Source: a virus. From it: a DNA stretch of 31,994 bases. The position numbers were made by a program, and so were the translations under genes. Within the stretch, counting starts at the first letter, position 1. Each line of letters starts with the position of its first letter. The notes under the pieces were generated by a model, which saw nothing but the letters and a program-made list of their open reading frames with translations, had not been told where the DNA came from and did not search any database. Shown here piece after piece: positions 1 through 31,994 of the stretch. The stretch is from positions 1 to 31,994 of IMG/VR virus record IMGVR_UViG_3300025311_000013. One strand, given 5' to 3'.

Positions 1-91
1 AGATCGTGTGAGCGCTCAACCCTCGGGGCAGCCGCGAGCGAGCGACATTGCCCAAGCCCCGTTATCTGTTTCACTGGCGTGAAAATCGAGG
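1..91. other. Left edge, no gene recognised
   Basis: GC-rich sequence runs to about position 60 and then changes to the composition of the phage. I see no ORF, repeat or terminal inverted repeat that I can name. It could be the edge of another insertion or simply intergenic DNA. Confidence 0.3.
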
Positions 92-700
92 CTAATCGTC
101 CTCGTCGTCTGCCGACGCGGTTGTTGTGTCTTCAGCGATGCCGAGCAGGCGCCGGAGCCGTTCCACCGACGCCGGCCTGGCAGCGATTATCTCCGTTGCC
201 GCCTCAATCGAGCCGCCGAGGTCTTCAACAGACCGTACGACCAAATCTTCACCGATGACAATGTCGTAGGTGTGCCGCAGGATGTCGGAGATGCCGTCAG
301 CGTTGGTTTCAACCCATTCGCCGTCATCATGCTCTGAGACGACACGTACTCTCAGCGTGGCTCGGGCCAGCGCTCGTCGGAGTGCCGGCATCGACGCGGC
401 CTTTCGAAGTTCAGCCGGATAAAGGACAGCCAGGCAGATAGGCGAGATACCTTCCTCCACACGCTGCTTGGCGTTGGCCAGGACAGCGGTTCTGGCAGCT
501 CCCCCGGTATCGAACTTTCCTTCAAGGGTAATACGGAGGCCCCAGAGGTCGGCAATCGTGACGTCCGGGAGGCGGTGGGTACGACCGGCAGTAGCACGGC
601 GAATCGTTTCGGGAACGGAGAGAAGGCCCCGGTCCTCGAGAAGCTTCGCCAGTTCGACGTTTAGAACTTCTTCACGGAATTCGAACCCGCCATTTGCCAT
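92..700 (-). CDS. PD-(D/E)xK nuclease-like protein
   Basis: A 202-aa protein with a restriction-endonuclease-like active-site pattern: P45-D46, then about 13 residues later E60-G-K62 (LEGK), flanked by hydrophobic beta-strand-like stretches. A later segment, SPICLAVLYPAELR, resembles the strand-helix that follows the core in such nucleases. The C-terminus is acidic. This supports a metal-dependent DNA nuclease fold, but the family and target are unknown. The start ATG at 700 has no clear Shine-Dalgarno site and lies 9 bp after the stop of the upstream gene, so the two are probably co-transcribed beyond the terminator at 997-1036. It could be a phage accessory or defence gene, or flanking host DNA. 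Confidence 0.6.
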   Translation of the reverse strand: MANGGFEFREEVLNVELAKLLEDRGLLSVPETIRRATAGRTHRLPDVTIADLWGLRITLEGKFDTGGAARTAVLANAKQRVEEGISPICLAVLYPAELRKAASMPALRRALARATLRVRVVSEHDDGEWVETNADGISDILRHTYDIVIGEDLVVRSVEDLGGSIEAATEIIAARPASVERLRRLLGIAEDTTTASADDEDD

Positions 701-709
701 TGGCAGGTT

Positions 710-946
710 CTACGACTTAGCAGCTTTGGCCTTCGCCCAGCGCTTCTTCTGGGCGTCAGAAATCGCCTTGCGGGCTTTTGCAGACATCTTCCGGCGCTTC
801 CCTGTCTTTCCAGCCGGACGGCCGCGCTTGCCGCGTCCGCCTGCTAATTCAAGCGACGAGATAGCGGCTCGGACGCTTTCAAGTTGCTTTTCAAGGTCTT
901 GTTCGGCCCGGCGTAGATTGGCAATTACTATCTTAAATTCAGCCAT
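710..946 (-). CDS. Small coiled-coil protein with basic tail
   Basis: A 78-aa protein. Residues 1-35 are a likely coiled coil (NLRRAEQDLEKQLESVRAAI) and residues 38-78 are very basic, ending in an ISDAQKKRWAKAK-type segment common in small DNA-associated proteins of soil bacteria. I chose the ATG at 946 rather than the in-frame one at 982 because GGAGG lies 4 nt before it. DNA binding is inferred from charge only. It is followed closely by the nuclease-like gene. Confidence 0.7.
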   Translation of the reverse strand: MAEFKIVIANLRRAEQDLEKQLESVRAAISSLELAGGRGKRGRPAGKTGKRRKMSAKARKAISDAQKKRWAKAKAAKS

Positions 947-996
947 GATTCCTCCATTGAGTAGCATTGGCGCATAAGTCATACGTAGTTTGCAAT

Positions 997-1036
997 AAAA
1001 AAAGACCCCTAAGCGTAATAAAAATACGTTTAAGGG
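997..1036 (-). terminator. Intrinsic terminator
   Basis: On the minus strand a 12-bp stem (arms 1036-1025 and 1017-1006, one mismatch and one G-U pair) with a 7-nt loop is followed after two bases by seven T residues. It sits directly after the stop of the 1061-1288 gene, so it should end the operon that begins near 2947. The plus strand has no T tract. Confidence 0.8.
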
Positions 1037-1060
1037 CTGTAAGTTGGTGTCGGGCGATTC

Positions 1061-1288
1061 TTACTCGCCTTCGCGTTCCTGTTGGTCCCGCAGCTGCAGC
1101 GAGACCTCGGGAAACATGTCGAGTCGCAGGTTGATGGAGCCGTCCCGGTTGACGAATCCGATTCCGGCGCGATTCCAGAACGTGCGGTCGCCGTTCTTAG
1201 TCAGCAGGTAGATCATTTTCAGCGACGGCTTGCGCTGTTCTGGTGGTGCTTGAGACGCAGAACCGGCCCGATGCCTGTCTTTAGGCAT
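1061..1288 (-). CDS. Small conserved phage/plasmid-type protein
   Basis: A 75-aa protein. The ATG at 1288 is chosen because AAGGAGG lies just upstream; a longer in-frame extension to 1513 would overlap the DUF932 gene and is not supported. After a polar N-terminus, residues 24-67 read as one small domain with the pattern FWNRAGIGFVNRDGSINLRL and then LQLRD. I recall the F/W-x-x-x-G-x-x-F-x-N-x-DGS pattern from small proteins in phage and plasmid early regions. Function unknown. Last gene before the terminator. Confidence 0.7.
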   Translation of the reverse strand: MPKDRHRAGSASQAPPEQRKPSLKMIYLLTKNGDRTFWNRAGIGFVNRDGSINLRLDMFPEVSLQLRDQQEREGE

Positions 1289-1325
1289 ACTCCTCCTTAA
1301 AACGCAGAATTTCGACGTACAGGGG

Positions 1326-2042
1326 CTATTGAACGGTGGGTAGAAACGCGGCGAGGCGGGCAGTAGCCTGCATCGCAGGTACCGGCTCAAGCTTCTTGAA
1401 CGCCGACGTAAAGGCGTTCGAGAGGCTCCACATCGTGCGGGGCTTGAACTCTTCGACTTCCGGTTCGAAGTAGTTCTGGTGAACCACTCTTGCCAGGTGC
1501 CGTGGAGCGTCAAGGTTGCCGGCGATGAAAGCGTCGTAGATGACGTTGCGCGCCTGGATGTCCGGCAGCTCGTGTCCCTGCCAGGCGTTGATCTGCTTCT
1601 TCATCGGCTCGAAGTGCCGCTGTGCTCTGTCGACGCCGACAGCGATGACTTCCTGGATGTCGACGTTCTTCGAGTGCTTGCGCGACACGGCCATGAAGTC
1701 GCCATGGAACGCGAGGTTGTCGCAGACGAAGACCCTGTAGCCGACGGTGATGCCAAGGGCGAAGCTCTTGTCGTGCGAGTTCCTGACCCCCAGGGCGAAG
1801 CGTGTGCCGGATTCCTCGAGGTTGATTTCGAGGAAGCCGAACATTCGCATACTGTCGGGGGTCAGGGCGTATTCGTCGCGGACGACTTCGAGGTTGCGGT
1901 AGGCCAGGCTCTCGATGAGGGCCTGGATAATCGCCGAATGGGCGATTGGTCGGTGCGTGTCGGTGGGGTCCGGTGTCGGCAGCGCCAGTAGGTCTTGCCT
2001 GCCGAACTTCTTCGCTCCGGCATGGACCATTAGTCCTTCCAT
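1326..2042 (-). CDS. DUF932 family protein
   Basis: A 238-aa protein matching the DUF932 / phage-plasmid-like (TIGR03299-type) family through LGVRNSHDKSFALGITVGYR followed by VFVCDNLAFHG around residues 85-115. The family is common in phage and plasmid early operons, often near recombination genes, and has no settled biochemical role. Start ATG at 2042 with AGGAGG 6 nt upstream; a TTG directly before it is not needed. About 35 bp separate it from both neighbours, and it shares the strong Shine-Dalgarno style of this operon. Confidence 0.82.
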   Translation of the reverse strand: MEGLMVHAGAKKFGRQDLLALPTPDPTDTHRPIAHSAIIQALIESLAYRNLEVVRDEYALTPDSMRMFGFLEINLEESGTRFALGVRNSHDKSFALGITVGYRVFVCDNLAFHGDFMAVSRKHSKNVDIQEVIAVGVDRAQRHFEPMKKQINAWQGHELPDIQARNVIYDAFIAGNLDAPRHLARVVHQNYFEPEVEEFKPRTMWSLSNAFTSAFKKLEPVPAMQATARLAAFLPTVQ

Positions 2043-2079
2043 CAAGTTCCTCCTAACAGATTGTCACGTGGCCGGTGCA

Positions 2080-2568
2080 TCAGACTTCCGCCGCCTTGTT
2101 TTCGTACTCTGCGTATGCCTCCAGGATCAGATCCCGGACGCGCTCTTGTGCGGTGGCGTCGGCAACGGGACGGAGAAGTGCAAAACTTCGCCGTTCGCCG
2201 TTAACCGAGTACTGGCGGGCCGGGAATGTGACGTTGCGCCCGCCTCCGGTGCGGCGCTCCCAGATTCCGAAGCCGATGAGCTTCAACCCTTCCAGGGCGC
2301 CTTCCGTGAAGTGCAGTTCTGCATCCGCCAACTTTCCAGGCGGATTGTTGCGGTCATTGGGCGTGATCTTCACAATCATCTCAATACACTCCTGTTCGTT
2401 GTGGCTGTTGTAGGGTTCGATTTCGGCGTTGCAAGTCGGGCACCGGTCATTGCACATACAGTCAGCCGAGTCTTCCCATCTGGTGGAATCGAAAGGACAC
2501 AGATAGAAGTTCCGGAACATTGGGTCGGCCTTAGGCCGGTAAGTCATCCGCAGTTCTCTTGCCCGCAT
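2080..2568 (-). CDS. Zinc-ribbon protein with SpoVG-like domain
   Basis: A 162-aa protein. The N-terminal ~45 residues hold cysteines (YLCPF, CMCNDRCPTC) that look like a zinc ribbon. From about residue 70 the order VKIT...GLKLIGFGIWE...VTFPAR...FALLRP...ILEAY parallels SpoVG, a small nucleic-acid-binding regulator (MKIT...FVAMPSR...ILEAYE). That similarity is my reading, not a search. Start ATG at 2568 with AAGGAGG upstream; it overlaps the upstream stop as TGATG, so translation is coupled. A single-strand or RNA-binding early protein is plausible. Confidence 0.6.
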   Translation of the reverse strand: MRARELRMTYRPKADPMFRNFYLCPFDSTRWEDSADCMCNDRCPTCNAEIEPYNSHNEQECIEMIVKITPNDRNNPPGKLADAELHFTEGALEGLKLIGFGIWERRTGGGRNVTFPARQYSVNGERRSFALLRPVADATAQERVRDLILEAYAEYENKAAEV

Positions 2569-2774
2569 CAATCGCCTCCTTCGTCTTCAACCCGGATGTA
2601 CCTGAAGCGCTCCAGTTGCCTGTCGAAACTTCTCATCGATAACTTTTGACAGGTGTCGCAAATGTCTACGTGCTGATGGGGCTTACATTCCCTGGCGCAG
2701 ATATGCTGGCTTGAGGGCTTAAAGAAGTCCCCCGTACAGACCAGGCACTTGATGGTGATGTCCCCAAAGTCCAT
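2568..2774 (-). CDS. Small zinc-finger protein
   Basis: A 68-aa protein with CLVC near residue 10 and a second cluster C-x3-C-x8-C-x2-C (ICARECKPHQHVDICDTCQK), followed by a basic C-terminus. This fits a small zinc-binding fold; partner unknown. GAGGTG lies just before the ATG at 2774. Stop and next start overlap (TGATG), so it is coupled to the SpoVG-like gene. Confidence 0.7.
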   Translation of the reverse strand: MDFGDITIKCLVCTGDFFKPSSQHICARECKPHQHVDICDTCQKLSMRSFDRQLERFRYIRVEDEGGD

Positions 2775-2782
2775 GGGACACC

Positions 2783-2947
2783 TCAGTTCTGGGCGTTGGT
2801 GTGTTCCGCCTTGCCCTGGATTGCGATTTGGGACGCTACGCTCCAGTTGCTGAGCGTCTTCCCGCAGTGGATACAGGTTGTCTGGCCTCGGAAGTCCTGG
2901 GTCAGATAACAGGACTTGCAGTAGATGACAGGCAGGGGCTTATTCAC
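2783..2947 (-). CDS. 54-aa zinc-ribbon protein (GTG start)
   Basis: A short ORF starting at GTG with a strong AAGGAGGAG site 7 nt upstream. The protein has the C-x2-C ... C-x2-C spacing of a zinc ribbon (YCKSC at 9-13, CIHCGK at 25-30). The stop lies 8 bp before the next gene's ATG, so it is the first clear gene of the leftward Shine-Dalgarno operon. Function unknown. Confidence 0.7.
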   Translation of the reverse strand: MNKPLPVIYCKSCYLTQDFRGQTTCIHCGKTLSNWSVASQIAIQGKAEHTNAQN

Positions 2948-3027
2948 GATGTTCTCCTCCTTGAAATACAGCTCTAAATCTCCAAGGTTGTGTGAATGGA
3001 GGTCTAGAGTCAGGTTTCAAAGAGGCA

Positions 3028-3105
3028 CTACCTGGAGGGCAGAGCCGGCAATTACCAACCGCTCTGCCACACTCTCCCGAGATGCCGTTAGGCAACTCCA
3101 GGTAG
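3028..3105. ncRNA. Three-way-junction folded element
   Basis: Three nested perfect stems: P1 pairs 3028-3037 with 3096-3105 (10 bp), P2 pairs 3038-3045 with 3061-3068 (8 bp) and P3 pairs 3083-3086 with 3091-3094 with a GTTA loop. P1 and P2 abut and could stack. The rest of 2948-3110 holds no gene. On the minus strand part of P2 resembles a tRNA D-arm, but no T-loop or anticodon arm completes a tRNA. It lies in the leader of the 2947-1061 operon, so it may be a leader RNA or a transcript end. Strand unknown. Confidence 0.45.
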
Positions 3106-3110
3106 CGTCC

Positions 3111-3290
3111 CTATGAGCAACCATTGAAGTGCTGAAACGAATAAGCGAGAACCTTCCCGCAATTCGGACATTTGTTCTGTGTCGGGTAACTCTTTCGTAT
3201 CGGCCGCCTGTGCTTTCTGATGTGTTCAGTGAACTGCGAGGGCGACATCGTTGGCAGATGCCGGCATGACGCCTTCTGGCATTTAGGCAT
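3111..3290 (-). CDS. 59-aa zinc-finger protein
   Basis: A short ORF with CQKASC near the N-terminus, a basic middle (HIRKHRRPIRK) and a classic CPNCGK knuckle at 41-46 with H54 and C58 as further ligands. It overlaps the end of the upstream membrane-protein gene by 8 nt (ATGCCTAA) and has no strong Shine-Dalgarno site, so it probably relies on coupling. Nucleic-acid binding is inferred. Confidence 0.65.
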   Translation of the reverse strand: MPKCQKASCRHLPTMSPSQFTEHIRKHRRPIRKSYPTQNKCPNCGKVLAYSFQHFNGCS

Positions 3291-3522
3291 TTTCGAATTG
3301 CCTAATCAGGAAGCTGTAGATACCGTTCGCAAACACTAAGACTTCAAGACACGCTTCCCAAAGGGCGGTATTGTGGAGTTGGTAGTACACACCTCCGCCA
3401 ACAAGAGAGAGAGCAATAAGGACACCAATAGTCCAGAATCGGCTAGTGCCGACGGTGCTCTTAATAATCTGCACCACAAGCGACACCATGGCCGCGGTGA
3501 TAGCTAAAGAGACGTAATCCAT
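3283..3522 (-). CDS. Small three-helix membrane protein, holin candidate
   Basis: A 79-aa protein with three hydrophobic segments (about 5-20, 29-47 and 54-72) and little else. Size, helix number and position in the lysis region suggest a holin-like protein in the host inner membrane. No family motif is visible, so the role is inferred. The ATG follows directly on the upstream stop (TAAATG), so translation is coupled. Confidence 0.6.
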   Translation of the reverse strand: MDYVSLAITAAMVSLVVQIIKSTVGTSRFWTIGVLIALSLVGGGVYYQLHNTALWEACLEVLVFANGIYSFLIRQFENA

Positions 3523-3663
3523 TTAGGTGAAGTTAATGGTAGGAACGGTTGGGTCGAGCGGAACATCTAGGTTCACATGCTCGATGTCGCACGGCAGGAG
3601 GATTGTTGCCTTGGTGATGAATGGGATTCGATTGTCGATGGTGACCCAGGCGGGAAGTTGCAT
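3523..3663 (-). CDS. 46-aa hypothetical protein
   Basis: A short ORF between the transglycosylase stop (2 bp upstream) and the membrane-protein start (directly adjacent), so tight packing supports it. The protein is beta-like and proline-rich (NLDVPLDPTVPTINFT) with one cysteine. I do not recognise it. Confidence 0.5.
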   Translation of the reverse strand: MQLPAWVTIDNRIPFITKATILLPCDIEHVNLDVPLDPTVPTINFT

Positions 3664-3665
3664 TT

Positions 3666-4184
3666 CTATTTACATTCCCAGGCTCCGTATCCGTGGACAG
3701 ACATGTGCCTGATAGCGGCTCTGATGTTTGCATCGGCATCAAATGGACTGAGGTCTTGTTTTCCCTCGGGGGTATTAGCCCAAGTGCCCTTTAAGTATTG
3801 AAAGACGCCGGAAGCAGTCGAACTTCGATTCTGTGCGTCCCAGCGGAATCCAGATTCACAAAACGCGATGCGAAGCGGATTGTCGGCTTGGATGCCGTAC
3901 GCTTCTGAATATCGCTCGATGAGAGCAATGACTTCTTCACGAGAGTAAGGTCGAACGTTCGTACCGGTCGCTGTATTCGATACTCCTGGCTGAACAGCTG
4001 CAACATGACGTTTATCGACGGTAAATAGCGGCTTGTAGATAACGTTTTCACTTAAGAGAAATCCGGCATTTGCAAGAAATGAATAATTTGTTGACGCACT
4101 AGACAGATTTTGGGCGGCAGCTCCGGGGAACAGAAACAGAAGTGTGATGGCGGAGAACGCTGCCAGCCATACGAGCTTGTTTAT
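3666..4184 (-). CDS. Secreted lytic transglycosylase, apparent ATA start
   Basis: The frame is open from 4196 to 3666 and encodes a convincing cell-wall hydrolase, yet has no ATG, GTG or TTG before the domain. Read from ATA at 4184 it starts (M)NKLVWLAAF, a normal signal peptide with a likely cut after AAA near residue 24, giving 172 aa. The domain has the SLT/Rpf-like pattern RIAFCESGFRWDAQN, with E110 as expected catalytic acid, then ASGVFQYLKGTW. C109 and C171 could form a disulfide. It would cleave peptidoglycan at lysis or entry. A 1-nt error could instead join it to the ATG at 4196-4194; weak AGG lies 6 nt before the ATA. Confidence 0.75.
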   Translation of the reverse strand: MNKLVWLAAFSAITLLFLFPGAAAQNLSSASTNYSFLANAGFLLSENVIYKPLFTVDKRHVAAVQPGVSNTATGTNVRPYSREEVIALIERYSEAYGIQADNPLRIAFCESGFRWDAQNRSSTASGVFQYLKGTWANTPEGKQDLSPFDADANIRAAIRHMSVHGYGAWECK

Positions 4185-4216
4185 ATAGAACCTGCATCAG
4201 CTGTCGATACGCAATG

Positions 4217-4252
4217 TCGATAATTAGCTTGGTGCTTATTATCGATTCTCCT
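4217..4252 (-). promoter_or_regulatory. Hairpin next to a distant Shine-Dalgarno site
   Basis: A 12-bp stem with one mismatch and a 5-nt loop (arms 4245-4234 and 4228-4217) follows directly after AGGAGA (4252-4247) on the minus strand. No normal start codon lies at usual distance from that site; the transglycosylase begins about 60 nt further on. Folding the hairpin shortens this gap. Possibly translational control; function inferred. Confidence 0.4.
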
Positions 4253-4359
4253 ATATATCTGAGCTGTGAATTCTAAAGACCCTGACTCCTAGCCCAGATG
4301 TTTGTGGACTAGAAGTGTTTTGATTTTGATCCAAGCCTCTCGGCCAGGAGTCGGAGTCT

Positions 4360-4449
4360 CTATGTTTCGCAAACTGCATACCCGCAATTCGGGCATTTGG
4401 AGCAACCTTCTGAAAGAACAAGTGGGGATTGGCAATCAGAGCAGGACAT
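4360..4449 (-). CDS. 29-aa mini zinc-finger ORF
   Basis: A tiny ORF with the spacing C-x2-C...EGC-x2-C-x2-CGY-x3-C (EGCSKCPNCGYAVC), as in the C-terminal zinc finger of B12-dependent ribonucleotide reductases. The match of every cysteine makes chance less likely, but there is no Shine-Dalgarno site and the length is minimal. It could be a relic of a larger gene or a real metal-binding peptide. Confidence 0.45.
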   Translation of the reverse strand: MSCSDCQSPLVLSEGCSKCPNCGYAVCET

Positions 4450-4597
4450 GGAGGAAAGGTGGCTCCGCCAGGAAAAAAGGAAAACCTAACGGAGCCTAAA
4501 AAGTGCTAGCAGATTAAGTATGAAACTGAGAAATGCTTCGGTCAAGGACGGGAAGACACCAGTAAACGAAGACGGACAGTTTCAGTTATCAACAGTC
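4450..4597. other. Gap with one hairpin
   Basis: No convincing gene. Arms 4461-4467 and 4490-4496 form a 7-bp stem extended by a further CCAGG/CCT pairing. No T tract follows on either strand, so I do not call it a terminator. Confidence 0.4.
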
Positions 4598-5458
4598 CTA
4601 TTTACGGTGAAGGATTGTGCCGTCAGAAAGCGTCATACGCTCTGGTGTACTGGCTGGCTGGACGAGAATCGGCTCACCGGATGCCTGGATCTGCTGAAAC
4701 AGGCTCGATGAGGCAATACCGATATTGAAACCTGACGGTCCTGATCCGAATTCGACCCGAATCGTGCCGTTGTCATTGAGAACCTTTGCCATAGTGTATT
4801 CCTTTGGGGTTAATACTATTTTTAGTGCGTCTGTTATCGCATTTTGAGCCCTCCTTTTAATGAATGGCTCATAGGAGTCGAAGTACTCCATCATGTCCGC
4901 CTCGTTGAGAATTTGGACCACAGCGTGGCCTGGAAGGATGACCTGCAGAGGCGCGTGCTTCAGGTGATGGCGGATGCTCTCAGGGCTGACTGGCACCCAC
5001 TCGTAGGCGATGTTCCACTTCTTCAAGAACTCAGCACCCCTGGCTTGGATGTCAGCCGGGATACTCGAGTAATACGTCTGCCAGGTGTAGTCGGGTGGTG
5101 CTGGCCAAACGGCTTCTTCCACAGCTCCTAATGTCCTTAGGGTGTTGGCAACGACGTCAAGCCAGTTGCCGTAAGGGGTTGTGTTCGACATCTTGGCAAG
5201 CCAGCGGTCAGAGAGGTTAATTTCAACTCCCGTCTGGTACTTGATCTGCATTTCGATGGCGTTGTTGGCTGAAAACGAGACACAGGCCATTGTGTCGCCG
5301 TTCGCGTTGCGCTGAACCTCTTCGCGGATGCTATATGGCTTCCAGTTTCCGGAAGTGTTGCGGATTTCATATGGAAGGACACCAACAAGCTCGCCGGCTA
5401 CAAAGTCGGTATGGTTCCGGCCTAACAATACTCCATGATTTGTGATGTCATCTGGCAT
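4598..5458 (-). CDS. Papain-like cysteine peptidase
   Basis: A 286-aa protein with a candidate papain-fold triad: C59 in MACVSFSANNAIE, H178 in LPGHAVVQI and D194 in EYFDSYEP. This order is that of C1A/C39-like peptidases, which I know from phage tail or lysis regions. About 80 residues after D194 form a beta-rich C-terminal part with unknown role. No signal peptide is seen. It may cleave peptide cross-links in the wall or process a virion protein. The leader is TTAACCCCACATGA before the ATG, with no Shine-Dalgarno site; the XhlA-like stop lies inside that leader. Confidence 0.6.
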   Translation of the reverse strand: MPDDITNHGVLLGRNHTDFVAGELVGVLPYEIRNTSGNWKPYSIREEVQRNANGDTMACVSFSANNAIEMQIKYQTGVEINLSDRWLAKMSNTTPYGNWLDVVANTLRTLGAVEEAVWPAPPDYTWQTYYSSIPADIQARGAEFLKKWNIAYEWVPVSPESIRHHLKHAPLQVILPGHAVVQILNEADMMEYFDSYEPFIKRRAQNAITDALKIVLTPKEYTMAKVLNDNGTIRVEFGSGPSGFNIGIASSSLFQQIQASGEPILVQPASTPERMTLSDGTILHRK

Positions 5459-5468
5459 TCATGTGGGG

Positions 5469-5693
5469 TTAATTGCCAAACAGGCGCGGGCCAAAGATCC
5501 CAGCGAGCGTACCGGCCGCTGAGGCAATACCAATCAGATACCAGCGCCAGTTTTCAAGATGCAAAATGCGGTTTTCGTGGTCGTCGGTAAGCTTGTTGAC
5601 CTTCTCAATTAACGACCCTACCTTCTCGTCCAATCGAATCAAGAGGTCATGGTCTTCGATACTTCGTCGATTTTGTTGCTGGGATTCTTCCAT
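5469..5693 (-). CDS. XhlA-like holin/haemolysin-type membrane protein
   Basis: A 74-aa protein with a polar, heptad-like N-terminal half (LLIRLDEKVGSLIEKVNKLT), the motif ENRILHLENWRWY and a single membrane helix at about 51-68. That layout is the one seen in XhlA proteins of Bacillus PBSX-type lysis cassettes, which work with a holin and endolysin at the inner membrane. No Shine-Dalgarno site precedes the ATG; the 10 nt before it contain a perfect DnaA-box sequence. Confidence 0.65.
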   Translation of the reverse strand: MEESQQQNRRSIEDHDLLIRLDEKVGSLIEKVNKLTDDHENRILHLENWRWYLIGIASAAGTLAGIFGPRLFGN

Positions 5694-5747
5694 CTGTGGA
5701 TAACTATGTTGACGGTTAATTTAGGCGAGGCGTAGGGTGTGGGTAAT

Positions 5748-5852
5748 ATGAACTTCTTGAATGGTTTAGTGTTCTTGGCGGGCGTATGGGTCATGAGCAA
5801 TCTGATTTGGTATGCCGCCGAATACTTGTATAGGCGCTTACTTAAAACTTAA
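5748..5852 (+). CDS. Possible 34-aa membrane peptide, opposite strand
   Basis: The 5694-5841 gap lacks a clear minus-strand gene. On the plus strand an ORF encodes a single hydrophobic helix with a basic end (NLIWYAAEYLYRRLLKT), overlapping the end of the 948-aa gene by 11 bp tail to tail. There is only a weak purine-rich stretch upstream and no good promoter. It may be chance. Confidence 0.25.
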   Translation: MNFLNGLVFLAGVWVMSNLIWYAAEYLYRRLLKT

Positions 5853-8688
5853 CTTCGATACTGTTCGTTGCACCATGCGTGGCCTGTTTCTTTAACGCTT
5901 TGAGGGTGTCTTTCGAGATGACTTTGCGCTTGAGCAATCCGGCCACGTAGGCTTTTCGGTCGCCGGCCGGCATGCTCTTGAGCTTCTTAGCCAGAGCCTT
6001 AGCGCGGACTTCGTTGCTCTGACCTCTTAGGGCTTTCTCGAATGAGGAAGTCACCTGTTTTTGCTTGGCGACGTTCTTCAGGTCCTTAACGACTTCCTTA
6101 TCCAGCATTTCCACCTTTGCCCGGCGTTCCGCGGCTGGGGTGGATTTTAGTTCCTCATAAAGCGCTTCGGCCTGCTCTTTCACGTCATCCTTCCGCTTGT
6201 TCGTCTCAGCGGAGAATCGCCTGATATCCTGGAGGTCTCGGAACTCGGCTTCGTGCTCTTCGTCTACGGGGCTGGCTTCAACAGGGCTGAAGGAATTGAA
6301 TATCGGCTTTGGGCGTCTTGAAGGATTGCCTTCCGAGTCAGTGTAAGCAGGCAATCCCCTGGTCCCGCCGATAAGGCTTTTGCGGACGTTCTGGATGATG
6401 GAATCAACAGTCAGCTCATGGTCGGTCTTTCGGTACACGTCGTCAGTCAGGTTGTTGATCCAGCGCTGGAGTGATGACAACGGAATGACCTGCGTGGTGA
6501 GGTCGGCAGGGATCTTGCCAAGGGCTGACTTGTCGCCGCGGGCGAAGTCTATAAAGTTACCTATTCCTTCCATGTACGACTGGTCAGCGAAGAACTGGCC
6601 TATGCCGGTGAGGACGGCTGTTGACCGTTCGAGTTGTGTCTGCGCTGTAGCTTTGGGGTTGTCCTTCGTATAGTGTTTCCAAGCGGCGGCCATGGCTATC
6701 GGAAAGGCCAGGGGACCCAACCGTGAATAGCTGATCCACTTATCGCCGATTCGGATAGCGTAAGGCTTCCGCCCTGCTGCGTAGAATTCGGCTTTGTCCG
6801 TTTCACTGGTAGGCGCAGCCCACGTTGCATCCCCTTCATTCGCAAGCCAGGCAGCACCCATAAACACGGTTGAACCGACAGCGGCCTTGCCGAGCTGTTG
6901 GATCTTGTTCTTTGCGCCCGGCAGTGTCAGGACGCCCGCCGGGGAATATTCGATTCCCTGCTTGAAAATATTCATCGGCGTCTGGACGAACGGGATAAAC
7001 CAGCCCAAACCGGCATCCCGCAGCTTGTAGACGCCGGATGTGAGGTTGTCGATTTTGGAAAGGAGCGCGCCCTGCCCGGTTTTATTGGACGGGTCAAGAG
7101 GCTTTCTAAAGACGAAATATTCGCCGGCTTCCGCCGCTTCCTTTTCGAGAGTGTCGGACGTGTACTTCTTGCCCATCTTCGAGTACTTCAAGGCCAACGA
7201 TTCACGTTCCCCAGCCTTGATGATTCCTCTAAACAGACGGTCAGAGGCTTCCAGGACATTGGTCGTGATCCGTCGGCCGGCCTGGAGTGCTTTGTTGCCG
7301 GTAGGTATTCGGGCAACGTCCGGCCTTTCAATCATTACTTCGCCTTTAAGAGCCTTCCAGGCGTCAGAAAATGCGTCAGGAATGGCGTTTATCGCTCCCT
7401 TGGCATATGCAGGCACTTCGGCGATGTAGTGCTGCTGCTGCTTTCCTGTGAGCTTTGAGGCGATGTTGTCGATGACCCCTGAAGCGAGTTTTGTGGCAGG
7501 GTTGACGACCACGGTTTGGAGCAGGTTCGAAAATGTGTTGACGATGTGGGTCTTCGGGGATGAGAGCATGTTGATGTAGCGGTACTCGTCCAGCTGCTCC
7601 ATGAAGCCCGGCTTCACGAACTTCCGGTAGAACTCCGTCACCTGGCGCTCGTTCGTCCAGTCGATATTCTTGCCAGCTTTCAGAATCTCGTCGGTATCGA
7701 TATCCAATTTCCTAAGCTTAGCGACGAGCTGAGTCTTGATGGTGTCGAGCTCAGGGTCAGCGCCAATACCAAAGGCGTTCAGTCTACGTCCAGCATCAGC
7801 GGCCTGGGAGTGAACGATTTCAACAGCGTTCAAAAAGTCTTTCGAAAGACCCTTGCCTTGGGCGGCCGCAGCCAGGTGCTGTCTAGCCTTGAGGGTTGCG
7901 GCTACGGCACGTTCGGTTTCATCCCTGGTGATGACCTTGGTGGTCATCTGGGAGGTCTTGGCGGCTTCGATTATTTCTTCGTGCTTGAGAGGTGCACCCT
8001 TTATCGCTTCAAGTTCTGGTCTGATAGTGTCGACAGCCGTTTCGATTTTCTTCGAGGCTGCGGGCTTGATGTTCAAGGTCTTTGTGTTGAGGGCAACCTT
8101 GGCGGGTGTGGGTACTACCGCTTGAACCGCGTTCTGAGCCAGTTTCTTTTCGCTCGCCTGCAAGACCTCTTGGCCTGTTTCCTTCAAGAGTTTCTTACCG
8201 ACTATCTCAGCACCTTCTTTTATGATCTTCTTCTTGCCGGGGAGGCCAGGCACGATGTCTGCCGCGATACCAAGGCCGACTGCAAGGCCTCCGATTGTCC
8301 CGCCGGTTGTTTTCAGGGCGATTCGTTCGGCTCTCGCCATCAAGCTCTGGTCAAGCTCGCCGCCGGTTTCGAATTGCTTGGCGACTTCCTGGCCTTTCTT
8401 GATGCCATGGTCAATCTTGGTGCTGACGGGTTGAATGGATTCAGAGCCGGCAAAAGTTTGGGCGACCTTGCCTTTTGGCTGGATGGGGGATCCCTTCACC
8501 TCCGCGACTAAAGATCCAATGCCACGTACGGCAGGCTGGACCACGTACTTCTTGAATGCTTCCTTGACCTTGGGTGCCAGTGTTGATGTCCGAGTGGCTA
8601 CCGCCTGTGCGCGGGCTTTCTGTTCCGGGGAGAGTTCGTAGGCGGGAAGTTTAGAAGCTACATTATTTAACTGAAGATTGAAGGCCAT
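5842..8688 (-). CDS. Large internal/ejected virion protein
   Basis: A 948-aa protein, the largest here. Residues 1-130 are charged and helical, 128-150 are a Gly/Ala hydrophobic stretch, and then come long helices. MLSSPKTHIVNTFSNLL at about 374-390 and GWFIPFVQTPMNIFKQGIE near 562-580 are motifs I know from large phage internal proteins related to LPD-type polyvalent proteins. Later ISYSRLGPLAFPIAMAAAWK is membrane-like, and the tail is a Lys/Glu coiled coil. Such proteins are packed with DNA and ejected through the envelope. Leader TAATCCCCACATGA, no Shine-Dalgarno site. Confidence 0.6.
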   Translation of the reverse strand: MAFNLQLNNVASKLPAYELSPEQKARAQAVATRTSTLAPKVKEAFKKYVVQPAVRGIGSLVAEVKGSPIQPKGKVAQTFAGSESIQPVSTKIDHGIKKGQEVAKQFETGGELDQSLMARAERIALKTTGGTIGGLAVGLGIAADIVPGLPGKKKIIKEGAEIVGKKLLKETGQEVLQASEKKLAQNAVQAVVPTPAKVALNTKTLNIKPAASKKIETAVDTIRPELEAIKGAPLKHEEIIEAAKTSQMTTKVITRDETERAVAATLKARQHLAAAAQGKGLSKDFLNAVEIVHSQAADAGRRLNAFGIGADPELDTIKTQLVAKLRKLDIDTDEILKAGKNIDWTNERQVTEFYRKFVKPGFMEQLDEYRYINMLSSPKTHIVNTFSNLLQTVVVNPATKLASGVIDNIASKLTGKQQQHYIAEVPAYAKGAINAIPDAFSDAWKALKGEVMIERPDVARIPTGNKALQAGRRITTNVLEASDRLFRGIIKAGERESLALKYSKMGKKYTSDTLEKEAAEAGEYFVFRKPLDPSNKTGQGALLSKIDNLTSGVYKLRDAGLGWFIPFVQTPMNIFKQGIEYSPAGVLTLPGAKNKIQQLGKAAVGSTVFMGAAWLANEGDATWAAPTSETDKAEFYAAGRKPYAIRIGDKWISYSRLGPLAFPIAMAAAWKHYTKDNPKATAQTQLERSTAVLTGIGQFFADQSYMEGIGNFIDFARGDKSALGKIPADLTTQVIPLSSLQRWINNLTDDVYRKTDHELTVDSIIQNVRKSLIGGTRGLPAYTDSEGNPSRRPKPIFNSFSPVEASPVDEEHEAEFRDLQDIRRFSAETNKRKDDVKEQAEALYEELKSTPAAERRAKVEMLDKEVVKDLKNVAKQKQVTSSFEKALRGQSNEVRAKALAKKLKSMPAGDRKAYVAGLLKRKVISKDTLKALKKQATHGATNSIEVKF

Positions 8689-8699
8689 TCATGTGGGGA

Positions 8700-9917
8700 T
8701 TAGTCTTCTTCGCCAAGGTTGTCGAGCCACGATAGGTCATCTTCATCGGCGTCGTCCAGGTTGGCGACCTGCTCCTTGTAGTCAAGGAAAGAACCTCCAA
8801 ATCCCTGGCCGATGGCGTACTCGTATTCCTTTTGGGTTGCTGTCCTGCTGTCCTTCGGTGCGGTAGACTTGGCGAACTGACCTTGGTGGTAGCCTTCAGC
8901 TATCTTCGCCTCCCCGGTATCCTCGTTGTAAACGAACGGGGTGCCATCAGGGGCAAACATGAACTTGTGCCTGTCCGGCAGGTCGTACTTGCCGAGGTTC
9001 TTCACGTTGCCCTGTTTGTCGGTCATAATCAGAGTCCCATCTTTCAGCTGTACCGGAGCTCGGTATTCAGGCTGGGGCTTGTTGGCGTTGTAGATTGATT
9101 CGAAGGTCAAAGGGTCATAACCGGTCTGCTTCTGGAGTGCTGCCAGCTTCTCAGGGTCGTACTTGGCTCCTGACTTCGCAGCGGTGACCAAATCCTTTCG
9201 GGCTGATTCCTGGTTGATGGCGAGCCGGCCGATGTACTTGTCAGCATTACCCAGAGCGTTGGCTTTCTGGGCTGCGACTTCGTCCCGTGCCCGTTGGTCA
9301 ATCTTGCCGTTGATCTCCTGCAGTTTCAGTTGCCTTTCAGCTTCCAAGGCCTTTACGTTTTCTTGGTTGTAGCGTTCTGTTTCGACGAGGTTCGATTGAC
9401 CAAAGTCAGATCCCGCCAATCCGCCGCGGGCGTTGATTGCCCTGGTCTGTCCAGACCTATTCTCACCAAGCTGCTGTTCACGGGCGAGCAATCCAGCGTA
9501 CTGGTTATTGACAGCATCAATGTACGCCTGCATGTCTTTTTGGGCTTGTAGACGGATATCAGCTTGTTCATCCCCAGTAGGGGCAGTCCTGTCCAGGCTC
9601 TCGTAGTATTCGTCAATCGGGTTTTTGTATTCCGGTGCAGGTACTGGCTGGGATACGTTTTGCGGTGGAGCCTCGGGCGGAGTCGGCGTGACGACAGGAG
9701 GCGCTGGCGGAAGGAGTGATGGTGGAGCAGGAGGCAGTGGAGCTGCTGGTAGCGGTGCTGTATACCGTTTTACGGTGGACGCGCCAAGAACCTTGCCCTG
9801 TCTCTTTGGCGATGATTTCGAAGATCCCAGCGTCGGTATTGACTTAGAACCTTGCAGTTGTGGACTGCTTCCTTGCAGCAGATATCCTGGATACGTGTGT
9901 TGGAGAGAGGATGCCAT
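8700..9917 (-). CDS. Proline-rich coiled-coil virion protein
   Basis: A 405-aa protein. The first 50 residues are low-complexity; residues 50-95 are an almost pure Pro/Ala linker (PLPAAPLPPAPPSLLPPAPP). Residues 100-230 form a helical, Gln/Ala/Arg-rich region with NARGGLAGSDFGQSNLVETE, a pattern I know from phage proteins near the tail tip or in ejection complexes. The C-terminus holds beta repeats (KDGTLIMTDKQGNVKNLGKYD) and an acidic end. It lies directly before the 948-aa gene, suggesting a shared role in DNA delivery. Confidence 0.5.
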   Translation of the reverse strand: MASSLQHTYPGYLLQGSSPQLQGSKSIPTLGSSKSSPKRQGKVLGASTVKRYTAPLPAAPLPPAPPSLLPPAPPVVTPTPPEAPPQNVSQPVPAPEYKNPIDEYYESLDRTAPTGDEQADIRLQAQKDMQAYIDAVNNQYAGLLAREQQLGENRSGQTRAINARGGLAGSDFGQSNLVETERYNQENVKALEAERQLKLQEINGKIDQRARDEVAAQKANALGNADKYIGRLAINQESARKDLVTAAKSGAKYDPEKLAALQKQTGYDPLTFESIYNANKPQPEYRAPVQLKDGTLIMTDKQGNVKNLGKYDLPDRHKFMFAPDGTPFVYNEDTGEAKIAEGYHQGQFAKSTAPKDSRTATQKEYEYAIGQGFGGSFLDYKEQVANLDDADEDDLSWLDNLGEED

Positions 9918-9932
9918 TGATGTGGATTAAGT

Positions 9933-11486
9933 TTATGTTTCTGCTTCCCACGTGATGTTATAAGTACCGATGTTCGGTGTACCGGTCTTCGCCCACGTAA
10001 TTGTCAAGTTGGTAGCGTCTACCGTCAGCGTTCCGACCTGTTTGTTGGAATCGTCTTTGTGGAGTTGAGCAATCTTGCTTGAGACCTGACCGCTGAACGC
10101 TGTCACGGCGCTGACGAAATACTCCATATTCTGACTAGTAGAGTCATATAAGCCATCGGAGCCATACTGACTGCTGTTTGCCGTAAGGCGGCACCTAATA
10201 CGAACCCGTTTCGGCGTAGCACCTAGACCGTGAGCAATAACGGTTGTTGCGGCATCGGCGTCACCGTCTGATTTGGTCGTTTGGCCGTTCTTATAGGTTG
10301 TGGCAGGAGCCTGTGCTATCTGGCTGACCATCTGAAACTTCGCGGTGCTTGAGTTATAGATGACCGTGACTATCTGGTTGGCTTCAATATCTCCAGTAGC
10401 CAATGCTACATCATGGTATTTAGTAATATCCACAGCTCCTAAGCTGTTGACATTCAGCGTTGCGGCTCCAGTGTTGGCCACGTCAGCCTTGAAGTTGACC
10501 ACCATACCGTTGACATAAGCTGCTGGAGCAGGAGAGAGGGTGATTGCATAGGTGTCGGTGCCCGCGGCTGATGCGGCATATTTCTCTGCTCCAATCTGAA
10601 GGTCTTTTTGGGTGATGAACTTGTTACCAGAGGCGGGAGTCGTTGTTGCCGCAAGGGCATCCTGCTGGTCTTCAGTCAGCTGCTGGTTGAAGCGGGGGTT
10701 GAAATATAGTTGGGTTGTTGAGTATGAAAAGCCGACCGTGACCTCTTGGGTCCCTGCGCTGCTCGAGATCCCGCCAGCCGTATTGCTGGCGTAGTAAATA
10801 GCCCCGGCTGTCAGGCCGCTTTGGTTGGCGTCCAAGCCCCTGAGAAGCACGCCACCGTTGATGCTATTGCCATCAGTGCCGGCTCCCTGGGCGATACCCA
10901 GTAAAGCATTTTCTACGGTTGCAGCGGTGTCAGCATCGCATTTCTTCCATTCGTTGTCGGTGTCGTCGAAGTAGATCAGGTTTCCTGCGGCGACGGTTTC
11001 GCCGGCAGTGCCAGGAACGAGCAGGTTGACCGTTGTGGCGATGCCGGCCACGACGCTGTCGACATAAGCCTTGTCAGCGATGTCATCACCTGATACCGGA
11101 ACAATACCTGAAGCATATTTCAGGAGAGCCGGCAGGGTCCAGCCACTCTCGCCGGCCAGGATGTTTCGGATATAGCCAAGAATCGGGTAGTCGCTGATCT
11201 TAACTGTGGCTCCGCGGCGGTGTTCCTTTTTGAGAGCTGCAACTTCGGTTGTTGCGGTCTGCGGGTCAAGGCCACGACTCATTCCGGTGACGGCCGTTCC
11301 TGCTACCGTGCCTAGGACGAATTCTTCTGAGGCGGTGCCTTCGTCAATCACAAAGCCGTAGATACCGGATAGGGTAGTCCCGGCATCGTCTGTTCCCGTA
11401 ACCAAAGTCATGGTTGTGGCCGATGAAGTGATTTTATTGGCGAGCGTTGTTTCAAACAGCGCGGCGAGCTTGGGTATTGCGGTCAT
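9933..11486 (-). CDS. Tail fibre/baseplate-like protein
   Basis: A 517-aa protein rich in Thr, Ala, Gly and Asn, typical of trimeric fibre shafts. Residues 1-100 look like an N-terminal virion-binding domain. Residues 303-391 (TYAITLSPAPAAY ... FQMVSQIA) are a module also present in the 340-aa fibre-like gene at 14088-15110. The C-terminal ~110 residues (TVIAHGLGATPKRVRIRCR ...) look like a beta-sandwich tip. Probably host-surface contact. The leader is TTAACCCTCATAC before the ATG. Confidence 0.6.
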   Translation of the reverse strand: MTAIPKLAALFETTLANKITSSATTMTLVTGTDDAGTTLSGIYGFVIDEGTASEEFVLGTVAGTAVTGMSRGLDPQTATTEVAALKKEHRRGATVKISDYPILGYIRNILAGESGWTLPALLKYASGIVPVSGDDIADKAYVDSVVAGIATTVNLLVPGTAGETVAAGNLIYFDDTDNEWKKCDADTAATVENALLGIAQGAGTDGNSINGGVLLRGLDANQSGLTAGAIYYASNTAGGISSSAGTQEVTVGFSYSTTQLYFNPRFNQQLTEDQQDALAATTTPASGNKFITQKDLQIGAEKYAASAAGTDTYAITLSPAPAAYVNGMVVNFKADVANTGAATLNVNSLGAVDITKYHDVALATGDIEANQIVTVIYNSSTAKFQMVSQIAQAPATTYKNGQTTKSDGDADAATTVIAHGLGATPKRVRIRCRLTANSSQYGSDGLYDSTSQNMEYFVSAVTAFSGQVSSKIAQLHKDDSNKQVGTLTVDATNLTITWAKTGTPNIGTYNITWEAET

Positions 11487-11499
11487 GTATGAGGGTTAA

Positions 11500-13350
11500 T
11501 CATCGATATTTGGCGACTATCTTTGCTCCTTTGAGTCGGATGTCGAACCAGCGGTATTTGTTTATGGATACGTAGCCTATCCCAGTGGCCTCGAATTTCA
11601 CCTTGGCTTGGTAGAACTTGTCGAGGGAGAGGCTGAGCGCCTTTTCAAAGTTGTAAGCCGATACCCCGTCGCCGCCGCCTCCGATTTCACGGCTTCCGAT
11701 TGTGCTTGAGCCAACGTTCACGGCTTGGCCTCGGTCGACATACGTTCCCGTCCCGTTAAGCGTGCCTACCAGCGTGTAGCCGCCGTTGTCCACGGCGATG
11801 TAGACCTTGACTATCTGTTCGGGGGAAATGAGCCCCTGGACAACGAACTTCTTGCTTTTCTTGAGCTCCTGGACATCCAGCGGAGAGAGATTTCCTTCCC
11901 AGTAGTTCGGAATCACGGAATCGTCGTCATCGAAACCTGAGAAGCCAACGTAGACGTTGTCCGAAACACTGTCCCCGACCAGAAGCGTGCCGTTGTAGGT
12001 AGCGAAGGAGCTTGCAGAGATGTCCTGCTTATCCAGTACCTGGGTCAATTTGTTAAAGGTAATGATTGTGTTGTTGTTCGTCGAATCCTTATGTCGGCAG
12101 GCGAAGACTATGTACTCGCCCCATTCGTGGGCGACGGCTTTCTCAAAACGGTAGTCCGACAGCTTTACTCCCCAAGCCGCGCCATTCTTAGCCTTGCGCT
12201 TGGAGATTGAAAGAGGGAGGACATCAGTGCCAAGCTGATTTAAGGTCAAGAGCCTAAACTGCGGGTCAGCTTCGTCCGTGTCGTCGATGTAGTAAATGCC
12301 GTTCCCCGTGGCAACGGCTGCCCGGTGGTTCGGGATACCAACTTTGTCTCGGTAGATGAGGTTCGTGGCTCCGGTGTCTGTCGAGGTCAGGGTCAGCCTC
12401 CAGGTCTTGAGCTCATGGAGGCAGAATTCCGCGTCGTCGTAGGTGGCGACAAACTGTGCGCTTCCTCCGCCGTCATCCTGTCTAAAAACGAAGCCTTGCC
12501 CGGCCGTGCGTGGAGTTGATTTTGTAAAGTCGGTGATTCCGGTGTTGTTCGAGTTCTCCCATTGGTAGCTCGCGGTGCCGACTCCGGCATTCGATAAAGT
12601 GTAGGCCCCTGAGGTGTAGTTGATGGTTCCGGTTCCTCCGAGCGAACCAGTCAGAACGCCGTTGTAGTTGTCCGTGTAGACCTCGCCTGAGGCGGTAATC
12701 GTGATTTCAACAGCGAAGCACGTCCTTACGGCTCCGGCTGCCTTAAACGCCAGAGTTCCTGAAAGGGATGTCGTCGCCTCGCCCGAAACGGTGGTGTATG
12801 CGGCGGCATCGATGTAGCTTCCATAAATTCCGGTCTTGTCCTTGGTGCGGCCCCAGAGGAATATTCGGTTCTGCTTGATCTTGATTCGCCCCTGGTAGTT
12901 TTTGGTAGCGTCGGTCAGGTCGGTGTAGCTGCCGGGATTGGCCGTCATTATCTTGAACGGCCCGGCATTCGGGGAACAGACAAACATCTGGGCGCCGGCT
13001 AAAGAAGCGTAGTTGTCAAAAGAGCATTCATCGGTTTCTGCTGCGGCTGGAAACAGATTGGTGCCGACTTCCACCCAGTCCTCAGTAGCGGTGTCGTAGT
13101 ATTCGAGCTTCCGTCCTCGTTTGCGGTAGGCAATCTGCGTCCCGTCCGCTTTCTGCGTGACGTGCAAGCCATCAATGCTTCCGGTTCCAAGATTCTCAGT
13201 TCCCAGCAAGTCCAGGCCCCGCCTCAGCTCGATTCTGTCGCCTAGTGTCAGCCAGTTGAGGGAGCGTGAAGCTGCTCCATTGGGAATGGACTGGTCTTCG
13301 ACGGTGTCAATCGTCCCGTATGAAAAATCTGATACTTGGAATTGGAGCAT
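11500..13350 (-). CDS. Probable tail nozzle / stabilisation protein
   Basis: A 616-aa, beta-rich protein. It begins with residues on a surface suited to binding the tail (QSIPNGAASRSLNWLTLGDRIELRRGLDLLG), and then has repeated 50-70-residue blocks with ratios of Tyr, Trp and Gly like a beta-propeller. That N-terminal pattern and overall build are those of podoviral tail tube/nozzle proteins (T7 gp12-like, P22 gp10-like). Position next to the adaptor gene agrees. It would close the portal channel and start the short tail. Assignment is by architecture, not search. Confidence 0.5.
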   Translation of the reverse strand: MLQFQVSDFSYGTIDTVEDQSIPNGAASRSLNWLTLGDRIELRRGLDLLGTENLGTGSIDGLHVTQKADGTQIAYRKRGRKLEYYDTATEDWVEVGTNLFPAAAETDECSFDNYASLAGAQMFVCSPNAGPFKIMTANPGSYTDLTDATKNYQGRIKIKQNRIFLWGRTKDKTGIYGSYIDAAAYTTVSGEATTSLSGTLAFKAAGAVRTCFAVEITITASGEVYTDNYNGVLTGSLGGTGTINYTSGAYTLSNAGVGTASYQWENSNNTGITDFTKSTPRTAGQGFVFRQDDGGGSAQFVATYDDAEFCLHELKTWRLTLTSTDTGATNLIYRDKVGIPNHRAAVATGNGIYYIDDTDEADPQFRLLTLNQLGTDVLPLSISKRKAKNGAAWGVKLSDYRFEKAVAHEWGEYIVFACRHKDSTNNNTIITFNKLTQVLDKQDISASSFATYNGTLLVGDSVSDNVYVGFSGFDDDDSVIPNYWEGNLSPLDVQELKKSKKFVVQGLISPEQIVKVYIAVDNGGYTLVGTLNGTGTYVDRGQAVNVGSSTIGSREIGGGGDGVSAYNFEKALSLSLDKFYQAKVKFEATGIGYVSINKYRWFDIRLKGAKIVAKYR

Positions 13351-13356
13351 TCATGG

Positions 13357-14010
13357 CTAGTTAATTCGGTTCTCCGATTGGAGGCTGTCATCCAGAAGCA
13401 CCGAGCCGTCCATCTCCTGGAGCTTGAGGTCAGCATCCCAGTCGATGAAAGCTTTGCGGAGGATAGCGTAATGGGCTTCCCAGCGGTCATCCCAGGCTCT
13501 CGACTTATCGCCCGCATCAATGGCGTAATAGACCTTTGCCATCTCGTAAGCCAATAGAGCGTGGAACTCGGACGGCCAGGTAAGCGTGGTTGCGGCGGAA
13601 GATACGGTGGAAGCAGAAATATCGTCGGTCTTGTAGATGTAGGTTTCGGTCAGGGTTTCCGCAACGCCCTGCGTGCCGGCCAGATAGAACTTAGACTGTC
13701 GGTGGTCGGTCCAGAACCGGTCGGGGCTCGAGCGATGTGAGACCCGCTTGGCAAAAGGAACCGGATGCAGGAGGGTTGTGCCTCGGTATAGGTTTACCCA
13801 GGCCCGGAAGTCGGCTGCCAGCGTGTAGCTGGTCGTGTAGGTCTGGCCTGCCGTAGTCGTTTGGGTAGCTCGCTCTTTTTGGTGGATTAAGAGCTTCTGT
13901 TCCCGCTCGAACCTGTTCTTGGCCGTGTTGGCAAGCTGAATCTCCAGCGTCTGGTCTAACGTGTCATCAATCAGTCCTTCAAATTGGGTGAGAATTTCCG
14001 GGTCGGTCAT
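13357..14010 (-). CDS. Head-tail adaptor protein
   Basis: A 217-aa protein; a GTG two codons upstream at 14016 is an alternative start. The N-terminal half has helices and a beta insert. The C-terminal helices FHALLAYEMAKVYYAIDAGD and WDDRWEAHYAILRKAFIDW have the aromatic helical pattern of gp4/gp6-type connector proteins that sit under the portal. Position between fibre and nozzle genes agrees. It lies 6 bp before the nozzle start. Confidence 0.5.
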   Translation of the reverse strand: MTDPEILTQFEGLIDDTLDQTLEIQLANTAKNRFEREQKLLIHQKERATQTTTAGQTYTTSYTLAADFRAWVNLYRGTTLLHPVPFAKRVSHRSSPDRFWTDHRQSKFYLAGTQGVAETLTETYIYKTDDISASTVSSAATTLTWPSEFHALLAYEMAKVYYAIDAGDKSRAWDDRWEAHYAILRKAFIDWDADLKLQEMDGSVLLDDSLQSENRIN

Positions 14011-14087
14011 GTTCACTTATCTAATTGCGTTACGTGGACTACCTTGTCAGTCGGTATGTTAGGCTCACCGCTTCCACAATGTAGTTG

Positions 14088-15110
14088 TTAGTTATCAAGC
14101 CGCATAAACGTTATACCAAAGGTATCACTGAAGCTAACGGCTGTCGGGTCAATAGTTGCCGGCATTGTATCAGCGGTAACGGTCAGGGTGCCACGCAACA
14201 CCTGCTTACCGGACGGGGTATAGTCAATACCGTTCATAGAATTCATGTTGGTCAAGGTGACGTCACATGTTCCGACAGGAATGAGGACCACATAATAAAC
14301 ACCAGCCGATAATGCAACAGCACTGACAGCTGTGTTGTATAGGGTTGAGGTAGCTGCCAGTGAAGGACTGGTGACGCTGATATGCTGTGTAGTTCCATCT
14401 TCAGAGAAGACCGCAATCTTAACAGTGCCAGCAGTAGAGACAGTGGTACCAGTTCGGATTGCGATATTATTGACAGTAATTCCGAATGGAAGAATAACCT
14501 TAAAGACTTTTGCAGTCGTGTTTCCCGTGATTTGTTTATATGCAATAACGCCAGAATCGATGTCAATCATCTGCAGAATGGCATTCTTGACAGTCGGGGC
14601 ATTACCGATGGTTTCAATCTTGTCGTAAACGGCATTCTTCGTTGGAGGTTCAAGGACGCCATTCCAGCCAACGCCGTATGCCTCGTCAGGAATCAGCGGG
14701 TCGGAAGAAAAGGTCTTAATCCCATCAACGGTCTCATTGCCCGTGTCGTGAACAACGTCAGCGTCAAGAGCTAGAGCCGCTGCAATCTGGGAAAGCATCT
14801 GCATGTTCGTGCCGTCGTAAAGGACGGACACAATCGAGCCGACTTCAATGTCACCGGTTTCCAAATCCTGGTCGTGTTCTTTCTTGATTGTTTTGGCACC
14901 CAAGGCGTTCACGTTCAAAGACGCAGCGGTCGTGTTGGCCGTGTTAGCTTTGAAATGGAACATCTGGCCAGCGGCATAAGCTGCAGGAGCCGGAGACAGC
15001 GTTATGGCGTATGCGTCAGAGGCTTCTGCGTCTGCCGCGTAGGTATATGTCGAATCTTGAATTCCTGCTTTTGTGGGGCCGGAACCACTACCCCCTGAGA
15101 ATCCTGGCAT
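14088..15110 (-). CDS. Tail fibre-like protein
   Basis: A 340-aa protein. Residues 1-20 are a Gly/Ser linker, residues 24-110 repeat the module found in the 517-aa fibre protein, and residues 119-165 hold VVHDTGNETVDGIKTFSS and PPTKNAVYDKIE, well-known repeat types of phage tail fibres. The rest is a beta-rich domain ending FGITFMRLDN, likely the receptor-binding tip. The leader has TTAACTTTCAACTTC before the ATG and no Shine-Dalgarno site. Confidence 0.65.
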   Translation of the reverse strand: MPGFSGGSGSGPTKAGIQDSTYTYAADAEASDAYAITLSPAPAAYAAGQMFHFKANTANTTAASLNVNALGAKTIKKEHDQDLETGDIEVGSIVSVLYDGTNMQMLSQIAAALALDADVVHDTGNETVDGIKTFSSDPLIPDEAYGVGWNGVLEPPTKNAVYDKIETIGNAPTVKNAILQMIDIDSGVIAYKQITGNTTAKVFKVILPFGITVNNIAIRTGTTVSTAGTVKIAVFSEDGTTQHISVTSPSLAATSTLYNTAVSAVALSAGVYYVVLIPVGTCDVTLTNMNSMNGIDYTPSGKQVLRGTLTVTADTMPATIDPTAVSFSDTFGITFMRLDN

Positions 15111-15128
15111 GAAGTTGAAAGTTAATTG

Positions 15129-15428
15129 CTAGACGGTCAGCCAAAAGACCTTCTGGCTCACTGCGGAACCGATGACCCAAATCTTGTTGACGTTGTCGAC
15201 TTCGAGGGTTACGGCCTCGCCTGCGGACAGCTCAAAGCCGTCTGTAGCCGCGGCTGAGTCCGCGGTGACATCAGAATTGCCGACGTAGACCTTTCCGGAG
15301 TTTCCGGCTGCGGCCTTTACAACAACTCCCCGCTGGCACTCGAAATTGAGTGTCGTCATCTGCAAGGCTGTCGCTCCGATTGAGCCTTTGCTGCCATGCT
15401 CGAACTTGAAATTGATTGGTTCTGCCAT
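15129..15428 (-). CDS. Small beta-sandwich virion protein
   Basis: A 99-aa protein of alternating beta strands with GKVYVGNSDVTADSA and LSAGEAVTLEVDNVNKIWVI, a pattern I know from small uncharacterised phage structural proteins encoded near the tail or decoration genes. It may decorate the capsid or be part of a fibre. Leader TTAACAAATACAC before the ATG. Function inferred from neighbours. Confidence 0.5.
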   Translation of the reverse strand: MAEPINFKFEHGSKGSIGATALQMTTLNFECQRGVVVKAAAGNSGKVYVGNSDVTADSAAATDGFELSAGEAVTLEVDNVNKIWVIGSAVSQKVFWLTV

Positions 15429-15487
15429 GTGTATTTGTTAATTGCTTCACTCCGCCCCCATAAAGGGGCAGGAGAAGAAATCAACTA

Positions 15488-16408
15488 TTAGTCGGCTTCT
15501 GCGGCAGGAATAACGATACCGTTGGTACCGGCTTCTTCCGTTGCCTTTGTATCGAAGAAATCCATTCCAGTACCGGCAACCACGTTGGAGGCCAATGTGG
15601 TATGGCGGCCTGAGATGGCGACTCGATTGAATACGCCAGTCGTATTGCCGGTTGTGAATGTCACAACGGCTGTGGCGGCTTTGGTGTTCTTGAATACGCA
15701 ATCCTCTACCAATGCGAGAGTTGCGGTTGCTTCATCCATCAAGACGCCAGTTGAGAAGGCGCCTTGAACGTAACACTTGCGGATCTTCGGTCGAGCGACA
15801 GCGGCTTCAAGAGAGAGCCAGGAAACACAATCAACCGTGACGTTGTAGGCTTCTACACCCTCAACGAGCAGGTCATCACCACCTGATGCAATAGTGATTA
15901 TGTCAGTCTTGTTCTCGGTCGCTACAGAACCAAGATGCCAGGTGTTCCGGATGGTGCAGCCAGCAGCGGCTACGTTGATGTCAGAAGTCTGAGCATCAGT
16001 AAGCGGAGCTGCAAAGCGGATATTCTCAATGGTAACGCCTGCGGCTGTGACGTTGATGACATCAATCGTTCCGTTGCCGGTAATGGTCGGGCGCTTGGTA
16101 CCTGAACCCAAACCGACTATCGACACGCCAATCTTGTCGACGGTGATAGCGGTTGCGCGGGTCTCGGTGTAGTCCTGGGAAACATAGATGACATCGCCGG
16201 CGTTATCGGTAGCAGCAGCTATTGCGTCGACAATAGTGTTGTATACAGACGGCTTGCCGTTCTCGTAGACGGTGTAGTGTTCTTGGTGGAACGCTGCGTA
16301 ATTCGTGGCCGTCGCTAGTTTGACCCAGAAGACGTGTCCAGAACCACTGCCGGTCCTAAGAAAAGAGGCAAGCAGTGAACCGATGATTTGAATAATTCGG
16401 TTGAACAT
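15488..16408 (-). CDS. Right-handed beta-helix spike-like protein
   Basis: A 306-aa protein. A short N-terminal hydrophobic segment is followed by successive coils of the parallel beta-helix type: INVTAAGVTIENIRF, INVAAAGCTIRNTW, ITIASGGDDLLVEGVEAYN, PKIRKCYVQG and LALVEDCVFKNT. This is the fold of phage tailspikes and pectate lyases, so it may bind or cut a surface polysaccharide. No catalytic set can be named. It lies directly downstream of the coat gene. Confidence 0.65.
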   Translation of the reverse strand: MFNRIIQIIGSLLASFLRTGSGSGHVFWVKLATATNYAAFHQEHYTVYENGKPSVYNTIVDAIAAATDNAGDVIYVSQDYTETRATAITVDKIGVSIVGLGSGTKRPTITGNGTIDVINVTAAGVTIENIRFAAPLTDAQTSDINVAAAGCTIRNTWHLGSVATENKTDIITIASGGDDLLVEGVEAYNVTVDCVSWLSLEAAVARPKIRKCYVQGAFSTGVLMDEATATLALVEDCVFKNTKAATAVVTFTTGNTTGVFNRVAISGRHTTLASNVVAGTGMDFFDTKATEEAGTNGIVIPAAEAD

Positions 16409-16475
16409 GAAATGTCCTAGTTGGTATGAGTCGCTCTTGTTTTAAAATGCGGGCTCTTACCGTTAATTAAGGAGA

Positions 16476-16500
16476 TTCGGGTCTGACCTGCCTACCCGAA
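16476..16500. other. Hairpin after the coat gene
   Basis: A perfect 7-bp stem (16476-16482 with 16494-16500) and 11-nt loop in the gap between coat and spike genes. No T tract follows on the minus strand. It may stabilise or process the late mRNA, or act as a weak terminator. Confidence 0.4.
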
Positions 16501-16538
16501 GGGGCTAAAAGAAATTAGCTCTCTCTACGTGCTAAGGA

Positions 16539-17747
16539 TTAGACGTAGTTGAAGGTGTTGACTTTGACGTTGACGAGCTTCTTGGCTCCGTCAGCGAAGG
16601 TCTTTTTGCCGAACAGGGTGTAAGGAATTACCTTGTGGCCCAGTCTGGCTTCTGCCTTCTCAACTTGAACGGTTGGATTCTTCTGGATGACCATGTCAAC
16701 TGCGCCTTTAACGCCGAACATGAGTTGGGACATGCAAAGGGTTGTTGACCAGCCATCAGTGGCATCGGTCAGGGTTTCCGAAACAATCGGCGCGCCCGCG
16801 CCGCGGTAGGTGATGTTCATCCAGTCGGAGCCTGGGACATCAGTGGCCGTGACACCGTAGAACTTGGCCTGGTTTTCCGCAGAGAGAGCAACCTGGGTCG
16901 AGTTTGTGGTTCCTGGCGCGTTAAACAAGGCAGCCAGGCTGACACGGGTTGCGTCCACATTTGCGCCTATCAAGACGTTGCCAGCGGTAGAACCGATGGA
17001 AGAAACGAACGTGATGGTGACGCCATTGAAAACGAGGGTGTCGGTGTTGGTCGGCTGGGTGGCGAGGTTTAGCCGGCCAGTCCAGTAAGAACCGTTCGAG
17101 ACGTAGAGATCAAAACCGTAATAGCGGCCGACATGGCCGTTTTCTCCGGTCTTATCGCCCAAGGCGGATTCCTTGCCTGCAAGATATTCAAGCAGGACTT
17201 GGTAAACATCTGGGGTGAGGTTTGCGAACGCGCCGCCGTCAGACCAGGTGTTCAATCGTCCGAGCTTCTTCTGGGCCAGGGCGAACATCTTTTGGATGTT
17301 GGCAGTGGTGATGGTGGCTCCGTTGCCAGATGTGCCACCAAAGGAAGCATCGTCGATTGTGGATGTGGCGTTGGCGACTTCCGCCAGATACCAACCGTTG
17401 ATGATGTTGGTCATCTGGTTTGAGGTGTCTTCGGTATATCGAGCTCGCTCGTTGAAGTTCGATTGAATTTCGTCGAGGTCGTCGATGTAGAACGGAATAA
17501 CCGGGGTCTTATCAACGGCCAAAGATTCGGCCGTGTCGGTCAAATCTTGGAAGATGACATCAGTACCCCTGGTGTAGTCCTGCGGGACAGTGGCCGAACG
17601 ATATACTCGCTTGACGGTGTCGCCGACTTGAAGGTCAGACTCCAATCGGAAGTTGGCCTGAGGGCGGAAGACGTTCTTTGTCCAGAACTTCTCCTGCATC
17701 TCTCTGGCCCAAATCGTTGGGAATGACGCTGATAGTGAGTTTGCTAT
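16539..17747 (-). CDS. Major coat protein, P22-like HK97 fold, apparent ATA start
   Basis: The first ATG (17699) would start inside a conserved segment. Extending the frame gives (M)ANSLSASFPTIWAREMQEKF, the usual beginning of P22-like coat proteins, with the Met position encoded by ATA at 17747; no ATG, GTG or TTG is available there. The product is 402 aa. GDTVKRVYRSATVPQDYTRG and PVIPFYIDDLDEIQS are core coat motifs. Residues of about 225-335 look like an inserted beta domain (LVFNGVTITFVSSIGSTAGN), in the manner of the P22 I-domain. It follows the scaffold gene. Leader TTAACCCCACCCAT, no Shine-Dalgarno site. Confidence 0.8.
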   Translation of the reverse strand: MANSLSASFPTIWAREMQEKFWTKNVFRPQANFRLESDLQVGDTVKRVYRSATVPQDYTRGTDVIFQDLTDTAESLAVDKTPVIPFYIDDLDEIQSNFNERARYTEDTSNQMTNIINGWYLAEVANATSTIDDASFGGTSGNGATITTANIQKMFALAQKKLGRLNTWSDGGAFANLTPDVYQVLLEYLAGKESALGDKTGENGHVGRYYGFDLYVSNGSYWTGRLNLATQPTNTDTLVFNGVTITFVSSIGSTAGNVLIGANVDATRVSLAALFNAPGTTNSTQVALSAENQAKFYGVTATDVPGSDWMNITYRGAGAPIVSETLTDATDGWSTTLCMSQLMFGVKGAVDMVIQKNPTVQVEKAEARLGHKVIPYTLFGKKTFADGAKKLVNVKVNTFNYV

Positions 17748-17785
17748 ATGGGTGGGGTTAATATTTCGTTAGCCCCGTTTTGCCT

Positions 17786-18667
17786 CTATTTGGCTCGCTG
17801 CATTGGCGAACCCTTTTGGTGTTCTTGCATCCAGATTGAGAACTTCTTGAATGTCGCGTCGTCCATCTTCTCGATGGCTACGGGGTCATTCTGGATAGCT
17901 TCGAAATCTAGTACGGGTTCAGAAGCAGCCGTTCCACCTCTCGATGGTTCTGCCGTCTTCTTTCCCGGTTCGATTTCGGGCTTCACATAGCCGAAATACA
18001 ATTCGGCCAGTTCTTTCTGGAAGTAGGGCTCTCCGTCAGGGGCCTTATCTGTGGAGTAAGCGAGCTCAAGGAGCTTGTCCCTGTGCTCTCCAATAGGCTC
18101 GTCCTTGAACGTGGAAGCGAGGCGGTCTACGCGGGTATTAAACGCGCTGATCTCGGCTTGCTGTTCCTGCTCTTCTCTTCTCGCGACGACAAGATCTTGG
18201 ACTTCTTTTGGAAGTTCAACCTTCACGCCGGCTCGTGCCGCGGCGACTATGTCGGCCAGGACGTTCTCGTCAATATTGTGCTTCTCAGCAAGCGCCTTGA
18301 TGTCAGCTGATGCCTCTGCTGCGGGTTTAGTCGCAACTGACGCAAGCTTGACCTCAAGGTCGGCTGCTTTCGCTTCCGCGGCAGCAGCTCGTTCCTCAGC
18401 GATGTGAGCCTTCTCCAATAGTTTGGCAATGGGCTTTGGCTTGGGTTTGAATTTCCCTTCAGGATCCTTGACTGGCTCAGGGACTGGTTCCTTTGCAGGT
18501 TCCGGCTTTACGGGCTCAGGTGCGGGATTCTCCGGTTTAGCTTCCGGTTTGGTTTCTTCAACCTTGGCCGGCTCGGACGCTGGTTCTGGTTTCAGGTCAG
18601 CGACCGCTTCGGCTGGTAGAGTTGTTTTGACACCTTCTACCTCGGTGATAACTGGCACGTCAGACAT
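17786..18667 (-). CDS. Scaffolding protein
   Basis: A 293-aa, highly charged protein. Residues 20-75 are Pro/Glu/Lys repeats (KPEPAKEPVPEPVKDPEGKF), 80-130 a coiled coil (AHIAEERAAAAEAKAADLE), then helices, ending in a short helix (DDATFKKFSIWMQEHQKG). Composition and place just before the coat gene are those of scaffold proteins, which guide shell assembly and then leave. The start has AAGGA 6 nt upstream, one of the few structural genes with a plausible Shine-Dalgarno site. Confidence 0.75.
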   Translation of the reverse strand: MSDVPVITEVEGVKTTLPAEAVADLKPEPASEPAKVEETKPEAKPENPAPEPVKPEPAKEPVPEPVKDPEGKFKPKPKPIAKLLEKAHIAEERAAAAEAKAADLEVKLASVATKPAAEASADIKALAEKHNIDENVLADIVAAARAGVKVELPKEVQDLVVARREEQEQQAEISAFNTRVDRLASTFKDEPIGEHRDKLLELAYSTDKAPDGEPYFQKELAELYFGYVKPEIEPGKKTAEPSRGGTAASEPVLDFEAIQNDPVAIEKMDDATFKKFSIWMQEHQKGSPMQRAK

Positions 18668-18735
18668 GTTTGTCCTTCGGTTAATTCTTTGGGTTGGCCA
18701 ATACAGGCCAAGAGCCGATTTTGGGTTGTCCGGCT

Positions 18736-18761
18736 AAACAAAAGCTCCCTAATTGGGAGCT
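18736..18761 (-). terminator. Likely intrinsic terminator
   Basis: A perfect 7-bp stem (18761-18755 with 18749-18743) and 5-nt loop are followed on the minus strand by TTTTGTTT. It lies just before the scaffold gene, so it could limit read-through from the genes to the right or tune coat/scaffold levels. Confidence 0.65.
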
Positions 18762-18779
18762 AGATAACCGAGCCCGAGG

Positions 18780-18836
18780 AAGACGCTAATCAGACCTCAG
18801 GCGCGAGTACTCAGCGCCCAAACGAATTAGCGTCTT
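18780..18836. ncRNA. Long hairpin with inner stem
   Basis: An 11-bp perfect outer stem (18780-18790 with 18826-18836) encloses a GGCGC/GCGCC stem whose loop holds the palindrome GAGTACTC. It lies only 19 bp from the terminator hairpin and fills most of the 190-bp gap. Either strand could fold. It may be an RNA element upstream of the scaffold gene. Confidence 0.45.
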
Positions 18837-18857
18837 TAGTTGTTCAAATAGAAGGAA

Positions 18858-19016
18858 CTATTTCTTGGAGTCTTGAAGTTCCGCAGAAAAGCGGAGGTTG
18901 CCCTGGACATGCTCGACAGCGTTCTTTTTGCTGGTGGCGTTCTGGACGGCGATTATCGCCATGTCCTTATCGGTGCGAGGAAACTTGATGCGGACTATAT
19001 AAGTCTGCTTCTTCAT
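18858..19016 (-). CDS. 52-aa hypothetical protein
   Basis: A short basic ORF (MKKQTYIVRIKFPRTDKDM...) with a beta-alpha look. It overlaps the upstream stop as ATGA, so translation is coupled, which supports it. Last gene before the double-hairpin gap. I do not recognise it. Confidence 0.6.
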   Translation of the reverse strand: MKKQTYIVRIKFPRTDKDMAIIAVQNATSKKNAVEHVQGNLRFSAELQDSKK

Positions 19017-19228
19017 CTCACGGAACCGCCTATTTTAGAGGCGTACTGCTCGGCCAGCTTGGCGAAGTTCTCGCCATGATCAGCTTGGGAATAGGTGCGG
19101 ACAATATTGCCGTCCCTACCGATAACATCGGCTGACAGCTTCGATACGACCTTGATCTCTTCTGCAACCGGGGTGCTGTTCACCGACTCATTTACTGGTT
19201 CGGCTACAACTTTCTTTGCTCTTCGCAT
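19013..19228 (-). CDS. 71-aa hypothetical protein
   Basis: A basic N-terminus (MRRAKKVVAEP), a disordered middle and a C-terminal motif DGNIVRTYSQADHGENFAKL that I have seen in small phage proteins between head genes. Function unknown. The start lies 4 bp after the upstream stop; the coding end of that gene supplies a TTAACC stretch ahead of the ATG. Confidence 0.6.
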   Translation of the reverse strand: MRRAKKVVAEPVNESVNSTPVAEEIKVVSKLSADVIGRDGNIVRTYSQADHGENFAKLAEQYASKIGGSVR

Positions 19229-19232
19229 GAGT

Positions 19233-19469
19233 TTATTGGGTTAATTGTTCAAGTAATTTAGCTATAGCTCCACAGAAACTCTGGACGTTCTTATCGAAGT
19301 TCTTCCCCTTCATCATGTTGCGAAGGACGTTGTCTTCGAACTTGCCTGTGCGGAACTCCTTCTTGTACGAAATGGATATCTTTCGGGTCCTTGGATAGGC
19401 CGAAATCAGGATGACGTTGTCGTCCGTCAGTACTAGTGGTGGGACTTTATTGCTTTGAAATGGCCACAT
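19233..19469 (-). CDS. 78-aa hypothetical protein
   Basis: ATG at 19469 is chosen; a TTG directly before it is possible. The protein has two beta strands (VILISAYPRTRKISISY) and a basic helix (NVLRNMMKGKNFDKNVQ). It overlaps the upstream gene by 23 nt. I do not recognise it. Confidence 0.55.
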   Translation of the reverse strand: MWPFQSNKVPPLVLTDDNVILISAYPRTRKISISYKKEFRTGKFEDNVLRNMMKGKNFDKNVQSFCGAIAKLLEQLTQ

Positions 19470-19794
19470 CAAGCATTTGTTTAATTTCAGCCTCTATACC
19501 GGTCTTGTCGGGGTTGAATACGTCTAGGAACTTCCTTGCCTGAGCTTTTCGCTCGTACAGCGTGATTCGCTCCCGCTCTGTCAGATTGTCTTGTTCGGAG
19601 AGTAAGACCTTACAGCGGTCAATTTCTTGCGTTAGGTAGGAAATGTACTCGACGATAGCGGGATGGAGGGACAGCTTCTCGGAGGAGATAGCTGATTGGA
19701 GTCTATATTCCAAGTTTAGCACATTGGAAATACTCTCGCTATCAAACCCGCCTTCTAAAACCAATTTCTTCAGTTGTTCGAGTTCTGGATTCAT
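19447..19794 (-). CDS. 115-aa helical hypothetical protein
   Basis: Mostly alpha-helical and acidic (LEQLKKLVLEGGFDSES, YLTQEIDRCKVLL), possibly an assembly helper. The start overlaps the upstream stop (ATGA), so it is coupled to the 291-aa gene. Function unknown. Confidence 0.6.
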   Translation of the reverse strand: MNPELEQLKKLVLEGGFDSESISNVLNLEYRLQSAISSEKLSLHPAIVEYISYLTQEIDRCKVLLSEQDNLTERERITLYERKAQARKFLDVFNPDKTGIEAEIKQMLDVAISKQ

Positions 19795-20666
19795 ACGGGA
19801 GCGACGGGTTTAATCGTAATCGGCATCTTAACCATCTTGTAAGTGGGACCCATTGTTTCAACCTCACCTTCAAACCGGATATCAAGCAACTTCCTGACGT
19901 TGGCCTGCATCTCGGATACGTCATCCAGAAAGAAGGACTCCATTTTCTTCACCAGGTCGGCGGCAACCGTCAGGCGGTCAACCACTACCTTCATCTCGTC
20001 CAGTGTTTGCTGAACGTCAACCTTTCGGATTTCGTTTAGGACAGGTGAAAGGTCGGTAGGCGTAGGCTCCGGGAGCCGGATGGCTTTCACGGCTGCCTCT
20101 AGACGCTTGCCTGTGAGGTCGAGCTTCTCGATTAGAGGGCCTAAATCTGTTTTCTCAGCCTCAGGAATGCGTATCCCGTCAACAGACTGCTTCAATACTT
20201 CCATTGCCTTTAGAAACGGCTTCAAATCGGTTTCAGGAATTACGGTCTGCTCCGGCTTGGGTATTCCTTTTACGGCCTCATCGACCATTTTCCGAATTCG
20301 CTTGTAGTCGATGTCTGGTCCGCCATTCCACATGTCGCCGTAGCGCCTGGTGTAGGGGTCGAAAGCTATGATCTGGGCTATGTTCACGAACTCGGCGGTG
20401 TTGGCAGACTTGTAGCGGATAGAGATAAAACCGGGTGTCATGAGCTCAGATGGAGCAAGTTGCAGGTAGTAGGTGCCTGGCTGGTTGGTCGTATCAATGG
20501 CTACCAGAGTATTTATCGAGTTTGTTGGCGCGTTGCCGTTGATGGAAATCTTGGCCCTACCGCCGCCCTCCCCCGTTTCCGGAGTGATCCCGTCGGTAGC
20601 ATCTACCGTGTAGATGTATGCCCTGCTTTTAAGTTGGTCGGCCTCTCCTATCTGGATGAATTGCAT
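19791..20666 (-). CDS. Virion protein: beta-sandwich head plus helical stalk
   Basis: A 291-aa protein. Residues 1-100 are a beta-rich domain (RAKISINGNAPTNSINTLVA ... GTYYLQLAPSEL) of the type found at the N-terminus of phage fibre or baseplate proteins. Residues 120-270 are helical with regular proline breaks (IPKPEQTVIPETDLKPFLKA). The insertion block lies 13 bp upstream and has removed its contact with the 359-aa gene; the restored leader reads TTTTAACCCATACATGAATG. A tail or head-spike role is inferred. Confidence 0.5.
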   Translation of the reverse strand: MQFIQIGEADQLKSRAYIYTVDATDGITPETGEGGGRAKISINGNAPTNSINTLVAIDTTNQPGTYYLQLAPSELMTPGFISIRYKSANTAEFVNIAQIIAFDPYTRRYGDMWNGGPDIDYKRIRKMVDEAVKGIPKPEQTVIPETDLKPFLKAMEVLKQSVDGIRIPEAEKTDLGPLIEKLDLTGKRLEAAVKAIRLPEPTPTDLSPVLNEIRKVDVQQTLDEMKVVVDRLTVAADLVKKMESFFLDDVSEMQANVRKLLDIRFEGEVETMGPTYKMVKMPITIKPVAPV

Positions 20667-20670
20667 TCAT

Positions 20671-20679
20671 GTATGGGTT
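20671..20679. repeat. 9-bp target duplication, left copy
   Basis: GTATGGGTT directly before the left terminal repeat is identical to 25326-25334 directly after the right one. Nine bases is a normal duplication for IS4-family elements. Confidence 0.9.
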
Positions 20680-20821
20680 CAGTAGTGTCCGGTTAATTTC
20701 AGGATCACTGACTTGAAAGCCAATAGTGATGCGGGGTTCTGGGCGACAGGAGGTGTCCCCGACTTGAATTGGAAATCGCCACGTGCGCTAGCGTTCCGGT
20801 GTTCACGAACCCGGAGCCGAC

Positions 20822-21596
20822 ATGTATCTTGGCAAGACGCTGTTCGCGCAGGTCATGGAGTTCCTGCCGTGGAAGACCTTCCATCGCATCGTGGATCGCT
20901 ACGCCGGCGATCACCGGATCCGGACCCTCAGTTGTGCGGAGCAGTTTCGCATCATGGCGTTCGCGCAGCTGACCTACCGCGAGAGCTTGCGCGATATCGA
21001 GGCGTGCCTGGCCGCGCAAGCGGGCAAGCTGTACCACATGGGCATCGGCGAGGCGGTGGCGCGCTCGACGTTGGCCGATGCCAACGAAGTGCGCGACTGG
21101 CGGATCTACTTCGAGTTTGCCCAGCGGTTGATCGTCAAAGCCCGGGCGCTCTACGTCGGCGAGGACTTCGGTGTGGAGCTGGCCAATACCGTCTATGCGC
21201 TCGATGCCACAACCATCGATCTGTGTCTGTCGATGTTCCCATGGGCACCCTTTCGGTCCACCAAGGCCGCCGTGAAGCTGCACACGCTGCTCGACCTGCG
21301 CGGCTCGATTCCTACCTTTATTCACGTCTCCGATGGCACGCTGCACGATGTAAATGTCCTGGACTTGCTCATCATCGAAGCCGGCGCCTTCTACATCATG
21401 GACCGCGGCTACCTGGACTTCGAGCGGCTCTACGCGCTGGACCAGGCGGGCGGCTTCTTTGTCACGCGCGCCAAACGGAACCTCGATGCCCGACGGGTGT
21501 ACTCGTCGCCGGTGGATCGCAGCAGCGGGCTGATTTGCGACCAGACCATCGCGCTCAACGGCTTCTACGCCGCCAAGCACTACCCCGGGCACCTGC
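20822..21596 (+). pseudogene. IS4 transposase, 5' part
   Basis: The first 258 codons of a DDE transposase with D128 (YALDATTID) and D194 (IMDRGYLDF). The frame is intact until the IS3-family insertion. Joined to 24918-25312 it gives a continuous 389-aa protein ending in NQLKLFEF, full length for the family, so only the insertion broke it. Confidence 0.88.
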
Positions 21597-21668
21597 CCTC
21601 CCTGCCAAGATAGCTGAGACACTTTCCCTATCGGAAATTACGGTGCAGGGCGGGGAGGTGCAAGGACC

Positions 21669-22108
21669 TTGATGAACCCGATCCGCAGGATGCTGGTAGA
21701 CCAGTCGCCCGTGGGAGAGCCGGAGCGGAGGGGCGACGAGCGAAGCGAGGCGCCCCGTAGCGAAGGGTCTCCCACGGGCGAGCGCGCGGTCGCCCCGGTG
21801 CCGCCCGACCCCGAAGTGCCGGCCCGCCACGTCCGGCGACGCTTCACGACTGCCTACAAGCTCGAGATCTTGCGGAAAGCGGACGCGTGTCAGCGGCCCG
21901 GCGAGCTCGGGGCCTTGTTGCGCCGCGAAGGGCTCTACTCGTCGCATCTGGTGACCTGGCGCCGCCAGCGCGCGCACGGCTTGACGCCCAAACCACGCGG
22001 TCGGAAGAAGACGGCGGTCGATCCGCGGGTGAAGAAGTTGGAGCAGGAGAATCGGCGCCTGACGTTGCGGCTGGACAAGGCGGAGGCCATCATCGCGTTC
22101 CAAAAAAA
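21669..22108 (+). pseudogene. IS3 OrfA, 5' part
   Basis: A HTH_Tnp_1-type protein: HVRRRFTTAYKLEILRKAD then SSHLVTWRRQ and a leucine-zipper region (VKKLEQENRRLTLRLDKAEA). The IS110-family element interrupts it right after IIAFQK; the rest (KVAELLGIPLKPFESDETD, stop) is at 23715-23774. The first ~50 residues are encoded by a palindromic repeat and look like a late extension. Confidence 0.8.
21705..21781. repeat. REP-like palindrome within OrfA
   Basis: Perfect 14-bp arms (21705-21718 and 21768-21781) enclose a second GGGGCG/CGCCCC pair and the low-complexity GAGCGAAGCGAG stretch. The build is that of small palindromic repeats (REP/MITE-like). It keeps the OrfA frame open. Confidence 0.6.
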
Positions 22109-22110
22109 CT

Positions 22111-22345
22111 CTCGGGCCCGGCGCGGCCGTCCCACCTGCTGGACGAGAAACTCCCAACCAGCTACTGTCGTGCGCCCCGGGGGGAGTGGCCGCCAGCTTA
22201 TTGGTGTCCTTACGAACCCGTAAAAAAACATGGTCCGGGGGTGTCTTGCGCACTTGATAGTGGTGACGCCCTCACGGCGATCCCGTTTAGGAAAGTGATC
22301 GATTGCGCCACCCCTGCTCCCGGGCATTCCGAGGAGGTTATCGAC
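22111..22345 (+). ncRNA. Candidate bridge-RNA region of the IS110 element
   Basis: IS110-group elements (for example IS621) express a bridge RNA from the non-coding left end, whose loops pair with target and donor DNA. This 235-nt left end has no gene and lies in the right place. I did not resolve the guide loops, so this rests on family knowledge. Confidence 0.4.
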
Positions 22346-23713
22346 ATGCCCAGGACAAAGCCGCGCACGCGATCATCGAAGCAGCTGTCCACGATCCATC
22401 CCGATGCCGCCGGCCTCGATGTGGGTTCGACGTTTCACGTCGTGGCCGTACCCGGCGACCGGGACGACCAACCGGTGCGGACGTTTCGGACCTTCACCAG
22501 CGATCTCCACCAGTTGGCGGATTGGCTGAAGGCGGTCGGCATCACGACGGTCGCGATGGAGTCGACGGGGGTCTACTGGATTCCTGTCTTCGAGATCCTC
22601 GAAGCGCGGGGCTTCGAGGTGCTGCTGGTGAATGCCCGCGACGCGAAGAACGTGCCCGGCCGGAAGACGGATGTGAACGATGCGCAGTGGTTGCAGCAGC
22701 TCCACCAATATGGACTGCTGCGCGGAAGCTTCCGGCCACGAGACGGCGTCGTTCGCCTTCGTGCGTATTTGCGCCATCGCGAACGGCTGGTCGACTACGC
22801 CGCCGCGCACATTCAACAGATGCAGAAGGCGCTCATACAAATGAACGTGCAGCTCCATCACGTGGTGTCCGACATCACGGGGCTCACGGGCCTGCGCATC
22901 ATTCGCGCCATCGTGGCTGGCAATCACGCACCCGAGCAGTTGGCGACATTTCGGGATGTGCGATGCCACGCCTCGGAGGAGACCATCCGCGAGGCGCTGA
23001 CCGGCAACTATCGGCCTGAGCACGTCTTTGCCCTGCGACACGCGCTCGAGATCTACGACGTGCACCAGACCAAGATCGCCGAGTGCGACGTTGAAATCGA
23101 AGCGATCTTGGCGATATTGAACGACGCGCGTCAGGCGCCTCGCGATCCGCTCCCGTCTGTGCGGCACGCCAAAGCCCGCAACGAACCCAGATTCGAGGCG
23201 CGGCCTGCGCTCTACACCTTGCTGGGCGCCGATCTGACCCAGATCCACGGATTCGGTCCCTACACCGTGTTACGACTCGTCGGCGAGTGCGGCGACGACA
23301 TGCGCAAATGGCCGACGGACAAGCACTTCACCTCGTGGTTGAGCCTCGCACCCGGCAACAAGATCTCGGGCGGCCGTGTACTCAGCTCGAAAACGCGTCG
23401 GTCGGCGAACCGGGCGGCCGCGCTGCTTCGGATCGCGGCCGTCAACGTGGGCCGGACCGACACCGCCCTCGGCGCCTTCTATCGGCGCCTGGCCGCCCGC
23501 ATCGGGAAAGCGAAGGCCGTGACCGCGACCGCTCGGAAACTCGCCGTCCTGTTCTACCGAGCCCTTCGATTCGGCCTGGCGTACGCCGATCCCGGTGCGT
23601 CTCACTACGAAGCACGATACCGGCAGCGCGTGGTCCACACCCTGCACCGGCGCGCGCGCGAATTGGGATTCACTCTTGTCGCGAACTCGGCGGCCGGGGC
23701 TGGAGTTTCTTAG
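22346..23713 (+). CDS. IS110-family DEDD transposase
   Basis: A 455-aa protein, probably intact. N-terminal RuvC-like DEDD residues are D25 (GLDVGST), E72 (AMESTGVYW), D109 and D112 (RKTDVNDAQW). The C-terminal Tnp20 region has IHGFGPYTVLRLVGECGD and LSLAPGNKISGG, where the catalytic serine lies. The start at 22346 is fixed by GAGGAGG 8 nt upstream; a longer frame from 21887 is only the unused antisense-like extension through OrfA. It would move the element through a circular form with the bridge RNA. Confidence 0.9.
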   Translation: MPRTKPRTRSSKQLSTIHPDAAGLDVGSTFHVVAVPGDRDDQPVRTFRTFTSDLHQLADWLKAVGITTVAMESTGVYWIPVFEILEARGFEVLLVNARDAKNVPGRKTDVNDAQWLQQLHQYGLLRGSFRPRDGVVRLRAYLRHRERLVDYAAAHIQQMQKALIQMNVQLHHVVSDITGLTGLRIIRAIVAGNHAPEQLATFRDVRCHASEETIREALTGNYRPEHVFALRHALEIYDVHQTKIAECDVEIEAILAILNDARQAPRDPLPSVRHAKARNEPRFEARPALYTLLGADLTQIHGFGPYTVLRLVGECGDDMRKWPTDKHFTSWLSLAPGNKISGGRVLSSKTRRSANRAAALLRIAAVNVGRTDTALGAFYRRLAARIGKAKAVTATARKLAVLFYRALRFGLAYADPGASHYEARYRQRVVHTLHRRARELGFTLVANSAAGAGVS

Positions 23714-23714
23714 G

Positions 23715-23774
23715 AAAGTTGCCGAGCTCCTGGGGATCCCCCTGAAACCGTTCGAGTCCGACGAGACCGACTGA
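23715..23774 (+). pseudogene. IS3 OrfA, 3' part
   Basis: The OrfA tail KVAELLGIPLKPFESDETD with its stop overlapping the OrfB start (TGATG). Together with 21669-22108 it reconstructs OrfA. Because the native start is cut off, OrfB may now be poorly translated. Confidence 0.75.
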
Positions 23775-24904
23775 TGCAGGCCGTCGAGACGACGAGCCCC
23801 ACGATGGGGACGGCGGCGGCCTGCGATGCCTTGGGCGTCGCGCGCGCATCCGTGTATCGGCGGCGGCAACCGGCGCGCCCGCCGGCGCCGCGGCCGACGC
23901 CGCCGCGGGCCCTGGATCCGATCGAACGGCAGACCGTACTCGAGACGCTGCATAGTGAGCGCTTCCTCGACGCGGCCCCCGCCCAGGTGCATGCGACCCT
24001 GCTCGATGAAGGGACCTATCTCTGCTCACCACGCACGATGTACCGGCTGTTGGACACGGCCGGCGAGATCAAAGAGCGCCGCGCTCAGGTCCGCCGCCCG
24101 CACTACGCCGCGCCCGAGCTGCTGGCGACGCAGTCCAACGAAGTGTGGAGCTGGGACATCACCAAACTGCTGGGGCCGGCGAAGTGGACGTACTTCTATC
24201 TCTACGTGATCCTCGACATCTTCAGCCGCTATGTCGTCGGCTGGATGCTCGCCCCACGCGAGACCGCCGCCCTCGCCGAGCGGTTGATCGCCGAGACCTG
24301 CGCGAAGCACGCGATTCACCCCGGCCAACTCACGATCCACGCGGACCGCGGCGGCGCCATGCGCAGCAAGCCGGTCGCGCTGCTCCTGGCCGATCTCGGC
24401 GTGACGAAGACCCACAGCCGGCCGCACGTGTCCAACGACAATCCGTTTTCTGAAGCGCAGTTCAGAACGCTCAAGTACTGTCCGCAGTTTCCTGAGCGCT
24501 TCGGATCCCTGGAAGATGGGCGCGCGTTCGGGCAGGCCTTCTTCCGCTGGTACAACCACGAGCATCGACACAGCGGGCTCGGCTTTCTCACGCCCGCCGT
24601 CGTGCACTTCGGCCACGCCGCTCCCGTGCGCGCGCATCGACAGCAGGTCCTCGCCGCCGCCTACGCCGCCCATCCCGAGCGCTTCGTGAAGGGACGGCCA
24701 CAGCCGGCGGATCTGCCCACCGCCGTCTGGATCAACCCGCCTGTCAAAACACCGACGCGCCAGGATGCCCCAGCAACGACGATCGTCACCGCGGACGACC
24801 TCCAGGTCGACCCGATTTCGGGCGCCGACGACCACTCCGCAGTCAGCGTGATCGATCGCCGCGCGACTCTAATTACGTCACCCGTGGTGTCTCAATGTCA
24901 TTGA
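23774..24904 (+). CDS. IS3-family transposase OrfB
   Basis: A 376-aa rve-type DDE transposase: D128 (WSWDIT), D191 (IHADRG) and E227 (FSEAQF), with exactly 35 residues between the last two. An N-terminal HTH_21-like segment is present. The stop lies inside the right inverted repeat. Full length, but OrfA is split, so the element is probably immobile unless it is complemented. Confidence 0.9.
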   Translation: MQAVETTSPTMGTAAACDALGVARASVYRRRQPARPPAPRPTPPRALDPIERQTVLETLHSERFLDAAPAQVHATLLDEGTYLCSPRTMYRLLDTAGEIKERRAQVRRPHYAAPELLATQSNEVWSWDITKLLGPAKWTYFYLYVILDIFSRYVVGWMLAPRETAALAERLIAETCAKHAIHPGQLTIHADRGGAMRSKPVALLLADLGVTKTHSRPHVSNDNPFSEAQFRTLKYCPQFPERFGSLEDGRAFGQAFFRWYNHEHRHSGLGFLTPAVVHFGHAAPVRAHRQQVLAAAYAAHPERFVKGRPQPADLPTAVWINPPVKTPTRQDAPATTIVTADDLQVDPISGADDHSAVSVIDRRATLITSPVVSQCH

Positions 24905-24917
24905 CAGCGCCCGCTGC

Positions 24918-25312
24918 GCCGCATCCGCTATCGCGATGCCGACACCGGCAAGACCCTCGTGTTCCTGACCAATCAGTTCGCGCTGCCGGCCCTGACGATC
25001 TGCGCCTTGTACAAGTGTCGCTGGCAGGTCGAGTTGTTTTTCAAGTGGATCAAGCAGCATTTGAGAATCAAGCGTTTCTACGGCACCTCGGAGAACGCCG
25101 TCCGCACACAAATCTGGATCGCCATCAGTGTCTACGTCCTCGTGGCGATCATCAGGAAGCAACTCCAGCTCGAGGTGTCCTTGCACACACTGTTACAGAT
25201 CTTGTCGGTGACGCTCTTCGAGAAACTCCCCCTGCAACAAGCAGTTGCGGGTATCGACCCGTTCACCGATGACGCCGTTTCGCGTAATCAACTGAAACTA
25301 TTCGAGTTTTAA
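24918..25312 (+). pseudogene. IS4 transposase, 3' part
   Basis: Encodes RRIRYRDADTGKTLVFLTN and the IS4 signature Y-x2-R-x3-E-x6-K (YKCRWQVELFFKWIK), with E297 as third catalytic residue in the rebuilt protein. Ends NQLKLFEF at a stop within the right terminal repeat. Confidence 0.88.
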
Positions 25313-25325
25313 CCGGACACTACTG

Positions 25326-25334
25326 GTATGGGTT
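25326..25334. repeat. 9-bp target duplication, right copy
   Basis: GTATGGGTT, identical to 20671-20679. It overlaps the stop of the 359-aa gene, which keeps its stop. Confidence 0.9.
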
Positions 25335-26412
25335 AAAATCCTATTCCTCGCCTCATTCGCTTGGCAGCGGCAAAACCGGCTGTGTAGTACTTGCGCACGA
25401 CCCTCGTAAGTCCCGTGGCAAGCGAGGCGATTGATCCTGCGGTAACCGCCAGCGTGCGAAAGAGCATAGTTCTGGTTGCTAGTGTCGTAACGGTTATACC
25501 CGCAACCGACAACTGTCTAACGTACGCTACGAATCGGCTCACAGTGACAACCGATATTGCTGTGACGGCCAGTGTTCGCAAATAGGCAGTGACCCCAGAC
25601 AGCGTTGCAACGGATATTTCTGTCACTGCTAGAGTTCTTAAATAAGTCGACGTCCTGCTTAATGCTGGAACTGACATCTCAATTACAGACAAGGTTCGGA
25701 AATAGCTGGCCAGTCTTGACAGGGTAGCTACTGACACTTCAACTACAGCGAGGGTTCTTAGATATTGTGCAAGCGTTGAAAGTGCAGGTACGCTGACTTC
25801 TGTAACCGCAAGTGTTCTAAAAAAGCTGGATATTGTACTAAGACTTGCGACGGACACCTCCACCACACTCAGTACAACACCGTAAATCGTCTGTTTGGCA
25901 AGTGTCGCTACACCAACCGCAGTCGCTGATAAGGCTTTTACAAATGTCGTTACCGTTGCCAGCGTTACTGCCGATACTGCCGTCGCTGATAATGTCTTTA
26001 GAAATACTAGTGATGTTGTTAAAGTAGCCACCGATACTTCAACTACTGACAACGTTCTTAAGTACGTTGAAAGTGTACTCAGCGTTACGACGGACGTTTC
26101 TATGACCGATAAAGTCCTTAGATATAGAGCGATTCTCGAAAGAGCGACAACCGAAGTTTCACTTACTGATAGTGTCTTAAAGTACAAAGCTATTCTTATC
26201 AAAGCCGGAACAGATACCTCAACTACAGAAAGAGTGCGGAAGTATGAAACAAGTCTGGTTAAGGCTACAACCGATAATTCCACAACGGCGAGCGTACGGA
26301 AATATGTTGACAGTTTATTTAACCCAACAACGCTCAACTCAACAACTGAAAGGGTTTGAAAGAACGTTTGCGGACCTGCTCCGCCTCCCGTAAATAAGAT
26401 TAATAAACTCAT
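25333..26412 (-). CDS. Repeat protein, sixteen 20-aa units
   Basis: A 359-aa protein. Residues 18-337 are sixteen units of exactly 20 residues with consensus FRTLSVVEVSVATLSRLASY; Leu4, Val6, Ser/Thr and Leu14 recur at fixed places. The N-terminus is short and hydrophobic and the C-terminus basic (KYYTAGFAAAKRMRRG). Strict periodicity with alternating small and branched residues suggests a beta-solenoid or trimeric beta stalk, so a fibre- or adhesin-like virion part is likely; no family was recognised. The start follows the upstream stop (TAGTATG). The IS block begins just after its stop. Confidence 0.65.
   Translation of the reverse strand: MSLLILFTGGGAGPQTFFQTLSVVELSVVGLNKLSTYFRTLAVVELSVVALTRLVSYFRTLSVVEVSVPALIRIALYFKTLSVSETSVVALSRIALYLRTLSVIETSVVTLSTLSTYLRTLSVVEVSVATLTTSLVFLKTLSATAVSAVTLATVTTFVKALSATAVGVATLAKQTIYGVVLSVVEVSVASLSTISSFFRTLAVTEVSVPALSTLAQYLRTLAVVEVSVATLSRLASYFRTLSVIEMSVPALSRTSTYLRTLAVTEISVATLSGVTAYLRTLAVTAISVVTVSRFVAYVRQLSVAGITVTTLATRTMLFRTLAVTAGSIASLATGLTRVVRKYYTAGFAAAKRMRRGIGF
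25402..26361 (-). repeat. Sixteen degenerate 60-bp tandem repeats
   Basis: The DNA for the 20-aa units. Codons vary between units while the amino-acid pattern holds, so the repeats are old and kept by selection on the protein. Confidence 0.85.
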
Positions 26413-26413
26413 A

Positions 26414-27076
26414 CTATTCCAAGGTGAAGATTACTAGGAACTTGGTATTACCTGTCGCCGCTACCGTCCCTTGTTTAACTAAGATACCGGAGTTTTCTCG
26501 TATGGTCAGTTTTTGGCCGACCGTCAGTACCGGGACAATGTTCTGATATTGAGTGATGTGGGCCATGCTGGTCGCTGTTTCTTCGCCTGGAGCGTAGGTG
26601 GCAAAGAGCCATTGTGCAATCGTAGCCCCACCAGTCGGAAGCCACCGAGCCGTGATCCCCGCAGGAAGGTTCGCGTTGTTGGTATCAACGGGATTGATGT
26701 TACCGCCAGCGACATCTGGGGTTGCGCTCTTGTAGGCAGCAGCAGTTCCCCCTGTACCTATGGCTGAAGTGCGATAGAGGTCATAACGCACACCCAATGC
26801 TCCTGTAAGAGCGACATCCGTAGCGGGAATAATCCAGATACCGCGAATATCCATAATCTTGCCAGACCCTGTAGCATTAAAGATGTCTAAATAAAGCTTA
26901 CTTGCCCCAACCGCGACTGTAGGAGTGGCGTAATAGTAGGATTCAAGAGAACCGTGAATTTGACCTTGATTGTCTGCCAACACTACGGCTTGATATTCCT
27001 TGCCGTTAATAAGCTCAGTAGCTACTGTTGCCCCACTTCCTGGTGTTACTAAAATGGAGTCGTTGGCTTGTGACAT
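26414..27076 (-). CDS. Virion structural protein
   Basis: A 220-aa, beta-rich protein without cysteine, of the type encoded between portal and coat genes in many uncultured phages (KEYQAVVLADNQGQIHGSL, KIMDIRGIWIIPATD). It may be a tail or head-surface protein. Start one base after the upstream stop. Function not established. Confidence 0.5.
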   Translation of the reverse strand: MSQANDSILVTPGSGATVATELINGKEYQAVVLADNQGQIHGSLESYYYATPTVAVGASKLYLDIFNATGSGKIMDIRGIWIIPATDVALTGALGVRYDLYRTSAIGTGGTAAAYKSATPDVAGGNINPVDTNNANLPAGITARWLPTGGATIAQWLFATYAPGEETATSMAHITQYQNIVPVLTVGQKLTIRENSGILVKQGTVAATGNTKFLVIFTLE

Positions 27077-27077
27077 A

Positions 27078-27437
27078 TTAGGTTATTTGAACATCTATCG
27101 TGAATTGTATCTGGTCGTTAAGAGCCAGCACTATACCGGTGAAGTCGCCTTTAACAATCAAGGTTCCACCAGACGAGGCAGTGAAATTGCCGGCGTTGGT
27201 GATTGTCTTCGCTCCGTTTGCGGTGATTGTCGCAACAACGCGGTTGGTGTCTGCTGCGGGCTGGCTTTGAGTCCCAGACACTCGCGCTTCCGACGCTTCG
27301 GTAAAAAGCGTGGTATCGCCTACTGCGGCTGTTCCAGCGCCTGTTCCCCAAGCAACCCAAACCGGGTCGGTGGAAACAGTGTCATCTAACTTGTCTACCA
27401 TCCACTGCTTTCCAACAGTGGTTAAAACTGTAGCCAT
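27078..27437 (-). CDS. Small tail/fibre-associated protein
   Basis: A 119-aa beta-rich protein with the pattern VWVAWGTGAGTAAVGDTTLF and EASEARVSGT, common in phage tail regions and often placed near fibre genes. Role inferred. Its start lies inside the end of the 51-aa gene, with TTAACC 10 nt before the ATG. Confidence 0.55.
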   Translation of the reverse strand: MATVLTTVGKQWMVDKLDDTVSTDPVWVAWGTGAGTAAVGDTTLFTEASEARVSGTQSQPAADTNRVVATITANGAKTITNAGNFTASSGGTLIVKGDFTGIVLALNDQIQFTIDVQIT

Positions 27438-27577
27438 GAAAGTAATCGGTTAATGATGTTCTTAATTGTGTCTCGCAATCCTGACTGATAAATCACGCCT
27501 AAGTCTTCATATTGCCCCGTGCTCGCCCTGAAGACACGCGCGCTGATAGTTGTTTGCTTTGTCGTTATGACTTTCAT
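27422..27577 (-). CDS. 51-aa hypothetical protein
   Basis: A short basic ORF (MKVITTKQTTISARVFRAST...), coupled to the portal stop by ATGA and overlapping the next start by 16 nt. Tight overlaps on both sides support translation. Not recognised. Confidence 0.6.
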   Translation of the reverse strand: MKVITTKQTTISARVFRASTGQYEDLGVIYQSGLRDTIKNIINRLLSWLQF

Positions 27578-29514
27578 ACGGTGGGAGTTAAGTGCTGGCT
27601 TCTTGATTGCGTACCTCCGAAGGTATTTGGCGCTGTTGCGGGCATCATCGAAGGCTCGCCTGGGATAAGCCCCTGTGAGGCATTCAACTGCATCGCTTTA
27701 CGTGCCGTGTTCTGCGCCACAATCTGTTTGTGAGCGTCGGCATACGCCATCAACGCGCTGAATAAGGCGTCGTTGCCGTCAGTGTTGTCGATAGCGTAAT
27801 CCATGATCTTCTGCATGAAGGCAGTCGTAGCACTTCGATTGGCCTTAGGCTGTTGTCCCTGGATGATCTGCTGGATTGCCATAGAGGCTTCTGACATCAG
27901 CTCCTTGTCCGCATCATTGGTTGTATCGAACGCCAGTTTGATTTCATCCTCGGCTATCTCGGCGTTGCGGAATCTCTGCTCTGCCAGCCATCTAGGAGAA
28001 ACGATGCCCTGTTCAGCCGGTGTGAGCTGAGCTAAGGCTTCTGTCCGTTTCTGTTTTTTGACTTCATCAGCGGCCAGTTGGGCGTTGCCGCCTTCAACCT
28101 TGATGTTCCAGCGGGGGTTGATTTCCATCCGTACGACTTCATCCCATTCGTTGCCCTTCTCGCCGATGATCTGGACAGCTTGTGGAGTGCGCAAGTGCTC
28201 GAACAAGCCCCAGAGATACCTGCGGCCGATGGCTTGCCAGGCTTTTGCGTAGGACTTGTTGTAGAGGCCAAATCTTTCAGCTACGGCCTGCATGTTGCCG
28301 TAGTAGATGCCGACCTTGTCTTCCTTGCTCGTGCCCTGGGTGTCAGCGGTAACACCGGACTTCTGGCCGAGCATGTTGTCTATCCAAGAAACAAAGTTGA
28401 TTGTTCCCTGCAGTTCCGGGGTTTCGAAGGTGTATACGGCTTGGTCAACACGCTGGACTCTCGAGGAGCCTGATTTCATGCGGACAAGGCCATCAGGACG
28501 CCATTCAAGCTGCTGCGGTTCCGAGAAGACTTCAGGGTCATAGGCTCTCTGTCCCCAGTTTCGCTTCTGGCGGTTGTCCAGCTCCTGGTTGACCAAGGTC
28601 TTTATCATGTCGGCCAGTGGGATGACGTCGTCAACCGGGGATTTGCTCCAGAAGTTGAAGATGTCCCGGTGCGTCGCCCATGAAACCCAAGGCCACAAAC
28701 CTGATGCGAATATTTCCTTTAGCGGGGAGCAGCGGACTATCAGTCCCGTTTCGTAATTAAAAAGCGCGTAGTACCGGACGCCGTTGAATGTAGTGCCGGC
28801 CTCGATGAACTTGTAAAGCGATTGCCCTGCATAGTTATAGGTCAGGTTGTCCATGCCCAGAGCCATCATTCGGGACTGCTTAGAGCGATACTTGTTGTCG
28901 TTGTCGACGATGACATCCTCAGCGGTGGCGTTGATAATCTGTTCGACGACCTTCTTGTCGTAGAGCCCAGATTCAGATCCCGCCTTCAGGTCCTGCTTGC
29001 TGCGGAAGATGTTGTCCTGTTGGACGAAGCGATGGTTTTCTAGGTGTCCGCCGCCAATCGGGTCAGCGATAAAGTCATAGACGTCCACGACTTCAAGATG
29101 TGATTTGTACTGCGGGTCTGATTCCGCGTAGAATTTGCTGATTGCCCGGCCGTAGAGGGCGGCCTGTTTCTTGGCGTCGATATCAATGAGATCCCAATCG
29201 TTATCCTCAGCCGTAGACTCAACCTGGTAGAAAGCGTTGACCTTGAGCGTTGCCTTGTAGTCAGCTTCTTCCCGTTGCTGAAACTTGAGTGCTGGCGGGT
29301 CGTCAATCTTTGAGAGCAGGGTTTCAATGAAACCGGGAACAATCGGCACAGGCACGTTGTAGCGAGCCTTGAGGGTCTTCTGTGAACGGTTAAAATACTG
29401 GTCTTCGGCCAGCTTCCAGGCTTTCTCCCTCTGCATGCGGAAATCCAAGCCTGCCTGGTATTCGGCTCTTAGCTGTTTCGATAACTTATCCTTGTCTGTT
29501 TGCGATAGTGGCAT
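27574..29514 (-). CDS. Portal protein
   Basis: A 646-aa protein, P22-like in size and place. The N-terminus is a helix (DKLSKQLRAEYQAGLDF), residues 50-60 contain VPIVPGFIETLLSKID, the middle holds IGGGHLENHRFVQQDNIF and the wing/stem region IPLADMIKTLVNQELDNRQK, and the C-terminal 150 residues are helical and Gln/Ala-rich as in barrel domains. It would form the dodecameric DNA channel at the head vertex. It follows the large terminase; stop and start touch (TAAATG). Confidence 0.72.
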   Translation of the reverse strand: MPLSQTDKDKLSKQLRAEYQAGLDFRMQREKAWKLAEDQYFNRSQKTLKARYNVPVPIVPGFIETLLSKIDDPPALKFQQREEADYKATLKVNAFYQVESTAEDNDWDLIDIDAKKQAALYGRAISKFYAESDPQYKSHLEVVDVYDFIADPIGGGHLENHRFVQQDNIFRSKQDLKAGSESGLYDKKVVEQIINATAEDVIVDNDNKYRSKQSRMMALGMDNLTYNYAGQSLYKFIEAGTTFNGVRYYALFNYETGLIVRCSPLKEIFASGLWPWVSWATHRDIFNFWSKSPVDDVIPLADMIKTLVNQELDNRQKRNWGQRAYDPEVFSEPQQLEWRPDGLVRMKSGSSRVQRVDQAVYTFETPELQGTINFVSWIDNMLGQKSGVTADTQGTSKEDKVGIYYGNMQAVAERFGLYNKSYAKAWQAIGRRYLWGLFEHLRTPQAVQIIGEKGNEWDEVVRMEINPRWNIKVEGGNAQLAADEVKKQKRTEALAQLTPAEQGIVSPRWLAEQRFRNAEIAEDEIKLAFDTTNDADKELMSEASMAIQQIIQGQQPKANRSATTAFMQKIMDYAIDNTDGNDALFSALMAYADAHKQIVAQNTARKAMQLNASQGLIPGEPSMMPATAPNTFGGTQSRSQHLTPTV

Positions 29515-30774
29515 TTATGCGGCGTTAAAATATAGGGAATCTTGCTCAAATGCGGGTTGTTTATACGTGGAAGGCTCGTCTACCGGCTCCTGCATGTACA
29601 GGGCATAGCGGAGAGCGTCTACGGCGTGGTCGTTTTCCTTAATTGGGTCTTCCTTGAGATTCCGATTGAGGGCGTTGGGGTTGATATTCCTGGTGTCCGG
29701 GTAGGCGTAGGTTTCGAGCTCCCAGATGAGATTGGTGCAGGATTCGTGGATGTGTACCCGGCCGGCTTTAAACAATTCATGTAAGCGGTCGATTCCTGTG
29801 GCTACATCCTTGATGACTTCCCGGCAGTTCAAGCCAGCGTTCTCCATCTCGAGAATGCGGTCAGGTTCTGCGGGGTCCGGGTATACCAGGGTCGGCTTCT
29901 GCGATTGGCAGTATTCGATGATCTGGGCTGTGGTGCGTCCGGTCTTGTAATACTCGCCTGACACCCAATAATGCCTGTCCTTGTCTTTTAGGATGGTCAG
30001 GATTGCCGCGGGGTTGGTAAATCCAAAGTCCACGCCGAGGATGGTTTCGGCTGAATTAATCTTGGCCTCCTTGTAAACATGCTTCTCTCTGTCGAATTCC
30101 TTGTACACAAGGCCTTCCTGCTTTCTGAAGTCTGCCAGGTATTCCTGAGCGAATTTGTTCTCCGGTGTGGTTTTGCGGGCTTCTTCAAGCTCTTTAGGGT
30201 CAATGAGCGGGTTATCAAAACTGGTAAAGCGGTATGTGCTCCAGTTGCGTTTTGGAGCGAGTGTTGTAAATAGGTCGTAGAAGTGGTTGAAACCTTTCGG
30301 GGTGCCGATGAATATTCCCCAGCCCTTGTAGTCCGTAAGCATCGGCCGGATGACTTCATCGAATACCGAGGGTTTCGTGTCCTGGTACTCGTCCATGACA
30401 ACGCCGTGTATTCCGGTGCCTCTCAGCGAGTCGGCGTTATCAGCGCCCTTGATAGCGATGCGCGAGCCGTTTCCTATCTCTACAAAGAGTTCTGATTCGT
30501 TGACCTTGTGGACCAGTTCTTCAGGGAGCTGTCTTAGGGAGCGCTGGAGCATTGTCCAGGCGATGTTCTTGGCTTGCTTGTAGGTTGGTGCGACGTACCA
30601 GAACAGGCCGTCAGGTGTGAGGAGCGCTTGCTTGATTAAAGTATTTACGGCGTAGGTGGTTTTCCCGAATCTTCTCCCACATACAATGACCTTAAACCGA
30701 CTCTGATCCTTGAGGAGTTTGAGCTGGTTCGGGTGCGGCGTCCACAGGTTGATTTGAACTTGCTCCGTCTTCAC
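29515..30774 (-). CDS. terL: Terminase large subunit
   Basis: A 419-aa packaging motor. ATPase: Walker A CGRRFGKTT at 32-40, Walker B VVMDE with D128-E129, coupling motif FIGTPKG at 155-161. Nuclease: D249 (LGVDFGFT), D300 (YPDPAEPD) and D386 (NDHAVDALRY), the RNase H-like metal site. It starts at GTG 30774, as an in-frame stop lies two codons upstream. It overlaps the small terminase gene by 83 nt in another frame. Confidence 0.93.
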   Translation of the reverse strand: MKTEQVQINLWTPHPNQLKLLKDQSRFKVIVCGRRFGKTTYAVNTLIKQALLTPDGLFWYVAPTYKQAKNIAWTMLQRSLRQLPEELVHKVNESELFVEIGNGSRIAIKGADNADSLRGTGIHGVVMDEYQDTKPSVFDEVIRPMLTDYKGWGIFIGTPKGFNHFYDLFTTLAPKRNWSTYRFTSFDNPLIDPKELEEARKTTPENKFAQEYLADFRKQEGLVYKEFDREKHVYKEAKINSAETILGVDFGFTNPAAILTILKDKDRHYWVSGEYYKTGRTTAQIIEYCQSQKPTLVYPDPAEPDRILEMENAGLNCREVIKDVATGIDRLHELFKAGRVHIHESCTNLIWELETYAYPDTRNINPNALNRNLKEDPIKENDHAVDALRYALYMQEPVDEPSTYKQPAFEQDSLYFNAA

Positions 30775-31006
30775 GAATTACATAGGTCTTAATTTCTCCG
30801 GAATGAGCGACACCTTGCGTTATGGCTTTGGTCTGTAGCTTGTTTATTTCAGACATGGCGAACTTTTGGTCGTCCTTTATCTTGCTGTCCAGATACTGTT
30901 CAACAAGCTTCCACCATTTGTCCTGAATACGCTGAACCCTGGCGAGGATGTCTTCCTGGTCCCAGAGCTTCTTTCGTCCTGAATTCTGTCGTTTACCGCC
31001 TCTCAT
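30692..31006 (-). CDS. terS: Terminase small subunit-like protein
   Basis: A 104-aa basic helical protein starting MRGGKRQNSGRKK, the typical beginning of phage small terminases, with a long helix (RIQDKWWKLVEQYLDSKI) and a disordered end. Overlap with the large subunit supports this. It would recognise DNA for packaging. No Shine-Dalgarno site precedes the ATG. Confidence 0.6.
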   Translation of the reverse strand: MRGGKRQNSGRKKLWDQEDILARVQRIQDKWWKLVEQYLDSKIKDDQKFAMSEINKLQTKAITQGVAHSGEIKTYVIREDGASSNQPVDAAPEPAQTPQGSESV

Positions 31007-31030
31007 AGGTTTCTATGCGAATTTCAAAAG

Positions 31031-31122
31031 GTCATGTTGATAAGTAGGTGTGGATAACTGATTAAGAAACGGCTAACGTTAGCCCGTTTGTCATGTCCAT
31101 TTGGTCATGTCATAATATCTAC
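31031..31122. promoter_or_regulatory. Divergent control region with operator-like repeats
   Basis: Between diverging genes: DnaA-box-like TGTTGATAA (31035-31043), a perfect DnaA box TGTGGATAA (31049-31057), a 14-bp perfect palindrome GGCTAACGTTAGCC (31071-31084) and three direct GTCATGT copies (31031, 31090, 31104). Two of the copies lie in the promoter. Repressor or DnaA binding is inferred. Confidence 0.6.
31088..31116 (+). promoter_or_regulatory. Sigma70-type promoter
   Basis: TTGTCA (31088-31093), 17-bp spacer, CATAAT (31111-31116): 5 of 6 bases match at both boxes. The predicted start of transcription is about 31123, the A of the next gene's ATG. Confidence 0.75.
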
Positions 31123-31323
31123 ATGAACAGAGAATCATTACATACCAGCGTTGCTAAGCCGGATACTCGTAAGGGTCTTAAGCAAATCGCAAAGCGCGAG
31201 AAGCTTACTGACCATCGCGGCTATCCGTCAGAGGGTCGAGCAATCGATTGGCTTGTATACAACCATCTTACGAGAGAAGATATGCTGGCCTCCGGCCAAA
31301 ACGGAACCGGGGAAAAAGTCTAG
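31123..31323 (+). CDS. Small protein, likely leaderless mRNA
   Basis: A 66-aa protein (TSVAKPDTRKGLKQIAKREK, then EGRAIDWLVYNHL), possibly a small helix-rich DNA-binding regulator; no family recognised. The promoter places the transcript start at or within a base or two of its ATG, so no ribosome site exists. The operator-like repeats next to it would suit self-regulation. Confidence 0.65.
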   Translation: MNRESLHTSVAKPDTRKGLKQIAKREKLTDHRGYPSEGRAIDWLVYNHLTREDMLASGQNGTGEKV

Positions 31324-31435
31324 GACCCGTCCACCTCCAACAAAACGAGTAGCAGGCCCCGAGCAAGGACTACCTGCGAAAGCTGAACTGAGGGGACAAA
31401 TCTAACGCCAGCAACTATTAAATAAATTCTACAGT

Positions 31436-31540
31436 ATGAAAAAGAAAGGTACAACTCAGAAGAAGCGGAAGCCTTGCGTATTGTGCAAGAGAAAGGTCAA
31501 CGATGCCGGAATATGTGAATACTGCGACACAGCTATCTGA
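31436..31540 (+). CDS. 34-aa zinc-knuckle peptide
   Basis: A basic N-terminus (MKKKGTTQKKRK) followed by C-x2-C and C-x2-C (PCVLC at 13-17, CEYC at 27-30). Overlaps the next ORF by 38 nt. Small size keeps confidence modest. Confidence 0.5.
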   Translation: MKKKGTTQKKRKPCVLCKRKVNDAGICEYCDTAI

Positions 31541-31655
31541 TTGGAACTGCGAACGTTGCGGTCAGCCTGCCGTGGAAGGTCTGGACGAAGTGCCTCGCTG
31601 TCAGAATAAAGCCTGTCCGTACTACGAGTCAGTCGTGCCTAACTATCTACATTAA
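31503..31655 (+). CDS. 50-aa zinc-ribbon protein
   Basis: C-x2-C (NCERCGQ) and C-x4-C (RCQNKAC) with acidic flanks, like small zinc ribbons. It starts inside the previous ORF in another frame. Function unknown. Confidence 0.55.
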   Translation: MPEYVNTATQLSDWNCERCGQPAVEGLDEVPRCQNKACPYYESVVPNYLH

Positions 31656-31717
31656 AAAGTCTATATCTATATTTTAACACATAGCAATTAAACGGCCAGC
31701 AGCCTACTGCCGACATC

Positions 31718-31870
31718 ATGAGTCATCCAGACCCAAGCCACGACCCAGAGAATGAATTACGAGAGGATATGCAAGATACCGAGGGCGATACGCTCTGCGG
31801 CAAGCCGCACAACAATGCCTCAGACGAGGACGAATGTCTTGAATGCCAAATAATTAAGAAGAATCTATGA
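31718..31870 (+). CDS. 50-aa acidic cysteine-containing protein
   Basis: Acidic N-terminal half (SHDPENELREDMQDTEGD), then C27, and C40-x2-C43 (CLECQ), so only three clear metal ligands plus H31. AT-rich sequence with TATATT-like boxes lies 40-60 bp upstream. Possibly real, as it continues a run of similar ORFs. Confidence 0.45.
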   Translation: MSHPDPSHDPENELREDMQDTEGDTLCGKPHNNASDEDECLECQIIKKNL

Positions 31871-31890
31871 CCCGCCTCCGCACCTGGGCA

Positions 31891-31994
31891 TGTTGGCGCT
31901 CATCGAAAAGCGCACAAATGTGAACTGAGGTTGATGACCCGATATCCCTATCGGTGATCACGTCGCCTCAACGGATCGTGGTGCATTCCGTGCT
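31891..31994. mobile_element. Possible IS end at right edge
   Basis: The sequence turns GC-rich after 31870. TGTTGGCGCT at 31891 and the repeats after it (ATGTGAACTGAGGTTGATGA) resemble IS21-type multiple terminal repeats. No ORF is visible before the window ends. Recognised by eye only. Confidence 0.3.

Follow-up and report, generated by a model that had tools for sequence, protein, structure and literature searches.

We analyzed a stretch of viral DNA of 31,994 nucleotides (positions 1 to 31,994 of the IMG/VR record IMGVR_UViG_3300025311_000013), called the window or W in the following. Its minus strand carries a major coat gene and, upstream of it, a gene that by its position probably encodes the scaffolding protein:

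16539..17744, minus strand: major coat protein from codon 2 through the stop codon (401 amino acids without the initiator); phrog_267 match, 25 relatives, HK97/P22-type fold matches
17745..17747, minus strand: ATA, at which the coat gene is proposed to start; the same codon is ATA in L009, ATG in L010 and TTG in L008
17786..18667, minus strand: gene upstream of coat, probable scaffolding protein; stop codon TAG at 17788-17786

The coat frame (17747-16539) begins with ATA GCA AAC TCA CTA TCA GCG TCA TTC CCA ACG ATT TGG GCC AGA GAG ATG and is intact and open down to the TAA at 16539. The ATA codon directly precedes the residues ANSLSASFPT. The in-frame stop upstream of the gene is the TAA at 17771-17769, which is followed by the codons CGA AAT ATT AAC CCC ACC CAT ATA GCA. 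Between this stop and the ATG at 17699-17697 (Met 17) the frame contains no ATG, GTG or TTG. A previous sequence-only reading had described an open frame upstream of the first ATG with ATA at the methionine position, which is exact, and had stated that no ATG, GTG or TTG is available there, which holds for every codon back to the upstream stop.

In a profile search the coat protein matched phrog_267, a family of major head proteins (E = 9.8e-26). A fold search, run with a structure model of only moderate confidence (mean pLDDT 71; below 50 in residues 1-37), matched P22 and Sf6, with 15% identity to the best fold match. The protein thus resembles the P22/HK97-fold coats of phrog_267 by family and by fold, but shares little sequence identity with any coat of solved structure. 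Its earlier description as P22-like is only loosely right: P22 is matched by fold, whereas by sequence Che8 gp6 and the cyanophage A4 coat are the closest solved proteins.

Viral contigs provided 25 loci with a homologue of the coat gene. These relatives have ATG, GTG, TTG or ATA at the position of the window ATA or within a few codons of it. The start codons aligned to the coat N-terminus are mostly ATG, with GTG in L012 and L013, TTG in L008 and ATA in L009; in divergent relatives the start lies no more than a few codons away. The closest coats are those of L009 (IMGVR_UViG_3300049432_000207, 80% amino acid identity), L008 (79%) and L010 (75%). We refer to the L009 contig (L009/L037/L038) as G1, to L010 as G2 and to L008 as G3. 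Comparing the coat genes of related contigs, which had been suggested as a check, revealed ATA at the homologous codon of G1. The G1 leader reads CCA ATT AAC CCC ACT CCC ATA GCA AAC TCA and that of G2 ATT AAC CTT GCA TAA ATG GCA AAC.

Residues 2-16 of the coat are almost identical across the four phages. In codons 2-16, W and G1 differ by seven base changes, all seven of them synonymous, where the chance of a random change being synonymous is 0.26. Over the whole coat gene 84 of 165 fourfold sites differ between the two (51%). Translation therefore covers the frame from the alanine behind the ATA onward, if not from further upstream. In portal and scaffold, too, W and G1 form the closest pair, so that a single origin of the ATA with subsequent retention is likely; the codon was probably inherited from one ancestor and did not arise twice independently. 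Each of the three close relatives has a homologue of the probable scaffold gene in the corresponding position (47-64% identity).

In the late-gene leaders of W, G1, G2 and G3 the sequence [A/C]ATTAAC recurs shortly before the start. The following sites were located in the window, where N gives the number of nucleotides between motif and start codon:

17757..17762, minus strand: ATTAAC, putative initiation motif of the coat gene, N9 to the ATA; contains an in-frame ATT at 17762-17760
18680..18685, minus strand: ATTAAC of the scaffold gene, N12 to ATG 18667; common to W and G1
19240..19245, minus strand: ATTAAC, N11 to ATG 19228; common to W, G1 and G3
27449..27454, minus strand: ATTAAC, N11 to ATG 27437
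15437..15442, minus strand: ATTAAC, N8 to ATG 15428
15121..15126, minus strand: ATTAAC, N10 to ATG 15110
13360..13365, minus strand: ATTAAC, N9 to ATG 13350; G3 has the same leader, then a TTG start
11495..11500, minus strand: ATTAAC, N8 to ATG 11486; common to W and G1
5468..5473, minus strand: ATTAAC, N9 to ATG 5458
3532..3537, minus strand: ATTAAC, N9 to ATG 3522

Further ATTAAC sites lacking a standard start (e.g. 26274, in reverse-strand coordinates of the window) were discarded, as they led to no convincing gene.

When the hexamers of the structural strand were counted without prior bias, ATTAAC ranked first before ATG frames of at least 60 codons. Of its 44 sites on this strand, 21 precede such a frame, against a base rate of 2.2% (naive p = 2e-23). 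On both strands of W and its three relatives, 22 of 72 ATTAAC sites are followed at 8-12 nt by an ATG opening at least 60 codons; at other distances such ATGs are only scattered singly. The bare pattern ATTAAC-N8..12-ATG was observed 24 times, compared to a mean of 3.0 and a maximum of 10 in 200 Markov-shuffled runs. Exact ATTAAC at 8-12 nt was found before 27 of 80 curated starts from five phages and in none of 320 control windows, where the motif had been defined on the same four phages as were tested and some G1 starts were picked with it in view. With up to one mismatch the numbers are 40 of 80 starts and 11 of 320 control windows (2.8 expected per 80). Four entries of the start list (G1 15192 and L077 349, 927 and 1645) are a few bases off and were scored as non-motif, which makes the count conservative. 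Two partial hold-outs became available after the motif had been defined: in L048 both ATTAAC sites are correctly placed, and L077 has ATTAAC-N8-ATG and ATTAAC-N9-TTG.

Shine-Dalgarno 4-mers, by comparison, precede 11 of the 80 curated starts with 10.5 expected, i.e. they are at background. The leaders are A/U-rich and G-poor, and upstream of the hexamer only an A at -3 and at -1 is conserved (A-N-A-ATTAAC). The coat leader of W, attaaccccacccat, has no extended Shine-Dalgarno sequence at proper spacing; an AGAGG lies about 35 nt off. As a general trait of the wider coat family the motif was rejected, since L011-L032 show weak A/T-rich enrichment only. Nor is the system common to 27 viral contigs chosen by an extended motif pattern. 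The coat leaders of the wider family (L011-L030) are mostly A/T-rich with no obvious Shine-Dalgarno sequence, which suggests that the respective hosts may make little use of it.

Two further genes of G1 may open with non-standard codons behind the motif. In the metallophosphatase gene (L038:3109-3855; Pfam Metallophos, phrog_221), ATTAAC-N9-ACG opens TKVYRVLVLPDIHLPF. No ATG, GTG or TTG occurs in this frame between the upstream stop and the DIH metal-binding motif, and the first ATG lies past DIH and would remove it. The homologue in mycobacteriophage MA5 has its annotated start within one residue of the ACG. The ACG is probably the start codon, but a search for relatives matched only the gene itself, so that a sequence error is possible there. 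The second case is the G1 homologue (g616, L037:15189-15191) of the window gene 11500-13350, in which an ATT follows ATTAAT-N10; the corresponding codon is ATG in W and TTG in G3. An ATT start is plausible here, but G1 has an upstream ATG, which overlaps the preceding gene. The weight of the argument should rest on the coat gene and not on the ACG or ATT genes.

Taken together, we consider it likely, with a probability of about three in four, that the coat protein is translated from the AUA at 17747-17745 and that the ribosome is placed by ATTAAC, an upstream motif of non-Shine-Dalgarno type. That ATA serves as the coat start, as the sequence-only reading had proposed from a single sequence, is supported by the ATA in a second phage, by ATG, GTG or TTG in the relatives, by the purely synonymous changes in codons 2-16 and by the spacing of the motif; that reading had noted neither the motif nor the in-frame AUU within it. 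The sequence, its conservation and the motif with its spacing are observed, while initiation at the AUA itself is what we infer from these comparisons. The expected N-terminal peptide would be (M)ANSLSASFPTIWAR.

Translation might instead begin at the AUU inside the motif (17762-17760), yielding M-NPTHI-ANSLSAS with the ATA as an ordinary isoleucine codon. AUU is the start codon of infC in E. coli, and the AUU is in frame in the W coat, the G1 coat and the G1 ACG gene (all N9), where it would encode similar peptides (INPTH/P). In most motif-led genes, however, this ATT lies in another frame or is separated from the gene by a stop, with an ATG 8-12 nt further on; in G2 a TAA stands between the ATT of the motif and the coat ATG. 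The CCCCAC behind the motif also turns up in leaders in which it lies outside the reading frame, as at G1 25902, and in MA5 the annotated start of the ACG-gene homologue falls within one residue of the ACG, not five codons upstream. An AUU start is less likely than the AUA start because the motif is an upstream signal at the same distance in ATG and TTG genes, while no other initiation signal precedes the AUU; we regard it as quite unlikely. It predicts the coat peptide NPTHIANSLSASFPTIWAR, and detection of ANSLSASFPTIWAR or MANSLSASFPTIWAR would be at odds with it. A start at ATG 17699 with loss of the first 16 residues can nearly be dismissed. This ATG is the first standard start codon and is the one chosen by a mechanical ORF finder, but the near-identity of residues 2-16 in four phages with exclusively synonymous W/G1 changes speaks against it, the coat starts of the relatives lie upstream of Met 17, and ATTAAC is not at its usual distance. 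Equally improbable is an assembly or base-calling error, or the loss of an ATG by decay of a dead prophage. The 4-kb insertion-sequence cluster of the window (see below) would fit a prophage or carrier state. Yet the coat frame is intact, and L009, an independent contig, likewise has ATA at this codon, followed by synonymous changes only; for this reason the ATA of the window is real and not a base-calling error.

A different objection concerns the interpretation of the motif and leaves the AUA start untouched. ATTAAC could be a transcription element, either a -10-like box or part of a T3-type phage promoter (AATTAACCCTCACTAAAG), with transcripts that are leaderless or nearly so. In favor of this, AATTAACCC resembles the beginning of the T3 promoter. 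In Deinococcus-Thermus, leaderless genes are common, with the -10 box directly adjacent (PMC12340547). Against it, upstream of the motif no block is conserved beyond the A at -3 and -1, the spacing varies between 8 and 12 nt, and the sites precede consecutive late genes, some lying within the end of the preceding gene. A T3/T7-type promoter would show conservation over a stretch of constant length that spans the transcription start; here only ANA-ATTAAC is conserved. We consider a promoter function unlikely.

An AUA start is odd for a coat gene, AUA being a poor start in model bacteria. In E. coli its yield does not exceed 1% of that of AUG (Hecht 2017, cited in PMC12864459). In S. aureus AUA starts reach about 10%, up to 30%, of AUG and need extended Shine-Dalgarno pairing (PMC13009471). 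The coat gene shares with the AUA- and AUU-start genes (S. aureus infC, ccpN, citZ and cvfC1; E. coli infC) a conserved near-cognate codon combined with a strong upstream positioning signal (PMC13009471). As in genes of the ccpN/infC type, there is no standard start at the conserved N-terminus and the near-cognate codon is kept in L009, but the coat leader lacks the strong extended Shine-Dalgarno sequence at proper spacing. Those genes use an extended Shine-Dalgarno sequence as their signal, and their start codon reduces the expression of regulators, whereas the window gene encodes a major structural protein and its signal is ATTAAC, with no Shine-Dalgarno sequence at proper spacing. The lack of Shine-Dalgarno 4-mer enrichment and the A/U-rich, G-poor leaders are reminiscent of non-Shine-Dalgarno initiation, both of the Bacteroidetes type and on unstructured leaders; unlike there, these phages have one specific hexamer whose distance to the start is nearly constant. 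The idea of a translation signal specific for late genes is shared with phage-encoded bS21 (PMC9723584), but no bS21 was found in the four records, which are possibly incomplete. The searched literature contained no account linking ATTAAC, translation initiation and phage. The AUA start of the coat is a further case of a known phenomenon, while ATTAAC without Shine-Dalgarno enrichment is the more novel part.

Based on these comparisons we propose the following mechanism. A-N-A-ATTAAC, located 8-12 nt before many late-gene starts of the clade, would place the ribosome without a Shine-Dalgarno sequence, and the AUA of the coat gene would presumably be read with formyl-methionine. Because the motif would fix the position of initiation, the start codon could drift between ATG, TTG, ATA and probably ACG. 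ATTAAC may stand in for the Shine-Dalgarno helix of known AUA starts and is probably the reason why the AUA start works. More tentatively, and at somewhat less than even odds, a dedicated non-Shine-Dalgarno signal of the phage clade or its host may set starts almost whatever the codon, with the highly expressed coat on AUA and another gene on ACG. The reader of the motif (rRNA pairing, S1-type binding or another factor), the tolerance of near-cognate codons and a coupling to the scaffold gene are speculative. Neither a phage tRNA nor a known RNA element (Rfam) was found. IF3 was likewise not found, and a phage single-subunit RNA polymerase gave no match in a search without positive control; in both cases the records may be fragments.

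RNA folding predicted a hairpin over the motif:

17754..17776, minus strand: predicted hairpin GGGGCUAA-cgaaaua-UUAACCCC, the 3' arm of which holds most of ATTAAC

In both ATA phages the predicted partner of the motif is a G-rich segment located where the scaffold gene ends or close by, as GGGGCUAA/UUAACCCC in W and GGGCUUAA/UUAACCCC in G1. The z-scores of these two sequences are -1.05 (weak) for W and -2.9 for the analogous pairing in G1. A ribosome finishing the scaffold gene could open the hairpin and thereby couple coat to scaffold synthesis, which we offer as a suggestion only, derived from the folding model.

AUA is among the poorest starts in model bacteria, and its best-documented cases rely on a strong Shine-Dalgarno sequence. 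A coat AUA kept over a long divergence, in phages with a sharp ATTAAC signal and no Shine-Dalgarno enrichment, points to a mode of initiation that is not understood and is easily tested. Gene finders will shorten such genes, the coat by 16 residues and the metallophosphatase by its metal site. Should host rRNA pair with the motif, or a factor of host or phage bind to it, the motif would also give a clue to the host and reveal a translation switch for late genes. A host search with the coat against genome contigs gave no match, and a phage collection contained distant coats only.

The window also contains a GC-rich (about 65%) insertion-sequence cluster at 20700-25100:

20822-21613, plus strand: DUF4372/DDE transposase
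21887-23713, plus strand: IS110-type transposase
23774-24904, plus strand: IS3/IS481-type integrase

The IS3-type transposase has matches in many phyla. The cluster separates two phage genes whose G1 homologues are neighbors. In G1 (L037/L038) the genes for portal, small head proteins, scaffold and coat form an uninterrupted block. Unlike this late-gene order, the window has tail-type genes and the insertion-sequence cluster between portal and scaffold.
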